DNA of 64,000 nt from [Ruminococcus] lactaris ATCC 29176 (GTDB taxonomy: Bacteria > Bacillota > Clostridia > Lachnospirales > Lachnospiraceae). The position numbers and the translations under genes are program-made. Below the pieces are notes generated by a model that ran no database searches, was not told where the DNA came from, and saw nothing but the letters and a program-made list of their open reading frames with translations. Positions 1 through 64,000 of the stretch are shown here, one piece after another (position 1 is the first letter of the stretch; every line of letters starts with the position of its first letter). Location of the stretch: contig NZ_CP102292.1 of NCBI RefSeq assembly GCF_025152405.1, forward strand, positions 496,001-560,000, in the 5' to 3' direction.

Positions 1-96
1 TTTAGATGTGAGAAGATTTTGTGAGTATCTGTGGAGAGAGCAGTACCATACAGATCAGATGGAAACAGATCAGAAGAAAATAAGGAGGAGATTTCA

Positions 97-1494
97 ATGG
101 AGAGAAAAAATGCATGGAGTCAGTACAGTGCAGAGGAACTGAGCCGTCTTGAGGCAGTAAATGAGGATTATAAGGCCTGCCTGGATGCCGGAAAGACAGA
201 GCGGGAATGTGTACGTCTTACGATTGAAAGAATTGAAAAAGAAGGGTATAAGAACCTGAAAGAGGTCATCCGAAACGGTGAAAAAGTACAGGCAGGAGAT
301 AAGGTATACGCAGTATGCATGGACAAGACCATCGCAATGTTCCATATGGGAACAAAGCCACTGGAAGAGGGAATGAATCTTCTCGGAGCCCATATAGATT
401 CCCCACGCATTGATGTAAAGCAGAACCCACTTTATGAAAATGATGAATTTGCTTATCTTGATACACATTATTATGGCGGAATTAAGAAGTATCAGTGGGT
501 TACACTTCCGCTGGCACTGCACGGAGTGATCGCAAAAAAGGATGGAACAGTTGTAAATGTCAGCATTGGAGAAAAGGAAGATGATCCAGTTTTCGTTATT
601 ACAGATCTGCTGATCCATCTTGCAGCAAAGCAGATGGAAAAGAAAGCGTCCACAGTTGTTGAAGGAGAAAAGCTGGACCTGCTGATCGGAAGTCGTCCGA
701 TCGAACAGGATGAGAGTCTGGAAGAGAAAGAAAAAGAAGCTGTCAAGGCAAATGTAATGAAGCTGCTGAAAGAGTATTATGAGATGGAAGAGGAAGATTT
801 TCTTTCTGCAGAACTGGAGATTGTTCCGGCAGGAAAAGCACGTGATTGTGGTCTGGATCGCAGCATGGTGCTTGCATACGGACAGGATGACCGTGTGTGT
901 GCTTTCACATCTCTTTTTGCAATGCTGGATGTAGAAGCCGTGGAGCATACAGCCTGCTGTATTTTAGTGGATAAAGAAGAGATCGGAAGCGTTGGTGCGA
1001 CAGGTATGCATTCCCGTTTCTTTGAAAATACAGTTGCAGAGCTGGTGGCACTGACGGAAGGTGAGTCAGAACTGAAAGTCAGAAGAACCCTGATGAATTC
1101 CAGAATGCTCTCTTCTGATGTCAGTGCAGCATATGATCCGATGTATGCGGAAGTCTTTGAAAAGCGTAGTGCGGCATTCTTCGGAAAAGGTCTTGTATTT
1201 AATAAATTTACAGGATCACGTGGAAAGAGCGGATCGAATGATGCAAATGCAGAGTATCTTGCAAAGATCAGAAATGCAATGGATGCACAGGCGGTGGCAT
1301 ATCAGTTTGCAGAACTTGGAAAAGTAGATGCGGGCGGTGGAGGAACGATCGCCTATATCATGGCAAATTACGGAATGGAAGTCATTGACAGCGGAGTTGC
1401 CGTGCTGAGCATGCATGCTCCATGGGAAGTGACGAGCAAAGCCGATGTATATGAGGCATATAAAGGATACAGGGCATTCATTGAAGAAATGTAA
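97..1494 (+). CDS. M18 family aminopeptidase
   Basis: Cytosolic metallopeptidase of the M18 (aminopeptidase I) family that removes N-terminal residues from peptides. The 465-residue product has the family signatures in order: GAHIDSPR near residue 96, which holds metal-binding His and Asp; VDKEEIGSVGATG near residue 290, with the catalytic and metal-binding Glu pair; and a C-terminal MHAPWE segment near 438 with the last metal-ligand His. The ATG at 97 is chosen because AAGGAGG lies 7-10 bases upstream; the frame stays open further upstream to about position 31 but has no comparable ribosome site. Length is normal for the family. The exact peptide specificity cannot be read from sequence. Confidence 0.93.
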   Translation: MERKNAWSQYSAEELSRLEAVNEDYKACLDAGKTERECVRLTIERIEKEGYKNLKEVIRNGEKVQAGDKVYAVCMDKTIAMFHMGTKPLEEGMNLLGAHIDSPRIDVKQNPLYENDEFAYLDTHYYGGIKKYQWVTLPLALHGVIAKKDGTVVNVSIGEKEDDPVFVITDLLIHLAAKQMEKKASTVVEGEKLDLLIGSRPIEQDESLEEKEKEAVKANVMKLLKEYYEMEEEDFLSAELEIVPAGKARDCGLDRSMVLAYGQDDRVCAFTSLFAMLDVEAVEHTACCILVDKEEIGSVGATGMHSRFFENTVAELVALTEGESELKVRRTLMNSRMLSSDVSAAYDPMYAEVFEKRSAAFFGKGLVFNKFTGSRGKSGSNDANAEYLAKIRNAMDAQAVAYQFAELGKVDAGGGGTIAYIMANYGMEVIDSGVAVLSMHAPWEVTSKADVYEAYKGYRAFIEEM

Positions 1495-1517
1495 AGCAGA
1501 ATAGTGCCGGAGGTATT

Positions 1518-2234
1518 ATGGAACTACAGACATGGATCGTACTGATCATAGAGCTGATTGGAACGGTGGCATTTTCAGTTTCGGGAGCTATGGTCGGAAT
1601 GCGGAAGCAGATGGATATTTTCGGAGTGATCGTGCTTGGAGTTGTAACAGCAGTCGGTGGCGGAATGATGCGGGATGTGTTCCTCGGACAGATACCGGGA
1701 GCCTTTACTAAACCGGTTTATGTAGAGGCGGCAGTGGTGTCTGCGGTCATTCCGTTTGTATTGCTGTATGTGAATAAAAAGCTGCTCCACAGCAGATACC
1801 AGATAGTGTATACAAAGATTATTTTTCTGATGGATTCACTGGGACTGGGGATTTTCACGGCAATGGGGGTTTCAACGGGTGTGGGAGCAGGATATGAAAA
1901 AAATATGTTTTTTCTCTGCTTCCTCGGAACGCTGACCGGTGTTGGAGGTGGTCTGCTGCGGGATATGATGGCAGGGGTTCCACCCTATATTTTCGTAAAG
2001 CATGTCTATGCCTGTGCATCGATTGCCGGGGCGGTCTGCAGTGTACTGGTTTACCGTCGGTATGGGCAGATTCCGTCCCTGATCACCGGAACAGCAGTGA
2101 CGTTGCTGATCCGGCTTGCAGCTGCACATTACCGTTGGAATCTTCCCTGTGTGAAACTGGAGGAGGGACGGAGCAGTATAAATGAGCCGGGGACAGACAA
2201 AGCAGAAAAGGATATGCCGATGATAAATAAATAA
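1518..2234 (+). CDS. TRIC/UPF0126-type integral membrane protein (YadS/YicG-like)
   Basis: A 238-residue, strongly hydrophobic protein built from two homologous halves. Each half carries a glycine-rich signature: VGGGMMRDVFLG near residue 54 and VGGGLLRDMMAG near 140. These are typical of UPF0126 proteins, the prokaryotic relatives of trimeric intracellular cation channels. It starts 23 bp after the peptidase gene with GGAGG upstream. Its stop codon lies inside the target duplication of a 194-bp repeat element, so the end of the gene has been an insertion target. A cation channel role is inferred from the family; the transported ion is unknown. Confidence 0.85.
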   Translation: MELQTWIVLIIELIGTVAFSVSGAMVGMRKQMDIFGVIVLGVVTAVGGGMMRDVFLGQIPGAFTKPVYVEAAVVSAVIPFVLLYVNKKLLHSRYQIVYTKIIFLMDSLGLGIFTAMGVSTGVGAGYEKNMFFLCFLGTLTGVGGGLLRDMMAGVPPYIFVKHVYACASIAGAVCSVLVYRRYGQIPSLITGTAVTLLIRLAAAHYRWNLPCVKLEEGRSSINEPGTDKAEKDMPMINK

Positions 2235-2428
2235 GATGTTGGGGTCAAAAGCCCCCAACAATGATGCCAACGGATTGTTTCGTGCTACGCACTCCCGCAA
2301 TCCTACCCGCTATTCGCATATCATGGCGCTTACGCCCCACTTTTATGCTCATATCGGGGTGGGTCTCAAGGTCATTCTACCACCAGTGTGCAAGCACACG
2401 TGGTTTCAGACCTTTTGACCCTGACAGC
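2235..2428. mobile_element. 194-bp MITE-like element, copy 1
   Basis: First of three 194-bp copies (others at 7401-7594 and 9568-9761). It begins GATGTTGGGGTCAAAAG and ends with an imperfect inverted version of that sequence. Direct repeats of ATAAATAA flank it (2227-2234 and 2429-2436), as expected of a target duplication. It has no coding capacity. Internal hairpins include TGTTGGGG/CCCCAACA near the left end and GTGTGC/GCACAC near the right end. It sits directly against the stop codon of the membrane protein gene. Confidence 0.85.
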
Positions 2429-2554
2429 ATAAATAAAGGACAGATCAGACAGAAAAGCTATAATATTCGACATGGTGTGCAGTAACGAATCTGAATGAGG
2501 CATAAATGAACAAAAAAGCATTGTAAAGATTGTACATAATTACGAACAAAACGC

Positions 2555-2583
2555 TTGACTCAACCATGTAAAACTATTAAAAT
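2555..2583 (+). promoter_or_regulatory. Sigma-A promoter of ppdK
   Basis: A -35 box TTGACT (2555-2560), a 17-bp spacer and a -10 box TAAAAT (2578-2583) lie about 60 bp upstream of the ppdK start codon. The fit to the vegetative consensus is good and no other gene could use it. Confidence 0.75.
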
Positions 2584-2642
2584 ATTATATGCGAATTAAT
2601 GTAAATTTATTTGTAAAAAATTATTTTAGGAGGTCATTGAAC

Positions 2643-5270
2643 ATGGCAAAATGGGTTTATATGTTCACTGAAGGTAACGCCGACATGAGAAATCTTCTCG
2701 GTGGAAAAGGCGCAAACCTTGCAGAGATGACAAACCTGGGACTCCCGGTACCACAGGGATTCACAGTAACAACTGAGGCTTGTACACAGTACTATGAGGA
2801 TGGCAGACAGATCAACGACGAAATTATGGGTCAGATCATGGAAGCTATCGATAAAATGGAAGGCATCACAGGAAAGAAATTCGGAGACAAGCAGAATCCG
2901 CTTCTCGTTTCCGTTCGTTCTGGAGCAAGAGCTTCCATGCCAGGTATGATGGATACGATCCTGAACCTTGGACTGAATGAAGAAGTTGTTGAGACACTGG
3001 CAGAAGCTTCAGGCAACCCACGTTGGGCTTGGGACTGCTACAGAAGATTTATCCAGATGTTCTCTGATGTAGTTATGGAAGTTGGTAAGAAGTATTTTGA
3101 AGAACTTATCGACAAGATGAAAGAAGAAAAAGGTGTTAAGCAGGACGTTGATCTTGACGCTGATGACCTGAAGAAGCTGGCTGAGCAGTTCAAGGCAGAG
3201 TACAAGTCCAAGATCGGTTCAGACTTCCCTTCAGATCCGAAAGAGCAGTTGATGGAGGCTGTTAAGGCTGTATTCCGTTCATGGGACAACCCGAGAGCTA
3301 ACGTTTACCGTCGTGATAATGATATCCCGTATTCATGGGGAACAGCAGTTAACGTACAGATGATGGCATTCGGTAACATGGGAGATGACTGTGGTACAGG
3401 TGTTGCCTTCACTCGTGACCCTGCTACAGGAGAGAACGGTCTGTTCGGAGAGTTCCTGACAAATGCACAGGGCGAGGACGTTGTTGCCGGTGTTCGTACA
3501 CCAATGCACATTTCCGAGATGGAGCAGAAGTTCCCGGAAGCATTCAAGCAGTTTAAAGAAGTATGCAATACTCTGGAGAAGCACTACAGAGATATGCAGG
3601 ATATGGAGTTTACTGTAGAGCATGGTAAACTGTATATGCTTCAGACACGTAATGGTAAGAGAACAGCTCAGGCTGCTCTTAAGATCGCTTGTGATCTTGT
3701 AGATGAAGGAATGAGAACAGAGGAAGAGGCTGTTGCAATGATCGACCCTCGTAACCTCGATACTCTGCTTCACCCACAGTTCGACGCTGCAGCACTGAAA
3801 GCTGCTACACCAATGGCTAAAGCACTTGGAGCATCTCCAGGAGCTGCTTGTGGTAAAGTCGTATTCACAGCTGATGACGCTGTAGAGTGGGCTGCAAGAG
3901 GAGAGAAAGTTATCCTTGTTCGTCTTGAGACATCACCAGAAGATATCACAGGTATGAAGTCAGCTCAGGGTATCCTGACAGTTCGTGGTGGTATGACATC
4001 CCATGCAGCCGTAGTTGCACGTGGAATGGGTACATGCTGTGTATCTGGTTGTGGTGACATCACAATGGACGAAGCTAATAAGAAATTTACACTTGCAGGA
4101 AAAGAATTCCACGAGGGAGATTCAATCTCACTTGATGGATCCACAGGTGCTATCTATGACGGAATCATCCCGACTGTAGACGCTACAATCGCTGGTGAGT
4201 TCGGAAGAATCATGGGATGGGCTGACAAGTACAGAACTATGAAGGTTCGTACAAATGCTGATACACCGGCTGACGCTAAGAAAGCTCGTGAGCTTGGTGC
4301 AGAAGGTATCGGACTTTGCCGTACAGAGCATATGTTCTTTGAAGGCAACAGAATCGACGCATTCCGTGAGATGATCTGTGCAGAGACAGTGGAAGAAAGA
4401 GAAGCAGCACTTGCTAAGATCCTTCCGGAGCAGCAGGGAGACTTCGAGAAACTGTATGAAGCTCTTGAAGGTAACCCGGTTACAATTCGTTTCCTTGACC
4501 CACCGCTTCATGAGTTCGTTCCTACAGAGGAAGAGGACATCAAGAAACTGGCTGACGCTCAGGGCAAGACAGTTGACCAGATCAAAGCTATTATCGACAG
4601 CCTGCACGAGTTCAACCCAATGATGGGACACCGTGGATGCCGTCTTGCAGTTACATATCCAGAGATTGCTAAGATGCAGACAAGTGCTGTTATCCGTGCA
4701 GCAATCAATGTAAAGAAAGCTCATCCAGATTGGAACGTTAAACCAGAGATCATGATCCCACTTGTTGGAGATATCAAAGAGCTTAAATACGTTAAGAAAT
4801 TCGTTGTAGAGACAGCTGACGCTGAGATCGCAGCAGCTGGAAGCGACCTTGAGTACGAGGTTGGTACAATGATCGAGATCCCAAGAGCTGCTCTTACAGC
4901 TGACGATATCGCAAAAGAAGCTGACTTCTTCTGCTTCGGAACAAACGACCTTACACAGATGACATACGGATTCTCCCGTGATGACGCTGGTAAGTTCCTT
5001 GATGCTTACTATGACGCTAAGATCTTCGAGAACGATCCATTCGCTAAACTGGATCAGGTTGGTGTTGGTAAGCTCATGAAGATGGCTATCGAACTCGGAA
5101 AACCGGTTAACCCGACACTCCACGTTGGTATCTGTGGAGAGCATGGTGGAGATCCAAGCTCTGTAGAGTTCTGCAACAGCATTGGACTTGACTATGTATC
5201 CTGCTCACCATTCCGTGTACCGATCGCTCGTCTTGCAGCAGCACAGGCAGCTATCAACCAGAAGAAATAA
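2643..5270 (+). CDS. ppdK: Pyruvate, phosphate dikinase
   Basis: Reversibly converts pyruvate, ATP and phosphate to PEP, AMP and pyrophosphate in the cytosol. In clostridia it often serves PPi-linked glycolysis. The 875-residue protein has an N-terminal ATP-grasp domain, a swivelling phosphohistidine domain with GGMTSHAAVVARGMG (catalytic His near residue 454) and a C-terminal TIM-barrel with the ICGEHGGDP signature (catalytic Cys near 831). These positions match the classical clostridial enzyme. The ATG at 2643 has AGGAGG 9 bases upstream; the longer reading frame to about 2589 lacks a ribosome site. The gene is monocistronic with its own strong promoter. The local sequence is noticeably biased to a few preferred codons, as expected for a highly expressed enzyme. 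Confidence 0.98.
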   Translation: MAKWVYMFTEGNADMRNLLGGKGANLAEMTNLGLPVPQGFTVTTEACTQYYEDGRQINDEIMGQIMEAIDKMEGITGKKFGDKQNPLLVSVRSGARASMPGMMDTILNLGLNEEVVETLAEASGNPRWAWDCYRRFIQMFSDVVMEVGKKYFEELIDKMKEEKGVKQDVDLDADDLKKLAEQFKAEYKSKIGSDFPSDPKEQLMEAVKAVFRSWDNPRANVYRRDNDIPYSWGTAVNVQMMAFGNMGDDCGTGVAFTRDPATGENGLFGEFLTNAQGEDVVAGVRTPMHISEMEQKFPEAFKQFKEVCNTLEKHYRDMQDMEFTVEHGKLYMLQTRNGKRTAQAALKIACDLVDEGMRTEEEAVAMIDPRNLDTLLHPQFDAAALKAATPMAKALGASPGAACGKVVFTADDAVEWAARGEKVILVRLETSPEDITGMKSAQGILTVRGGMTSHAAVVARGMGTCCVSGCGDITMDEANKKFTLAGKEFHEGDSISLDGSTGAIYDGIIPTVDATIAGEFGRIMGWADKYRTMKVRTNADTPADAKKARELGAEGIGLCRTEHMFFEGNRIDAFREMICAETVEEREAALAKILPEQQGDFEKLYEALEGNPVTIRFLDPPLHEFVPTEEEDIKKLADAQGKTVDQIKAIIDSLHEFNPMMGHRGCRLAVTYPEIAKMQTSAVIRAAINVKKAHPDWNVKPEIMIPLVGDIKELKYVKKFVVETADAEIAAAGSDLEYEVGTMIEIPRAALTADDIAKEADFFCFGTNDLTQMTYGFSRDDAGKFLDAYYDAKIFENDPFAKLDQVGVGKLMKMAIELGKPVNPTLHVGICGEHGGDPSSVEFCNSIGLDYVSCSPFRVPIARLAAAQAAINQKK

Positions 5271-5280
5271 ACTGTTGGTA

Positions 5281-5421
5281 ATATCACAGGGCAAACCCAA
5301 TTATCCAGTTTTAGGGCAAAACTTCTATCCAGTACACACAGCTAAACACATAGCTAACTGACTAGAAAATCAGCCCCCAAATTGTACCAGAGTACAGATA
5401 AAAAGAACCGTCCTGTGATAT
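5281..5421 (+). other. ppdK 3' noncoding segment with closing inverted repeat
   Basis: Ten bases ATATCACAGG at 5281-5290 are exactly complementary to CCTGTGATAT at 5412-5421, closing a 121-nt interior. Inside are two imperfect tandem units that share GGGCAAA and TATCCAGT. No reading frame of note. It may be the folded 3' UTR of ppdK or a small RNA; I cannot tell which. Confidence 0.4.
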
Positions 5422-5468
5422 GAAATTAACTTGAGTATTTAATCAAGTTAAATGTCCAAGCATAAACT

Positions 5469-5519
5469 AAGACTCTTGGAACTTTAGAGAAATAATCTAA
5501 GGTTTCAGGAGTCTTTTTT
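5469..5519 (+). terminator. Rho-independent terminator downstream of ppdK
   Basis: A long, slightly imperfect stem pairs AGACTC with GAGTCT, extended inward by TTGGAAC/GGTTTCA and TTAGA/TCTAA, and is followed by TTTTTT. A perfect 9-bp inverted repeat TTAACTTGA/TCAAGTTAA lies just upstream at about 5426-5451. It would end the ppdK transcript about 250 nt past the stop codon. Confidence 0.8.
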
Positions 5520-5581
5520 GTTTTAGAAAAATTTGTAATTACTTACCTTGTTACTTAGTAAATGAATTTCTTAATGCCTTC

Positions 5582-5749
5582 TTAGAGAGTATGCTTCTTA
5601 GAAAGTATAATTTTGTCGAGTAATGTGGGATTATTAGACAAAATTAAGTGGTTGGAAAAAGAAACATCTGTAAAGGTAATAACAGAACCAGTTGAAAGTA
5701 AGATTTCCAATGTGTTATTCGGTTTCCAATTAATATTGAGAATATCCAT
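5582..5749 (-). CDS. Small hypothetical protein (55 aa)
   Basis: A minus-strand reading frame starting MDILNINWKPNN and ending KKHTL. It has a convincing AGAGGTGAT ribosome site 6 bases before the ATG and a possible -10 TATAAT further upstream (near 5818). The product is rich in Asn, Leu, Ser and Thr and resembles no family I recognise. It lies opposite in direction to all neighbours, in a region otherwise made of mobile-element scars, so it may be an accessory remnant. The existence of the reading frame is certain; that it is expressed is inferred only from the ribosome site. Confidence 0.4.
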   Translation of the reverse strand: MDILNINWKPNNTLEILLSTGSVITFTDVSFSNHLILSNNPTLLDKIILSKKHTL

Positions 5750-5902
5750 TTATATCACCTCTTTTTTCTGTTGTATGTAGAGTCATAGTCCATTATTGGT
5801 AGTAATAGGCTACAATATTATTATACGAAAACAATAGAGAAAAGAGGAACTGATTAAAAATCAAGATAATATTTCATCGTTGACATTTCATAACATAACT
5901 AC

Positions 5903-6034
5903 ATGACAAAGGAGAGTGTTACGGATAAGCCAGTGACAAGGGTGTCATTAAAGGAAAGGCTGGAAAATATGAAGCAGAAAGTAGCCGGAATGGATAAGCA
6001 TGAAAAAGTAAAGGAGAAAGAGGAGGTTCGCTGA
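5903..6034 (+). pseudogene. Charged C-terminal remnant, probably of a conjugative-element protein
   Basis: A 43-codon reading frame (MTKESVTDKPVTRVSLKERL to the end VKEKEEVR), rich in Lys and Glu, with no ribosome site. The SLKERLENMKQK style resembles the basic tails of DUF4316/YodL-type proteins of clostridial conjugative transposons. A fragment that looks like the body of such a protein lies 1 kb downstream (7060-7160). The assignment is by resemblance only. Confidence 0.35.
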
Positions 6035-6060
6035 TTTTAAAAAAATTCACAACTATGTTA

Positions 6061-6089
6061 TTGCAAATTTTGCAGTTACCGAATACAAT
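6061..6089 (+). promoter_or_regulatory. Promoter of the small-protein/GNAT cassette
   Basis: TTGCAA (6061-6066), 17 bp, TACAAT (6084-6089), about 60 bp ahead of the first gene. With the terminator at 6951-6987 this makes the two-gene cassette a self-contained unit. Confidence 0.55.
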
Positions 6090-6147
6090 AAAAATAGAAA
6101 AGTATGATTAAGCGAAGATAAGCCATACTAATGAAGGAGGTGTTTAT

Positions 6148-6342
6148 ATGGCAACTTCAAGTATTACTAAGAATTTTGTTATATCAGGTCAAAGGCAGGT
6201 TGAGATGTTTGCTGATGCGATTGAAGCATCTGCCAACGATCAGACACCTTCCATTAAAGTTAATGCTACTTTTTTAACAGATCCGAAAGATATAGCGAAA
6301 TTTATGCAAAAAAGGAAGAAAGCGAATGCAGGAAGTAAGTAA
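6148..6342 (+). CDS. Small partner protein of the GNAT cassette (possible antitoxin)
   Basis: A 64-residue protein beginning MATSSITKNFVISGQRQVEM, with a strong GAAGGAGGTG ribosome site. It has an acidic, Ala-rich middle and a very basic end (KRKKANAGSK). The following acetyltransferase gene overlaps its last 17 bases, so the two are translationally coupled. A small protein followed by an overlapping GNAT gene is the layout of acetyltransferase toxin-antitoxin pairs, but I see no named DNA-binding motif and cannot prove antitoxin activity. It could instead be a simple accessory subunit. Confidence 0.6.
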   Translation: MATSSITKNFVISGQRQVEMFADAIEASANDQTPSIKVNATFLTDPKDIAKFMQKRKKANAGSK

Positions 6343-6940
6343 ATACACGGTTTTCAACATTCGTGAGTATTTGAATGGAAACAATGAAGAACTCGGAGAG
6401 GACGATTTACGACAGGTTCTTTCCGAGTTTTCATGTGAGAAAAATCCGGATGTTGAAAGATTTGCAAAAGAACAGTCAATAGAATTTGCCAAAAAGCAGC
6501 AATCCGTCACCTATCTGGTGTTTTCAACAGAAGATGCGGAACTTGTGGGATATTTTGCAATTACCATAAAGCCAATAACGGTAAATGCAGAGTCATTTAG
6601 TAATACAATAAAGAAAAAACTAGCCAGAGTAAGTGAGCTGAATGAGCAGAATCATACATATAATATGGCAGCTTACTTGATAGCACAGCTTGGCAAAAAC
6701 TATAACAATGGTGCAAATGACCGAATTACCGGGGAGGAATTGCTTGGACTGGCAATTAAGCAGTTACAGCAGTTACAGTATTTAGCTGGTGGTATGGTAG
6801 TTTTTCTCGAAACATTAAATGAAGAAAAATTGCTGTCTTTTTATCAAGGGAAAGGTTTTCAGCAGTTTGACAGCAGATTATCGGAATCAGCCAGTCATGA
6901 ACCACATGAGTTGATTCAGTTATTAAAAATTTTAAAGTAA
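6326..6940 (+). CDS. GNAT-family acetyltransferase (possible toxin of a TA-like pair)
   Basis: A 204-residue protein with the GNAT pattern. The strand YLVFSTEDAELVGYFAITIKPI is near residue 65-85. A middle segment around 115-160 contains YLIAQLGKNYNN and a helix LLGLAIKQLQQL, where acetyl-CoA normally binds. The C-terminal VVFLETLNEEKLLSFYQGKGFQQF is the usual GNAT motif B. It begins inside the preceding small gene and is followed by a strong terminator. The substrate is unknown. It is longer than typical TacT toxins (about 160 aa) because of an N-terminal helical region of about 60 residues. Acetylating chemistry is from family knowledge; toxin function is inferred from gene layout. Confidence 0.7.
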   Translation: MQEVSKYTVFNIREYLNGNNEELGEDDLRQVLSEFSCEKNPDVERFAKEQSIEFAKKQQSVTYLVFSTEDAELVGYFAITIKPITVNAESFSNTIKKKLARVSELNEQNHTYNMAAYLIAQLGKNYNNGANDRITGEELLGLAIKQLQQLQYLAGGMVVFLETLNEEKLLSFYQGKGFQQFDSRLSESASHEPHELIQLLKILK

Positions 6941-6950
6941 CATAGAGACA

Positions 6951-6987
6951 GGTGTATGGAAAATATTAAAATCCATACACCTTTTTT
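6951..6987 (+). terminator. Rho-independent terminator after the GNAT gene
   Basis: Perfect 10-bp stem GGTGTATGGA/TCCATACACC with an 11-nt loop, followed by TTTTTT. It starts 10 bp after the acetyltransferase stop codon. Confidence 0.9.
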
Positions 6988-7059
6988 AGTTTTCAGATAC
7001 CGTCTTGTGAATTTACAGAGCGGTATTTTTGCGTTTAGAAGAAAGGAAATCATAACTAT

Positions 7060-7160
7060 GTGGGAGAATTATCCGAGTTGCAGGGACAGACACAGGGGGA
7101 AACGCTGGAAGCGGTTTATGAAAAATTCAATATAGACCACCTAGCAGATTACAAGGGACA
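7060..7160 (+). pseudogene. Fragment of a conjugative-element DUF4316/YodL-like protein
   Basis: The reading frame from 7060 encodes GELSELQGQTQGETLEAVYEKFNIDHLADYKGH, which resembles the motif EKFNIDHPADFKGH found in proteins of clostridial integrative conjugative elements. After GH, where the family continues with SLSVSDVV, the sequence turns into antisense DNA of an XRE regulator. The junction is therefore near 7155-7165. The frame stays open to 7305 only as nonsense. It is a scar of an excised or deleted element. Confidence 0.6.
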
Positions 7161-7235
7161 TTGTTCCTGTGATAGTCCGAGTTTTGTGCGAGCTTCTCGC
7201 ACTGCATCGGCAAGATTTTGTTTTATGTCCTGCAT
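7149..7235 (-). pseudogene. N-terminal fragment of an XRE-family (HTH) regulator
   Basis: On the minus strand an ATG at 7235, preceded by GGAGGTGAATTACA, encodes 28 residues beginning MQDIKQNLADAVREARTKLG and continuing LSQEQ, then stops. NLADAVREARTKLGLSQEQ is the first helix of a typical XRE domain (usual continuation LAEKTG). The break after EQ coincides with the junction to the conjugative-element fragment on the other strand, so one deletion truncated both genes. Confidence 0.65.
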
Positions 7236-7400
7236 TGTAATTCACCTCCACAGTAGTTTGCATTACACATTAAAAAGAATGAATTGCATTGCGATACAGT
7301 TATAATATGGAGTAAAATACATGATGAGAAAGAAGCGGAAAAGATATAGATCTATTAGTAACATCATGACAACTCAGTAAAATACATGCTATAATAAAAA

Positions 7401-7594
7401 GATGTTGGGGTCAAAAGCCCCCAACAATGATGCCAACGGATTGTTTCGTGCTACGCACCCCCACAATCCTACCCGCTATTCGCATATCATGGTGCTTACG
7501 CCCCACTTTTATGCTCATATCGGGGCGGGTCTCAAGGTCATTCTACCACCAGTGTGCAAGCTCATGTGGGCTTAGACCTTTTGCCCCTGACATC
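7401..7594. mobile_element. 194-bp MITE-like element, copy 2
   Basis: Same length as copies 1 and 3 and close to copy 1 in sequence, except that the 3' half of its right-hand hairpin resembles copy 3. It therefore looks chimaeric, and its inner stem GTGTGC/GCTCAT is mismatched. Its flanks are not direct repeats but an extended inverted repeat (AATAAAA on the left, TTTTATT on the right), so this copy lacks a clear target duplication. It lies just upstream of the truncated GGDEF gene. Confidence 0.85.
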
Positions 7595-7639
7595 TTTTAT
7601 TATTAATAGTATAGAAAGAAAAGAAAGGCAGCAACTGCA

Positions 7640-7897
7640 ATGGAGAATATTTTCCCGGGAAATGCATTCCGGGTTGGTGGAGACGAATTTGTAATTATTG
7701 AGACGGGGATTGTTAAGGCACAGTTTTTTCAAAAATTAGATGAGCTTCGCAGGGAAATGGAAAAAAGAAAAGAGAACTTTTCTATTGGTGTTTTATGGAG
7801 AGAGAATGAAAATGACATAGTTACCATGTTAAAAGAGGCAGATAATATCATGTATACTGAGAAGAAAAAATATCATTTAGAAAATAAGGAATTGTAG
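7640..7897 (+). pseudogene. 5'-truncated diguanylate cyclase (GGDEF domain end)
   Basis: Encodes only the second half of a GGDEF domain: FRVGGDEFVIIE, which includes the active-site GGDEF itself, through ADNIMYTEKKKYH, which normally closes the domain. The first half, with the nucleotide-binding and metal Asp region, is missing, as are any sensor domains. Upstream, an in-frame stop and the 194-bp repeat copy 2 intervene, so the start of the gene was lost by deletion at or near the repeat insertion. The in-frame ATG at 7640 lacks a clear ribosome site. Activity is very unlikely. Confidence 0.8.
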
Positions 7898-7900
7898 AAT

Positions 7901-8557
7901 ATGATCAACAGAGAAGATATGCTGGCATTGACAAGGCGAATGACAGTAAAAAGAACATCCATTACCAGAATTGCAGGAAGTTATATGGATGAAGAAGGAT
8001 TTAGTGAAGGAACATTTAATACTCATTTTCAGAATCTGAGTCCGGCAGAAAGGGAGAAGAATCTTGCACTGGCAAAAGCAGTTCCTTTTTCTGAAACCAA
8101 TAAAAATCTGAAAGAATACTGTTTTGAATCTGAAAAAGATCAGAATGGAAAAGCGACAGTGAATCCTATGCGGCAGCTTCTGATAGGGATGAGAAACTGT
8201 GGCCTCAAAAATGATGCATTGATGGATACTTTTTATGAAGTGATTGGAGAAAAATATCAGACGGACAGTTCTTATGCAATCTATGTATTTCATGACAGAT
8301 ATGATATTCCTGCAAAGGGAAAAGATCATGAAAGGCTGGGAGAATCAGAAAATGTGTATGAATATCTGATCTGTGTGATTTGTCCGTTAGAAAATGAATA
8401 TGAACCTGGAGAGCCAGAATGTGGATTCCTTTTTCCTGCATTTTTGGATGGGGGAGCAGCATTAAACTGCGTGGATATTTATCAGAAAAATACAAAAAAT
8501 CCGCATACAGAGCTGAAAGAATTGCTTGGATGCAGACCAGTGGACAACAGGAGGTGA
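7901..8557 (+). pseudogene. 3'-truncated DUF4317 family protein
   Basis: The first 210 or so residues match the start of DUF4317 proteins, from memory of the family: MINREDMLALTRRMT, then AGSYMDEEGF, NTHFQNLSPAEREKNLALAKAVPFSETN. They run to HTELKELLGC. Full-length members are about 400 residues, so roughly the C-terminal half is missing. The stop at 8555 is followed at once by the start of a TetR gene whose ribosome site overlaps the stop, a layout best explained by a deletion that fused two unrelated genes. The function of DUF4317 is unknown. Confidence 0.7.
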
Positions 8558-8561
8558 GGTC

Positions 8562-9188
8562 ATGGGAAAAATGCTTAAAAATGAAGTGGCTAAAAATGAA
8601 TTGAAAGAAGTGCGGCATTCGGAAGAATGGCATAAATCGGGCGAAAAAGTAAAATACAGACTTGCAGATGCCATGAAATCCTGCATGAAAAAAGCACCGG
8701 TGGAGAAAATCACAGTTAAGGAGATCACGGAAGAGTGTGGTGTGACACGGCAGACATTTTACAGAAATTTTCAGGATAAATATGATCTGATCAACTGGTA
8801 TTTTGATAAGATTTTGATAGAATCATTTGCCCACATGGGAGAAGGAAAGACCGTGTATGAGGCACTGGTAAATAAATTCCATTACATACAGGAAGAAAAG
8901 CTGTTTTTCAAAGCAGCATTTAAAAATGATACTCAGAACTGTCTGAGAGATCATGATTTTGAACTGATCAGGGAATTTTATAAAAATCAGATTGAAGAAA
9001 AATCAGGAAAAACCATGTCGGAGCATCTGCAATTTCAATTAGAAATGTATTGTCAGGGGTCAATTTATATGACGGTACAATGGGTTTTGGGAGAGATGAA
9101 AGAAAGTCCGGAAAATCTTGCACATGCACTGGCACAGTCCATGCCGGAAGAATTGGCAAAAGTATTTCGGGAGCTGGAGATGTTGTGA
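8562..9188 (+). CDS. TetR/AcrR family transcriptional regulator
   Basis: A 208-residue DNA-binding regulator. The helix-turn-helix lies at about residues 45-75 (VKEITEECGVTRQTFYRNFQ, then DKYDLINWYF), and the C-terminal region looks like the TetR_C domain of DhaS-like regulators. ATG 8562 is chosen because AGGAGGTGAG lies just upstream; an earlier in-frame start at 8526 has no such site. The ligand and target genes are unknown. It may control the alcohol dehydrogenase 1.1 kb downstream, but the long repeat element between them makes that uncertain. Its TGA stop overlaps the first base of that repeat. Confidence 0.85.
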   Translation: MGKMLKNEVAKNELKEVRHSEEWHKSGEKVKYRLADAMKSCMKKAPVEKITVKEITEECGVTRQTFYRNFQDKYDLINWYFDKILIESFAHMGEGKTVYEALVNKFHYIQEEKLFFKAAFKNDTQNCLRDHDFELIREFYKNQIEEKSGKTMSEHLQFQLEMYCQGSIYMTVQWVLGEMKESPENLAHALAQSMPEELAKVFRELEML

Positions 9189-9276
9189 AATTTGTAGTTG
9201 TTGGGGTGAAAATATCGCGACAGCAGGAAGTGTTTCTGACAGAAGAGCGTCCATATCCACACTTGTTTGTTGCATC

Positions 9277-9416
9277 GCAGTGCAGGACCCGCTTTACCTC
9301 AGCCCGTTGACAACTTGTAACAGGAACGTGGAAACACTCGTGCAGAGGCACTCCTGTTTACGTTCCTTAACAAGTTGGGCAAAGTGTCTTCGGAACGCTC
9401 CTTGTCAATGCACTGC
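9277..9416 (+). ncRNA. Candidate structured RNA, left-arm core of element A
   Basis: Nested stems: GCAGTGCA/TGCACTGC (9277-9284/9409-9416), AACTTGT/ACAAGTT (9312-9318/9370-9376), AGGAACGT/ACGTTCCT (9322-9329/9360-9367), and hairpin GTGC/GCAC (9340-9343/9348-9351). The right arm keeps the same architecture with different bases in the stems. The near-identical copy in element B is at about 18714-18858. Transcription is not shown. Confidence 0.5.
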
Positions 9417-9567
9417 TCACGCAACAGCAAGGGCGGATATTAGGCTTTTCAAATCAGAAAATTTTCCCTCATGCCAGAACATTTTCTTCCAACAAAGACG
9501 AAATTCCAATAAGAAATAAAGAGCCGGATGGCTATCAACTAAGATAAATGATCTGTCCAATAGTAAA

Positions 9568-9761
9568 GATGTCGGGGTCAAAAGCCCCCGACTTTGATGC
9601 CTACGGATTGCTCCGTGCTACGCACTCCCACAATCCTACCGAATATTCGCATATCGTGGGATTATCATCCCACTTTTATGCTCATATCGGGGCGGGTCCT
9701 AAGGTCTTTCACCCACCTATGAGCAAGCTCATGTGGGCTTAGACCTTTTGACCCTGGCATC
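9568..9761. mobile_element. 194-bp MITE-like element, copy 3, nested in element A
   Basis: Flanked by direct repeats TAGTAAA (9561-9567 and 9762-9768). The related element C has the uninterrupted site with a single TAGTAAA at 20495-20501, which proves insertion with a 7-bp duplication. Terminal inverted repeats match at 15 of 17 positions. Compared with copies 1 and 2 it has many substitutions that keep the hairpins paired, such as TCGGGG/CCCCGA for TTGGGG/CCCCAA. Confidence 0.92.
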
Positions 9762-9923
9762 TAGTAAATACAATATCTACTGTCTAATATTTACGATCGA
9801 ATATCTTAGTCAATAGCCATCTGGCTTTTTCTATCCTTTTTAAATTTGCATTGGTGAATGAATACGCTGTGGAGTCGGTATAACTTCTTATTGAGATGGT
9901 CAGCGGAAAGCAGGGTGTTCCTG

Positions 9924-10062
9924 AGCAGGTGCATTAGCAGGAGCGTTCCGAAGACACTTTGCAGCGTTTGTTAGAGAAAGTAAATCGAGTGCCATTGCAC
10001 GAAGATTTCCACTTTCGAGTTACAAACGGTCAACGGGCTGAGGTAAAGCGGGCCTGCACTGC
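9924..10062 (-). ncRNA. Candidate structured RNA, right-arm core of element A
   Basis: Read on the minus strand, it shares GCAAAGTGTCTTCGGAACGC and other blocks with the left core. Stems are CGTTTGT/ACAAACG and GAAAGT/ACTTTC in place of the left-arm pairs, with the GTGC/GCAC hairpin unchanged. Plus-strand positions of the stems are 9965-9971/10022-10028 and 9976-9981/10011-10016. The equivalent in element C is at about 20631-20769. Confidence 0.5.
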
Positions 10063-10320
10063 GAAGGAATATCTCTGATTTCCGCGTCCGCTTCGCCACA
10101 AAGAAGCTTTCTGATTTACAAGCGTATCACCCCAACAACTACAAATTTATCGTTCACATAGTATAAAGAAAAAGTGAAAAGTGTAAAAAAATTGTGAAAA
10201 TGTTACAGATATACTAAATTGTAACTTCCATTTTGAAAAACAAATTGTTAAAATAAAGACATAAAAACCGGACAGGATAGTCTGCCGGAAGAATCTGTTG
10301 AAAAAAGGAGAATGATTACA

Positions 10321-11466
10321 ATGGCTAACAGAATTATGTTAAATGAGACATCTTATCATGGAGCAGGTGCGATTCAGGAAATCGCAAATGAAGCAAAGGC
10401 AAGAGCATTCAAAAAAGCATTTGTATGTTCTGATCCAGATCTGATTAAATTTGGAGTGACAGGAAAAGTGACAGATGTCCTTGATCATTCAGGACTTGCT
10501 TATGAAATTTATTCTGATATTAAAGCAAACCCGACCATCGAGAATGTGCAGCATGGCGTTCAGGCATTTAAAGATGCAGAAGCAGATTATATTATTGCAA
10601 TCGGTGGAGGATCATCCATGGATACAGCCAAGGCAATTGGTATCATTATTGCAAATCCGGAATTTGAAGATGTAAGAAGTCTGGAAGGTGTTGCACCGAC
10701 AAAGAACCCTTGCGTTCCGATTATTGCAGTTCCAACAACAGCCGGTACAGCAGCAGAAGTAACGATCAATTACGTTATTACAGACGTAGAGAAAAAGAGA
10801 AAATTTGTATGTGTAGATTCACATGATATGCCGGTAATCGCAGTGGTTGACCCGGAAATGATGTCTTCTATGCCAAAAGGACTGACAGCATCTACCGGAA
10901 TGGATGCCCTGACTCACGCAATCGAAGGATATACAACAAAGGCAGCCTGGGAGATGACTGATATGTTCCATTTGAAAGCAATCGAGATTATTTCCAGGTC
11001 TTTAAGAAGTGCTGTTGCCAATGAAAAAGAAGGTCGTGAGGGAATGGCTCTTGGACAGTACATCGCAGGAATGGGATTCTCCAATGTAGGTCTTGGAATC
11101 GCACATTCTATGGCCCATACATTAGGAGCAGTTTATGATACTCCACATGGTGTTGCATGTGCTATGATGCTTCCGATCGTTATGGAATATAATGCTGACT
11201 GCACAGGTGAAAAATACCGTGAGATCGCAAGAGCCATGGGAGTAAAGGGCGTTGATGAAATGTCTGTGGAAGAATACAGAAAAGCCGCAGTAGATGCAGT
11301 TCAGAAACTTTCTGTAGATGTTGGAATCCCGACAAAGCTTGAAGCATTAAAAGAAGAAGATCTGCAGTTCCTTGCAGAGTCAGCTCACGCAGATGCATGT
11401 GCACCGGGTAACCCGAAAGATGCGAGCGTTGAAGATCTGAAAGATCTGTTCAGAAAGCTGATGTAA
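10321..11466 (+). CDS. Iron-containing alcohol dehydrogenase, lactaldehyde reductase (FucO)-like
   Basis: A 381-residue NAD(P)-dependent, probably Fe(II)-containing dehydrogenase of the cytosol. The Rossmann part has IGGGSSMDTAKAIG near residue 95 and PTTAGTAAEVT near 138. The C-terminal metal region has DALTHAIEGY near 195 and GLGIAHSMAHTLGA and DTPHG near 260-280, which hold the iron-ligand His residues. The start MANRIMLNETSYHGAG is typical of FucO-type lactaldehyde reductases (1,2-propanediol formation from deoxysugars), but ethanol or other alcohol dehydrogenase activity is possible. ATG 10321 has AAGGAG 10 bases upstream; the ATG at 10312 is too close to it. The gene is monocistronic. 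Confidence 0.88.
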   Translation: MANRIMLNETSYHGAGAIQEIANEAKARAFKKAFVCSDPDLIKFGVTGKVTDVLDHSGLAYEIYSDIKANPTIENVQHGVQAFKDAEADYIIAIGGGSSMDTAKAIGIIIANPEFEDVRSLEGVAPTKNPCVPIIAVPTTAGTAAEVTINYVITDVEKKRKFVCVDSHDMPVIAVVDPEMMSSMPKGLTASTGMDALTHAIEGYTTKAAWEMTDMFHLKAIEIISRSLRSAVANEKEGREGMALGQYIAGMGFSNVGLGIAHSMAHTLGAVYDTPHGVACAMMLPIVMEYNADCTGEKYREIARAMGVKGVDEMSVEEYRKAAVDAVQKLSVDVGIPTKLEALKEEDLQFLAESAHADACAPGNPKDASVEDLKDLFRKLM

Positions 11467-11559
11467 TTCAAGATAACTTCAGGAGATATAGGAAAATAGA
11501 GTTTCAGTACAAAAGGAACTGATTTCGTAGGTTATTTCGTAAGTAATTGAAAATATATC

Positions 11560-11588
11560 TTGACATCACCGCACTAAAGTAGTAAAAT
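11560..11588 (+). promoter_or_regulatory. Promoter of the trp operon
   Basis: TTGACA (11560-11565), a 17-bp spacer and TAAAAT (11583-11588). This is an almost consensus vegetative promoter that places the start point near 11595, at the head of the T-box leader. Confidence 0.85.
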
Positions 11589-11594
11589 GTCACC

Positions 11595-11930
11595 AAATTT
11601 AAGAAAAATAAACCGTTGAAGCGGAGATCAAAGTAGTCGTGCACATACAGAGAGTCCGGGAGGCTGAGAGCCGGATTGAAACGCAGTCTGCCAAATGGAC
11701 CGCTGAGGGTACAGTCAAAGGAATTTATAAAAGAGGTCTGCAAAATTTCAGATTGGATATTGATTTATAATTCTGAGTATTCTGTGACGTGGAGGCATAC
11801 GTCAGTTGCCGGAGATATGATTGTATCTCGCAAAGTGCATGGAAAATTCCATGAATCAAGGTGGCACCGCGGAAATAAATTAGACTTACCGTCCTTGACA
11901 GAGTAGAAATATTCTGTCAGGGACTTTTTT
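11595..11930 (+). ncRNA. Tryptophan-specific T-box leader
   Basis: The leader RNA senses uncharged tRNA-Trp. The T-box AAGGTGGCACCGCGG is at 11858-11872. Stem I carries the usual AGAGAG and GGCTGAGAG blocks, and the specifier loop shows the codon TGG (11696-11698) followed by ACC, as expected for Trp. The sequence CCGTCCTT at 11889-11896 can pair with the T-box to form the antiterminator or join the terminator stem downstream. It governs the trpEGDCFBA genes directly after it. Confidence 0.95.
11891..11930 (+). terminator. T-box-controlled terminator of the trp operon
   Basis: Stem GTCCTTGACAGA/TCTGTCAGGGAC (one G-T pair) followed by TTTTTT. Its 5' strand overlaps the segment that pairs with the T-box, so the two structures exclude each other. 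Confidence 0.92.
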
Positions 11931-11978
11931 ATTTTGTCCCTGCCGGAATAAAATTTCGACATAAAAGGAGGACTACAG

Positions 11979-13475
11979 ATGAATGAGACACTGGAAATGA
12001 TTCAAAATTATGCTGCATCAGGAAAATATAAAAGAGTTCCGGTCAGCAGAGAACTCTATGCTGATGCATTTACACCGATCAGCGTTATGAGAACCCTTCG
12101 GGCGGCCAGCAGACACTGCTATCTGCTGGAAAGTGCGGAGGACCGACAACAGTGGGGAAGGTATTCCTTCCTGGGCTATGCACCGACAATGGAAATTACG
12201 TGTATGGATGGAAAAGTAGTCATCCTTGAAGGAAATGAAGAGGATGAGAAGATAAAAAGAGAAGTCCAGACGGATCATCCGGGGAAAATTCTCCGGGAGA
12301 TTTTAAAAGACTATAAAAGCCCGGTTGTTCCCGGATTACCGCCATATACAGGTGGTCTGGTGGGATATTTTTCATATGATTACATCAAATATGGGGAACC
12401 ATCACTGAAACCGATTTTAAATGGAGCGTCAGAAAATGATTTCCGGGATGCGGATCTGATGTTATTTGACAGGGTTATCGTCTTTGATAACTACAGACAG
12501 AAGCTGATCCTGATCACCGGAGTCCGGCTGGATGGAGACCTGGAAGAAAATTACGAAAATGCACAAAGAGAACTGGAAGAAATGGAGCGACTGATCCGCA
12601 GTGGTGCAAAGGCAGTATTTAAACCGTTGAAACTGGAAGAAGAATTTCAGCCGGGAGCAGAAAAAGCAGAGTATTGCAGAATGGTGGAAAAAGCAAAAGA
12701 ATATATCCGGGAAGGTGATATTTTCCAGGTGGTTCTTTCTAATCCACTTACGGCAAAGGCAAAAGGAAGTCTTTTTGATACTTACCGGGTACTGCGGACA
12801 TCGAATCCGTCACCTTATATGTTCTACTTCTCAAGTGACGATATCGAAGTGGCAGGAGCTTCGCCGGAAACGCTTGCGAAGCTTGAAAATGGAACGGTCT
12901 GCACCTTCCCGCTGGCAGGAACAAGACCCCGTGGAAAGACGGAGGAGGAAGATCAGAGGCTGGAACGAGAACTGCTGGCAGATGAAAAAGAACTGGCAGA
13001 ACATAACATGCTTGTAGATCTGGGAAGAAATGATGTCGGAAAGATCAGCCGGCCGGGAAGTGTTAAAGTAGATAAATATATGGAAATCCAGAGATTTTCC
13101 CATGTTATGCATATAGGTTCTACTGTAACCGGAACGATCAGTGAGGAAAAAGATGCTCTTGATGTAGTGGATGCGATTCTTCCTGCCGGAACTCTTTCAG
13201 GAGCACCAAAAATCCGGGCATGCGAGATTATCGCAGAACTGGAAAAGGAAAAAAGAGGAATTTATGGAGGAGCAGTCGGATATCTTGATTTTGCCGGAAA
13301 TGTAGATACCTGTATTTCCATCCGTCTGGCATATAAGAAAAATGGAAGTGTCCGGGTACAGTCCGGTGCAGGAATCGTAGCGGACAGTATTCCGGAAAAT
13401 GAATTTCAGGAATGTCTGAACAAGGCAGGAGCAGTATTGCAGGCAATTAAGATTGCAGAAGGAGGTCTGGAATGA
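11979..13475 (+). CDS. trpE: Anthranilate synthase component I
   Basis: Makes anthranilate from chorismate using ammonia supplied by TrpG. The 498-residue protein has the N-terminal LLES motif near residue 49, the usual site of feedback inhibition by tryptophan. The chorismate-binding core has PLAGTRPRGK near 312, DLGRNDVGKIS near 347 and LSGAPKIRA near 408. AGGAGG lies 7 bases before the ATG. It is the first gene after the T-box, and trpG starts inside its stop codon. The presence of LLES suggests that both enzyme inhibition and T-box control operate. Confidence 0.97.
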   Translation: MNETLEMIQNYAASGKYKRVPVSRELYADAFTPISVMRTLRAASRHCYLLESAEDRQQWGRYSFLGYAPTMEITCMDGKVVILEGNEEDEKIKREVQTDHPGKILREILKDYKSPVVPGLPPYTGGLVGYFSYDYIKYGEPSLKPILNGASENDFRDADLMLFDRVIVFDNYRQKLILITGVRLDGDLEENYENAQRELEEMERLIRSGAKAVFKPLKLEEEFQPGAEKAEYCRMVEKAKEYIREGDIFQVVLSNPLTAKAKGSLFDTYRVLRTSNPSPYMFYFSSDDIEVAGASPETLAKLENGTVCTFPLAGTRPRGKTEEEDQRLERELLADEKELAEHNMLVDLGRNDVGKISRPGSVKVDKYMEIQRFSHVMHIGSTVTGTISEEKDALDVVDAILPAGTLSGAPKIRACEIIAELEKEKRGIYGGAVGYLDFAGNVDTCISIRLAYKKNGSVRVQSGAGIVADSIPENEFQECLNKAGAVLQAIKIAEGGLE

Positions 13476-14044
13476 TACTTTTAATTGATAATTATGACAG
13501 TTTTGTATATAACCTGTATCAGTTTATTGCAGAAATTGAACCGGATGTAAAGGTTGTGCGAAATGATGAGATCACTTCAGAAGAAATCCTGAAAATGAAT
13601 CCGGATAAGATTGTAATCTCGCCAGGTCCGGGAAAACCGTCTGAGGCGGGAGAATGTATCCATGTGATCCGGGAATTAAAAGGAAAGATCCCGATTCTCG
13701 GAGTGTGCCTGGGACATCAGGCAATCGCAGAAGCATTTGGAGCAACCGTAGGATATGCAAAGCATCTGATGCATGGAAAAACGTCACTCCTTGAGGATGT
13801 GGATACAGACAGTCTTTTATTCCGAGGACTTGAAAAGCCGGTGCAGGTGGCACGCTATCACTCCCTTGCAGTGGAAGAAGATACACTTCCGAAAGAACTT
13901 AAGGTGACTGCAAGAAGCAAAGACGGAGAAGTGATGGCAATGGAGCATGAAAAATATCCAATCTATGGTGTACAGTTTCACCCGGAGTCAGTTATGACAC
14001 CGAAAGGATTTACGATGATAAAAAACTTTATAGAAAAGCAGTAA
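13472..14044 (+). CDS. trpG: Anthranilate synthase component II (glutamine amidotransferase)
   Basis: Class I glutamine amidotransferase that feeds ammonia to TrpE. The 190-residue protein has the oxyanion motif SPGPGKPSEAG near residue 50, the catalytic Cys in GVCLGHQAIAEAFG near 79, and the His-Glu pair in GVQFHPESVMTPKG near 170. It is a stand-alone trpG, not fused to trpD, and its ATG overlaps the trpE stop by 4 bases, which points to coupled translation. Confidence 0.97.
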   Translation: MILLIDNYDSFVYNLYQFIAEIEPDVKVVRNDEITSEEILKMNPDKIVISPGPGKPSEAGECIHVIRELKGKIPILGVCLGHQAIAEAFGATVGYAKHLMHGKTSLLEDVDTDSLLFRGLEKPVQVARYHSLAVEEDTLPKELKVTARSKDGEVMAMEHEKYPIYGVQFHPESVMTPKGFTMIKNFIEKQ

Positions 14045-14071
14045 ATTATGCAGACACAGGAGGAGCAGAAA

Positions 14072-15082
14072 ATGATTAAAGAAGCAATTATCAAACTGGC
14101 CAAAAAAGAAGATCTGACATATGCAGAAGCAGAGCAGGTCATGAATGAGATCATGGAGGGGAAAGCGACAGATGTACAGAAATCCGCATATCTGACAGCT
14201 CTTTCCATGAAAGGTGAAACGATCGATGAGATTACAGCATCAGCATCCGGTATGCGGGCACACTGCATCAAACTGCTTCATGATATGGATGTACTTGAAA
14301 TTGTAGGAACAGGTGGAGACGGATCCAATTCCTTTAACATTTCAACGACCTCTTCCATGGTTATTGCGGCAGCAGGAATCCCAGTAGCAAAGCATGGAAA
14401 TCGTGCAGCATCTTCAAAGTCCGGTGCAGCAGATGTACTTGAAGCATTGGGCGTTAAAATTGATGTTCCACCGGAGAAAAGCACAGAATTATTGAATAAG
14501 ATACAGATTTGTTTCTTGTTCGCACAGAATTATCATATCGCAATGAAATATGTCGGACCGATCCGTAAAGAACTGGGAATCCGTACAGTTTTCAATATTC
14601 TCGGACCACTCTCCAATCCGGCCGGTGCAAATATGGAATTGATGGGTGTATATGATCAGAGTCTTGTTGAACCACTGGCACAGGTAATGGCGAATCTGGG
14701 AGTTGTCCGTGGAATGGTCGTTTACGGACAGGATAAGCTGGATGAAATTTCCATGTGTGCGGCAACATCTGTATGTGAGATTAAAGATGGAAAATTCATT
14801 TCATACGAGATCACACCGGAACAATTTGGATATGAACGCTGTGAAAAAGGTGCGTTGACCGGAGGAACACCGGAAGAAAATGCAAAGATCACGATGGAGA
14901 TTCTGTCAGGGGCAGACAAAGGACCGAAACGTCAGGCAGTGTGCCTGAATGCCGGAGCCGCGATCTATATTGCAGGCAAGGCAGATACGATTGAAGCAGG
15001 AATAAGAAAAGCAGAGCAGATCATTGATGAAGGTCTTGCTTTGAAGAAGCTGGAACAGTTCAGAGAAGAAAGCCAGAAGTAA
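14072..15082 (+). CDS. trpD: Anthranilate phosphoribosyltransferase
   Basis: Transfers phosphoribose from PRPP to anthranilate. The 336-residue product shows the PRPP-binding signature [15 protein letters not shown] near residue 80, [12 protein letters not shown] near 107 and the C-terminal glycine-rich [10 protein letters not shown]. The start is placed at ATG 14072 because AGGAGG lies 8 bases upstream; an in-frame ATG at 14048 would add 8 residues but has no ribosome site. Third gene of the operon. Confidence 0.96.
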
Positions 15083-15124
15083 TAAATGTAAGAGAACAAC
15101 AAAAACAGGAAGGAAACAGCAGGT

Positions 15125-15928
15125 ATGAACATTCTTGAGACGATCACGGAAAGAACAAAAGAACGGATCAGAGGAGAAAAAAAGCAAATTCCCATAAATG
15201 AAATAAGAAAAAAGGCAGAAGAAAAAGCCAGTTCCGATACAACAAAATTTGCATTTGAGCAGGCACTTCGTGCAGAGGGACTTTCCTTTATCTGCGAGGC
15301 AAAAAAGGCATCTCCTTCTAAAGGACTGATTGCACCGGATTTTCCATATGTGCAGATAGCACAGGATTATGAAGCTGGCGGTGCGGCAGCAATTTCATGT
15401 CTGACAGAGCCATTCTGGTTTCAGGGAAGTGACCGCTATCTGGAAGAGATCGTACAGAAAGTATCCATTCCGGTACTCCGAAAAGATTTTACCTGTGATG
15501 AATATATGATCTATCAGGCAAAAGCGATGGGAGCTGCCGCAGTGCTTCTGATCTGTTCCTGTCTGGATGAAGGGCAGTTAAAAGCATATCATCAACTGGC
15601 GGAAGAGCTTGGAATTTCTGCATTAGTGGAAACTCACAGTGAAGAGGAGATTTTGACGGCAGACAGGATCGGAGCAAAAATCATAGGAGTCAATAATCGG
15701 AATCTGAAAGATTTCACGGTAGATATCAACAACAGTATCCGGTTGCGGGAACTGGTAGATCCAAAGACCGTTTTCGTGTCAGAAAGCGGAATTAAAGGGG
15801 GAGAAGATATGAAAGCCCTTTATAAAAATGGAACAGATGCAGTGCTGATCGGGGAGTTGCTGATGCGGGCGGAAGACCGGAAAAAGAAGCTCGCAGAACT
15901 GCGGATGGAAACCCGGAAAGGATGTTGA
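15125..15928 (+). CDS. trpC: Indole-3-glycerol phosphate synthase
   Basis: Closes the indole ring from CdRP with loss of CO2 and water. The 267-residue TIM-barrel has FICEAKKASPSKG near residue 57 (catalytic Lys and phosphate contacts), VLRKDF near 118 with the catalytic Lys, and GVNNRNLKDF near 190. It is a separate gene, not fused to trpF. It lies 42 bp after trpD and overlaps the run-up to trpF. Confidence 0.96.
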   Translation: MNILETITERTKERIRGEKKQIPINEIRKKAEEKASSDTTKFAFEQALRAEGLSFICEAKKASPSKGLIAPDFPYVQIAQDYEAGGAAAISCLTEPFWFQGSDRYLEEIVQKVSIPVLRKDFTCDEYMIYQAKAMGAAAVLLICSCLDEGQLKAYHQLAEELGISALVETHSEEEILTADRIGAKIIGVNNRNLKDFTVDINNSIRLRELVDPKTVFVSESGIKGGEDMKALYKNGTDAVLIGELLMRAEDRKKKLAELRMETRKGC

Positions 15929-15930
15929 AA

Positions 15931-16641
15931 ATGTCAGAAGAAAATAAAGATCCCGGAATCCCAAAAGCCCGGATTTTGAAATCGCAGATTCAGAAATCAC
16001 AGCCCCCAGGATCAAAGATTCCAAAAACAAAGATTAAAATCTGTGGGCTGAGCAGAATGGAAGATATTGAGGCGGTCAACGAGGCATGCCCGGATTATTG
16101 TGGATTTATTATTAATTACCCGCCGAGCAAAAGAAATATTTCTGTGGACCAGCTTGCAGAACTGAAGAAAATACTTAGAAAAGAGATGAAAGCAGTCGGA
16201 GTTTTTGTAGATGCACCTGCTGAATCGGTTGCGAAGCTGCTAAATGAAGATCTGATCGATCTTGCTCAGCTTCATGGAAATGAAGATGAAACTTATATAG
16301 CAAATCTGAAAAAACTGACAGCGAAACCGTTGATCAAAGCGGTGAAGGTCAGTACGGAAGAAGAGGTAAAAAAAGCTTTTGATACTGTTGCAGATGAAGT
16401 GCTGTTAGATCATGGAAAAGGAACAGGAAAAACATTTGACTGGAGCATTTTAAAAGCAGTGCCGGATCATCGATATTTCCTGGCAGGAGGACTCGGAACA
16501 GAAAATATAAAAGAAGCGATCCAGATCTATCATCCTGCAGTGATCGATCTGAGCAGTTCTGTAGAAACCGATGGAAAAAAAGACCGGAAAAAAATACTGG
16601 CAGCAGTAAAAGCAGTGCGGGATACCGGGAAAACAATATAG
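15931..16641 (+). CDS. trpF: Phosphoribosylanthranilate isomerase with N-terminal extension
   Basis: Isomerises PRA to CdRP. The catalytic start KIKICGLSRMEDIE, with the active-site Cys, only appears at about residue 34. In most TrpF proteins it is at residue 2-5, so there is an extra 30-residue basic, Pro/Lys/Ser-rich head with repeated KIP/KSQ units. Later motifs are normal: GFIINYPPSKRNI, GVFVDAP, LDHGKGTGKTFDW and LAGGLGTENI. ATG 15931 is preferred because AAAGGA lies 9-14 bases upstream; 15922 is too close. The extension may be dispensable and could reflect slippage in a repeat-rich stretch. Confidence 0.93.
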   Translation: MSEENKDPGIPKARILKSQIQKSQPPGSKIPKTKIKICGLSRMEDIEAVNEACPDYCGFIINYPPSKRNISVDQLAELKKILRKEMKAVGVFVDAPAESVAKLLNEDLIDLAQLHGNEDETYIANLKKLTAKPLIKAVKVSTEEEVKKAFDTVADEVLLDHGKGTGKTFDWSILKAVPDHRYFLAGGLGTENIKEAIQIYHPAVIDLSSSVETDGKKDRKKILAAVKAVRDTGKTI

Positions 16642-16683
16642 AAACAAGAGAACAAAAGAAAATAAAAAAGAAGGAGTTAAAAA

Positions 16684-17868
16684 ATGACAAAAGGAAGATA
16701 TGGGATTCATGGCGGACAGTATATTCCTGAAACGCTGATGAATGCAGTGATCGAGCTTGAAGAAGCTTATAACCATTATAAAAACGACAAAGAATTTAAC
16801 GATGAGCTGAATACACTTTTAAATGAATATGCGGGAAGACCATCCCGGCTGTATTATGCCAAAAGAATGACGGAAGATCTGGGCGGTGCAAAGATTTATT
16901 TGAAAAGAGAAGACTTGAATCATACCGGAGCACATAAGATCAATAATGTACTTGGTCAGGTTCTTCTTGCAAAGAAAATGGGAAAGACCAGGGTTATTGC
17001 AGAAACCGGTGCAGGTCAGCATGGAGTGGCAACAGCGACAGCAGCAGCACTGATGGATATGGAATGTGAAATCTTTATGGGAAAAGAAGATACAGAACGT
17101 CAGGCATTGAATGTTTACAGAATGAGACTTTTAGGTGCAAAAGTACATGCAGTCACAACCGGAACAGCAACTTTAAAAGATGCTGTATCGGAGACGATGA
17201 GAGAGTGGACGAAGAGAATAGAAGATACACATTATGTACTCGGTTCTTGCATGGGACCACATCCATTCCCACAGATTGTGCGTGATTTTCAGGCTGTGAT
17301 TTCAAAAGAGATCAAGGAACAGTTGATGGAAAAAGAAGGAAAACTCCCGGATGCAGTGCTTGCCTGCGTGGGAGGCGGATCCAATGCAATCGGTGCATTT
17401 TACAATTTTATCGAAGATGAGAGTGTACGACTGATCGGTTGTGAGGCAGCAGGAAGAGGAATTAATACTGCGGAAACAGCCGCAACGATCGCTACAGGAA
17501 AATTAGGAATCTTCCACGGAATGAAATCCTATTTCTGTCAGGATGAATATGGACAGATTGCACCAGTCTATTCTATTTCAGCAGGGCTTGATTATCCGGG
17601 AATCGGACCAGAACATGCAGATCTGTATGATAAAGGCAGAGCAGAATATGTAGCAATCACAGATGATGAGGCAGTTGATGCGTTTGAATATCTTTCAAGA
17701 ACAGAAGGAATCATTCCAGCCATCGAGAGTGCCCATGCAGTGGCATATGCAAGGAAACTGGCACCGACAATGAAAAAAGATCAGATTATTGTTATCAATA
17801 TTTCCGGTCGTGGAGATAAGGACTGTGCAGCAATTGCACGTTACAGAGGGGAGGATATCCATGAGTAA
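16684..17868 (+). CDS. trpB: Tryptophan synthase beta chain
   Basis: PLP enzyme that condenses indole with serine. In the 394-residue protein the PLP lysine lies in [13 protein letters not shown] near residue 85, the phosphate-binding loop is GGGSNAIG near 230, and ETGAGQHG is near 106. It is a TrpB1-type chain expected to pair with TrpA. GAAGGAG precedes the ATG and trpA begins inside its last codons. Confidence 0.97.
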
Positions 17869-18628
17869 GATTCAGAAAGCATTTGAAGGAAAAAAAGCAT
17901 TTATACCATTTATTACATGCGGTGATCCAAATTTAGAGACAACGGAGCAGCTTGTCTATGCGATGGAACGGGCAGGTGCATCGCTGATTGAACTGGGAAT
18001 CCCATTTTCAGATCCGACAGCAGAAGGTCCGGTGATCCAGGGAGCAAATCTGAGAGCACTTTCCGGTGGTGTTACGACAGACAAGATTTTTGACCTGGTT
18101 GTAAAAATAAGAAAAAATACAGCAATTCCACTGGTATTTATGACATATGCAAATGTAGTCTTTTCATATGGAACAGAGCGGTTCATTAAGAGAGCAGCGG
18201 AAATCGGGATGGACGGTCTGATCCTGCCAGATGTTCCGTTTGAAGAAAAAGAAGAATTTGACAGGGTATGCAGAGAGTATGGGTTAGATCTGATCTCATT
18301 GATCGCACCGACTTCTCACGACCGCATCCGTATGATCGCAAAAGAAGCTTCCGGTTTCATTTACTGTGTATCATCATTGGGAGTTACAGGTACTAGAAGT
18401 GCCATTACAACAGATATCGGAGCAATGGTCGGACTGGTAAAAGAAGTGACAGATGTTCCGTGTGCGGTTGGATTTGGAATTTCCACACCAGAGCAGGCAG
18501 CTAAAATGTGCGAAAGTGCAGATGGGGCAATCGTAGGCAGTGCGATTGTAAAAATCTGTGCGGAGTATGGAAAAGACTGCGTGGAGAAAGTGGAAGAATA
18601 CGTGAAAAGTATGGTGGGAGCGATATAA
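17861..18628 (+). CDS. trpA: Tryptophan synthase alpha chain
   Basis: Cleaves indole-3-glycerol phosphate and channels indole to TrpB. The 255-residue TIM-barrel has [11 protein letters not shown] at residue 15-25, the catalytic Glu in ELGIPFSDP near 49, and [10 protein letters not shown] near the phosphate site. The second catalytic acid region reads PTAEGPVIQ, with Glu where the enterobacterial enzyme has Asp; I recall this as common in clostridia. The ATG overlaps trpB by 8 bases. The stop codon TAA overlaps the first bases of repeat element B. It closes a complete seven-gene operon. Confidence 0.96.
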
Positions 18629-19150
18629 ATTTGTATTTGTTGGGGTGAAAATATCGCGACAGCAGGAAGTGTTTCTGACAGAAGAGCGTCCATATCCACA
18701 CTTGTTGTTGCATCGCAGTGCAGGACCCGCTTTACCTCAGCCCGTTGACAACTTGTAACAGGAACGTGGAAACACTCGTGCAGAGGCACTCCTGTTTACG
18801 TTCCTTAACAAGTTGGGCAAAGTGTCTTCGGAACGCTCCCTGTCAATGCACTGCTCACGCAACAGCAAGGGCGGATATTAGGCTTTTCAAATCAGAAAAT
18901 TTTCCCTCATGCCAGAACATTTTCTCCCAACAAGCACGAAATTCCAATAAGAAATAAAGAGCCGGATGGCTATCGACCAGGATAAGCAATCTGCAAACTG
19001 CAGGATTTGATATCTTAGTCGATAACCTTCCGGCTCTTCTTCTTATTTTTAAATTTGCATTGTTGAGTGAATATCCTGCTTGCCGCGTCCGCTCTGCCAC
19101 ATAGAAGTTTTCTGCTTTCCAAGCGTATCCCCCCCAACAACTACAAATTT
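18627..19150. mobile_element. Two-armed long repeat element, copy B (left core only)
   Basis: The left half is almost identical to element A (9188 on), including the structured core (18714-18858) and the central terminator-like stem (18959-19036). The right arm is short: it jumps from the centre to the last 70 bases and lacks the right core. Left and right ends are 22-bp inverted repeats, with the left reading AAATTTGTATTTGTTGG and the right (inverted) AAATTTGTAGTTGTTGG. It begins on the trpA stop codon and ends just before the promoter of the Rpn gene. Confidence 0.82.
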
Positions 19151-19185
19151 TATACTTATTTCATACAAACTTTAAATTCTTTTAA

Positions 19186-19214
19186 TTGATTTTTTTCTTA
19201 CACTATCTTATACT
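19186..19214 (+). promoter_or_regulatory. Promoter of the Rpn nuclease gene
   Basis: TTGATT (19186-19191), 17 bp, TATACT (19209-19214). The leader that follows (about 140 nt) contains a long inverted repeat, CATCAAAATCTC at 19222-19233 against GAGATTTTCATTTTGATG at 19311-19328, which could hide or expose the coding start. Confidence 0.6.
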
Positions 19215-19361
19215 CATCTCACATCAAAATCTCAGACAGATCCAATTCCCATTTTCTACGTCTGATGTCCAGTATGGAGAGCATTTCATATTTCAAGACC
19301 ATTTCGGTCAGAGATTTTCATTTTGATGATAACAATATTTTATTTTTAGGAGGACTTGCCT

Positions 19362-20378
19362 ATGGGACAAGCAGATGTAAATGTTAATCTTTGGCTTAAG
19401 GATACGAAACGGTTCGCAGACCTGTTCAACGCCATTTTATTTCATGGAGAAACCGTGATCCTGCCGGAGAACCTTCACCCCAGCCCGGAGACAACCGCAG
19501 TCAGTCTTCAGGACGCTCAGGGGAAAAATGTTGTAAAAAAGCTATACCGTGATATCATCATGAACTGGCAGGATCAGGCTGTGCTGATGCTGCTGGCGGT
19601 GGAATCACAGACTGCCATTCATTACGCTGCACCGTTGAAAGTAATGCTCTATGACAGCATGGAATATGCGGAACAGGTGCGGGTCAAATGGAAAGAACGT
19701 CCGCCCCGTCTTTCTTCGGCGGAATTTCTTTCCCGGTTTCAAAAAAATGATAAGCTCATCCCGGTGATTACTTTGATCTTCTATTATGGGACAGAGGAAT
19801 GGGATGGACCTTTGGAACTGCATCAGATGTTCGATCTTGGTACAGAAAAGAACCATGCGGAACTGATGAAAAAGTACCTTCCCAATTATCACATTAACCT
19901 CGTCGATGTCAGAAGACTGAAAAATTTAGAATCTTTTCAAAGTGATTTACAAATCATCTTCGGTATGCTACAATGTAGTCAGGATAAATACGCATTGCGT
20001 ACATATGTGGCAAATCATAAAGACTATTTCCAAAAGCTGGATCTGGAGACTTATCATGCACTTGGAGCATTCTTAAATTCCCGGCAGCTTATGGAGATAA
20101 ACGTAGAACAGGAAGAAAGGGAGGAACTGGATATGTGTAAAGCACTGGAAGATATTTATAATGACGGCGTTCAGGCTGGAATTGAACAGGGCAGACAATC
20201 GGGGATTGCCGAGGGAGAAGCTCATGGAAAAGAACTTGGCATTGCTGAAGGTAAAGCTTCCCACAAAAAAGATGTAGCCCGGCAAATGCAAAAGCTTGGT
20301 TATTCTTTGGATGCAATTGCAGCAGTACTAAGAGAATCGGTTGATGGAATCAGCAAGATACTGGCTGTAGTTGGATAA
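19362..20378 (+). CDS. Rpn-family recombination-promoting nuclease / putative transposase
   Basis: Member of the PD-(D/E)XK nuclease family once called transposase YhgA (Rpn), DNA endonucleases that promote RecA-independent recombination. The 338-residue protein begins with FADLFNAILFHGE. The core near residues 70-100 holds LMLLAVESQTAIHYAAPLK, where the E-x-Q resembles the family's catalytic strand. Next comes VITLIFYYGTEEWDGP near 140. Its C-terminal third has short Gly/Glu-rich repeats (GIAEGEAHGKELGIAEGKAS) typical of the group. ATG 19362 has AGGAGG 8 bases upstream. Its stop codon is the start of repeat element C, so it sits between two half-copies of that element. Confidence 0.85.
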   Translation: MGQADVNVNLWLKDTKRFADLFNAILFHGETVILPENLHPSPETTAVSLQDAQGKNVVKKLYRDIIMNWQDQAVLMLLAVESQTAIHYAAPLKVMLYDSMEYAEQVRVKWKERPPRLSSAEFLSRFQKNDKLIPVITLIFYYGTEEWDGPLELHQMFDLGTEKNHAELMKKYLPNYHINLVDVRRLKNLESFQSDLQIIFGMLQCSQDKYALRTYVANHKDYFQKLDLETYHALGAFLNSRQLMEINVEQEEREELDMCKALEDIYNDGVQAGIEQGRQSGIAEGEAHGKELGIAEGKASHKKDVARQMQKLGYSLDAIAAVLRESVDGISKILAVVG

Positions 20379-20853
20379 ATTTGTCGGGGAGAAAACTTTC
20401 CCTCATGCCAGAACATTTTCTCCCAACAAAGACGAAATTCCAATAAGAAATAAAGAGCCGGATGGCTATCAACTAAGATAAACGCTCCATCAAATAGTAA
20501 ATACAATATCTTAGTCGATAGCCATCCGGCTTTTTTTCTATTCTTTTTAAATTTGCATTGTTGAGTGAATACGCTGTGGAGCTAAAAACTTCTTATCGAG
20601 ATGGTCAGCGGAAAGCAGGATGTTCCTGAGCAGGTGCATTAGCAGGAGCGTTCCGAAGACACTTTGCAGCGTTTGTTAGAGAAAGTAAATCGAGTGCCAT
20701 TGCACGAAGATTTCCACTTTCGAGTTACAAACGGTCAACGGGCTGAGGTAAAGCGGGCCTGCACTGCGAAGGAATATCCCTGATTTCCGCGTCCGATTCG
20801 TCACAAAGAAGTCTTTTTCTTTACAAGCGTATCATTCCAACAAATACAAATTT
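20377..20853. mobile_element. Two-armed long repeat element, copy C (right core only)
   Basis: The left end is degenerate (AAATTTGTCGGGGAGAAAA) and lacks the left core. The centre (stem 20456-20480/20507-20530, then TTTTTTT) and the right arm with its core (20631-20769) match element A. The right end, inverted, reads AAATTTGTATTTGTTGG, the same variant as the left end of element B. It contains the empty TAGTAAA site that shows where the 194-bp element entered copy A. Confidence 0.82.
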
Positions 20854-20861
20854 AATTCTAT

Positions 20862-21440
20862 TTATCTTACTTTTTTCGTTGCTGCATACAGTTTTGGTCC
20901 TACGATTACTGCAATAATGATCTTAACAGCATCTCCCGGGAGATACGGGATAACGCCCATGAAAAGTCCTTCTTTGAAGGAAAGGCTCATCAGTTTTGCG
21001 AGCCAGACTGTTCCGAAGATATAGCATACAGCCATACCAATGAGCATACCGATGATCGTTGGGATCAGCTTACGGTCAAAATATTTCATTGCAAAGCCCT
21101 GGATCAGTGCAAGAAAAATAAAGCCGATCAGATAACCGCCTGTCGGTCCTGCAAGTACACTGAGACCTGCATGGAAGGAGGCAAAAACCGGAAGTCCTAC
21201 TGAACCGAGAAGCAGATAAATTAAAAAGCTGATCGTAGCATCTTTCATTCCCAAAATAAATACGGAAATAAAGATAACCAGATTTGTGAGAGAAATCGGT
21301 ACCGGACTGAATGGAAGCGGAATTGACAGCGGTGCAAGAATGCAGGTGATCGCAGTCATCAGTCCAATCAGAGTAATCTGTCTGGTTCTTGAATTTTGAG
21401 TAAGAGAGGTTGTCTGTCCGTTTGGTTGCTGATTAGTCAT
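20862..21440 (-). CDS. bioY: Biotin transporter substrate-binding (S) component BioY
   Basis: A 192-residue membrane protein of the BioY family, the S component of an ECF-type biotin uptake system. It has about six hydrophobic segments, PLPFSPVPISLTNLVIF near residue 42 and the signature AGPTGGYLIGF near 97. The first 20 residues are a polar Gln/Thr-rich head. AAAGGAG precedes the ATG on the minus strand. No ECF ATPase or T subunit lies nearby, so it would use shared EcfAAT modules or act alone. A BirA-like operator overlaps its promoter. Confidence 0.95.
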   Translation of the reverse strand: MTNQQPNGQTTSLTQNSRTRQITLIGLMTAITCILAPLSIPLPFSPVPISLTNLVIFISVFILGMKDATISFLIYLLLGSVGLPVFASFHAGLSVLAGPTGGYLIGFIFLALIQGFAMKYFDRKLIPTIIGMLIGMAVCYIFGTVWLAKLMSLSFKEGLFMGVIPYLPGDAVKIIIAVIVGPKLYAATKKVR

Positions 21441-21489
21441 GAGTGACTCCTTTCAAATATCTTGATTAAATTTTTTGATGTCCTACGCA

Positions 21490-21518
21490 AGTATAAAGCA
21501 CAAAAAAACATTTGTCAA
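21490..21518 (-). promoter_or_regulatory. Promoter of bioY
   Basis: On the minus strand, TTGACA (21513-21518) and TATACT (21490-21495) are separated by 17 bp. The -35 lies inside a BirA-like half-site. Confidence 0.85.
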
Positions 21519-21565
21519 CCAATTCTGATTCGAGGTTAACAATCGAACTGCTTCGAGGTTAACAA
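21512..21565 (-). promoter_or_regulatory. Probable BirA (biotin repressor) operator with an extra half-site
   Basis: On the minus strand TTGTTAACC (21534-21542), a 13-bp spacer and GGTTGACAA (21512-21520) form an imperfect palindrome like the Firmicute BirA operator, overlapping the -35. A second TTGTTAACC (21557-21565) lies upstream in direct orientation and could give cooperative binding. It fits bioY repression when biotin is plentiful. Confidence 0.7.
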
Positions 21566-21678
21566 TGTGAATGCGAGAAAAGGTGAGAGAAAGGTGAAAC
21601 TGTAAATCGACAGTACCAGTTTCAGGTGATTTAATGCTAATTTAATAATTGCAGCTATTCCTATAAAAGATACAGCCA

Positions 21679-21687
21679 TGCTATAAT
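21679..21687 (+). promoter_or_regulatory. Extended -10 promoter of the DUF5685 operon
   Basis: TGCTATAAT at 21679-21687 is an extended -10 element; the matching -35 region is weak. It lies 33 bp before the ATG at 21721. Confidence 0.55.
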
Positions 21688-21720
21688 AAAAAATAAGATT
21701 TTAATGAAAAGAGGAAGGAT

Positions 21721-22593
21721 ATGTTTGGTTATGTGACGGTGTGTGAACCGGAACTGAAGGTAAAAGATCTGAAAAAATACAGAGCATATTATTGTGGGCT
21801 GTGTCGTACTTTAAAAGAAGATTATGGATTTATGGGGCAGATGACGCTGACATATGATATGACGTTTGCAGTGATCCTGCTGTCCTCATTGTATGAGAGG
21901 ATTCCAGAACTGGAGAAGCACCGCTGCAAGATCCATCCAGTAAAGAAGCAGATGATGCTGCGGAACGAGATCACATCATATGCAGCAGCAATGAATGTTT
22001 TGCTGGCTTATTATCATATGGAAGATGACTGGCAGGATGAGCGGAAGGTGACAAGCCTTTTGGCAAAAAGTATGATGGAAGGAAAAGTGAAGAAGATCAT
22101 TGAAGCGTATCCAAGACAGAGCAGAGTGATCAGAGACTCTTTAAAAGAACTTTCAGAGTGTGAAAAGGAGAATTGTCAGGATATTGACCGGGCAGCGTGG
22201 TGTTTCGGACGTCTGATGGCAGAACTTCTGCTTTATAAGGAAGATATCTGGGAAAAGACGCTCCGGAAGATGGGATTCTATTTAGGAAAGTTTATTTATA
22301 TCATGGATGCTTATGAGGATCTTTCTGAAGATAAAAAGAAAAATCGCTATAATCCGTTAAAGCAGATCTCGGAAAAGGAAGATTATGAAGAACGGATGGT
22401 TCAGATCCTGCGAATGATGATCGCAGAAAGTACGGCACGGTTTGAGCAGCTCCCGTGTCTGGTAGATGTGGACATTTTAAGGAATATCCTGTATGATGGA
22501 GTCTGGAATCGGTATAATCAGATTCAGAGTCGGATTCAGGAGCAGAATCAGGCACAAATGAAAAAAAGTAAGAAAAGTGAGGAAAAGAAATAG
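21721..22593 (+). CDS. DUF5685 family protein
   Basis: A 290-residue soluble, largely helical protein of unknown function. It starts MFGYVTVCEPELKVKDLKKY and has a conserved-looking Cys cluster, C8 and C25-x2-C28 (YYCGLCRTL), that could bind metal. IYIMDAYEDLSEDKKKNRYNPL near residue 195 is an acidic segment reminiscent of all-helical prenyl-synthase-like folds, but this is only a resemblance. The DnaJ-like gene follows with no gap, and the three genes 21721-23768 form one operon. The C-terminal 20 residues are a charged, Lys-rich tail. Confidence 0.75.
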   Translation: MFGYVTVCEPELKVKDLKKYRAYYCGLCRTLKEDYGFMGQMTLTYDMTFAVILLSSLYERIPELEKHRCKIHPVKKQMMLRNEITSYAAAMNVLLAYYHMEDDWQDERKVTSLLAKSMMEGKVKKIIEAYPRQSRVIRDSLKELSECEKENCQDIDRAAWCFGRLMAELLLYKEDIWEKTLRKMGFYLGKFIYIMDAYEDLSEDKKKNRYNPLKQISEKEDYEERMVQILRMMIAESTARFEQLPCLVDVDILRNILYDGVWNRYNQIQSRIQEQNQAQMKKSKKSEEKK

Positions 22594-23241
22594 ATGAGGA
22601 AAAATCCGTATGAGGTACTTGGGGTGTCTCCGAGTGCATCGGATGATGAGATAAAGAAAGCATACAGGGAATTGAGCAGGAAATATCACCCGGATGCGAA
22701 TATAAATAATCCACTGGCAGATCTTGCAGCGGAAAAATTTAAAGAAGTTCAGGAAGCTTATGATACGATTATGAGAGAGCGGACAAGTGGATCAGGTTAT
22801 AGTTATGGTTATGGTAGTGGTTACGGGAACAGCTACGGAAATGGTTATACAGGCGGACAGATTGATCCAAGGCTCCAGGCAGCGGCCAATTATATCAACA
22901 GCCGCAGGTACAGAGAAGCGTTAAATACATTGGATCAGGTAAATGAGAGGAGTGGAATGTGGTATTATCTCAGCAGTTGTGCCAATGCAGGCTGTGGAAA
23001 TAATATTCTGGCGAGAGATCATGCAGCACAGGCTGTAAACATGGAGCCTGGAAATCCGCAGTACCGGCAGTTACTGAATCAGTTGGAATTTGGAAGTAAC
23101 CGCTATAGCAACAGTCCATATGGTGGAGGGTATGCACCGGGGAGCAGTAATTCCTGTGGTACAGGAAATCTCTGCTGTGACCTGTGGATTGCGGATTCAC
23201 TCTGTGAATGTATGGGAGGAGATCTTTGTACATGCATTTAA
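22594..23241 (+). CDS. DnaJ-domain protein with Cys-rich C-terminus
   Basis: The N-terminal J domain (residues 1-65) has the intact HPD motif at 32-34 (KYHPDAN), needed to stimulate an Hsp70 ATPase. A Gly/Tyr/Ser-rich linker follows (about 66-88, [14 protein letters not shown]). The next helical region (about 90-155) looks like a pair of TPR-type repeats. The last 30 residues are packed with Cys ([24 protein letters not shown]). The zinc-finger and client domains of true DnaJ are absent, so this is a specialised co-chaperone, possibly acting with DUF5685 on a membrane partner. Confidence 0.85.
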
Positions 23242-23768
23242 AAGCGAAAAGGGCAGCGTTTGGTGGATTGCTGCTTGCGATGACTGTCATCTTTATGTTT
23301 TTAGGAAGTGTGATAGAGACAAATACATTATTTTTATTGGCGGCAGCGTCCTTTTTTGTGGGTGTCGTATTCAGAGAGTTCGGTCAGATGACTGGACTTG
23401 CTTTTTATCTTTCAGCAGTGTTGCTTGGGTTTCTTCTGGCACCGAATAAACTCTATGTTATTACTTTTGCCGGAATGGGATTTTATATTTGGGGAAGAGA
23501 ATTTATCTGGAAAATCCTGGAGCGTTCTGCCGGAGTAAAGCGGAAAATGCAGTGGTATCGGCTGGCAAAAGTGATCCTTTTTAACGGACTCTATCTGCCA
23601 TTGATTTTGGGATATGGAGAATTATTTTTCGGAGGAGAAATATCGGAGTGGCTTCGTTACAGTTCTGTTCTGGCAGGACAGGTGATTTTTGCACTTTATG
23701 ATAAGGCATATGACTATGTACAGTTGCAGATCTGGGGAAAGATAAGAAACCGGCTTTTTTCTGAGTAA
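23232..23768 (+). CDS. Small polytopic membrane protein, operon partner of the DnaJ-like gene
   Basis: A 178-residue protein with about four hydrophobic segments (for example [17 protein letters not shown] near residue 9-25 and [15 protein letters not shown] near 31-45). It ends in a basic tail. I do not recognise the family. GGAGGAG lies upstream and the ATG at 23232 overlaps the end of the DnaJ-like gene by 10 bases, so expression is coupled. The association suggests a membrane anchor or client for the co-chaperone. Confidence 0.6.
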
Positions 23769-24041
23769 AAAAGGGCAAAAAGGAAGAGCCACATTTCTGT
23801 GACTCAAGGGGAAAAAGTTTATGAAAAAGTGTTCTTTGTTAAGAACAATTATAGTATAGAAATAATTTGTGAAAATTGTGTGATGATTGTTTGAATGGAA
23901 TATGAAAATCTACAAAGTTCTTGAAAAAAGAAAAGAAAATAAAGGAGCAGATAAATCTTGTAAATGTGTAATAATAATGACAGATTTTGCTGGAAAAATA
24001 TGTAAAAAATTAAGGGAATATTAAAAAAATATTAAAAATTA

Positions 24042-24051
24042 GGGGGGGGGG
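24042..24051 (+). repeat. G10 homopolymer upstream of the polysaccharide promoter
   Basis: Ten consecutive G residues in very AT-rich DNA, 22 bp upstream of the -35 box of the capsule operon. The rest of the 407-bp gap 23769-24175 contains only AT-rich DNA, this tract and the promoter. Such tracts change length by slippage and may tune the promoter. Confidence 0.7.
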
Positions 24052-24073
24052 TAGTGAAATATACTGAATTATG

Positions 24074-24102
24074 TTGAAAATAAAGGGGGAAAATGCTATC
24101 AT
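24074..24102 (+). promoter_or_regulatory. Promoter of the polysaccharide locus
   Basis: TTGAAA (24074-24079), 17-bp spacer that contains GGGGG and ends in TGC, then TATCAT (24097-24102). The extended -10 TGn supports it. It leaves a leader of about 65 nt before the first gene. Confidence 0.7.
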
Positions 24103-24175
24103 TGTGCATGACAAACAGAGGGTGCATCGAAAGGTGCAGAGGCATAAGATGGAGTTTTAAAGGTATAGTTATACA

Positions 24176-26320
24176 ATGAGGGAAAAAGAATTAAAAAAGA
24201 GAGCGGAACGAGGAGAGAATGACGTAAAGGGGAAGGAAAAAAGATTCGAACATTGGCAGATTATAGCCGCCTATCTGGTCATATATGACATATTCGCAGT
24301 GAATTTTTCTTATTTTCTGGGGTTACTTCTAAGATTTGATTTCAGTTTCACAAAGATTCCAACAGAATATATCCATGCAATGCTCAGATTTGCACCGATT
24401 TATACGGTGTTCTGTCTGGCTGTATTTTGGGTACTTAAATTATATAATAGTTTGTGGGCATTTGCCAGTTATACAGAGCTGAACCATATTTTACTTGCAA
24501 GCATTATTACAACCCTTTTTAATGTAGGAATTACGATGCTTTGTAAGAGAATGCCGGCTTCTTATTATATAGTAGGAGCAGTCATGCAGTTTTGCCTGAT
24601 TACAGGGATTCGGTTCGGATATCGCTATATTACTCTTGAGAGAACCAGGATGGCACAGGTGAGAAAAGAGCAGAACCATACAAATGGCCGGAATATTATG
24701 GTGATCGGAGCTGGTGATGCGGGAAAGAACCTTGTACGTGAATTGAAGACTTCCAGACGGATCAATGGTACGCCGCAATGCATTATTGATGACAACAGAA
24801 ATAAATGGGGCAGAAATATTGAAGATGTACCGATCGTAGGGGGAAGAGCATCTATCTTTTCAGCAGTTGAAAAGTATCAGATCAGTACGATCCTTTTTGC
24901 AATTCCGACAGCAAGTGCAGAGGCAAAAAGAGAGATCCTGAACCTGTGTAAAGAGACAAAGTGTGAACTGAAGATACTTCCGGGAGCGTATCAGTTTGTG
25001 CAGGGAGAAGTATCGCTGGCACAGATTAAAGATGTTACGGTAGAGGATCTGCTTGGAAGGGATACGATTCAAGTGGATATGGAACAGATTTTTCAGTACA
25101 TAAAGGGAAAGACGATTCTGGTGACGGGAGGCGGAGGCTCAATCGGAAGCGAACTGTGCCGTCAGATTGCGTCCCATGAGCCAAAGCAGTTGATCCTATT
25201 TGATATTTATGAGAATAATGCATATGCCATCGAACAGGAGCTTCGCAGAAATCATTCGGAACTGAATCTGGTGACTCTGATTGGTTCCGTACGTGACAGC
25301 AGAAGGCTGAATCAGGTTTTTAAAAAATATAAGCCGGACATCGTATATCATGCGGCTGCACATAAGCATGTTCCTCTGATGGAGACAAGCCCGAATGAAG
25401 CGATTAAAAATAATGTAATCGGAACATACAAAACTGCCTATGCGGCAATGCAGAATGGAGTAAAGCGGTTTGTTCTGATCAGTACAGATAAAGCTGTAAA
25501 TCCAACGAATATCATGGGTGCAAGCAAGCGACTGTGTGAGATGGTAATCCAGAGCATGGATGCAGTCAGCAAAAGTGGCAGAATGGATTTACTTCCATTA
25601 CTGCATGGCCACAGAGACAATGCAGAAGAGCTGGCAAAGCAGGCAGAAATCTGTCTGAAAAAGGCAGAAAAAGAGCAGACGGACGGCAAAGACTCAGAAA
25701 CTATGGGAAATACTGCCAGACTGAAAATTGAAAGTATCAAGAATCGTGAGAGAACAGGAACTCAGTTCGTTGCGGTACGATTTGGAAATGTACTGGGAAG
25801 TAATGGATCGGTGATTCCACTATTTAAGAAGCAGATCGAGGCAGGTGGACCGGTTACAGTTACGCACCCGGATATCATCCGCTATTTTATGACGATCCCG
25901 GAGGCGGTGAGTCTGGTGCTTCAGGCGGGAACATTTGCCTGGGGGGGAGAGATCTTTGTCCTTGATATGGGAGAACCGGTGAAGATTGATACACTGGCAA
26001 GAAACCTGATCAAGTTGTCAGGATATGAACCGGATGTAGATATCAAGATCGAGTATTCAGGTCTTCGGCCAGGAGAAAAATTATTTGAAGAAAAGCTGAT
26101 GGCAGAAGAAGGAATCATGCGGACAGATAATGAACTGATTCATATTGGAAAGCCGATTCCGTTCGATACAGAGGTATTCTTTGAACAATTAAAAGAACTT
26201 GCTGATACATGCTATAACAATTCTGATCATATTGTAGAGCTTGTAGAGCAGATTGTGACAACATTTCATCCGGTAGGAGAACATCCGACAGGAGAAGAAA
26301 ATAAGAAAAGGCAAGAATAG
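24176..26320 (+). CDS. Polysaccharide biosynthesis nucleoside-diphosphate-sugar 4,6-dehydratase (PglF/CapD/WbpM-like)
   Basis: Inner-membrane enzyme that would convert UDP-GlcNAc to the 4-keto-6-deoxy sugar at the start of bacillosamine or QuiNAc synthesis. The 714-residue protein has an N-terminal bundle of about four membrane helices (residues 25-150), a Rossmann domain with VIGAGDAGKNL near 176, then the catalytic SDR domain with VTGGGGSIGSELCRQ near 316, STDKAVNPTNIMGASKR near 440 and RFGNVLGSNGSVIPLF near 533. An extra 65-residue, charged insert (about 460-525) separates the last two motifs, making it longer than the usual 610-650. It is the first gene of the locus and a terminator follows. 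Confidence 0.92.
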   Translation: MREKELKKRAERGENDVKGKEKRFEHWQIIAAYLVIYDIFAVNFSYFLGLLLRFDFSFTKIPTEYIHAMLRFAPIYTVFCLAVFWVLKLYNSLWAFASYTELNHILLASIITTLFNVGITMLCKRMPASYYIVGAVMQFCLITGIRFGYRYITLERTRMAQVRKEQNHTNGRNIMVIGAGDAGKNLVRELKTSRRINGTPQCIIDDNRNKWGRNIEDVPIVGGRASIFSAVEKYQISTILFAIPTASAEAKREILNLCKETKCELKILPGAYQFVQGEVSLAQIKDVTVEDLLGRDTIQVDMEQIFQYIKGKTILVTGGGGSIGSELCRQIASHEPKQLILFDIYENNAYAIEQELRRNHSELNLVTLIGSVRDSRRLNQVFKKYKPDIVYHAAAHKHVPLMETSPNEAIKNNVIGTYKTAYAAMQNGVKRFVLISTDKAVNPTNIMGASKRLCEMVIQSMDAVSKSGRMDLLPLLHGHRDNAEELAKQAEICLKKAEKEQTDGKDSETMGNTARLKIESIKNRERTGTQFVAVRFGNVLGSNGSVIPLFKKQIEAGGPVTVTHPDIIRYFMTIPEAVSLVLQAGTFAWGGEIFVLDMGEPVKIDTLARNLIKLSGYEPDVDIKIEYSGLRPGEKLFEEKLMAEEGIMRTDNELIHIGKPIPFDTEVFFEQLKELADTCYNNSDHIVELVEQIVTTFHPVGEHPTGEENKKRQE

Positions 26321-26354
26321 TTGAGATCAGGCCAGGCGGTCTGGTCTGGAGGAA

Positions 26355-26377
26355 GCGTGCATTTTTGCACGCTTTTT
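26355..26377 (+). terminator. Intra-operon terminator after the dehydratase gene
   Basis: Stem GCGTGC/GCACGC with an A-T extension and a 4-nt T loop, followed by TTTTT. Genes of the same pathway follow without another clear promoter, so it may reduce rather than stop transcription. Confidence 0.75.
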
Positions 26378-26415
26378 AGGCAATATACAGAAGCTGAAAT
26401 GAAGAGGAGAAGCAT

Positions 26416-27684
26416 ATGTTCAAAGAAAGTGAGCAGATAGAAAAATTTGAACCAAAGGTGTGGCTGAGCAGTCCGACGATGCATGGAGAAGAAATAAAAT
26501 ATGTCCAGGAGGCATATGAGACAAACTGGATGTCTACGGTTGGGGCGAATATCAATGAAGTAGAACGACTGGTATGCAAAAAGATTGGATGCAAGTATGC
26601 AGTCGGATTGTCTGCAGGAACGGCAGCTCTTCATATGGCAGTAAAGCTGGCAGGAGTAAAACCCGGAGAGAAAGTTTTCTGTTCTGATATGACATTCAGT
26701 GCAACAGTAAATCCAATCGTATACGAAGGTGGTGTTCCGGTCTTTATTGATACGGAATATGATACCTGGAATATGGATCCGGAGGCATTAGAAAAGGCAT
26801 TTGAATTATATCCAGATGTAAAAGTAGTAGTTATTGCACATCTTTATGGAACACCGGGAAAAGTAGACGAACTGAGAGATATTTGCGAAAAGCATGGAGC
26901 GGTTATTATAGAGGATGCAGCAGAGTCCATGGGAGCAACCTATAAAGGTCTGCAGACAGGGACTTTTGGAAAGTATAATGCAATTTCATTTAACGGAAAC
27001 AAAATCATTACCGGATTTTCGGGTGGCATGCTGCTGACAGATGATAAAGAAGCAGCAGAAAAAGTAAGAAAATGGTCTACACAATCGAGAGAAAATGCAC
27101 CGTGGTATCAGCATGAAGAATTAGGCTACAATTATCGAATGAGTAATGTAATCGCAGGTGTTGTACGTGGTCAGATTCCACATCTTGAGGAGCATATTGC
27201 ACAGAAAAAAGCAATTTATGACAGATATAAGGAAGGCTTTAAAGATTTGCCGGTACAAATGAATCCGTATGACAGTGAGAAGTCAGAACCTAATTTTTGG
27301 CTGAGTTGTATTCTGGTTAACGAGGAGGCAATGTGTAAACAGGTTAGAGGAGAAAAAGATGCACTCTATGTACCTGAACATGGAAAGAGTTGTCCGACGG
27401 AGATTCTGGAAAAACTTGCCGAATATAATGCGGAGGGCAGACCAATCTGGAAACCAATGCATATGCAGCCGATTTATCGGATGAATGGTTTTGTGACCAG
27501 AGACGGAGACGGCAGAGCAAGAACAAATGCTTATATAGCGGGTAGTGAAAAAGATTGCGATGGATGTCCTTTTGACAAGGGAATGGATATTTTTTACAGA
27601 GGATTATGCTTGCCAAGTGATAATAAAATGACTGCGGAACAGCAGAATATAATTATTGAAATTGTTAAAAGTTGTTTTCAGTAA
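26416..27684 (+). CDS. DegT/DnrJ/EryC1 aminotransferase (PglE-like)
   Basis: PLP-dependent sugar aminotransferase that would add an amino group at C4 of the keto-sugar made by the preceding dehydratase. In the 422-residue protein, SAGTAALHMAVKLAG near residue 73 binds phosphate, EDAAESMGATYKG near 172 contacts PLP, and the PLP lysine is in SFNGNKIITGFSGG near 196. GAGGAGAAG precedes the ATG. The position between PglF-like and PglC-like genes makes a UDP-4-amino-sugar product likely. The exact sugar is inferred. Confidence 0.92.
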   Translation: MFKESEQIEKFEPKVWLSSPTMHGEEIKYVQEAYETNWMSTVGANINEVERLVCKKIGCKYAVGLSAGTAALHMAVKLAGVKPGEKVFCSDMTFSATVNPIVYEGGVPVFIDTEYDTWNMDPEALEKAFELYPDVKVVVIAHLYGTPGKVDELRDICEKHGAVIIEDAAESMGATYKGLQTGTFGKYNAISFNGNKIITGFSGGMLLTDDKEAAEKVRKWSTQSRENAPWYQHEELGYNYRMSNVIAGVVRGQIPHLEEHIAQKKAIYDRYKEGFKDLPVQMNPYDSEKSEPNFWLSCILVNEEAMCKQVRGEKDALYVPEHGKSCPTEILEKLAEYNAEGRPIWKPMHMQPIYRMNGFVTRDGDGRARTNAYIAGSEKDCDGCPFDKGMDIFYRGLCLPSDNKMTAEQQNIIIEIVKSCFQ

Positions 27685-27699
27685 GAAAGAGGTGGAATA

Positions 27700-28383
27700 G
27701 TGGACAAAAAGAAAAGAGAGTTGATTCCACATAAGCCGGGAATTTATGAAAAATACATAAAACGTCCGCAGGACTTTATTCTTTCGGTCATAGCGATCAT
27801 TGTCTTATCTCCTGTCTTAGTTTTGATAGCTGTGCTGGTAAGAATCAAGCTAGGCTCTCCGGTCCTTTTTAAACAACAGCGTCCGGGATTAAATGGCAAA
27901 ATATTTAATATGTATAAGTTTCGTACAATGACAGATAAGCGGGATGAAGCAGGTAATTTATTGCCGGATGAAGAACGCCTTACAAATTTTGGTAAAAAGC
28001 TGAGAAGTACCAGTTTGGATGAATTGCCGGAACTGTTCTGTATAGCTAAGGGCGAGCTTGCAATTTGCGGGCCCAGACCCCTCCTTGTTTCGTATTTACC
28101 ACTTTACAATGAACAGCAGAGCAGGAGACATGAGGTAAGACCGGGACTTACCGGTTATGCACAGGTACATGGAAGAAACAGTGTGACATGGGAAGAAAAG
28201 TTTGATATGGATGTTTATTATGTGGATCATATAAGTTTTTTGATGGACTGGAAGATTATTTTCCAGACAGTAATGACGGTGTTAAAGCGTGACGGTATCA
28301 GTTCAGAAACGGCGGCAACCATGGAAATGTTCACTGGAACTGCCGAGAATGTAGATTCATCAAAAAAGAAAAGTAATAGGTAA
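27700..28383 (+). CDS. Initiating phosphoglycosyl transferase (PglC-like)
   Basis: Transfers the first sugar phosphate to undecaprenyl phosphate at the inner membrane. It is the small monotopic type (227 residues) with one re-entrant hydrophobic segment (ILSVIAIIVLSPVLVLIAVL, about 25-45). Then come FKQQRPGLNGKIFNMYKFRTM near 65-85, the catalytic Asp-Glu pair in TSLDELPEL near 107 and the CGPRPLL motif near 126. It starts at GTG with AGAGGTGG upstream. The match to bacillosamine-using PglC fits the genes around it. Confidence 0.92.
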   Translation: MDKKKRELIPHKPGIYEKYIKRPQDFILSVIAIIVLSPVLVLIAVLVRIKLGSPVLFKQQRPGLNGKIFNMYKFRTMTDKRDEAGNLLPDEERLTNFGKKLRSTSLDELPELFCIAKGELAICGPRPLLVSYLPLYNEQQSRRHEVRPGLTGYAQVHGRNSVTWEEKFDMDVYYVDHISFLMDWKIIFQTVMTVLKRDGISSETAATMEMFTGTAENVDSSKKKSNR

Positions 28384-28389
28384 AAGTGT

Positions 28390-28668
28390 ATGAGTAGATT
28401 GATTATTATTGGTGCTAGTGGTCATGGTAAAGTAATTGCAGACATAGCTGCCCGATGTGGATATACCGATATTGCATTTTTGGATGATAACCCCAATATA
28501 AGAGAATGTATGGGATATCCGGTTATCGGAAAAGTAAAAGGTGCAAAAGAATATCCGGGTGCAAAGTTTATTGTAGCAATCGGAAATCCCGAAATCAGAC
28601 AAAAGATACAGGAACAGTTGGAGATTGGAAAAGGAATCGTTGTGATGGCTAGGAGGATGGCAGCATGA
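28390..28668 (+). pseudogene. Truncated PglD-like sugar acetyltransferase
   Basis: Encodes only the N-terminal Rossmann-like domain of PglD: LIIIGASGHGKVIADIA, FLDDNP, FIVAIGNPEIRQKI. It then jumps to IGKGIVVMA, which normally opens the left-handed beta-helix about 20 residues later, and ends after RRMAA. The hexapeptide-repeat domain with the catalytic His and the acetyl-CoA site is missing (full proteins are about 200-215 aa; this one is 92). The stop overlaps the next ATG. Without another acetyltransferase the pathway would stop at the 4-amino sugar. Confidence 0.75.
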
Positions 28669-29636
28669 AGATATTATTTACCAGTGTGGGAAGGCGTGTA
28701 GAGTTGTTGCAGGCTTTTCGGGCAGCAGCAGAAAAATTGGACATTGCACTGACGGTTATGGGAGCAGATATTACGAAAAGTGCTCCGGCACTTTTTTTCT
28801 GTGATGAAAGGCGACTTGTGTGCAAAATACAAGAAAAAGAATATATTCCACAGCTTCTTTCTATCTGTGAAAAAGAAAAAGTGGATTGTCTGATTCCTAC
28901 TATTGATACAGACCTCTTGTTACTTGCGGAGAACAAGGAAAAGTTTGAAGCAATCGGGACAAAGGTACTGATTTCAGCAGTGGATAAAATAAAATTGTGC
29001 AGGGATAAAAACTATACTGCAGATTACTTTGTTTCTCTTGGGTTGAAATCCCCTCTGCCTGTCAACAGTGTAGAAAAATATGAAGAAGCATTGAAACGTG
29101 GAAAAGTCAGTTTTCCGGCATTTATTAAACCGAAAGATGGTAGTTCAAGTATCAATGCCTATAAGGTGGAAAATCTTGAAGATTTGAGACTTTATGCAGA
29201 AAAAATTGAAGATTATATCATTCAGCCGTTTATTAGTGGCAGGGAATACACAATAGATATTTTCTGTGATTATGAAGGAAATCCTGTTTACATTACGCCG
29301 AGAGAACGTCTGGCAGTTCGCTCCGGAGAGGTATTAAAATCAAGAATTACGCAGGATGATACAATGATTGCGGAAATGCGGAGATTGATTGCAGATTATA
29401 GACCTTGTGGTCAAATTACAGTTCAATTAATTCGCGAGGATGTCACAGGCGATGATTATTATATTGAAATTAATCCTCGTTTCGGAGGTGGAGCACCGCT
29501 TAGTATGAAAGCTGGAGCAGACAGTGCAAGTGCAATTCTTAGGATGTTGAGAGGGGATAAACTTTCTTATATAGAAAGAGCTGCTATAGATGGAGCTATT
29601 TATAGTCGTTATGACCAAAGCGTAAGGGTAAAGTGA
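28665..29636 (+). CDS. ATP-grasp ligase-type protein
   Basis: A 323-residue carbamoyl-phosphate-synthase-like ATP-grasp protein. The N-terminal pre-ATP domain starts KILFTSVGRRVELLQAF. The ATP-binding part has FIKPKDGSSSINAY near residue 150, IIQPFISGREYTIDIF near 185 and the metal-binding YIEINPRFGGGAPLS near 270. Such proteins form amide or ester-like bonds using ATP. In polysaccharide loci they often occur with a HAD gene, as here. The substrate is unknown. TAGGAGG upstream overlaps the truncated PglD-like gene. Confidence 0.82.
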   Translation: MKILFTSVGRRVELLQAFRAAAEKLDIALTVMGADITKSAPALFFCDERRLVCKIQEKEYIPQLLSICEKEKVDCLIPTIDTDLLLLAENKEKFEAIGTKVLISAVDKIKLCRDKNYTADYFVSLGLKSPLPVNSVEKYEEALKRGKVSFPAFIKPKDGSSSINAYKVENLEDLRLYAEKIEDYIIQPFISGREYTIDIFCDYEGNPVYITPRERLAVRSGEVLKSRITQDDTMIAEMRRLIADYRPCGQITVQLIREDVTGDDYYIEINPRFGGGAPLSMKAGADSASAILRMLRGDKLSYIERAAIDGAIYSRYDQSVRVK

Positions 29637-29806
29637 AATTAAAAACATTAGAAGGGACTATAAATGAAAGAAAACTATTGAACAGGCTTTTTCAAGTGAA
29701 ACCAATATATCTGACAATGATAGAAACATTTAGAATATGTGCTGATTTTAAAGAAAAACTAAAAAGCTGAAGAAAGTTATATGTATTTTAGAAAGAGAAA
29801 ATGTAG

Positions 29807-30433
29807 ATGGTAATAATAACGAATATTTTAGAAGTTGAACAACATCTTGATGGGATAACAGGTGTGATTTTTGATTTGGATGATACCTTATATTCTGAAA
29901 AGCAATATGTTAGAAGTGGATATAAGGCGGTGTCGAAACGACTGGGTAATGAAATTTTTGCAGATAAATTTTGGAAGTATTTTGAAAAAGGAAAGCCAGC
30001 CATTGATGAGCTTTTGAACGAAATGAATTGCAAGGATAAAAAAGCGGAATGTTTAGAAGCATATCGCTTCCAAAAACCGGATATTTGTTTATATGATGGT
30101 GTAAGGGAGATGTTAGAAAGGCTGAAACAAAATTATAAATTAGGTTTAATTACGGATGGACGACCAGAAGGTCAGAAAGCCAAAATTAAGGCGTTGAGAT
30201 TAGGTAAATATTTTGATGAAATCATTATTACAGATGAACTGGGTGGGATTGATTTCCGCAAACCGAATCCTAGAGCATTTCAGATTTTAGCAGAAAAATT
30301 TAGAGAGGAATATAACCGGATGTGTTACATCGGAGATAATATTCATAAGGATTTTATCGCACCGGAGATGTTGGGAATGAAGTGCATCTGGTTTAGAAAT
30401 CCAGATGGTTTATATAGTGGAGAAAAGCAATGA
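29807..30433 (+). CDS. HAD-superfamily hydrolase
   Basis: A 208-residue haloacid-dehalogenase-type phosphatase. Motif I is VIFDLDDTLYSE near residue 20, motif II GLITDGRPEGQKAK near 115, and the motif III/IV lysine and acids are KPNPRAF near 150 and CYIGDNIHKDF near 170. A gap of 170 bp without coding sense separates it from the ATP-grasp gene, and the next gene overlaps its stop by 4 bases. Partner ATP-grasp and HAD genes of this kind are usual in capsule loci, but the phosphorylated substrate is not known. Confidence 0.85.
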   Translation: MVIITNILEVEQHLDGITGVIFDLDDTLYSEKQYVRSGYKAVSKRLGNEIFADKFWKYFEKGKPAIDELLNEMNCKDKKAECLEAYRFQKPDICLYDGVREMLERLKQNYKLGLITDGRPEGQKAKIKALRLGKYFDEIIITDELGGIDFRKPNPRAFQILAEKFREEYNRMCYIGDNIHKDFIAPEMLGMKCIWFRNPDGLYSGEKQ

Positions 30434-31293
30434 GACATGCATATTTAATTACTGTTCATAAAAATTTTCGGATATTAGAGCAATTCATGAAAGTATTGGA
30501 TCAAAAAGGCACAGATTTTTATGTTTTGATAGATAAAAAGATAAATACATGTTTGGAAAAGGTATGTACATATATCCCAAAGAATTCTAAAGTCATAGAA
30601 TTGGAATCTTTAAAAATAAATTGGGGTGGGGCAAGTCTAATTGAAGCAGAACTAAATTTGTTAAGGCGAGCATCTACGGGGAGATATGATTATTATCATT
30701 TTATGCAAGGAGCAGATTTTCCTATAAAAACAAAAGAAGAAATCGAGCACTTTTTTGAGATAAACCGAGGATGTGAATTTATTGATTATGAACCGGGCAA
30801 TTATGAATTTGCAAAATATAAGTGTGATTATTGGCATATGTTTGTAAATTATCCGAGGTATAGAACAAGTAAAGGACTCAAAATTTTAAACCATTCATTT
30901 GTAAAAATACAGAAGTTTTTTAGGATTAATCGTCACGATAGAGAGTTGTTTCATGGTTCTGCATTGTGTTCTATTACAGATGAGTGTGCAAAATATATTC
31001 TTAGTAAGGAAAAAGATATTAAAAAGAGATATAGATATTGTTTGGCGGCAGATGAGGTCTTTTTACAAACAGAAATTTATAATTCAAAATTTAGAGATAG
31101 GTTATATTATAACGATGAACGATACAGTAATGCAAGATTAATTGACTGGAATCGTCGGAATGGGAATTCTCCATATGTATTTAAAGTAGAAGATTTTGAT
31201 TTGTTAATAAATGCAAAAAATAAAGTATTTGCAAGAAAGTTTGAAGAGGATGAATATGAAGTGGTTGATAAGTTGTATCAACTATTGAAATGA
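30430..31293 (+). CDS. Glycosyltransferase, GT14 (core-2/I-branching) family
   Basis: A 287-residue enzyme beginning MRHAYLITVHKNFRILEQFM, the usual start of bacterial GT14 proteins, which resemble beta-1,6-GlcNAc and xylosyl transferases. YYHFMQGADFPIKTKEEIEHFF near residue 95 is the family's most conserved block, and LAADEVFLQTEIYNS near 198 supplies the catalytic acid region. It is a cytoplasmic enzyme that would extend the lipid-linked repeat unit. It overlaps the HAD gene by 4 bases. An IS110 element follows directly. Confidence 0.85.
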   Translation: MRHAYLITVHKNFRILEQFMKVLDQKGTDFYVLIDKKINTCLEKVCTYIPKNSKVIELESLKINWGGASLIEAELNLLRRASTGRYDYYHFMQGADFPIKTKEEIEHFFEINRGCEFIDYEPGNYEFAKYKCDYWHMFVNYPRYRTSKGLKILNHSFVKIQKFFRINRHDRELFHGSALCSITDECAKYILSKEKDIKKRYRYCLAADEVFLQTEIYNSKFRDRLYYNDERYSNARLIDWNRRNGNSPYVFKVEDFDLLINAKNKVFARKFEEDEYEVVDKLYQLLK

Positions 31294-31456
31294 AAAGTAA
31301 CTGTATTATTTAAAAGTTAAAGAAGCTTCCTGTATAATTCAAATATAGGGAATTCCAAGAAAGAAGGTTGAGAAAAAGAAATACCTCAGAGTAAAATAAG
31401 ATTACTGACTTTGGACGGTTAGTAAAAAATCTTATTAAAACAGTGAGGTATCTATA

Positions 31457-32743
31457 ATGAATTGTAACACACAGAACGCAAAAATTGCATCCATAACTGA
31501 AAAAACTTTGATTGTTGGAATTGATGTCGGCAGTGAAACTCATTTTGCCAGGGCATTTGATTGGCGGAACTATGAATATACAAAGAAGCCGCTGGAATTC
31601 AGTAATACTGAGGCGGGTTTCATGATGTTCAAGGCATGGGTGGAAGATATCGCAGAAAAGCAAGGTAAAACAGCTGTAATTCCCGGAATGGAGCCGACCG
31701 GTCATTACTGGTTTGCACTGGGGAAATTCCTGCAGGACAGCGGGATGAAGCCTGTACATGTGAATCCGCACCATGTCAAGAAGTCGAAAGAGCTGGATGA
31801 CAACAATCCCAATAAGAATGACCGTAAGGATCCAAAGACGATTGCGGCACTGGTCAATGAAGGACGCTTCTCTTATCCCTACATACCAACCGGTATTTAT
31901 GCGGAGATCAGGAGCTTATCGAATCTTCGTTTCCAGACGCAGGAAGAGCTAACAAGAATCAAGAATCGAATCGCTAGATGGTTTGCCATTTATTTTCCTG
32001 AATATAAAGACGTTTATGGGGATTTAATGGCAGTCAGCGGACGAATGATACTCAAGGAAGCTCCATTGCCGGAGGATATCAGAATACTTGGAGTGAACGG
32101 TGTAAACCAGATTTGGAGAAACGCGAAGCTGCGAGGCACTGGAATGAAGAGGGCAAAGATCCTGGTATCAGCTGCAGAGCATAGCGTTGGAAGTAAGGAA
32201 GCACCGGAAGCGGCAAGGATTGAATTGAAGAATCTGCTGAATGACATGGATGTATATGTGTCAAGGATGGAGGAACTGCTCCAAACTATAGAGGAAAAAC
32301 TGAAGACGATTCCATATGTTGATAAACTGATGGAAATCAAAGGAATCGGATTGATTACAGTCAGCGGATTTATTGCAGAAGTAGGTGACATTGGACGTTT
32401 TGATAATCCGAAGCAGCTGCAGAAGCTGGCGGGATATGCAATCGTGGCAAATGATTCCGGAAAGCACAATGGAGAGAGCCGGATCAGCTACAGAGGCAGA
32501 AAACGGCTGAGATATGTGCTGTATGAAGCTGCGATATCACTGGTGGGGAAGAATGCTGAGTTTAAGGAAATACATGAGTATTATCGAACCCGTAAAGAAA
32601 ACCCGTTAAAGAAGATGCAGTCAGTAGTAGCAGTGGCATGTAAGATTATTAGGGTATTCTACACAATCCTGACAAAGGGTGTGGATTATGACCCAATGAA
32701 ACTGATGAGTGATATCAGAAGGCCACAGTTGCAGGCAGCGTAG
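31457..32743 (+). CDS. IS110-family transposase (DEDD)
   Basis: A 428-residue RNA-guided recombinase. The N-terminal RuvC-like DEDD domain begins VGIDVGSETHFA (first Asp at residue 23), with GMEPTGHYW near 77 and NKNDRKDPKTIAAL near 118 giving the other acids. The C-terminal Transposase_20 domain has LMEIKGIGLITVSGFIAE near 290 and NDSGKHNGESRISYRGRKRLRY near 332, which holds the serine used for strand joining. Length and motifs are intact, so it may be active. Confidence 0.95.
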   Translation: MNCNTQNAKIASITEKTLIVGIDVGSETHFARAFDWRNYEYTKKPLEFSNTEAGFMMFKAWVEDIAEKQGKTAVIPGMEPTGHYWFALGKFLQDSGMKPVHVNPHHVKKSKELDDNNPNKNDRKDPKTIAALVNEGRFSYPYIPTGIYAEIRSLSNLRFQTQEELTRIKNRIARWFAIYFPEYKDVYGDLMAVSGRMILKEAPLPEDIRILGVNGVNQIWRNAKLRGTGMKRAKILVSAAEHSVGSKEAPEAARIELKNLLNDMDVYVSRMEELLQTIEEKLKTIPYVDKLMEIKGIGLITVSGFIAEVGDIGRFDNPKQLQKLAGYAIVANDSGKHNGESRISYRGRKRLRYVLYEAAISLVGKNAEFKEIHEYYRTRKENPLKKMQSVVAVACKIIRVFYTILTKGVDYDPMKLMSDIRRPQLQAA

Positions 32744-32759
32744 TAAGCAGAGACAAACA

Positions 32760-33150
32760 GGTAATGTTCTGTCACAGTTGAATTGAACTTTCAGAAATAG
32801 CTGCGGAGAGTTGAATTCAGCTGTGACAGGAAGGCTGAGAAGTATGAAGACCGAGTCGGGAAAACGTCCGCCGTAAGGTGCCGTGAGGTATTGATACTTA
32901 AACAGGTCAGTAAGACTTAAAACAAAAAAGAATGAGCCAGTAGTCGGCAGGAATAATCACCATAGGGCATGACCCTGTAGAGGAGCTAAGCTGACACCCT
33001 GGTTATGGACAGGCGGGACGAAGGAAGTTAGGACCCGGCAGAAATGCGGGTGATCCTGGTAGACACGGGAGGTTCGCTGCCGTAGATGGGAGGGTATACA
33101 CAAGGCCATGTAGAACGAAAATGATGACGTTTTATTTTGTGTACCCCAAC
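32760..33150 (+). ncRNA. Candidate bridge/seek RNA region of the IS110 element
   Basis: A long structured noncoding stretch directly after the transposase. CTGTCACAG near 32768 pairs with CTGTGACAG near 32822 around an AT-rich loop pair. Later blocks are GC-rich and looped, and the end can fold as GGTATACACAA against TTGTGTACC around 33090-33145. IS110-type elements encode a guide RNA in a terminal noncoding segment; in the IS1111 branch it is on the right, as the layout here suggests. Exact ends and loops are not determined. Confidence 0.45.
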
Positions 33151-33273
33151 CCCTCTATTTTCGTACCAGATACAGAGAAATGTCCATCTTCTTGGCTCAT
33201 TCATCTGAGATATGGAACTAAAAATCCCTTGAAAAATAAGGAAAAAAGACTTGACTATATAGGGAGGCGTTTT

Positions 33274-34416
33274 ATGAAAAGAATTTGTTTTATAAGTACG
33301 ATACCATTAACACTTAGAACATTTGTGTTAAAGACGGCGATATATCTACATGAGAATACAGATTGGGATATTAGTTTTATTTGTAGTGAAGATGAAGAAT
33401 TTGCTTCAGAGTTACCCGAATTTATACATTATTTTCCGGTTCCAATGGAAAGAGGAATTAGTATCTCCGGAATAAAATCAATGATGCAAATGAAAAAAAT
33501 TTTTGTAAAAGAAAAATTTGATTTAATACAGTACTCAACCCCGAATGCTTCTCTTTATGCGGCACTTGCAGGAAAGTTAGCTGGAATACCAGTTAGGCTG
33601 TATTGCCAATGGGGAATGGTTTATGTTGGATTTGAAGGAATAAAACGACAGGTGTTTAAAGCTATTGAAAAGATAGTATGTAAACTGTCAACATGGATTG
33701 AACCAGACAGTGTAAGTAATTTAAATTTTGCACATGAAGAAAATTTATATCCACAAACAAAGGGATCAGTTATATGGAATGGAAGTGCATGTGGTATCAA
33801 TCTAGAAAAATTTGATATTTCTCAAAAAATTAAATATCGGAAGGATATTCGCGAGAAGTATAATTTCCCAGAAGCTAGTTTTGTCTATGGCTTTGTAGGA
33901 AGAATTACAAAAGATAAGGGTATTAATGAATTGCTTGCTGCTTTTAAGCAGATATATGAATCTAATTCTAATGTGTATTTAATGATGGTAGGTGCAACAG
34001 AGAAGGATGATACAGTTGATGAATCGTTATTTTTGTGGTCAAAAAAATGTGAACACGTGATATATACAGGATTTACAGATATCGTAGAACAATATCTGTC
34101 TGCAATGGATACGTATATTTTACCAAGTTACAGAGAAGGTTTTGGTATGGGAGTAGTAGAAGCAGAGGCTATGGGAGTTCCAGTGATAGTTACATCTATT
34201 CCAGGTCCCGTGGATGCAATGAAAGAAAATGAGACTGGATTAGTTGTTGTGAAAAAAGATGTAGTTGGGCTAACTAAGGCAATGAAGATTATGCAAGATA
34301 ATCCGCAGATGTGTAAACAATTTGGTGTAGCTGGAGAAGAACTGGTACGGACTAAATTCGAGCAGAAGAAGTTGTTTGAAAAGATTTTGGAAGATAGAAA
34401 AAGATTGTTGAAGTAA
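33274..34416 (+). CDS. Glycosyltransferase, GT4 family
   Basis: A 380-residue GT-B enzyme. The N-terminal acceptor domain starts MKRICFISTIPLTLRTFVLK. The C-terminal donor domain has YGFVGRITKDKGINELLAAF near residue 208 and the EX7E-type block SYREGFGMGVVEAEAMGVPV near 287, typical of retaining GT4 transferases such as the GlcNAc and FucNAc4N transferases of repeat-unit synthesis. ATG 33274 has AGGGAGG upstream; the reading frame is open further back but that part belongs to the insertion element and its junction. Sugar specificity is unknown. Confidence 0.9.
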   Translation: MKRICFISTIPLTLRTFVLKTAIYLHENTDWDISFICSEDEEFASELPEFIHYFPVPMERGISISGIKSMMQMKKIFVKEKFDLIQYSTPNASLYAALAGKLAGIPVRLYCQWGMVYVGFEGIKRQVFKAIEKIVCKLSTWIEPDSVSNLNFAHEENLYPQTKGSVIWNGSACGINLEKFDISQKIKYRKDIREKYNFPEASFVYGFVGRITKDKGINELLAAFKQIYESNSNVYLMMVGATEKDDTVDESLFLWSKKCEHVIYTGFTDIVEQYLSAMDTYILPSYREGFGMGVVEAEAMGVPVIVTSIPGPVDAMKENETGLVVVKKDVVGLTKAMKIMQDNPQMCKQFGVAGEELVRTKFEQKKLFEKILEDRKRLLK

Positions 34417-34428
34417 GGGTGAGAGAAG

Positions 34429-35235
34429 ATGTTTGCAAGAGTATCGATTATTATGGGAATTTATAACTGTGAGAGTACTTTGGCAGAAGCTATTGATTCT
34501 ATCCTTTCACAGACGTATATGGATTGGAAACTCATAATGTGTGATGATGGTTCCGAAGATAATACATATAAACTTGCAGAGCGATATCAGAAGAAATATT
34601 CGGATCAGATTATCTTAATTATGAATGATAGGAATAGAGGACTTAATTACACATTGAATCATTGTCTTAAGTATGCAGATACAGAATATGTAGCACGTAT
34701 GGATGGTGATGATATTTCTTTACCAACGAGACTGGAAAAGGAAGTGGAGTTCTTGGATTCGCATCCAAAGTATGCTGTTGTTAGTTGTCCTATGATCTAT
34801 TTTGACGAAAATGGCGAATTCATGTTGGGAAAAGAAACTGGAGAACCAACTTTGGAGTCTATGGTAAGGAAAACTCCATTTTGTCATGCTCCTTGTTTAG
34901 TTAGGAGAGAAGCTTACGAAGCAGTACATGGATATGCAGTAGCTGATAATCGGCTTAGAGTTGAAGATTGGGATTTGTGGATTCGCATGTACGAAAAAGG
35001 ATTCAAGGGTTTCATGTTAGATGAGTATCTTTATGCAATGAGAGATGATAGGAATGCAATCAGTAGAAGAAAAATGAAGTATAGATTAAATGAGGCAAGA
35101 GTGGGAGCATCTGCGGTAAAGAAGTTGAAACTTTCCCCTATTAATTATGTATTATGCTTGCGGCCAATTTTAGTAGGGTTGTTGCCGAGATCTGTTTATA
35201 AAGTATTACATATATTGAAGGGGAAAATTAAATGA
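34429..35235 (+). CDS. Glycosyltransferase, GT2 family
   Basis: A 268-residue inverting GT-A enzyme. VSIIMGIYNCESTLAEAIDSI is the nucleotide-binding start. CDDGSEDNT near residue 37 and the metal-binding ARMDGDDISLP near 87 follow, and VEDWDLWIRMYEKGFKG near 180 supplies the ED-type catalytic base. It belongs to the repeat-unit assembly set. The polymerase gene overlaps its stop by 4 bases. Confidence 0.92.
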   Translation: MFARVSIIMGIYNCESTLAEAIDSILSQTYMDWKLIMCDDGSEDNTYKLAERYQKKYSDQIILIMNDRNRGLNYTLNHCLKYADTEYVARMDGDDISLPTRLEKEVEFLDSHPKYAVVSCPMIYFDENGEFMLGKETGEPTLESMVRKTPFCHAPCLVRREAYEAVHGYAVADNRLRVEDWDLWIRMYEKGFKGFMLDEYLYAMRDDRNAISRRKMKYRLNEARVGASAVKKLKLSPINYVLCLRPILVGLLPRSVYKVLHILKGKIK

Positions 35236-36335
35236 CTGTATATTTAGTTGCTATTTTATTAACTGCAATTATTAGCTCAGTAGGGAGCGGACGGAGGAGT
35301 TATACGATTACGGAGAATGATAGAAAGATATATTACTGGAGTAATCTATATACTATTGCAATTCTAATAGTTTGGTGTTTTGTATTTGCGTATAGAGGCC
35401 TTAGTGTGGGTAGCGATACATCTGGATATTATGCTGTTTATCGTAGGATATTTAGCGATAATATGACATATTCTAACTTTATTACTTATGAGAGAGATGT
35501 TTTTTTTGCAACTTTAGAATTCTTTTGTGCAAAATTTTTTCAAGGTAATTGGATTTGGTTTCAAGTTGTAGTGGCTATTTTAACATATCTACCAATAATA
35601 AGTGTTGTTAAAAAGAACTCAAATGATGTAACCACATCATTGCTACTGTTTATATTTACACTTCAGTTTTACTCAGGATTTAATGGGATGCGTCAAGGAA
35701 TTGCAATGAGTTTTGTAGTGTATGCCTATTTTAATTATTTATTAGAAAAAAAATATCTTAAGTTTGCGATTTTAATTCTTGTTGCATTTAGCGTTCATTC
35801 TAGCGTAATATTGGTAGTGCCATTCTTGCTTTTTTCTTTATGTGGATTTAGTAGCAAGATTGTACGATGGAGTGCAGCTGCAATAGTTGTTTTATATTTA
35901 TTTGTGTGGCAGATTTGGCCATATATAATTCAATTTTTCACAGCGATTGGGCAGGTAAAAATGGCCAATGATTATGCAGAAGCAGGTACGGGTCATGGGT
36001 CAGGATTATTGAGAGTGATTGTGGCGATGTTGCCTTTTGTTCTTGGATTTTTTTATAAAAATATACTTCGTGAAAAATACAAGAATATTGATGTTGAATT
36101 AGCTATGGTTCTATATGGTGCTCTTTTTATGCTATTGAGTATGAGATACTGGATTTTCGCGAGAGTATCTAGTTATTTTTGCGGAAGTTTAGTTATATTT
36201 ATTCCGAAATTGATAGATATATTTACAGATAGGCGTATAGGAAAGCTTTTTATTTTGATTTTATATTTTAGTTATATGGTTGCATTACTTCTACATGGAG
36301 ACGGGGCGTATTATCCGTATACATTCTTTAATTAA
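35232..36335 (+). CDS. Wzy-type polysaccharide polymerase (EpsG family)
   Basis: A 367-residue integral membrane protein with about ten hydrophobic segments. FAYRGLSVGSDTSGYYAVYR near residue 55 is the hallmark of EpsG-type O-antigen/capsule polymerases (G-x-D-x2-x-Y), and FNGMRQGIAMSF near 152 is the second conserved block. It would join lipid-linked repeats on the outer face of the membrane. It is the only clear polymerase in the window. A probable terminator follows. Confidence 0.88.
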   Translation: MTVYLVAILLTAIISSVGSGRRSYTITENDRKIYYWSNLYTIAILIVWCFVFAYRGLSVGSDTSGYYAVYRRIFSDNMTYSNFITYERDVFFATLEFFCAKFFQGNWIWFQVVVAILTYLPIISVVKKNSNDVTTSLLLFIFTLQFYSGFNGMRQGIAMSFVVYAYFNYLLEKKYLKFAILILVAFSVHSSVILVVPFLLFSLCGFSSKIVRWSAAAIVVLYLFVWQIWPYIIQFFTAIGQVKMANDYAEAGTGHGSGLLRVIVAMLPFVLGFFYKNILREKYKNIDVELAMVLYGALFMLLSMRYWIFARVSSYFCGSLVIFIPKLIDIFTDRRIGKLFILILYFSYMVALLLHGDGAYYPYTFFN

Positions 36336-36358
36336 ATGCAATATACATTTTCGTGATT

Positions 36359-36388
36359 AAAAGCACAGATATATCTGGATGTGTTTTT
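36359..36388 (+). terminator. Probable terminator after the polymerase gene
   Basis: AAAAGCACA (36359-36367) pairs with TGTGTTTTT (36380-36388) with one G-T pair; the 3' strand runs into T residues. The stem is AT-rich and of modest strength. Confidence 0.45.
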
Positions 36389-36417
36389 TATTTCTAAAAC
36401 AAGGAGATTAACTGAAT

Positions 36418-37568
36418 ATGAAAAAAGTTTTATTAGTATTTGGAACTAGACCGGAAGCAATAAAAATGCACCAGTTATAGGAGAGTTGAGGAATAGACCA
36501 GAATCATTTGAAACATTAGTTTGCGTTACTGGTCAGCACAGGGAAATGTTAGATCAAGTCTTGAAAATATTTGAAATTAAACCGGATTATGATCTTAATA
36601 TCATGAAACAGGGGCAGGACTTGTATGATGTAACCAGCAGAGTTCTTGTTGGAATGCGGGAAGTCTTAAACGATGGTATGCCGGATGTTGTTTTGGTTCA
36701 CGGTGATACAACAACAAGCATGGCTGCTGCACTTGCAGCTTTTTATATGCAGATACCGGTGGGACATGTAGAAGCTGGACTTAGAACATATGATATTTAT
36801 AGTCCGTGGCCAGAAGAAATGAATAGGCAGTTGACGGGTAGAATAGCTACGTATAATTTTGTGCCAACTAAGAATAGTTTCAATAATTTGGTAGGTGAAG
36901 GTGTTGATGAAAAGTCGATTTTTGTAACGGGAAACAGTGTAATTGATGCACTGCATCAGGTTGTTAATAGAATTGATTCTGATACGAACCTTGCAAATGA
37001 AATTACTAGGAAATTATTATCATTGGGTTATGATATTACAAGAACATATAATAAAAAATTGGTATTGATTACAGGACATAGAAGAGAAAACTTTGGAGAT
37101 GGTTTTTTGAATATCTGTTCTGCTATAAAAAAATTATCTGAAACATATAAAGATATAGATTTTTTATATCCTATGCATTTAAATCCCAATGTAAGGAAGC
37201 CAATACACGAGATTTTTGGAGCTAACCTGAATGCATATGACAATATATTTTTTATTGAACCATTAGAATATTTAGAGTTTGTTTATGTAATGAGTAAGGC
37301 AACGGTATTATTGACAGATAGCGGCGGAGTACAGGAAGAGGCTCCGGGATTAGGTAAACCAGTACTGGTTATGAGAAATACAACAGAGTGCCCAGAAGCA
37401 GTTGATTCGGGAACAGTTAAACTGGTCGGAACAGATTATGACAGAATCATATCTGAAACAGGTAAATTATTAGATAGTAAAGATTATTACAATCAGATGT
37501 CTAGGGCAATCAATCCATATGGAGATGGAAAAGCAAGTATTCGTATAGCAGATATATTAGAAAAATAA
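36418..37568 (+). pseudogene. Frameshifted UDP-N-acetylglucosamine 2-epimerase (non-hydrolysing)
   Basis: The gene starts at ATG 36418 with AAGGAG upstream and reads MKKVLLVFGTRPEAIKM, then a single missing G near 36468 moves it out of frame; the rest (APVIGELRN and onward) resumes in another frame to 37568. Apart from that, motifs are typical: HGDTTTSMAAA near residue 92, VGHVEAGLRT near 112, LTDSGGVQEEAP near 290. The usual TTERPE block reads TTECPE, an unusual Arg-to-Cys change. It would convert UDP-GlcNAc to UDP-ManNAc. Decay or a sequencing error are both possible. Confidence 0.85.
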
Positions 37569-37590
37569 AGAAAATGGTAGGAGACAAAAT

Positions 37591-38328
37591 ATGATACCAA
37601 AGATAGTTCATTATATATGGTTTGGAGGAAATTCATATTCTGAAAAGATCCAGCATTGTATTGATAGCTGGCATAAGTATTTGCCAGATTATGAATTTAT
37701 GTTATGGAACGAAGAAACATTTGATGTGAATTCTGTTAGGTTTACAAAAGAAGCGTATGAAAATAAAAAATGGGCTTTTGTCTCTGATTATGTAAGAGTG
37801 TATGCTCTATATAATTATGGTGGTTTTTACTTGGACACAGATGTTGAAGTTTTAAAACCTCTTACAGACTTTACAGGTAATAAGTTGCTACTAGGGACCG
37901 ATGAAGATGGTGCGTTAACTGCTTTAATGGGGTCTGAAAAGAATTTTGAACTTTGGGGAAAACTTTTAAGAATGTATGATGAGATTTCTTTTGTTAGAGA
38001 TGATGGAAGTTTTAATCAGGTTGTTAATAATGTCTATATTGAGGATTCCTTAAAAAAACTAGGGTTTGTAAAAGAAAATAAGTATCAAAGATTAGCGGAA
38101 GGTATAGAAATATTTCCGGACGATTATTTCCATGCTATAAGTTTAATGAAAGGCACAAAAAATATTACAAAGAATACTTATGCTATTCACTGGCATACAT
38201 TATCTTGGACTCCTCAGAAAACACATGTTTTGAGATTTATTCGAACTAAGATATTCTTGCCATTATTTGGAAGGGAGAAAGGTTTGAATATGATCAACAA
38301 AATATTAAGTAAAGGAAAAAACAAATGA
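37591..38328 (+). CDS. Glycosyltransferase with DXD motif, GT32-like
   Basis: A 245-residue enzyme starting MIPKIVHYIWFGGNSYSEKI, the standard opening of capsular GT32/Gly_transf_sug proteins. AFVSDYVRVYALYNYGGFYLDTDVEVL near residue 66 contains the metal-binding DTD and the preceding Asp. It is a cytoplasmic sugar transferase with an unknown donor. The next gene overlaps its stop by 4 bases. Confidence 0.9.
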   Translation: MIPKIVHYIWFGGNSYSEKIQHCIDSWHKYLPDYEFMLWNEETFDVNSVRFTKEAYENKKWAFVSDYVRVYALYNYGGFYLDTDVEVLKPLTDFTGNKLLLGTDEDGALTALMGSEKNFELWGKLLRMYDEISFVRDDGSFNQVVNNVYIEDSLKKLGFVKENKYQRLAEGIEIFPDDYFHAISLMKGTKNITKNTYAIHWHTLSWTPQKTHVLRFIRTKIFLPLFGREKGLNMINKILSKGKNK

Positions 38329-39551
38329 AAAAAAGAATTGTGTTTGTAAATTTGCACACTAATTGGATGATGCTTAAAGTTACCGATGTTATTTTATTAA
38401 AAAATTCTGTTGCGTTAAAACACAAATACCTGTTGGATTATTTGTTGCACAACATAGATAAGTATGAAGTTTGTACTTATTTGAATTCAAACTGTTTTTC
38501 TTTATATCAAAGGGGATCAGATAAATTACAGAGAATACTTCGACCTATAGGTATAAAAGAAAATGAGTGGATTATGCACCAAAATGGTATTAAAAAAGGT
38601 CAAATAGTAGTTATTAAAAATGCGAATGAATTAAAAAAAGATGACCTGATCGTTTTGTATAATGTTAAAACTGCGAGTTATATTGGTATGGGAGATGTAA
38701 AAGCTTTTAAAGCTTTAAGTATGCTACATTTTCACGGGCGAGAAGAAGAGGATGAATTAATAAAAAATGCCAATATTAATTGTTTTTTTAATGAAGTGAA
38801 TCTTAAGACTAATTGTGAATTATATAGAAAGTATTATCACATAGATAAACCATGGATTATACATCCGTTTGTTTTTGCTGAAAGATTTCAAAATAGAAAA
38901 CCATTCAATGAAAGAAAGAATATGGCATTTGCTACTGGGACTATTACTTATAAGGTTCATAAAGAGTTTTTGGATACATATGGTGATTCTTGTGATCAAC
39001 CATCAAGAAAACAAATCAAAGACAATCCAGAGTTTTTTAAAGACACAGTCTATTGCACAAGTAGCGACTATCTCGAAGATAATGCAGGAAAACCAATTAA
39101 AGATAATGATTTTGTTTTGATAAAGTTATATAAAAAGATCTACAATCGCTTGTTTACCGGAAAGCAAAAAAAATATTTTTCTTTCGACATGGTAGAGGCA
39201 TTCAATTCATATAAAATGTGTATTGTTGGTGAGGAAATCCTTGGTATCCCAGGTATTGGTTTTGTAGAAGGTATGGCCTGCGGGTGTGCTTATATAGGTA
39301 TAGATTCGCCAGCATATAGAGACTGGGGATTAGTGCCTGGAATTCATTACATTACCTACGATGGTACAAAAGAGGATCTCAAGAGAGTTATCGAGTATTA
39401 CCAGATGGATGAGCACCAGGAAGAATTGGAAAGAATAGCTAGGACCGGATACGACTATGTTCGTACCCATTTCAATGGAGATGCGGTTGCTGAAACGTTG
39501 CTGCACGACTTAGAAGAGCAGCAGAGAATTTGGCTTGCTCAGAAAGGATAA
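38325..39551 (+). CDS. Probable glycosyltransferase (GT-B, GT1/GT4-like C-terminus)
   Basis: A 408-residue protein whose C-terminal part carries a GT4-like block: FVEGMACGCAYIGIDSPAYRDWGLVPG near residue 322, followed by a stretch resembling the end of GT1/GT4 folds (FNGDAVAETLLHDLEEQ). The N-terminal half begins KKRIVFVNLHTNWMMLK and has no motif I can name. Codon use is very AT-rich like its neighbours. It overlaps both neighbours closely. Family assignment is moderate; the sugar is unknown. Confidence 0.65.
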   Translation: MKKRIVFVNLHTNWMMLKVTDVILLKNSVALKHKYLLDYLLHNIDKYEVCTYLNSNCFSLYQRGSDKLQRILRPIGIKENEWIMHQNGIKKGQIVVIKNANELKKDDLIVLYNVKTASYIGMGDVKAFKALSMLHFHGREEEDELIKNANINCFFNEVNLKTNCELYRKYYHIDKPWIIHPFVFAERFQNRKPFNERKNMAFATGTITYKVHKEFLDTYGDSCDQPSRKQIKDNPEFFKDTVYCTSSDYLEDNAGKPIKDNDFVLIKLYKKIYNRLFTGKQKKYFSFDMVEAFNSYKMCIVGEEILGIPGIGFVEGMACGCAYIGIDSPAYRDWGLVPGIHYITYDGTKEDLKRVIEYYQMDEHQEELERIARTGYDYVRTHFNGDAVAETLLHDLEEQQRIWLAQKG

Positions 39552-39555
39552 TAAA

Positions 39556-40302
39556 ATGGAAAAGAAAAAGTTACATTTAATAATGCCTATGGGCGGAGCA
39601 GGTTCGCGTTTTTTCAAAAATGGATTTGTTATGCCAAAGCCATTGATTGAAATTAGTGGTAAACCGTTCTTGTATTGGGCAACAAAATCGATTGAAAAAT
39701 ATGTGGATCTGGCAGATATCACATTTGTTGTACTGAAGCAGCATATTGCAGAATTCCAGATTGATGAAGTAATTCTGGAATATTTTCCGGAGGCCCAAAT
39801 TGAAGCAGTGGACTTTGAAGAGGTTAAGGCTGGACCGGTTATGACTTGTTTGGCAGGACTAAAGAATATTAATGATGATCAACCTATTTTATTCAATGAC
39901 TGTGACCACATGTTTGCATGCGATAGGTTTGCAGAGGATATGAATTCTGAAAATTGGAATTATGATGGAGCGTTACTAACTTTTGAATCTAATGAGCCGC
40001 AGTTCAGTTATGTTCAGTATGAGAACGGACGAATTGTTGGAACCGTAGAAAAAAAGGTTGTCAGCAATCATGCAATTTGTGGTGCATATATGGTCCGCAA
40101 TGCACAGATGTTTCGTGAAATGGCGGATGAATATCTGCAAAATTGTAATTACAGCGAATTTTTTGTGAGTGGTATTTATAATGTAATGTGTAAAAAAGGT
40201 CTTGAAGTAAGAAATTATACCACTGATTTCCATGTTCCATTTGGTACACCAATCGAATATGAACAGGCACAGAATTCAGAATACTTTGAAGTGTTAAAAT
40301 AA
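39556..40302 (+). CDS. Nucleotidyltransferase (NTP_transferase fold), sugar- or polyol-phosphate type
   Basis: A 248-residue enzyme with the nucleotide-binding loop MPMGGAGSRFFKNGFVMPKPLIEI at residues 9-32. Metal-binding FNDCDHMF is near 115 and a C-terminal PFGTPIEYEQAQ near 232. It would activate a phosphorylated compound with CTP, GTP or UTP. ATG 39556 follows the previous stop by 4 bases, with AAAGGA upstream. The next three genes (kinase, nucleotidyltransferase-HAD, HAD) look like one pathway with it. The substrate cannot be deduced. Confidence 0.82.
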   Translation: MEKKKLHLIMPMGGAGSRFFKNGFVMPKPLIEISGKPFLYWATKSIEKYVDLADITFVVLKQHIAEFQIDEVILEYFPEAQIEAVDFEEVKAGPVMTCLAGLKNINDDQPILFNDCDHMFACDRFAEDMNSENWNYDGALLTFESNEPQFSYVQYENGRIVGTVEKKVVSNHAICGAYMVRNAQMFREMADEYLQNCNYSEFFVSGIYNVMCKKGLEVRNYTTDFHVPFGTPIEYEQAQNSEYFEVLK

Positions 40303-40324
40303 GAAAGACAGCAGAGGATTAGGT

Positions 40325-41200
40325 ATGAATAGCTACAATTTAGGCGGCCATTCTGGTTGCCAGATCTTTTTGATGGAAGATGATGATGGACAAGTTTTTG
40401 TTCGCAAGATTTCAAAAGATGTAGATTATAATGAAAGATTAGAAGTTCAAAGTAAAAAGCAAGCATCCTTTTCGGGTGATCCGATTAGAGCACCTCGCGT
40501 GCTAGACCATGGGTATACAGATGATGGTCTGTTCTTCTTTGATATGGAGTATGTTCAAGGTGTTACTCTTGCGGAATACATTAAAACTATGGAAATTGGC
40601 AAGGTAAAAGGAATTGTTGAATCATTAGTTAGTAGCATTGTACCGAACAAACCGATTACTGTTCTGGAAAGTGCAGTACCTGTTGAAGAGATTTTTAGAA
40701 AAAAGCTTTTGGATTTGCGAGGAAAATTGAAAGATAAAAATAACGCAGTAATCAATCAATCATTGGACTTGTTAGAAAGACATGATTGGCATAAATTAAC
40801 CAATTCTCAATGTCATGGTGATATGACATTGGAAAATATCATCGTCAAGGATGACCGATTATATTTTATTGACTTTTTGGATTCTTTTTACGATTCATGG
40901 TTCTTAGATATCGGCACACTTTTGCAGGATGTTCAGGTTATGTGGTCTTATCGATTTGAGAAAGATGTCAACATGAATACGGTTTTACGATTGATTGTCT
41001 TCCGTGATTTGCTATTGGATGAAATACGAAAAGTAAATCCAGACTATGTTCTTGAGATTTATTATTCCTTGTTACAAAAATTGATTCGTATTTATCCATA
41101 TACGAAGGATGAACTAACTTACAATTATCTGAATGAAAAAACAGCACTTGTATTAGCAGATATTCATGCATTAGAAACAAGAGTAAGGGAGGGTGTGTAA
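40325..41200 (+). CDS. Aminoglycoside phosphotransferase-fold kinase
   Basis: A 291-residue small-molecule kinase. The catalytic loop CHGDMTLENIIV near residue 162 has the Asp and Asn of the APH/choline kinase fold, and FIDFLDSFYDSW near 181 holds the metal-binding Asp. The N-lobe has VFVRKISKD with the usual Lys. Its place between two nucleotidyltransferase genes suggests that it phosphorylates the compound later activated, as choline kinase LicA does. The stop overlaps the next ATG by one base. Confidence 0.82.
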   Translation: MNSYNLGGHSGCQIFLMEDDDGQVFVRKISKDVDYNERLEVQSKKQASFSGDPIRAPRVLDHGYTDDGLFFFDMEYVQGVTLAEYIKTMEIGKVKGIVESLVSSIVPNKPITVLESAVPVEEIFRKKLLDLRGKLKDKNNAVINQSLDLLERHDWHKLTNSQCHGDMTLENIIVKDDRLYFIDFLDSFYDSWFLDIGTLLQDVQVMWSYRFEKDVNMNTVLRLIVFRDLLLDEIRKVNPDYVLEIYYSLLQKLIRIYPYTKDELTYNYLNEKTALVLADIHALETRVREGV

Positions 41201-42174
41201 TGAGTACATTGATTGTTCCTTGTGTAGGACGAAAAATTATGAATGGAATTCCACAGTACTTAAACCGCCATCCAAATGGGAAATTGCTGATTGAGCGAAG
41301 CATAGAAGGTGTTTTTTCTGATAAATACCGGAGGGTTTTGATTGTTCTGTTAAAGGAGGATACAGAGCATTTTGACGCAGAATCGATTATCGTTCAAGAG
41401 GTGAAAGGTTATCCGCTTGAATTTGTGCTTTTGGATCAAATGACTTCCGGTCCGGCGGAAACGGTATATCAGGCAATTCAAAAGGCTAATGTGACGGAAC
41501 AGGTTGTGGTTAAAGATGCAGACAATTATTTAAAAACGGAAGAAGTGCCACAGGGGAATTTTGTAGCAGGTCTCGATCTAAATACCTGGGAACGAGATGT
41601 TCATAATCTTAGAAATAAAAGTTTCTTAATTGTAAATGAGCAGGGAAATCTTTTAGATATTATAGAGAAACGAGTTCGTTCTGATGTGATTTGCCTTGGA
41701 CTGTATGGATTCAAGAGAGCAGCAGATTTTGTAAAAGCGTACGAACATTTAAATGATGCCAGTTATCCGATTTCAAAACTTTATGTAAGTCATGTGATTT
41801 CCTATCTAATTGGTTATTCTGGACGGGTATTCCGATATGTTAATTCTATTGCTTATGAAAATTGGGGAGATGAACGTCTTTGGAAGGATATGCAGCGAGA
41901 CTATACGTTGTATTTCATTGATTTGGATAATATCTTAGGTTCGGATGGTATCTTAACAGAAAGCAATAAAGAGAAATTGGAAGTGTTGCAAAATAGAGGG
42001 GCATCCTTTATAGGTTACACAGTGGAGAATGAGGAATTTAAGATTTCAGCATTGAATATTTTGCAGGAAGCAGGATTATCTTTTATCAAGATTATATATG
42101 GTTGTCCATATTCTGAAAGAAAAGAGCTTATTGCTTCGGATGAGGAATTAGAGAGAAAGGTTATAGAACTATAA
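41200..42174 (+). CDS. Two-domain protein: NTP_transferase-like plus HAD-like
   Basis: The first 220 residues look like a nucleotidyltransferase, although the glycine-rich loop is degenerate (TLIVPCVGRKIMNGIP); DQMTSGPAETVYQAI near residue 82 and VKDADNYL near 108 match the fold. The last 90 residues begin YTLYFIDLDNILGSDG near 233, with a DxD acid pair like HAD motif I, but later HAD motifs are weak. A fusion of activation and phosphatase-like domains is uncommon. It probably acts with the kinase and the following HAD gene. Function is unknown. Confidence 0.6.
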   Translation: MSTLIVPCVGRKIMNGIPQYLNRHPNGKLLIERSIEGVFSDKYRRVLIVLLKEDTEHFDAESIIVQEVKGYPLEFVLLDQMTSGPAETVYQAIQKANVTEQVVVKDADNYLKTEEVPQGNFVAGLDLNTWERDVHNLRNKSFLIVNEQGNLLDIIEKRVRSDVICLGLYGFKRAADFVKAYEHLNDASYPISKLYVSHVISYLIGYSGRVFRYVNSIAYENWGDERLWKDMQRDYTLYFIDLDNILGSDGILTESNKEKLEVLQNRGASFIGYTVENEEFKISALNILQEAGLSFIKIIYGCPYSERKELIASDEELERKVIEL

Positions 42175-42186
42175 GGGGATTACAAA

Positions 42187-42741
42187 TTGAAACTGATTAT
42201 TGTAGATTTAGACGGAACACTTTTTGATACAAAAGATGTAAATTATCATGCTTACAAAGAGGCAATTGCACCTTATGGATATGATATGGATTATAAATAT
42301 TATTGTGAGTTTTGTAATGGAAGACATTATCTTGATTTTTTGCCGCAGGTAACAACGACAGATAGTGAAATTCTTTCTGCCATGCACAAGGCTAAGAAGA
42401 TTGCTTATAAAAATCATTTAGATAAAGCTGTATTGAATAAAGGCTTGGTAGATATCATTAGGTTGATGCGTGGAGAATACAAGACAGCTGTGGTAACGAC
42501 TGCATCAAAAGAGAACTGTTGGGATATCCTCAATCAATTTGAAATTGCAGGTTTATTTGATTTGGTTCTAACACATGATGATATCACAAAATCTAAGCCG
42601 GATCCGGAAGGATTTTTAAAGGCAATGGAGTATTTTGGTGCAAAACCAGAAGATACTATCATCTTCGAAGATTCCACAGTGGGGCTTGAAGCGGCAGAAA
42701 GAAGTGGAGCATTTTATTATAAGACGTATAGATTTAATTGA
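42187..42741 (+). CDS. HAD-superfamily hydrolase, beta-phosphoglucomutase-like
   Basis: A 184-residue protein with motif I VDLDGTLFDTKDVNYHAY at residue 6, motif II VVTTASKENCW near 100, KSKPDPEGF near 135 and motif IV IFEDSTVGLEAA near 157. It is complete but lacks a large cap. It starts at TTG with AAGGGGAT 6 bases upstream, an unusual start that suggests weak translation. It forms the end of the nucleotidyltransferase-kinase cluster. Confidence 0.85.
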   Translation: MKLIIVDLDGTLFDTKDVNYHAYKEAIAPYGYDMDYKYYCEFCNGRHYLDFLPQVTTTDSEILSAMHKAKKIAYKNHLDKAVLNKGLVDIIRLMRGEYKTAVVTTASKENCWDILNQFEIAGLFDLVLTHDDITKSKPDPEGFLKAMEYFGAKPEDTIIFEDSTVGLEAAERSGAFYYKTYRFN

Positions 42742-42766
42742 TTTTATTTAAAGAAAGGGATTGATG

Positions 42767-43755
42767 ATGAGTAAAGTAAATATGACAATTTCTAAGCAAG
42801 CAAGATAAGTATTATTATACCTGCTTATCACTGTGAGACAACAATAGAGAGATGTATTTTAGGGATTACAAAAGGAACCTATAATAATATTGAAGTGATT
42901 GTGGTAGACAATGGCTCGGAAGATTCTACAAAGGAAATTGCTAATAAACTAGCCGATAAAGATGATCGTATTATAGTGATTCACCAGAATAATCAGGGAC
43001 CAGCAGGGTCAAGAGATACTGGATTAAAAAATGCCACAGGAGATTATATTGCATACTGCGATTCTGATGATTGGTTTGAACCAGACTGTCTAGAATCTTT
43101 AATGGATTTTTTAACAAGATATAACGCAGATATAGCTGTGTGCAGGTCACAAATTCCAGGCAAGATAATAGATTATAATCCCTTTGAGGTTCAGGTTTGG
43201 GATAAAGATGGTGCAATAGATGCATTTCTGGAGCACAAAAAATTAAATGGTGTTTTGTGGAATAAACTGATTCGCAGAGAATTATTTGATGGAATTGAAT
43301 TTGATAAGACGCTGTGGTACTGGGAAGATTTAGCGGTTGTTTGGAAAATTATGAAGCGAGTTAATAGAGTGGTTCGATTCAATGAGGCTAAATACAATTT
43401 TTATGTGCATCCTGAAAGCATGTGTGCAAAAAAATATAGTCCTAATCGTATTTATTCTAGCCTTAAGGTTTGGAATAAAATTGTCGAAGATTGTTCAGAC
43501 GCTGGCATGGAGGAACATAGTCGCAATGCAACAGTTGCACGGTTTAAATGGTTATACGGCGATTTGAAACTAATGTTTAAAGATGACTATGATGATAAGG
43601 AATCCATGAAAACAGTTCAATGCATCATGCGTCAGACAGGAACAATTGGAATAAAGAGTTTGGAAAGTAAGAAGGACAAGATATTTGCCAGTCTTTGCAT
43701 TGCTGATTTAAATTTGGCAAAGACAATGTATAAAATATTAAACAGATCAAAATGA
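42767..43755 (+). pseudogene. Frameshifted GT2 glycosyltransferase (possible AAGC slippage)
   Basis: From ATG 42767 the frame reads MSKVNMTISKQAR and stops at once. Immediately after, another frame gives KISIIIPAYHCETTIERC and runs to 43755 as a GT2 enzyme (VVDNGSEDSTKEI, AYCDSDDWFEPD, WYWEDLAVVWKIM). Adding one AAGC unit at 42794-42804 would restore one open frame of about 330 codons. An internal start could only give a protein without the first strand. In its present state it is not expected to make a full enzyme. Confidence 0.8.
42794..42804 (+). repeat. Short AAGC tandem repeat at the GT2 frameshift
   Basis: AAGCAAGCAAG, 2.75 units of a 4-bp repeat. One more unit would join the start codon to the rest of the glycosyltransferase in frame. 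Short for a contingency locus, but at the exact breakpoint. Confidence 0.6.
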
Positions 43756-43779
43756 TAATAAACTTGGAGAATAGATAAG

Positions 43780-44772
43780 ATGACAAAGAAAACAACCCAA
43801 AAGATAAAAGGGATCGCAATTCTGATTATGATTGCACACCATTTTCTAGTGTATGATTTTGGAGCAGATTTTTCAAATGCCTGGGTTGGCATTGGATCAA
43901 ACTTTAAAATCTGCGTAGGAATTTATGCAGTGCTTTCTGGCTACGGCTACTTTTTTGCAAAGGAGAAAACTCTTACATATGGTCTGAAAAAAAGTTGGGG
44001 ATTGCTCCAGGAATATTGGATTAGCTTGTTTACATTATTTATTCCTTTCGCTATGGTGGAGGGAGGGTGGAAACTCACTATAAAGAGTTTGGTTATTAAT
44101 CTTTTTGCATTGGGTCCAAATCTTAATTGGAATGCGTGGTATGTTTACTTCTTCATCTTTTGCGTGCTGGTAATGCCATTCGTAAGCAAGATTTTTAAGT
44201 TTCATCCTGTCATAAATATAGGAATGGCAGTCGGTGTGCCTTTTGTGATTGAAGTGGTCATACATGAACTTGTTCCTAATTATCAGGAGATAACTATACT
44301 ACAGGTAATGTTTAGTTGTATGCTTTACTTCGGTGTATTCTTAGCAGGATATTTGATGGCAAAATATAATTTGATTAAGAAGTTACAAATGACGTGGTTT
44401 TTGGGACTTTTATGCATGATAGGAGCTATTGTCTTAAGAGTGATGTTGGGACATATTAATATGTTTGGATTTAACACAGATGTTTTCTATGCACCTGTAT
44501 TTGTGATTGGAGCCGCAAAGTTTTTTGAGGGCGTACCGGTTAAGTTTACTAAGGTATTTGATGTTTTAGGAAAATACTCTACGGGAATGTGGTTCTTCCA
44601 CGCTGTATTCTTTGCGACTTATGTCAAAGACATCTTTCAGCCTGTGATGCTTCTGGTAAAACCGCGGCTTTTGATGTATGTATGGTTGGTTGTTTTAAGT
44701 TTAGTTGGAGCTGTGATATATAGAAAAATATTAGATGGAATAAAACTTCTTCCAAAGCTATTGAAAGGATAA
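43780..44772 (+). CDS. Acyltransferase 3 family membrane protein
   Basis: A 330-residue protein with about ten hydrophobic segments. IKGIAILIMIAHHFLVYDF at residues 9-28 carries the conserved His of membrane O-acyltransferases, and the C-terminal region (YSTGMWFFHAVFFATYVKD near 265) has the second typical block. It would O-acetylate or otherwise acylate the polysaccharide at the membrane. It is complete, unlike the remnant at 53939-54322. Confidence 0.88.
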   Translation: MTKKTTQKIKGIAILIMIAHHFLVYDFGADFSNAWVGIGSNFKICVGIYAVLSGYGYFFAKEKTLTYGLKKSWGLLQEYWISLFTLFIPFAMVEGGWKLTIKSLVINLFALGPNLNWNAWYVYFFIFCVLVMPFVSKIFKFHPVINIGMAVGVPFVIEVVIHELVPNYQEITILQVMFSCMLYFGVFLAGYLMAKYNLIKKLQMTWFLGLLCMIGAIVLRVMLGHINMFGFNTDVFYAPVFVIGAAKFFEGVPVKFTKVFDVLGKYSTGMWFFHAVFFATYVKDIFQPVMLLVKPRLLMYVWLVVLSLVGAVIYRKILDGIKLLPKLLKG

Positions 44773-44773
44773 A

Positions 44774-45688
44774 ATGATGATTTCAATTATTGTACCGGTG
44801 TACAATTCCGAAAAATATATTGATAGATGTCTGGATAGTATATTGAATCAGACCTATAAGGACTTGGAAATTGTGTTGGTTAATGACGGCTCAAACGATC
44901 AGTCGTTAAAAATTTTAGAGAATTATGCTTTAAGGGATACAAGAATTAAGGTTGTAAATCAGGAGAACAAGGGAGTAGCAGCAGCTAGAAATACCGGATT
45001 GGATAATGCTACTGGAGATTACATTCTCTACGTGGATTCGGATGACTGGATTGAAAATAACATGGTCGAGCGTATGGTGGAACTTTCGGCTAATGCGGAT
45101 ATAGTGTTTTGTGGGAACGATAATGCTGTTTCACCGGAGTCTGTAAAAAAAATTATAGGGATTACAAAGGAAATCTGGAATAAAGATAAGATTATCTATG
45201 AGTTTTTAAGACACAAAATTATGTCAGGTATGCTTTGGAATAAGCTGATTAAAAGAAGTCTTACTGATGGATGTAGGTTTAATCCGAAGACTGGTTACGG
45301 TGAAGATGCAGAGTTTCTCTGGCAGGTACTTCAAAATACAAATAGCATGATAGTGACAAATGAGATACTTTATCATCATGTGCCGGACGAGAACAGCATT
45401 TCGCATCTGTCCTATTCAGAAAAAAAGTATTCAGCAATTTCTATGTGGGAGAAAATCAATGCGGATACATCAGCTATTTATCCTGAATATCTGAAATATG
45501 CAAGAATCAGTCTTACAAGTGCTGCTGTATTTGGATTATTTGAAGCCCGTCAGTGCTGCTATAAAAATAAGAACCAGTTGAAGTATATGAGAAGTATCAC
45601 TAGGAAGAACATCGGAGGATTCCTGAAGGCAGATTACATATCAAAAAAATTTAAGGTATATGCCATTGTTGTATGTATCGGCTTTTAA
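44774..45688 (+). CDS. Glycosyltransferase, GT2 family
   Basis: A 304-residue GT-A enzyme. SIIVPVYNSEKYIDRCLDSI opens the nucleotide-binding fold. VNDGSNDQS near residue 37 and LYVDSDDWIEN near 90 hold the metal-binding acids, and YGEDAEFLWQVLQ near 175 is the catalytic-base region. It is similar in layout to the frameshifted gene at 42767 and may cover for it. It starts one base after the acyltransferase stop, at a doubled ATG. Confidence 0.92.
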   Translation: MMISIIVPVYNSEKYIDRCLDSILNQTYKDLEIVLVNDGSNDQSLKILENYALRDTRIKVVNQENKGVAAARNTGLDNATGDYILYVDSDDWIENNMVERMVELSANADIVFCGNDNAVSPESVKKIIGITKEIWNKDKIIYEFLRHKIMSGMLWNKLIKRSLTDGCRFNPKTGYGEDAEFLWQVLQNTNSMIVTNEILYHHVPDENSISHLSYSEKKYSAISMWEKINADTSAIYPEYLKYARISLTSAAVFGLFEARQCCYKNKNQLKYMRSITRKNIGGFLKADYISKKFKVYAIVVCIGF

Positions 45689-45709
45689 AAAATAGGGAAG
45701 GAGTACCGT

Positions 45710-46819
45710 ATGATAGGAATTGTTACCATAAATGATTATTCCAATTTGGGAAATCGTCTGCAAAATTATGCCATGTATACTATCCTGTCTAAGTATGATG
45801 AGACTTATAACATTGTAAGATTTTATGGAAGTGGCGGTGTGAAGGATGGAGATTGTTACAAGCCGTCACTGGTAAAGAATATTTTGAGAGTCCCGTATCA
45901 CATGGCATTAAGTATAAAGAGCAGCCTCACTAATCACAATCAGTACCTTTTAGCAAAGGAAAGAGAAAAGAATTTTTTAGAATTTAATAAGTATATTATA
46001 GATCAGGATGAGATCACACCAAAGACCGATTATGAAACACTAAATGCAAAGTATGATTACTTCGTAGCGGGTTCAGATCAGGTGTGGAATCCGAATTTTT
46101 ATAAGATGTATATTAATATGCTTGGTTTTGCATCAAGTGAGAAGAAGGTAGCGGTATCGCCATCTGTTTCAGTAGAAACATTGACCGACGATCAGATGCA
46201 GGAATTTATAAGATATTTATCAGATTATAAAGCATTATCCTGCAGAGAAGAACAGGGCTCAAAGCTGATTGAGTCAATAGTAGGCAGAGAGTGTACTACA
46301 TTGGTGGATCCAACTCTTATGCTGTCAAAAGAAGAGTGGGATCAGATAATTAAAAAGCCGGTATTCCATGATGAGAATAAGAAATATGTACTTCTATATT
46401 TTTTGGGGAATTTGACTGAAGAGTACAAAGGAAGCATAGCTGTAATTTCCGATAGGTATAATCTGGAAGTAATCGATGTTTTAGATAAAAATAGCAGATA
46501 CTATACCTGTGGTCCCGCTGAGTTTGTGTGGATGATAAAACACGCTGAGCTTATTTTAACAGATTCCTTCCATGGTTCTGTACTGTCGTACATTTATGAT
46601 AAGCCATTTAGAATATTTGGAAGAGTAGATGGTAATGTATCTATGAATTCAAGACTTGTAAATCTATTGGATAAGTTGCAGCTTTCAGAAAAGACATATA
46701 TTACAAAGGATTCTTCATTGGATAATTTGCTTGAGGTACATTATGACAAGCATTGCCTTGAAGCAGAGCAGAAGAAGTTTAGAAAGTATCTGGATGAAGC
46801 GTTTGAGAGAGGAAAGTAG
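45710..46819 (+). CDS. Polysaccharide pyruvyl transferase family protein
   Basis: A 369-residue protein of the PS_pyruv_trans family. It begins MIGIVTINDYSNLGNRLQNYA. FVAGSDQVWNPNFY near residue 118 and ELILTDSFHGSVLSYIYDKPF near 283 (with the conserved SFH) are the two signature blocks. Family members attach ketal pyruvate from PEP to sugars, giving the polymer negative charge. GAAGGAG precedes the ATG. The acceptor sugar is unknown. Confidence 0.88.
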   Translation: MIGIVTINDYSNLGNRLQNYAMYTILSKYDETYNIVRFYGSGGVKDGDCYKPSLVKNILRVPYHMALSIKSSLTNHNQYLLAKEREKNFLEFNKYIIDQDEITPKTDYETLNAKYDYFVAGSDQVWNPNFYKMYINMLGFASSEKKVAVSPSVSVETLTDDQMQEFIRYLSDYKALSCREEQGSKLIESIVGRECTTLVDPTLMLSKEEWDQIIKKPVFHDENKKYVLLYFLGNLTEEYKGSIAVISDRYNLEVIDVLDKNSRYYTCGPAEFVWMIKHAELILTDSFHGSVLSYIYDKPFRIFGRVDGNVSMNSRLVNLLDKLQLSEKTYITKDSSLDNLLEVHYDKHCLEAEQKKFRKYLDEAFERGK

Positions 46820-46843
46820 TGAGCAATATGAAGAGGTGTTTTT

Positions 46844-48463
46844 ATGGGCAGAACTGATAATGCCAAGAGAAATTTAATATGGGGATTTATCCAGAAGATT
46901 GTCAGCGTATTGATACCATTCGTTTCAAGAACGATTATGATATATGTTCTTGGAATGGAATATATCGGATTGAATAGTCTTTTTGCATCAATTCTTTCAA
47001 TGCTGAGTTTTGCCGAACTTGGTATCGGTAGTGCACTTGTTTTTAGCATGTACAAGCCGATAGCTGACGGAGATGATGATAAGGTCTGTGCTTTGCTTGC
47101 ATTTTACAGAAGATGTTACATCGTAATTGGAACGATAATTGTTGGATGCGGCTTAGTTATACTTCCTTTTTTGGATAAGTTTATAACGGGTGATGTTCCA
47201 AGTGACACCAACATATATGTGCTGTTTCTTATTTATCTGTTTAATAATGCAGTTGGATATTTCCTGTTTGCATATAAACAGTCAATTTTGATAGCATCCC
47301 AGAGAATTGATCTTGTGAGCAAAGTAAATCTGATTGTATCATTTTTCTTGAATGTGCTTCAGATAGCGGCTTTACTTATATTCAGAAGCTACTATGCATT
47401 TATTATCATTCTTCCGGTTTCAACCTGTGTCAGCAATTTATGGATTGCTTATGTCACGAAAGAGCATTACCCTCAGTATATATGCAAAGGTATGATTGGC
47501 AAGGAAGAAATCAAAGTGATTGCTGAGAAAGTAGGAGGACTGCTTTGCCAGAAGATCGGAAACATTGTGCTTTGTAATGTAGATGCTATTGTTATATCAT
47601 CCTTTTTGGGACTTAGAATTTTAGGAATTTATAATGGTTATTTTTATGTAATATCTACCTTAATGGGATTCCTTTATATTATCCAACAGACATTGATTCC
47701 TTCCGTTGGTAGCAGTATTGCGAAGGAAAGCAAAGAGAAGAACTATAAGGATTTCAGTAAGTTTCAATATATATATATGTGGATTGTATCATGGTGCTCA
47801 GTATGCTTGTTAGTCCTGTTTCAGCCATTCATAGGAATGTGGCAAGGAACAGAGAATATGCTTGGAATTGAGATTGCGGTGCTTATGACTTGGTATTTCT
47901 TTGTATATAAGATGGGGGATATGTCTTATGTTTATAAGGAAGCGATTGGACTATGGTGGCAGGGAAAATACATTCCCCTTATCTCATCAATGGTTAATCT
48001 GGTATTGAATATCAGTCTTGTCCAGATTATCGGTTTACCGGGTATCATTATTTCGACGATAATCAGTGCAATTTGTGTAAACACTCCATTTGGATCAAGA
48101 GTGCTGTTTAAACATTATTTCAATTCCAATAAGCTATGGCTGCGGTTTTTAAGAGACGTATTTATATGGTTTGTAAAATGCCTGGTATGCTGCGGTATTA
48201 CCTGGATTTGTGTATCACCTGTAGGTAATGGCATTATAGGAATGGCAATCAAAGCATTTGCTTGCATTATTATTCCAAACCTACTGCTTTTGGCATTCAA
48301 CTTTAAGAATGCAGAATTTAAGGAAGCATTTGCGTTTGGAATGGGAATTATAAAAAGAAAAAGCAAGAGGAGAAAATCAATGAGTAATATGAATCAAAAG
48401 TGCTTTACTGTTTCTAATATTAGAACAGAAATTCGGGGGGGGGTGGAGTTATCTTACCTGTGA
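46844..48463 (+). CDS. Wzx-type polysaccharide flippase 1
   Basis: A 539-residue predicted product; the flippase proper ends near residue 512, and the last 27 residues belong to the next gene's frame. It starts MGRTDNAKRNLIWGFIQKIVSVLIPFVSRT, and LGMEYIGLNSLF and ELGIGSALVFSMYKPIADGD are typical of the MATE/MOP-type flippases in Firmicute capsule loci. It has about 12-14 membrane segments. There is no stop codon before the start of the PP-loop gene at 48380, so the two share a frame until the G9 tract. With 8 Gs a fusion of both proteins would be read. Confidence 0.88.
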   Translation: MGRTDNAKRNLIWGFIQKIVSVLIPFVSRTIMIYVLGMEYIGLNSLFASILSMLSFAELGIGSALVFSMYKPIADGDDDKVCALLAFYRRCYIVIGTIIVGCGLVILPFLDKFITGDVPSDTNIYVLFLIYLFNNAVGYFLFAYKQSILIASQRIDLVSKVNLIVSFFLNVLQIAALLIFRSYYAFIIILPVSTCVSNLWIAYVTKEHYPQYICKGMIGKEEIKVIAEKVGGLLCQKIGNIVLCNVDAIVISSFLGLRILGIYNGYFYVISTLMGFLYIIQQTLIPSVGSSIAKESKEKNYKDFSKFQYIYMWIVSWCSVCLLVLFQPFIGMWQGTENMLGIEIAVLMTWYFFVYKMGDMSYVYKEAIGLWWQGKYIPLISSMVNLVLNISLVQIIGLPGIIISTIISAICVNTPFGSRVLFKHYFNSNKLWLRFLRDVFIWFVKCLVCCGITWICVSPVGNGIIGMAIKAFACIIIPNLLLLAFNFKNAEFKEAFAFGMGIIKRKSKRRKSMSNMNQKCFTVSNIRTEIRGGVELSYL

Positions 48464-49640
48464 TTTCAATGTAGAAGGAATGACATCTCCATTCCAAGAA
48501 GAAACAATGTGGTTTGCAATGAAGGAAGAAAATAAGGATATGCTCTCAAAAGACAGTTATAATGCCTTTTTCTTAGTGCCACTCTATCTTGGAATGTTCT
48601 ATCACGCTAAAGTAAAAATTGAAGGTAAAGTATCAAGAAAGCTTTATCGCAATATGATGGATTATGGTCAGCAGATTTTGAAGAACTTTTCGCCAGACCT
48701 TGATTTTACAGAGGTTGAAGTGGAAGGATTTACAGAAGGAAATATATCTGAAAAGAAATTAATCGGAACAGGTATTTCCTGTGGAGTAGACTCTTTATCG
48801 ACAATCTATGACCGTTTTGCTAAAGAGCAAGATGCAGATTATAAACTGAACAGTCTCTTTATCTTTAACTGTGGAACACATGGAGATTATGAAAATAGTA
48901 AAACACAGCAGAGATTTATTGATCGCTATGAGCTCAATAAAACTGCTGCTGAAGATATGAATCTTCCAATTTATCAGGTGAATTCTAATTTACATGCGTT
49001 TACACACAAGATAGCAGAGCAGAAGCTTGGCTATTTCGCTATTTACTCTTGTATCTTAAGCATGGGAAATAATATTAAGAAATACTATCTTGCAAGCTCA
49101 TATAGCTATGATGAGCTGATGGAATTCCATAATCAGTCACATGATTTCGATATGGCAGAGTATACAGAATCTTATCTTGTACCACTAATTCAGACCGAGA
49201 ATACGGAAATGGTTTTAGACGGTGCACAATACAAGAGAAGTGAAAAGACAGCCAATATTGCAGGTTGGGATATTGCACAGAAGCACTTAAATGTATGTAT
49301 TGTTCCGGAAAATGGTGTACATAACTGTTCTTGCTGCTCAAAATGTATGAGAACTTTGATGCCGCTGGAGGCAATGGGAAAGCTGGACGAGTTCTCGGAA
49401 GTGTTTGATCTAGATGTATACAGAAAGAATTCACATAAAAACAAAGTGATGATTATGGCTTCTTATAAGAAGGAAGGGTTTGCAACAGATAATGTCGATT
49501 TCCTGATTTCTCATGGAGTTCAGATGCCTGGTAAAATGGAAGTATTCACCTATAAAACAGTTCATACAATGAAGATATATGGCAGACGCATTTTGGGGAA
49601 TAAGTTTTATGATGGTATAAAGCACATCATCCAGAAGTAA
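48380..49640 (+). pseudogene. PP-loop ATPase-like protein, out of frame at a G9 tract (probably phase-variable)
   Basis: Starts at ATG 48380 (AGAGGAGAAAATCA upstream) with MSNMNQKCFTVSNIRTEIR, then meets nine Gs that shift it to an early stop at 48463. From the tract onward another frame (WSYLTCDFNVEG, then MTSPFQEETMWFAM) runs to 49640. With 8 Gs the product would be about 420 residues. The PP-loop variant IGTGISCGVDSLSTIYDRF lies at about residue 130, and a Cys cluster HNCSCCSKC near 345 recalls the zinc site of QueC-like enzymes. Such folds adenylate substrates. Function in capsule synthesis is unknown. Confidence 0.75.
48435..48443 (+). repeat. G9 homopolymer, likely phase-variation switch
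   Basis: Nine consecutive G residues inside the start of the PP-loop gene. Eight (or 5, 11) would keep it in frame; nine gives the off state seen here. Confidence 0.8.
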
Positions 49641-49686
49641 AAGGGGATAAACCTGCATTTGCCATTATAATATGGGAGAATGCGGG

Positions 49687-51240
49687 ATGAAATTTGATAG
49701 AACAAAAAATGCATTGCGAAATATAATATTTGGATTACTTCAAAGAATATATCAGCTGATTGTACCTTTTGCTATGCGAACAGCCATGATTTACTGGCTG
49801 GGCGTAGAGTATTTGGGATTAGATGGACTTTTCATATCGGTTCTTTCTGTACTAAACTTAGCAGAGCTTGGAGTCGGCAGTGCTATGGTTTATTCCATGT
49901 ACAAGCCGGTAGCAGAAGATGATAGAACTACAATTTGTGCATTGATGAAGCTGTATAAGATTTATTACAGAGTCATAGGGCTCGTGGTGCTTGTTGGCGG
50001 ATTGATTTTATGTCCATTCATTCCAAAGTTGATTTCGGATGAGCTTCCGGCAGGAATGAATGTATATATTCTATTTCTTTTGAATCTAGGAGCAACTGTT
50101 TTATCATATTGGCTTTTTGCCTATAAGAACAGCATTCTACAGGCTTATCAGAGGGCAGATGTAGTCAGTAAGGTAACCATGGTAGTAAATACCATTCGCT
50201 ATGCAGCACAGTTTGTAATTCTTTTCTTCCAGCATGATTATTATATGTATCTGATTGTTACGTTGGTATCACAGGCAGGAATAAATATTGCAACAGCTGT
50301 TGTAGCTGAAAAGATATATCCGCATTTAAAGCCGGAAGGATCAATACCAGACGAACAGAAGAAGGTAATCAATGGCAGAATACGGGATCTTTTTACATCG
50401 AAGATTGGTTCTGTAATTGTCAATTCTGTTGACACCATAGTGGTTTCAGCATTCTTAGGCTTGACGGTGCTGGCGGTATATCAGAATTATTATTATATTA
50501 TCACCGCATTGCTTAGCATAGTAAATATTTTGATATTCTCTTGCATTTCAGGAATTGGTAATAGCATCATTACAGAAACAAAAGAGAAGAACTTTGCTGA
50601 TCTGAAGACATTTACATTTATCATCTCCGGAATGGCATGTTTTTGCACTACATGCCTGCTGACAATCTATCAGCCATTTATGAAGCTGTGGGTAAAAAAG
50701 GAAGAACTGATGTTTGCATATCCAGCAGTCATATGCTTTAGCGTTTATTTCTTTATTGTGGAAGTTAATACATTGCTGAATGCCTATAAGGATGCTGCGG
50801 GTATCTGGCATGAGGATCGATTTAGACCTCTTGTTACGGCAATCGTTAATTTGTGTCTGAACCTGATTATGGTGCAGTTCTGGGGGATTTATGGTATTTT
50901 GCTTTCAACAGTATTATCTATGCTGCTTGTCGGAATGCCTTGGCTTTTAAAGAACCTGTTCAGTACAATTTTTGAAAAACAGATGCTTGGACAGTATTTG
51001 ATACCGCTCGGTAAATACATCGGAGCAACAGGTGCTGTTGTAGTTGTCTCAATCTGTATTTGCACACTGCTTCGTCCGTCTGGAATAGCGGCGATAGTAG
51101 TAAATGCTTTGATTAGCGGTGGGATTACACTGATTGTATTTTATCTGCTATTTAGAAAGAGTGAAGAATTTAAAAGGGCAATTGGTATTATTGATCGTGT
51201 TACGAGAGGGAAATTTAAGCTTAATAAGCGGATAAAATAA
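49687..51240 (+). CDS. Wzx-type polysaccharide flippase 2
   Basis: A 517-residue membrane protein of the same kind as the product at 46844 (FDRTKNALRNIIFGLLQRIYQLIVPFAMRTA, GVEYLGLDGLF, ELGVGSAMVYSMYKPVAEDD), so the locus holds two paralogous flippases in tandem with the PP-loop gene between. About 12-14 hydrophobic segments. ATG 49687 is favoured over 49672 because GGGAG lies 8 bases upstream. Duplicated flippases may export different repeat units or reflect a recent merger of two capsule loci. Confidence 0.88.
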   Translation: MKFDRTKNALRNIIFGLLQRIYQLIVPFAMRTAMIYWLGVEYLGLDGLFISVLSVLNLAELGVGSAMVYSMYKPVAEDDRTTICALMKLYKIYYRVIGLVVLVGGLILCPFIPKLISDELPAGMNVYILFLLNLGATVLSYWLFAYKNSILQAYQRADVVSKVTMVVNTIRYAAQFVILFFQHDYYMYLIVTLVSQAGINIATAVVAEKIYPHLKPEGSIPDEQKKVINGRIRDLFTSKIGSVIVNSVDTIVVSAFLGLTVLAVYQNYYYIITALLSIVNILIFSCISGIGNSIITETKEKNFADLKTFTFIISGMACFCTTCLLTIYQPFMKLWVKKEELMFAYPAVICFSVYFFIVEVNTLLNAYKDAAGIWHEDRFRPLVTAIVNLCLNLIMVQFWGIYGILLSTVLSMLLVGMPWLLKNLFSTIFEKQMLGQYLIPLGKYIGATGAVVVVSICICTLLRPSGIAAIVVNALISGGITLIVFYLLFRKSEEFKRAIGIIDRVTRGKFKLNKRIK

Positions 51241-51271
51241 TTTGCACTTATTTATTGGAAAGGAGTTGTCT

Positions 51272-52087
51272 ATGACATTTAATACTTTAAAAGAGAAGCT
51301 TCCGTTTCTTGATTCGTTTGTAACGGTAGCACCTATCAGTTTAGAAAACGAAAAAATATATCATGATGCCAGAAGTGCAGCATTTTTTGCCATGGGGCGT
51401 ACAATGAAGGAAAAGACCACCGTGGGACTGGCTCTTCCGGGAGCATATCTTGCCAGTACATACACAGCTATAACAGAAGCATGGTTTCAAAAGGTAAATG
51501 TAGTAGTTTTTGCTTTTTATGACAAGCTTTCAGAAGTAAGTACAGCGTGGATAGATAGATGCATAGTAAAGTCTATGACTATTGGAGCAGATGAGATAGA
51601 TGATTCTATTGATGAAATAGAGTCTTGCTGTGGCATGAATGGACCGGTACTGATCAATATTGTTGGTGTGAAAGATGATGAAACATCTTTTGATTACAGA
51701 AAATGGATTGATGCAATACGACAGAAAGAAGGGAATGCTAAAATCAGATGCTATAATGCAATACAGTCTGATGGTATCATTAATATTCCTTCTAAAGATA
51801 AGTATGGTGTGATTTCAAAATACATAGGTATGTCTGTGGCAGTAAATGTCGGTTATCTCCTTTGCACATCCGAATGCTTTTTGATAGATGCTAATGTTTT
51901 TAGAACCAGATATGCAAATGGCAATATGAAAATCATACTTTTTGACGATGGAAACCTTGAGAAGATAGATGCTAAGAGCTGGATTGCAGGCAATGGATGG
52001 TGGTGCGAGGTTGTATCTAAAGATGAGACAACAGCGGTTAACTGGCTTATAGAAGATAAAACTCAGGGAGTACTTATAGTAAGGTAA
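51272..52087 (+). CDS. Degenerate thiamine-diphosphate-enzyme paralogue (MenD-like, shortened)
   Basis: A 271-residue protein that, by eye, aligns to the ends of the next gene's MenD-like product. YHDARSAAFFAMGRTMKEKT at about residue 29-50 parallels VDERSAGYFALGLSEALDE, but the catalytic Glu is replaced by Ala. NGNMKIILFDDGNL near 218 parallels NIRIVVINNYSG of the ThDP-binding domain. The central domain is missing and the GDLS-type metal motif is not seen. It may be a structural partner of the MenD-like enzyme rather than an enzyme. AAAGGAG precedes ATG 51272, and the next gene follows after 10 bp. Confidence 0.5.
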   Translation: MTFNTLKEKLPFLDSFVTVAPISLENEKIYHDARSAAFFAMGRTMKEKTTVGLALPGAYLASTYTAITEAWFQKVNVVVFAFYDKLSEVSTAWIDRCIVKSMTIGADEIDDSIDEIESCCGMNGPVLINIVGVKDDETSFDYRKWIDAIRQKEGNAKIRCYNAIQSDGIINIPSKDKYGVISKYIGMSVAVNVGYLLCTSECFLIDANVFRTRYANGNMKIILFDDGNLEKIDAKSWIAGNGWWCEVVSKDETTAVNWLIEDKTQGVLIVR

Positions 52088-52097
52088 GGAGAATAAT

Positions 52098-53861
52098 ATG
52101 TATACACACATTAAAGGCGTACAGATTTTAATCTCGCTGTTAAAACAATTTAATATCAGCCATGTTGTATTATCTCCCGGAACAAGAAATACAGCTCTGG
52201 CTGGAAGCATTGAAAATGATCCATTTTTTCACTGTTATTCGATTGTAGATGAGAGAAGCGCAGGGTATTTTGCACTTGGACTTTCTGAAGCATTGGATGA
52301 ACCGGTTTGTGTATCCTGCACAGCAGCAACAGCTACATGTAATTATCTACCGGCGATGAAGGAAGCTTATGAGAGAAATATTCAGCTGGTTGCACTTACT
52401 GCAGATCAGAATCCATATGAAATGTTTCATATGGAGGATCAGTGTATTGATCAGGTGGATATGTTCCATGGATATGTGAAACTTGCTGTGGATGTACCAA
52501 AGGTAATGAATGATGCTGATTACTGGTATTGCAACCGTAGAATGAACGAAGCTTTTTTAGAACTTGACCATCATGGCAAAGGGCCGATTCAAATCAATTA
52601 TCATATGTCTTATGATCTGAATGAGATTTCTACCTATGATGTAGAGGAGCTTCCTGTTACCAGAAAAATTGATAGATATGAAATAAATGCGGATTTCGCA
52701 GAGTTCGCTAACATGCTTTCGAGTAAGAAACGTATTATGGTTGTTGGTGGTTCAGAGTTTACAGAAGATGGGAAACTAAGAAGAGCAATCAACACCTTTA
52801 CAGAGAAATATAATGCTGTGGTTATTGCTGATACCTATGCCAATATATATAGTGATAACGATAAAATATTTAACCCAAAAGCATTGGGAGATACAATCAC
52901 AGCAGATCAAGTGAAATATCTGGCACCGGATCTTATCATCTCATTTGGTGCGGTTTACTATTCTACAATCAAGTACTTTATGCCAGTGTACTCAAACACT
53001 ACAGAGCATTGGCAGATTTGTATTGATGGTATGATAAATGATGGATATCATTGCTTGAAGAATGTGTTTGAAATGAAACCAGAGGAGTTCTTTGAGCGAG
53101 TTAATGTATATGCTGATACTGTAAATAATGGCGAATATGCAGTTCGCTGGAAGAAGAGAATGGATATTGTGCATTTTCCAGAACTTGGATTTACTAATCT
53201 CGCTGTAATAAAGGAGTTCTGCAAGACAATTCCAGATAATTCACTTCTTCATACTACAGTTCTTGACAGCATCAGAATGTCAAACTATGTAGAAATGAAG
53301 CCATCCATACGATGCTTTGCCAATATTGGCGCGGATGGTATTGATGGTGCATTATCAACTTATTTGGGTCAGGGTGAAAGTGAAGAAAAACCAGTTTATC
53401 TTCTGATTGGTGATCTCAGTCTGATGTACGATATGAATGCCTTACTTCAGAAACTTCCTCACAATATAAGAATAGTTGTTATAAACAACTATTCTGGAGC
53501 TGAATTCCATAAAAACTTTGGTCTTGATAGGATTCCTACGTTGAATAAACATATTGCTGCCGGCCATAGAGTGAAAATTGCAAACTGCTGTATCAATTCT
53601 CAATTTAAATACTTGGCAGCAACCAATATGGAAGAAGTTAGAGAAGCATTGACGATATTAAATACTGAATCAGAGAAACCAATACTGTTAGAAGTATTTA
53701 CTGATGCGGATAAGGATGCAAAAATTTTGAAGTCATACTGGATGACAAACCGTCAGGAAATTCCAGGCATGAAGCTTAGTGGTAAGGCAAGAGTAAAACA
53801 GATTGTCAGAAATATACTTGGCAATAAGGCTTATGCGATTCGTGAGATGTTTAAGAAATGA
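52098..53861 (+). CDS. MenD-like thiamine-diphosphate-dependent enzyme
   Basis: A 587-residue ThDP enzyme. The PYR domain has VVLSPGTRNTALAGSIENDP near residue 23 (MenD SPGSRS region) and the catalytic Glu in VDERSAGYFALG near 50. A central Rossmann-like domain has IMVVGGSEFTEDGKL near 213. The PP domain has the metal/diphosphate motif LIGDLSLMYDMNALL near 435 and IVVINNYSG near 456. True MenD makes SEPHCHC for menaquinone, but no other men gene is near and the residues are diverged, so a polysaccharide-linked sugar or acid is the likelier substrate. The C-terminal 40 residues are a basic tail. Confidence 0.8.
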   Translation: MYTHIKGVQILISLLKQFNISHVVLSPGTRNTALAGSIENDPFFHCYSIVDERSAGYFALGLSEALDEPVCVSCTAATATCNYLPAMKEAYERNIQLVALTADQNPYEMFHMEDQCIDQVDMFHGYVKLAVDVPKVMNDADYWYCNRRMNEAFLELDHHGKGPIQINYHMSYDLNEISTYDVEELPVTRKIDRYEINADFAEFANMLSSKKRIMVVGGSEFTEDGKLRRAINTFTEKYNAVVIADTYANIYSDNDKIFNPKALGDTITADQVKYLAPDLIISFGAVYYSTIKYFMPVYSNTTEHWQICIDGMINDGYHCLKNVFEMKPEEFFERVNVYADTVNNGEYAVRWKKRMDIVHFPELGFTNLAVIKEFCKTIPDNSLLHTTVLDSIRMSNYVEMKPSIRCFANIGADGIDGALSTYLGQGESEEKPVYLLIGDLSLMYDMNALLQKLPHNIRIVVINNYSGAEFHKNFGLDRIPTLNKHIAAGHRVKIANCCINSQFKYLAATNMEEVREALTILNTESEKPILLEVFTDADKDAKILKSYWMTNRQEIPGMKLSGKARVKQIVRNILGNKAYAIREMFKK

Positions 53862-53938
53862 GTTTTATAGATGTTTTATTTTGAATATTAATGGTGGCAC
53901 TGGTTCTTCAGGTAAGAGATAATAAATCAGGTCAGTGT

Positions 53939-54322
53939 ATGAATCGAGATACATCATCTGCATTAAAGGGTTTTGCAATACTTGTTATTATGTTGCATCA
54001 TATGCATAATGAAGCAGGTATAATTCATTTACGATTGCTGTATTAGGATTTTTGATGACCAGTGCAGCTTTTAGTGGCAATGGTTATGTGCATCTTAATT
54101 TATATAATTTCCATCAGAAAGGAAGTATCGGTTCAGTTATTTAAACAGATAGGGGATAAAAGCTTTGTATATTATATTTTTCATGCTGTTGTGTTGAATT
54201 GCTATAAAGTATATGCGAGTTTATATCCGATGCTTTATTGCGTACTTGTTTTTGTATCTACAGGTGTTCTGGTGAGCATATATTACAGAATAGAAAAGAG
54301 GTTAAAAAATCCGTGGGAATAG
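53939..54322 (+). pseudogene. Acyltransferase 3 remnant
   Basis: ATG 53939 opens MNRDTSSALKGFAILVIMLH, the conserved start with the family His pair, but stops at 54044 after 35 codons. Another frame, from about 54062 to 54322, encodes only the last two membrane segments (LLVAMVMCILIYIISIRKE, FVYYIFHAVVLNCYK). More than 200 residues of the middle are missing. It is a deleted and frameshifted copy; the intact acyltransferase is at 43780. Confidence 0.75.
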
Positions 54323-55152
54323 CAAATTATTTAAAAAGAATGGTTAGATATGTGATTAATGGTGTACCTGAATATCACATTACTGTGGAAGTTAAAGAAT
54401 CAGCACCGAGCCATCAGCTTGCTGGTAAGAATATAATAGTTACCGGAGGTGGTTCTGGATTGGGATATTATATTGCAAAAAGATCTATTGCTGAAGGTGC
54501 AAAGATCCTTATTACAGGGCGCAATGAGGATAAGCTAAAGAAAGCTGCATTAGAATTAGGAAAAAAATGCAGTTATTTGGTATTTGATTCTGCTGATGTA
54601 TCTCATATGAGTGAATTTATTAAGCAAGTATCTCACATATTTGGTGGTAAAATACATGGTCTTGTAAGTAATGCAGGAATCTCTCTTCATGAGGGTAATT
54701 TTAGAAATGTTACAGAAGAGGGTTGGGATTCCCAGATGAACATTAATCTGAAGGGAAATTACTTTATGGTTAAGGCATATATTGAGTATTTAGAAAGCTT
54801 AGATGATAAAAATGGAAATGTGGTAGTTATTACTTCAGAACGATCCAGAAGGTCTGATGATATTCCATATGGTTTGACAAAGGCTGCTTCTAATAGTTTT
54901 ATTGAATGCTTTGCATCTAAAGTTATAAGTGAAGGCATCAGAGTGAATGGTGTTGCTCCGGGTGTAACCGCTTCTGATATGACTGGCGTTGATAGAAATG
55001 GTAATATGTATGCAAATTGGCAACCATCTAACCGTTTCTTTTTGCCAGAGGAAGTAGCAGAAGTAGTAAACTTCTTGCTGTCAGATGTGTCAAATTGTAT
55101 TTCTGGTGAGATTATCGCTTGCGATCAAGGAAGATACATTTCGCATTGGTAA
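54313..55152 (+). CDS. Short-chain dehydrogenase/reductase (SDR)
   Basis: A 279-residue NAD(P)-dependent oxidoreductase. TGGGSGLGYYIA near residue 46 binds the cofactor, SNAGIS near 120 is the NAG motif, and ITSERSRRSDDIPYGLTKAA near 174 contains the catalytic Ser and Tyr-x3-Lys. The GTG at 54313 with AAGAGG upstream is the preferred start; the family start may be nearer the ATG at 54340. The first 40 residues are an extension absent in classic SDRs. It would reduce or oxidise a capsule precursor, possibly the product of the ThDP enzyme upstream. Confidence 0.82.
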   Translation: MGIANYLKRMVRYVINGVPEYHITVEVKESAPSHQLAGKNIIVTGGGSGLGYYIAKRSIAEGAKILITGRNEDKLKKAALELGKKCSYLVFDSADVSHMSEFIKQVSHIFGGKIHGLVSNAGISLHEGNFRNVTEEGWDSQMNINLKGNYFMVKAYIEYLESLDDKNGNVVVITSERSRRSDDIPYGLTKAASNSFIECFASKVISEGIRVNGVAPGVTASDMTGVDRNGNMYANWQPSNRFFLPEEVAEVVNFLLSDVSNCISGEIIACDQGRYISHW

Positions 55153-55254
55153 ATCAAGACCAGAGTTTTGTTAATTTAGTAAGCGGAAAATAATGCATGC
55201 AATAAATCTATATCTGGATTCCACCTATTGTGTATCGTAAACGCTGTATAGTTC

Positions 55255-55650
55255 AGAAAGAATCTTGCAGAAGCAGGAAAAGCAACAATTTTTGGCTATG
55301 AGGAAGATCTGAAAGTCCAGATACTTGAAAGAGGATTTGCATGGTTGGACACAGGGACAGTGGAGAGTCTGATGCAGGCAGCAGAATTTGTTCAGACGGT
55401 ACAGAACAGGCAGGGAGTTGTGATCTCAGCTCCAGAGGAAATTGCATTTTATGAAAAATGGATTACCAAAGAGGAATTGATTCAATCAGCAAGGATGTAT
55501 GGAAAGTCTCCATATGGAGAACATTTAATGAGAGTAGCTGAAAATCGACTTATTTTCCAGGAGGAAATTACATATGACGATCATCGTAACCGGTGGAGCC
55601 GGATTTATAGGAAGCAACTTTATATTTCATATGCTGGACAAGTATCCTGA
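55255..55650 (+). pseudogene. C-terminal fragment of glucose-1-phosphate thymidylyltransferase (rmlA)
   Basis: In-frame coding sense matches only the last third of RmlA: ILERGFAWLDTGTVESLMQAAEFV, then RQGVVISAPEEIAFYEKWI and YGKSPYGEHLMRVAENR. The nucleotidyltransferase core is absent, and the usual stop before rmlB is missing, so the frame runs on to 55650 inside rmlB. The preceding 100 bp have no recognisable coding sense and mark the deletion junction with the SDR side of the locus. Confidence 0.85.
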
Positions 55651-56584
55651 CTACAGGATCGTTTGCCTGGATAAGCTGACATATGCGGGCAATCTGTCTA
55701 CGCTTGCACCGGTAATGGATCATCCTAAATTCCGTTTTGTTAAGGCAGATATTTGTGACAGAGAGGCAGTTAATCAGTTGTTTGAGGAAGAGCAGCCTGA
55801 TATCATAGTAAATTTTGCTGCGGAAAGTCATGTGGATCGTTCCATTGAAAATCCGGGGATTTTCCTTGAGACAAATATCATGGGAACGGCTGTCTTGATG
55901 GATGCCTGCAGAAAATATGGTATCACGAGATATCATCAGGTATCCACAGATGAGGTATATGGAGATCTGCCATTGGATCGCCCGGATCTTTTCTTTACAG
56001 AAGAGACTCCGATCCACACCAGTTCTCCCTACAGCAGTTCTAAAGCATCGGCAGATCTTCTGGTGCTGGCATATTACAGAACCTATGGACTGCCTGTGAC
56101 GATCAGCCGTTGTTCCAATAACTATGGCCCATATCACTTCCCGGAGAAATTGATTCCGCTTATGATTGCAAATGCACTGGCAGATAAACCACTTCCGGTT
56201 TATGGAGAAGGTCTGAATGTGAGAGACTGGCTGTATGTAGAAGATCATTGCAGGGCAATAGACCTGATCATTCACAAAGGCAGAGTGGGAGAGGTTTATA
56301 ATGTTGGCGGTCACAATGAGATGCGGAATATTGACATTGTAAAGATGATCTGCAAAGAGCTTGGCAAACCGGAAAGCCTGATCACTTATGTTGCAGACCG
56401 CAAAGGTCATGATATGCGATATGCGATCGACCCGACAAAGATCTATAATGAACTTGGCTGGCTGCCGGAGACAAAATTTGAAGATGGTATTAAGAAGACG
56501 ATCCGATGGTATCTGGAGCATCGTGATTGGTGGGAAAAGATTATCAATGGAGAGTATCAGGAATATTCACCAACATCATTTTAA
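55574..56584 (+). CDS. rmlB: dTDP-glucose 4,6-dehydratase
   Basis: Converts dTDP-glucose to the 4-keto-6-deoxy intermediate of rhamnose and related sugars. In the 336-residue SDR, VTGGAGFIGSNF at residue 5-16 binds NAD. STDEVYGDLP near 125 supplies the catalytic Asp-Glu pair, and YSSSKASADLLVLAYYRTYG near 156 the Tyr-Lys. AGGAGG lies just upstream. No intact rmlA, rmlC or rmlD is in the window, so it is an orphan here unless those genes lie elsewhere. Confidence 0.95.
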   Translation: MTIIVTGGAGFIGSNFIFHMLDKYPDYRIVCLDKLTYAGNLSTLAPVMDHPKFRFVKADICDREAVNQLFEEEQPDIIVNFAAESHVDRSIENPGIFLETNIMGTAVLMDACRKYGITRYHQVSTDEVYGDLPLDRPDLFFTEETPIHTSSPYSSSKASADLLVLAYYRTYGLPVTISRCSNNYGPYHFPEKLIPLMIANALADKPLPVYGEGLNVRDWLYVEDHCRAIDLIIHKGRVGEVYNVGGHNEMRNIDIVKMICKELGKPESLITYVADRKGHDMRYAIDPTKIYNELGWLPETKFEDGIKKTIRWYLEHRDWWEKIINGEYQEYSPTSF

Positions 56585-56598
56585 TATTGAGGAGCGAT

Positions 56599-57459
56599 AT
56601 GAAAAAGGTAATTAAGAGAATTTTTCTGGGAGTTTTTGCTTTGGTGATCTTTGCCCTGGGAGCAGGGATCATACCGTCTTATTACTCCCTTGAGGTTTCA
56701 GATTATGAGTTTGAAAACGAGAAAATTCAGGAATCAGTGAAGCTGGTACAGCTTTCAGATATTCATAATGCAGAGTTTGGAAAAGAAAACCAACGACTGT
56801 TAAAGAAACTAAAGGAGTGTGAACCGGATCTGATCTTTATCACGGGAGATCTGATTAATTCGGATGAAAATGAGATTAGTCCGATGTTAGATTTGATAAA
56901 AAAATTACGGGAGATTGCACCAATCTATTTTTCCTTGGGAAACCATGAGATAGAATATGAAAAGCGTACGGGAATTGATCTTACAGAAAAGTTGGAGAAA
57001 GCCGGGGCAAAGGTGTTAGAAGAAAAATTTGTCGATGTGACTGTCAAAGGACAAAAATTCAGGATTGGTGGACTGTATACGGTGTATATACCGGAAGATT
57101 ATGAAGTACATGAATGGGGTAATGCAAAAGAACAGGCAGAGTTTTTAAAGGAAATGGAAGATACAGAGCGATATAAAATCCTGTTGTCCCATATTCCAAA
57201 TACGTGGATGTATTACGATACTGCGGCAACTTTTGATCTTGATCTGATTTTTACGGGGCATGCGCATGGTGGACAGGCAATCCTTCCCTTTGTTGGAGGT
57301 CTTTACGCACCGGATATGGGATATTTCCCGGGAAGATTATCAGGTGTCTATGAGAAGGGGCATACGCAGGTGATTTTGTCGAGAGGATTAGGAAGTAATA
57401 CAGAAGTAATTCCACGATTTAATAATATTCCTGAAATTGTAGAGGTGGAACTGAAATGA
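56599..57459 (+). CDS. Membrane-anchored metallophosphoesterase
   Basis: A 286-residue protein with an N-terminal signal anchor (about residues 5-28, IFLGVFALVIFALGAGIIPSYY). The calcineurin-like phosphoesterase domain follows: LSDIHNAEFG near 53, FITGDLINSDEN near 78, SLGNHEIEYE near 113, LLSHIPNTW near 196 and FTGHAHGGQ near 220. The first motif reads DIHN in place of the more common D-x-H. It acts on the outer face of the membrane; its substrate is unknown. ATG 56599 has GAGGAG upstream. The next gene overlaps its stop by 4 bases. Confidence 0.88.
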   Translation: MKKVIKRIFLGVFALVIFALGAGIIPSYYSLEVSDYEFENEKIQESVKLVQLSDIHNAEFGKENQRLLKKLKECEPDLIFITGDLINSDENEISPMLDLIKKLREIAPIYFSLGNHEIEYEKRTGIDLTEKLEKAGAKVLEEKFVDVTVKGQKFRIGGLYTVYIPEDYEVHEWGNAKEQAEFLKEMEDTERYKILLSHIPNTWMYYDTAATFDLDLIFTGHAHGGQAILPFVGGLYAPDMGYFPGRLSGVYEKGHTQVILSRGLGSNTEVIPRFNNIPEIVEVELK

Positions 57460-58847
57460 ATAAGAGTGTCTATTTATATGAACTGGATTCTGTAAGAAAT
57501 TCAAAAGAAGAGATTCAATATGCACAGGAACGGATGTTCCGGGAAATTATACTGAATGGGAACCAGGTGATCCTGACCATGAATCAGTTAGCGGATTCTC
57601 GTGCATTTCTTGCTGCGATTGAAAATGAAAATACATTTGAACCATTTTTTGAGTTATGTCAGATGGGGGTGATCCGAATTTCGCAGTATGGGACGTTGCG
57701 TACTCCGTCGCAATATTTTCAGGGAAAGATAGAAGAATTTCTGAAGAAGGCAGAGAAAACCGAGTCTGAAAAGAGTGCATTTATTTATTCAGGGGTTCCC
57801 GTTGCACATGATGATGCTGTGATGCTGAGACAGTTGTTGAAAGCATTGCGTTATAGTGACCCGGAGTGTCTGAGGGAATTATCTGGTTATAATGAAGAAA
57901 ATTATAGTGAAGAAAAGATAGAATATTTGATCCGCTATGTGAAGACGTTGCTGGCATTGAGTGTCAATGCATTTTCCTTGAATCCACCTAAAAAGGTAAA
58001 GCAAAAGAAACTGACAGAATATCTTCATGAAATTGCATATCCGCTTACTGATCAGGATACAGTAGAAATTCTGAAAAGAGTTGAGGAAGATTTAAGTTTA
58101 CAGAATCGTCAGGAATATCGGAGTGCCTGGCATATTTATCTCCACGAAAATGAGAAAGGAGAAAAGGCAGAATATGCAGAAGCGGTGCTCGATCTATGTT
58201 ATAATCTTACAATGGAAGACAGTATTTATGGAATTTCCAGGCATTATGATCCGGAAGATATAGAATCCTGCCGTGAATGGTTCAAAAGCAAATTGAAGGA
58301 TTACTGGGAGAAGGATATTGCTCCGAGCCATGTTTTTCCTGCAAAGGATAGTACAACATGGGAACTTTATCAAGGAAAACTCCCGGACTGGAGTTGTGCT
58401 ATTCGGATTTTGCAGATGAAAAATGTGCAGGAAACGCTGGAACTGAAACCGGCTCTTGAAAATGAAAAATTACAGACGGGAAGCCGTTATGAAGTGGGGA
58501 TGGAGGAAGAGCTGAAAGAGTGGGATAAAAGTATACATAAAGGAATAAAAAGAAATATCATAGATGCACTAATTGGGGTGGTGATCTTTGTAGGAATTGA
58601 GCTGGGAATGAACTATCTACAGGATATTGTGTCTGTAGAAGGGGAGCTTTCATTGGCTGCGACCATAGGATGGGCGGTCTTGCAGGTGATAGCTTTTGGT
58701 ATTCTGAGTTCATGGGTTTCGGGTATGATATCCCGTTGGTGGACAAGTTGTGATATTTTAGACAGTATTGAGGAATTGACAAGAACGTGGGCGGATCTGA
58801 AAATCGTAAGAAAATGTCGGGAACGCCTGAAAGTTGAAAAAGGCTGA
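57456..58847 (+). CDS. Conserved protein of unknown function with C-terminal membrane segments
   Basis: A 463-residue protein starting MNKSVYLYELDSVRNSKEEI, an opening I have seen in other Lachnospiraceae proteins of unknown role. The long N-terminal part (1-365) is soluble, helical and charged. Two hydrophobic segments lie near residues 370-388 (IIDALIGVVIFVGIELGMNY) and 405-425. A coiled-coil-like tail ends the protein. Its start overlaps the phosphoesterase gene, so the two are co-translated. I can name no catalytic motif. Confidence 0.6.
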   Translation: MNKSVYLYELDSVRNSKEEIQYAQERMFREIILNGNQVILTMNQLADSRAFLAAIENENTFEPFFELCQMGVIRISQYGTLRTPSQYFQGKIEEFLKKAEKTESEKSAFIYSGVPVAHDDAVMLRQLLKALRYSDPECLRELSGYNEENYSEEKIEYLIRYVKTLLALSVNAFSLNPPKKVKQKKLTEYLHEIAYPLTDQDTVEILKRVEEDLSLQNRQEYRSAWHIYLHENEKGEKAEYAEAVLDLCYNLTMEDSIYGISRHYDPEDIESCREWFKSKLKDYWEKDIAPSHVFPAKDSTTWELYQGKLPDWSCAIRILQMKNVQETLELKPALENEKLQTGSRYEVGMEEELKEWDKSIHKGIKRNIIDALIGVVIFVGIELGMNYLQDIVSVEGELSLAATIGWAVLQVIAFGILSSWVSGMISRWWTSCDILDSIEELTRTWADLKIVRKCRERLKVEKG

Positions 58848-58924
58848 AATAAAAAATGAAAACCTGCTCACAAGCAGTTGGTAAGAAATAGGGATGAAAG
58901 GGAATGGAAATAAAAGGAACAGAA

Positions 58925-59560
58925 ATGGATTCGATTGAAAAATATCTGGAATTAAGTCGGACGTGTCCGGAACTTTTTGCCCAGTCTGAGGAACTTCCGC
59001 TGGTACTTGACCCGAAGGAACTGTATGCATTTGCACAAAAAAGTGGCAGAAGAATCGGAATTGTATACGAGAGCCATTACCATTTAATGGTTGTGGATGT
59101 TGTGCGTGCAAAAAATGGAAGTCTGTTTGCATATGAAAGACTGATGAACCGCGTTATGAGAGGTGCGGTTGTTATCGTTCCATATTATAATGGAAAGTAT
59201 ATTTTACTGCGGCAGTATCGTCATGCTCTCAGGGAATATCAGTACGGTTTCCCAAGAGGTTTTGGAGAAGAAGGAATTTCTGCAAAGGAGAATGCGGGAA
59301 AAGAATTATGGGAAGAACTTGGTGTGCAGGCAGAAAAATGGAAAGGTTTCGGAAAAATTGTGCCGGACAGTGGTGCAATGAGTTCAAAGGCAGATGTATT
59401 TCTGGCAGAGTTGAATGAAGCTCCACAGGTGATACAGGAAGAAGAAATAGTAGGACATATTGCATTGGATTGGGAGCAGTTGGGCGAATGGATCCGGGAT
59501 GGAAAAATTACGGATAGTTTTACTCTGGCAGCATATGCAAAGATGAGTTTACAGAAATAA
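58925..59560 (+). CDS. NUDIX hydrolase (ADP-ribose pyrophosphatase-like)
   Basis: A 211-residue hydrolase of nucleoside diphosphates linked to other moieties. The NUDIX box reads GFGEEGISAKENAGKELWEELGV near residues 112-134, with Lys where Arg is usual before the first catalytic Glu, but with the EExGU acids present. ILLRQYRHALREYQYGFPRG just before it matches the ADP-ribose class. The start at 58925 has AAAGGAAC 6 bases upstream; ATG 58904 is an alternative that adds 7 residues. It probably has a housekeeping role, being next to, not part of, the polymer machinery. Confidence 0.88.
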   Translation: MDSIEKYLELSRTCPELFAQSEELPLVLDPKELYAFAQKSGRRIGIVYESHYHLMVVDVVRAKNGSLFAYERLMNRVMRGAVVIVPYYNGKYILLRQYRHALREYQYGFPRGFGEEGISAKENAGKELWEELGVQAEKWKGFGKIVPDSGAMSSKADVFLAELNEAPQVIQEEEIVGHIALDWEQLGEWIRDGKITDSFTLAAYAKMSLQK

Positions 59561-59573
59561 TGAGGATAGAAAA

Positions 59574-60719
59574 GTGGAAAAGACAGTACAAAATCTGCTG
59601 CAATGTCTGCGAAATGTGATCTGTGGAGAAGATGTTCCGCTGATTGCAATGTCGGAGACAGAGCAGGAAAAATTTTATCAGATGAGTCTGGCTCAGGATA
59701 TGGCACATTTGATCTCAGCAGCAGTTGGAAATGGTGAGAACAATATCATATCAGAGAAGTATCGGAAGAAGTTTCGGCAGCAGGAAAATCTGGCAATCTA
59801 TCGGTATACGTGTCAGGAGTTGGCATTGGAAGAGATTCGAACTGTTTTTGAGCAGCAGAAGATTTTTTTCCTTCCTTTAAAAGGAGCGGTGATCCGGGAT
59901 TTTTATCCGGAAGCATGGATGAGGACGAGCAGTGATATTGACATTTTGATCAGAGATGAGGACTATGAAAAGGCAAAGAAATTTCTGACAGAAGAATGTG
60001 GATTTTTGTATGAGTCAAAAGATAAGAAAAATGCAAATTTCTACAGAGATGAACATGTGCATCTGGAGTTGCATTTAAATCTTATCAAAGACGGGCAGAC
60101 GGTAGAATTTTCCCCGGAGTATATCTGGACGCATGTAGAAAGAACGGGATATGAGTGCAGGATGTCAGATGCAGATTTCTATGCATTTCATCTGGAGCAT
60201 ATGAAGCAGCATTTTACGACAGGTGGTTGTGGAATCCGTTTCTTCCTGGATCTCTGGATCTTGAATCATTCTGTGAAAGATAAGCAGGAGAAAAAAAGAG
60301 AGGAAAAACTGGAACGTTGTGGACTGGCAGAATTTGAATATGCAGTCAGATCGGTGACAGAAGTCTGGTTCGGAAAGGCAGAGCATACAGAATTAACGCA
60401 TCAGGTGGAACGGTTTATTCTGGCTGGCGGAGGTGTATATGGAAGTGTTGAAAACTGGGCAATTGTGCAGAAAGTTCGGAATCAGGGGAAATTGAAAAGT
60501 GTCATACGCAGAATATGGCTTCCGTATGAAGAATTATGTTGGTCCTATCCGTCGTTAGAGGGGAAAAGATATATTCAGCCGTATTATGAGGCAAAGAGAT
60601 TCTTTAAGATGATCGCAGATGGACGCTGGAATCGGAGTGTGCAGGAACTGAAGGCGAATGCGAAGGGACAAGAATTGAGTGATGTTGAAGGCATGATGAA
60701 GAAATTGGGGTTAAGATAA
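59574..60719 (+). CDS. Nucleotidyltransferase family protein (NTP_transf_5)
   Basis: A 381-residue protein with the NTP_transf_5 core: FFLPLKGAVIRDFYPEAWMRTSSDIDILIRDEDY near residue 96-130, where the Ser-Asp-x-Asp gives the metal-binding acids. VHLELHLNL near 160 is the third acid strand. Such proteins are frequent in polysaccharide loci, where their substrate is not established. It starts at GTG, with AGGAT upstream, 10 bp after the NUDIX stop. Confidence 0.85.
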   Translation: MEKTVQNLLQCLRNVICGEDVPLIAMSETEQEKFYQMSLAQDMAHLISAAVGNGENNIISEKYRKKFRQQENLAIYRYTCQELALEEIRTVFEQQKIFFLPLKGAVIRDFYPEAWMRTSSDIDILIRDEDYEKAKKFLTEECGFLYESKDKKNANFYRDEHVHLELHLNLIKDGQTVEFSPEYIWTHVERTGYECRMSDADFYAFHLEHMKQHFTTGGCGIRFFLDLWILNHSVKDKQEKKREEKLERCGLAEFEYAVRSVTEVWFGKAEHTELTHQVERFILAGGGVYGSVENWAIVQKVRNQGKLKSVIRRIWLPYEELCWSYPSLEGKRYIQPYYEAKRFFKMIADGRWNRSVQELKANAKGQELSDVEGMMKKLGLR

Positions 60720-60784
60720 TAGAAAGTAAGTGCTTACGTTAATAGCAATAGGTTTCGGTAAATAAAGGGAAGAGGGGGAAGAAA

Positions 60785-61507
60785 ATGGTCGATCTGCATA
60801 TGCATATTTTGCCAGGACTGGACGATGGTGCCAGTTCGATGGAAGAATCGATACGGATGGCACGTCAGGCAGCAGCAGGCGGAGTGAATTATATTGCAGC
60901 TTCTTCTCATGGAAATTATTATGACTATACGGTACAGGAGTATGTAAGAAAGTTTCGTTTGCTTCAGAAAGAGTTGGATCGGCAGCAGATTCCGGTAAAA
61001 ATTTTCCCATCTATGGAGATTTTTATGAACGAAAGGGCAATGCAACTGATCCGGGATCGGGAGCTTCTTTTTATTAATCATACAAGGTATCTGATGATCG
61101 AATTTGACTTTCGGGAATCGCCTGAAAGAGTTTGCAGAATGGTTGCGGACTTACAACAAATGAAGTATAATATCATATTGGCACACCCTGAAAGATACAC
61201 CTTTATTCAGGAGGACCCGGAACTGGCATATTATCTGGCAGAAAGAGGTTGTGTGCTGCAGGTGAATAAGGGAAGTATTCTGGGGGAATTTGGAAAGAAA
61301 TGCAGAGAGATGGCGATCCGGATGGTGGATGACGGGATTGTACAGGTGATTGCGTCGGATGCACATGACAGTCTGCATCGGACACCTCAGATGGATGAGC
61401 TGATCCATTATCTGGAGCAGAGGTATACTTCCATGGAGATAAAAATGTGGCTGTCGGAAAATCCGAGCAGGATATTAAAAGGAAATCCGACGATCCGGTT
61501 AAGATAA
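60785..61507 (+). CDS. PHP-type protein-tyrosine phosphatase (CpsB/Wzb-like)
   Basis: Dephosphorylates the capsule tyrosine kinase. The 240-residue PHP-fold enzyme has MVDLHMHILPGLDDGAS at its start (three metal ligands). MEIFMNERA near residue 78, LAHPERY near 136 and VIASDAHD near 190 give the remaining ligands. The Wzc-like kinase is two genes downstream. It is specific to Gram-positive capsule operons. GAGGGGGAAG precedes the ATG. A 65-bp AT-rich gap separates it from the previous gene and could hold a local promoter, though I see none. Confidence 0.93.
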   Translation: MVDLHMHILPGLDDGASSMEESIRMARQAAAGGVNYIAASSHGNYYDYTVQEYVRKFRLLQKELDRQQIPVKIFPSMEIFMNERAMQLIRDRELLFINHTRYLMIEFDFRESPERVCRMVADLQQMKYNIILAHPERYTFIQEDPELAYYLAERGCVLQVNKGSILGEFGKKCREMAIRMVDDGIVQVIASDAHDSLHRTPQMDELIHYLEQRYTSMEIKMWLSENPSRILKGNPTIRLR

Positions 61508-61524
61508 AGTGAAGGAGTTAAAGG

Positions 61525-62400
61525 ATGAAAGAAAGTAAGATTGTTGCATTGGCACTCTGTGCAGCTTCTCTGGTTGGTGGAGGGGCTTATGCCTTTATAT
61601 CCGCATACCAGAAGGATACTACACCGTCGGTATTAAGTGCAGAAAAGGCCGAAGTGACAGCATCAATCGAGGCAACAGATGAGGAACTCAAGAACGGTGT
61701 GGTTGCAGTGGATAAAAAGGATGGCAATGTATCTGGGAGTGTGATGATTGATCATATCAAAAAGAAAGAAGATGGAAGCGGTGATTTTGATATTACTTAT
61801 GTAGGGTTCGACCATTCCAGTAATCTTGGAAAGCTGACGCGGACCCTTCATTATACAGATTATGAATCACCGAAATTTGAATTATCAGATGCTTTGAGGT
61901 TTCCGGCGGGCAAGCAGATTAATCTTTTGTCCTATTTTTCAGCAACAGATTGTATTGACGGGAATATTACTCCTTTTATTTCAATCGGTGGAGATACAGC
62001 GGTTCTTGATAAGAAGCCGCAGCAGGGATTTTATGATTGCACAGTGAGTGTGACGAACAGTGTAGGCGATACAGTAACACTTCCGATTCAGGTGGAGGTA
62101 TACGATGGAAATGCGGCACGTCCGCAGATCAATCTGAGTTCCTATCTGGTGTATCTGCAGGCGGGATCTGAGTTTGATCCTAATAGTTATCTGACTCAGA
62201 TCAAAGAATACGATAAGGTAAAGCAGGTTGTATTTTCGGAGAATGTGGCAGATCCGGATAATCAGATCTCAATTACACAGATCTACGTTGAGTCAGGAGT
62301 AGATATCTATACACCGGGAGTTTATACAGTAAGTTATCTTTATACGTCACCGGCCAGCGGTTTGGATTGTACCGCAAAACTGATCGTGGTTGTTGAGTGA
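61525..62400 (+). CDS. Secreted/anchored protein with Ig-like domain
   Basis: A 291-residue protein with an N-terminal signal peptide or anchor (residues 1-27, ALALCAASLVGGGAYAFISAY). One or two beta-rich domains of the bacterial Ig type follow. ATDCIDGNITPFISIGGD near 140-160 is the DxxDG-type pattern of DUF5011/HYR-like Ig folds, then GFYDCTVSVTNSVGDTVTLPIQV. The last part is a second, more diverged repeat. It lies between the phosphatase and kinase genes, so it is likely an accessory part of the capsule export complex at the outer membrane face. Confidence 0.72.
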   Translation: MKESKIVALALCAASLVGGGAYAFISAYQKDTTPSVLSAEKAEVTASIEATDEELKNGVVAVDKKDGNVSGSVMIDHIKKKEDGSGDFDITYVGFDHSSNLGKLTRTLHYTDYESPKFELSDALRFPAGKQINLLSYFSATDCIDGNITPFISIGGDTAVLDKKPQQGFYDCTVSVTNSVGDTVTLPIQVEVYDGNAARPQINLSSYLVYLQAGSEFDPNSYLTQIKEYDKVKQVVFSENVADPDNQISITQIYVESGVDIYTPGVYTVSYLYTSPASGLDCTAKLIVVVE

Positions 62401-62411
62401 GGGGAGGAAAT

Positions 62412-63821
62412 ATGAGTCAGGAAAGTTATAAGAGTCAGAGTTTAGATTCACAGATTGATCTGAGATATATTTTCAGAACCCTTAAGAAAAATGCGGTTTT
62501 TATTTTGATGTGTGTGTGTTTGACGGGAATGTTTTCCTATGTGATTCTGGATCACAGCCTGAAGGATACTTATACAGTGAGTGTGAACCTGTGTGTAATT
62601 CCGAGGGATAATACGAGCGAAAAACTTGCTGAGACGAATATAGAGAATGCACTTGAGAGAAGTGTGAATGTTCTGAACAGTGATACGATGAGAGATCAGA
62701 TCATGAAAGCTTCCGGTAGCAGTCGTGTAAAGGGAAACCTGAGTGCGTCAGTTGTTGCCGATACAAATATTATCAGAATGAGTGCGTCGGGAACGAATGC
62801 GGAGAGTGCTTATAAACTGCTGAAAGGAGCATTGCAGCAGTATCCGGAGCTTTCGGATTATTTTGAATCAGGGTATGTATTGCAGCCATTGAGCAGTATT
62901 TCAGCGAATAATGTGCAGAAGACAGAAAAAGCAACTTTAAGATATTCGTTGCTTTTGATTTTGCTGGTGCTGGCAGGAGGCATTGGAGCAACTGTATGCT
63001 TATGTATTTTTACAGATAAGATTCACAGTATGGAGCAGGCAAAGCGTCTGCTGGATATTCCGATGATCGGTTCTTTGGATTATGTAAAAAAGAAGTCGGG
63101 GCAGAAAGCACTGCTGATCTCAGACCAGGATACGGATCATGTGTATGAAGAAGCAGTAGACCGGATTGTAACATCGATCAGATCAGAGATGTCGGCAGAA
63201 GGTTATAAGACTTTAATGGTTGGAAGTATTAAAGAAAATGATGGCAAGAGTACAGTGACAGCTAATATTGCCCTGAATCTTGCACGAAGAGGAAAGAAAG
63301 TAGTTTTGGTTGACTGTGATATGCGGCATCCGTCCCTGGCAAAGATTTTTGATGCAACGGTAGATCCAAAAGAGCAGTTTTCTGAATATCTGCTTGGAAA
63401 ATGTGAACTGGATCAAGTGCTGAAGCAGACGGAAGTGCAGGCACATCCGATGGATTGTATCTGGCAAAAAAAGGCGGTCGCAAAGCCGTATCGTCTGTTA
63501 GGATCAGAGCGGTTTATTTCGCTGATCAATCAGTTGAAAGAGCAGTTTGATTATGTTGTTATGGACACTCCGCCATTGGAACTGATCCGTGATGCTGAGA
63601 TCATATCAGAGACAGCAGATGCGATGTTGATGGTCATGCGTCAGGATGAGGTGCATGCAGTCGCTGTCAATGATACGGTGGATCTGTTGGAAGAAAATGG
63701 TGTGACAGTGATTGGCGGTGTACTGAACATGACAAAGGGAGAACGTGATACCAGTAAAGACCGGGATGGTTACAGGAAGTATTATAATGAAAATGCAAAG
63801 ATAGAAAATGCAGGGGAGTAA
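62412..63821 (+). CDS. Tyrosine kinase with chain-length domain (Wzc/CapAB fusion-like)
   Basis: A 469-residue membrane-bound kinase that controls polymer length. Two membrane segments (about 27-50 and 182-205) flank a short extracellular Wzz-like part. The cytoplasmic BY-kinase has Walker A VGSIKENDGKSTVTANIA near residue 273, Walker A' VVLVDCDMRHPSLAKIF near 300 and Walker B FDYVVMDTPPLE near 380. The C-terminus is short with two Tyr residues (GYRKYYNEN), candidate autophosphorylation sites. GGGGAGG precedes the ATG at 62412; it overlaps nothing upstream. Confidence 0.9.
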   Translation: MSQESYKSQSLDSQIDLRYIFRTLKKNAVFILMCVCLTGMFSYVILDHSLKDTYTVSVNLCVIPRDNTSEKLAETNIENALERSVNVLNSDTMRDQIMKASGSSRVKGNLSASVVADTNIIRMSASGTNAESAYKLLKGALQQYPELSDYFESGYVLQPLSSISANNVQKTEKATLRYSLLLILLVLAGGIGATVCLCIFTDKIHSMEQAKRLLDIPMIGSLDYVKKKSGQKALLISDQDTDHVYEEAVDRIVTSIRSEMSAEGYKTLMVGSIKENDGKSTVTANIALNLARRGKKVVLVDCDMRHPSLAKIFDATVDPKEQFSEYLLGKCELDQVLKQTEVQAHPMDCIWQKKAVAKPYRLLGSERFISLINQLKEQFDYVVMDTPPLELIRDAEIISETADAMLMVMRQDEVHAVAVNDTVDLLEENGVTVIGGVLNMTKGERDTSKDRDGYRKYYNENAKIENAGE

Positions 63822-63825
63822 GCAG

Positions 63826-64000
63826 ATGCAGACAGAGGAACAAAGGAATATTACAGAAGCGGAAGAGATGGAAAAGATAGATCTTGTGAGCTGGCTGCAG
63901 GATTACCTGAGCTGCCTGAAAAAGTTCTGGCTGCAGTTTTTGCTGATCTTTGTGATCGTGGCAGGAATTGTTGTATCTTATTTTGAATTTACTTATGAAC
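63826..64000 (+). CDS. Wzz-like chain-length determinant, 5' part (runs off the window)
   Basis: The first 58 codons of a gene that continues beyond the window. ATG 63826 has GGGGAG 8 bases upstream. After a polar head (MQTEEQRNITEAEEMEKIDL) comes a membrane segment FWLQFLLIFVIVAGIVVSYF, the usual start of Wzz/CpsC-type subunits. It lies 5 bp after the kinase gene. That it is a second Wzz-type protein beside the fused kinase is inferred. Confidence 0.6.
   Translation, partial: MQTEEQRNITEAEEMEKIDLVSWLQDYLSCLKKFWLQFLLIFVIVAGIVVSYFEFTYE

Follow-up and report, generated by a model that had tools for sequence, protein, structure and literature searches.

The window analysed here comprises 64,000 nucleotides of the [Ruminococcus] lactaris ATCC 29176 genome (NZ_CP102292.1, positions 496,001 to 560,000, forward strand) and contains three members, A, B and C, of a dispersed repeat family, each lying against protein-coding genes. 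Element A is a full two-armed copy terminated by a perfect 22-bp inverted repeat (9188-9209 and 10127-10148), and a TetR-type gene (8526-9188) takes the last base of its stop codon from the left end of A. Elements B and C flank an rpn unit. The TAA stop codon of a trpA-type gene (17789-18628) is completed by the left end of B, the rpn unit starts where B ends (at the junction of CAAATTT and TATACTT), the rpn stop codon runs into C, and a BioY-type gene on the minus strand (20862-21440) has its stop 8 nt from the right end of C. The features are as follows.

9188..10148, no strand: element A, full two-armed element with Clostridiales-1 insertion
9188..9503, plus: left foldback arm of A, outer end AAATTTG..., inner end ..CCAACAAAGACGAAATTCC (inner end by eye)
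9277..9416, plus: left structured core of A, drawn inward; the complement folds better
9561..9567 and 9762-9768, no strand: 7-bp direct repeat TAGTAAA flanking the Clostridiales-1 copy in A, by eye against the uninterrupted site in C
9568..9761, minus: Clostridiales-1 (RF01699) copy inserted centrally in A, with termini GATGTCGGGGTC and GACCCTGGCATC
9842..10148, minus: right foldback arm of A (inner end by eye)
9924..10062, minus: right structured core of A, drawn inward
18627..19150, no strand: element B, with left arm and centre; the right core has been lost
19151..20378, plus: rpn unit with ORF 19356-20378 (PF04754, Rpn/YhgA-like)
20377..20853, no strand: element C, with centre and right arm; the left core has been lost
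20629..20767 (genome 516629-516767), minus: right structured core of C, drawn inward

The initial annotation had described A, B and C as sharing 22-bp inverted ends and a central hairpin, a description that holds in part. The inverted repeat forms the outer ends of two foldback arms and is located at gene stops; it is perfect in A and degenerate at the left end of C, and both cores are present in A while B retains only the left and C only the right. Instead of a simple hairpin, the middle of A holds the inserted Clostridiales-1 sequence, whereas C retains the site uninterrupted (by eye). The central hairpin of C combines a G+C-rich stem with T-runs in both directions and by eye looks like a two-way terminator, as in Rho-independent bidirectional terminators, which the arms do not resemble; it is absent from the list returned by a terminator scan restricted to loops of 3-8 nt.

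The sequence within A matches the RF01699 model at 9595-9762 with 148.5 bits against a gathering score of 48. In other copies of the element Clostridiales-1 is likewise placed near the centre; it has its own 12-bp inverted ends and is bounded by 7-8-bp direct repeats, and comparison with the arms detected no relation between the two. These features indicate that the Clostridiales-1 sequences of this genome are transposon-like insertions. The earlier statement that no named RNA matches the repeat holds for the arms, which match no family in Rfam 15 at the gathering score, and incorrect for the centre of A; at E<=10 the arms give only two Rfam matches, both far under gathering. Nested insertion is also apparent for the two transposase genes found inside elements, at loci L091 and L092, which look to be of the IS630 type and appear to lie at CTAG (ends by eye), the target preferred by IS630. 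These transposases were accordingly rejected as drivers of the element.

The proposal of a dispersed repeat family was borne out by a genome-wide BLAST census, which detected 32 left and 34 right arms, for a total of 66 full cores. Each arm is an imperfect palindrome of ∼310 nt, consisting of a 140-nt core between two segments of ∼85 nt, and the full element consists of two oppositely oriented arms about a short hairpin. The motif is found in 41 of 58 genomes of the genus, with the genome of the window counted, and the family is one of dispersed non-coding foldback elements of Mediterraneibacter (the genus as we infer it) and a few other Lachnospiraceae. Carriage by phages or plasmids was rejected, as the motif pattern gave 0 matches in viral_contigs and none in plasmids, and four short unannotated 'Bacteriophage sp.' contigs gave partial matches, each with its best place at a contig end. 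A pattern-scan match in Microbacterium was also discarded, being inside an apparent gene and missed by the model. Among the papers listed by literature searches, no title or opening of an abstract described the arms; the motif may be among the 3161 candidate RNAs, some of them palindromic, of PMC8040213.

The shared blocks and paired stem changes quoted in the initial annotation are present in the cores, and the inward-facing left and right cores of A are complementary in a 66-nt stretch (83%) and a 63-nt stretch (75%). Over 102 distinct core sequences covariation is strong, 37 of 41 pairs having changed on both sides, with a covariation score of 0.528 compared to 0.156 in shuffled and 0.044-0.102 in slid controls. 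RNAalifold applied to 35 cores from the window's own genome gives two-sided changes in 7 of 39 pairs. The outer stems reach a score of at least 20 in 112 of 115 flank pairs and in 0 of up to 500 shuffled trials. As judged by the shuffle and slide controls, the arm structure is real and under selection. It is highly improbable that the arms are functionless palindromes kept perfect solely by DNA hairpin repair or template switching; template switching would produce the internal loop of one left core (L103:1768-1906), which by eye has been rewritten to match its partner strand, but internal loops are near invariant between species while the stems change in pairs, and the mismatches carry a strand bias that the spacers lack.

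This bias is observed in the long stems, which when read inward contain more A.C mismatches than G.U pairs: 55 A.C and 21 G.U distinct contexts in P6, and 150 and 76 in the outer stems. When all helices of the fitted alignments are taken together, this excess diminishes or disappears, with A.C and G.U counts of 53 and 54 in A3, 180 and 122 in A4, and 56 and 58 in A2; P5 has 6 and 2. The own-genome cores alone provide 15 transition events in each direction, too few to tell strand. A mutational strand bias was rejected as the source of the A.C excess, as spacer transitions in the own genome are balanced (145 and 145). The A.C excess in the long stems suggests that the conserved strand is probably the opposite of the inward one on which the structure was initially drawn. 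Folding energy is lower on the inward strand in just 3 of 125 sequences. Of the proposed structured RNA, the selected structure stands and the strand is probably reversed; the data can be read equally well as single-stranded DNA that folds or as RNA.

An RNA reading in line with the initial proposal, with a trans-acting small RNA made from the arms and possibly from the complementary strand, accommodates the covariation, the conserved loops and the folding energies, and two weak promoter-like sites on the minus strand in or near A (10187-10160 and 9813-9786, with 10 and 9 of 12 matches) could feed an arm. However, such sites do not clearly exceed chance (4 weak sites in A compared to a mean of 1.8, sd 1.4, and 5 compared to 4.0), no outward promoter is visible by eye in the family alignments, the near-identical copies number in the dozens, and folded DNA needs the structure equally. 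We consider a small RNA quite improbable.

Element ends tend to be located at stop codons. Among 55 element ends, 26 lie at a gap of -2..0 from a stop, 12 at 1..11, 4 at other distances and 13 have no stop found, whereas 1095 control positions 150-500 nt further out fall into the same classes 1, 8, 72 and 1014 times. The count covers ends with a 22-nt match, being drawn from 57 fuzzy matches to the 22-nt end from which the poor right match of L096 and first left match of L103 were dropped. Convergent gaps are strongly enriched: 25 of 40 gaps with an element are convergent, but only 43 of the 368 gaps that lack one (p 3e-12 by Fisher's test). Solo cores between co-directional genes are oriented sense in 10 cases and antisense in 11. 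The edge of the foldback was located in 54 arms (this genome contributed 3), chosen beforehand for having a sense gene 60-110 nt upstream of their core, and 73 nt of that gene was included in the alignment. Under the first scoring, in which 52 of 54 alignments were better than every shuffle, the foldback starts at -9 to +20 relative to the stop in 45 arms, later in 8 and earlier in 1; under the harshest scoring 45 of 54 start past +20, and mostly just the core-adjacent stem remains. An edge within 6 nt of the stop in 51 of 54 arms was discarded as a product of lenient scoring, the alignments having run into the gene.

The icd locus suggests that the element is a derived state there. In this genome the convergent gap between icd and a tmcAL-like gene is filled stop to stop by the element, while convergent orthologues in seven other species are spaced by -26 to 127 nt, making insertion into a pre-existing AAATTT between near-touching stops unlikely. 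The same core class is found by model at icd in two other species and by eye in a third, at a contig end, and about nine species have a different stop-abutting hairpin (by eye); loci with this second hairpin type match no Rfam family. A function of long standing or a hotspot would account for this pattern just as well as mobility would. A search for an empty site at nagA detected no convergent rluA relative in the 11 loci examined among 29 from other species.

These positions raise the possibility of a host-serving 3'-UTR module, in which the arms would act in cis on the flanking mRNAs through stability, termination or antisense shielding and would be maintained by vertical inheritance and homogenised by gene conversion, not transposition. 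A fixed position relative to the stop codon is consistent with this, as are stop-abutting giant hairpins of one type or another at icd in many of 30 loci (partly by eye) and the greater conservation of the cores (97-100% per 20-nt window) compared with the remaining arm (mostly 71-94%). Conversely, it is the inward, sense strand whose long stems keep A.C, the flanking genes in this genome are an apparently unrelated mix (by eye), 7 of 8 icd/tmcAL orthologues lack a type-1 core, and many copies in this genome are alike across the whole arm. On balance we regard such a module as rather unlikely.

In this genome all six rpn copies are bounded by elements of the family or by what remains of them, their 5' junction is identical, and the first 900 nt of the units share a mean identity of 97.1%. 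The five arms adjoining them are 89.9% identical, no more similar to each other than random left-arm pairs (90.9%). Integron attC sites fold back on themselves, with stems that vary and unpaired parts that are conserved; they follow stop codons and function as the bottom strand. The elements likewise fold back after stop codons, and the excess of A.C over G.U suggests a strand preference, not use; they differ in being two-armed and mostly between convergent genes, and are not known to share motifs with attC. The arms might act as attC-like cassette boundaries, folded on the bottom strand and joining genes such as rpn, perhaps via the Rpn nuclease, a reading favoured by the rpn junctions and identities, the location after stops and the complement-strand bias. 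In E. coli, Rpn proteins promote RecA-independent recombination (PMC5350276). Nevertheless, a type-1 arm is present at 0 of 28 Rpn loci examined in other species, which led us to reject a general partnership with Rpn. The link between the two is weak, with Rpn matches in 21 of the 41 motif-bearing genomes and in 4 of the 17 that lack the motif, and most elements adjoin ordinary-looking genes. Additionally, the loci of other species searched with tblastn yielded no Rpn relative at E<1e-3. A cassette boundary of this type is very unlikely. A related proposal, a large foldback site placed exactly at stops as the folded complement strand and moved or joined by the Rpn (transposase_31) nuclease, is likewise improbable.

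The reading we tentatively prefer, at somewhat less than an even chance, is a mobile foldback element resembling proteobacterial REP/BIME repeats, mobilised in trans, that would also serve convergent genes as a 3'-end module. A trans-acting enzyme would recognise one strand in folded form, probably the complement of that drawn inward, and copy or exchange the element. Copies would be kept at gene 3' ends, where no gene is broken and both neighbours would share a terminator and 3' UTR. Stop abutment would arise from placement or exchange at gene ends and not from ordinary cut-and-paste, because target duplications were not seen; inspection of the flanks by eye, with no shuffle control, gave just one possible 5-bp duplication, AAATT at L091. 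A RAYT-type driver was rejected, as none was found in the genome, and its sole PF01797 Y1 transposase gene is not beside a complete element and is followed by a long ORF (tnpB by eye), as in an IS605-type pair.

As described in PMC3733652 and PMC2817692, REP/BIME sequences are extragenic palindromes of high copy number that often form pairs in opposite orientation and are over-represented in convergent and co-directional gaps. Their ends may contribute a stop codon, and a REP-bounded transposase gene has a REP directly after its stop codon. Similarly, the elements described here pair oppositely oriented arms downstream of genes, mostly convergent or co-directional, their ends can supply the stop codon, and the stop of the bounded gene runs into an element. 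They differ in having arms of ∼310 nt, roughly ten times longer than REPs of 20-40 bp, a complex conserved core, 66 full cores here compared to very many REP copies, and no general GTAG/CGTC head: GTAG occurs in the element ends of this genome (TTTGTAG), and many other species have ATTCGTGTTTGTT or similar (by eye). Furthermore, the gene bounded by elements encodes Rpn, in this genome only, instead of a RAYT. As in MITEs, the elements are short, non-coding and dispersed with terminal inverted repeats; unlike MITEs, they possess selected structured cores, end at stops and, apart from the possible case at L091, have no target-site duplication by eye.

A mobile foldback element of this kind would extend the mobile palindromes by a class of large size and deep structure, in a gut-bacterial genus, whose ends coincide with stop codons, often on both sides at convergent genes. 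As a concrete candidate substrate, the elements allow the question of what Rpn nucleases act on to be addressed, and the wide covariation set can be used to ask whether a folded DNA or an RNA strand drives a mobile repeat. Finally, a family classified in Rfam as an 'sRNA', Clostridiales-1, is indicated to behave in this genome as a transposon-like insertion.

Element A, one of three window copies (A, B and C) of a dispersed non-coding foldback repeat family, is terminated at 9188-10148 by a perfect inverted repeat, in keeping with the 22-bp inverted ends initially described. Its left and right cores, both inward-facing as previously drawn, show complementarity of 83% over 66 nt and 75% over 63 nt. 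Inner arm ends within the window were placed by eye.

Features of the window
2262-2429, Clostridiales-1 copy (model match)
7428-7595, Clostridiales-1 copy (model match)
9188-10148, element A, both arms present
9568-9761, Clostridiales-1 insertion in A
18627-19150, element B, without right core; 97% match to A's left arm (289-nt block)
19356-20378, ORF of 340 aa between B and C; PF04754 match (Rpn/YhgA-like), 33.1 bits, cut-off 21
20377-20853, element C, without left core; 95% match to A's right arm (268-nt block)

That these elements form a family is borne out by a genome-wide copy census, in which BLAST with A's arms returned arms 278 nt or longer, 32 of them left and 34 right. Full cores likewise number 32 left and 34 right, representing 19 and 25 distinct sequences, and conservation among copies is 97-100% in core windows and mostly 71-94% elsewhere in the arms. 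With a covariance model built on this genome's cores, the motif is detected in 41 of 58 genomes at the genus level and 3 of 299 at the family level, both counts taking in this genome itself. A second model, made from 45 matches, detects it in 7 of 397 genomes (5 of 334 genera) at the family level and 6 of 392 genomes (2 of 173 genera) at the order level, the large searches having used stricter filters by which weak matches are lost. A GTDB pattern scan gave at least 80 loci, those among the matches listed being mostly from Mediterraneibacter and other Lachnospiraceae. Solo cores also occur in one genome from a different genus (L126, L128), between genes identified by eye as grpE-like and dnaK-like and as leuB-like and ilvD-like.

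The paired stem changes reported in the initial annotation extend to 102 distinct sequences from named loci, with 37 of 41 pairs varying on both sides, 91.9% of cells pairing and a covariation score of 0.528 vs 0.156 when shuffled and 0.044-0.102 when slid, in an alignment that was fitted to the model and is biased towards the model's own structure. Fitting to the own-genome model instead gives 30 of 39 pairs and a score of 0.489 vs 0.154. Helix P5 contains 916 Watson-Crick cells, 2 G.U and 6 A.C (132 of 159 distinct sequences anchored), and the unpaired conserved blocks are, by eye, CCGCTYTACCTCA, TGTAAC, TAACA and TTCGGAACGCTCC. The stem continues outward, with a score of 20 or more in 112 of 115 flank pairs; no shuffled trial, of up to 500, reached that score. 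Foldback edges were placed by alignment of leader against inner flank, with 73 nt of gene added, for 54 arms (three from this genome) whose core is preceded at 60-110 nt by a sense gene; 52 of the 54 alignments lie above every shuffle. Relative to the stop codon, the alignment starts at -9 to +6 in 33 arms and at +7 to +20 in 12; 8 start further along and 1 starts earlier. Complementarity per position is 0.47-0.58 within the gene, 0.63 over the initial ten bases and 0.66-0.91 beyond; under the harshest scoring, only the core-adjoining stem is left in most of the 54 arms. Thus, a single arm is a foldback of ∼85 + 140 + 85 nt, ending near a stop codon. In one left core (L103:1768-1906), an internal loop appears by eye to be rewritten into perfect pairing, as by hairpin template switching.

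On the inward strand, on which the cores were initially drawn, P6 stems contain 90 A.C vs 25 G.U cells in 55 vs 21 distinct contexts (binomial p 1e-4, contexts of related sequences not being independent), and outer stems contain 243 vs 97 in 150 vs 76 contexts. Transitions are balanced in the unpaired spacers of own-genome copies (145 vs 145) and in own cores (15 vs 15). Folding energy is lower on the inward strand in just 3 of 125 sequences. When every helix of the fitted alignments is counted, A.C/G.U numbers are less clear (A2, 56/58; A3, 53/54; A4, 180/122). Because an A.C mismatch becomes G.U or G.T when the opposite strand is read, selection seems to act on the complement strand, as RNA or single-stranded DNA. 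Solo cores between co-directional genes are sense in 10 cases and antisense in 11, evidence against a role confined to the sense strand.

The full element is a central hairpin flanked by two foldbacks. The middle of A, initially read as a central hairpin, is not a simple one; it contains a Clostridiales-1 (RF01699) match in Rfam at 148.5 bits. The genome contains 109 Clostridiales-1 matches in a family search, 84 above cut-off. By eye, the uninterrupted site is visible in C and A's insertion has TAGTAAA at either side. When the best 30 copies are examined, 21 show a perfect 7- or 8-bp direct repeat at GATGCCAGGGTC / GACCCCGACATC-type ends, 7 a shorter one and 2 none, vs 22 with a 7- or 8-bp repeat among 870 crossings of left and right flanks from different copies; the inverted ends are 12 bp. 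Thus Clostridiales-1, filed as an sRNA, behaves in this genome like a small mobile insertion. Two different IS630-family transposases lie inside two elements (L091:1184-2374, L092:1212-2483; ends by eye), both oriented alike and sharing the CTAG insertion site that adjoins each element's Clostridiales-1 copy. In another species (L353), a Clostridiales-1-like sequence is seen by eye closely 3' of nagA.

The genome carries six rpn copies, including that between B and C. In all six the unit's 5' start is CAAATTT/TATACTTATTTCATAC and the stop codon extends into element sequence; the 3' element is deleted or truncated at three, the window copy included. Over their first 900 nt the rpn units have a mean identity of 97.1%, whereas five left arms beside rpn are 89.9% identical, vs 90.9% for random pairs of left arms. 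These shared junctions and unequal identities suggest that rpn moved or recombined as a unit delimited by element ends. A type-1 core, the class of A, B and C, was found within the fetched flank of none of the 28 Rpn loci listed for other species; among genomes with the motif 21 of 41 have a PF04754 match, vs 4 of 17 among those without. Passages of PMC5350276 describe E. coli Rpn proteins as promoting RecA-independent recombination and RpnA as a DNA endonuclease.

The outer ends, AAATTTG, touch or overlap stop codons in this genome. For 55 ends, the end-to-stop gap is -2 to 0 in 26, 1 to 11 in 12, 22 and 32 in two and -10 in two, with no stop in range in 13, five of these being rpn 5' junctions; controls 150-500 nt further out give -2 to 0 in 1 of 1095 and 1 to 11 in 8 of 1095. 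Single assignments may be wrong because the script chose, for each end, the longest nearby-terminating ORF of 60 aa or more. Some C-termini have a native appearance, with icd ending FIKAIAKRL in this genome and many relatives. In other species, abutment occurs with different end sequences, e.g. [TAA]ATTCGTGTTTGTT, in a set of 83 sides (three of them from this genome) chosen because a sense gene lies no more than 110 nt away.

Gene context was scored with mechanically called ORFs (100 aa or longer) for the 102 elements of the fetched loci, three of these elements being from this genome. Apart from 23 at a locus edge, 49 elements lie between convergent genes, 27 between co-directional genes and 3 between divergent genes. 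Within the named loci, gaps holding an element are convergent in 25 of 40 cases, vs 43 of 368 for the other gaps. A script found icd with a convergent tmcAL-like neighbour in 8 of 30 fetched loci, a count in which the incomplete own-genome icd locus (L307) was scored as "other neighbour". Stop-to-stop distances are -26, 8, 51, 81, 113, 113 and 127 nt in seven loci and 504 nt in L308, which carries an arm; in this genome (L112) an element occupies the entire gap. The element-filled gap is probably a derived state. Elsewhere at icd, L316 contains a core (model) and L327 the start of one at a contig end (by eye). In about nine species a different giant hairpin is seen by eye straight after the icd stop; this second type (..GGCTAAATACA..TAACGCC..) follows icd in L309, L312, L317, L320, L321, L323 and L332 (by eye), and an Rfam search of such icd loci gave no match. 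At L138:1121-1217, a second-type hairpin forms one element together with a type-1 arm (by eye).

REP/BIME sequences are described in passages of PMC3733652 and PMC2817692 as extragenic palindromes in opposite orientation, located chiefly where neighbouring genes are convergent or co-directional and with termini able to provide a stop codon, and RAYT genes as REP-bounded with a REP directly after the stop. REP/BIME is the closest known kind to the foldback family, which has a similar layout but differs from REP in size, head motif and RAYT. Copying, an enzyme, transcription and function are inferred; tentatively, with slightly less than even confidence, we propose that the foldback element may be mobilised by an enzyme acting in trans and would double as a 3'-end module.
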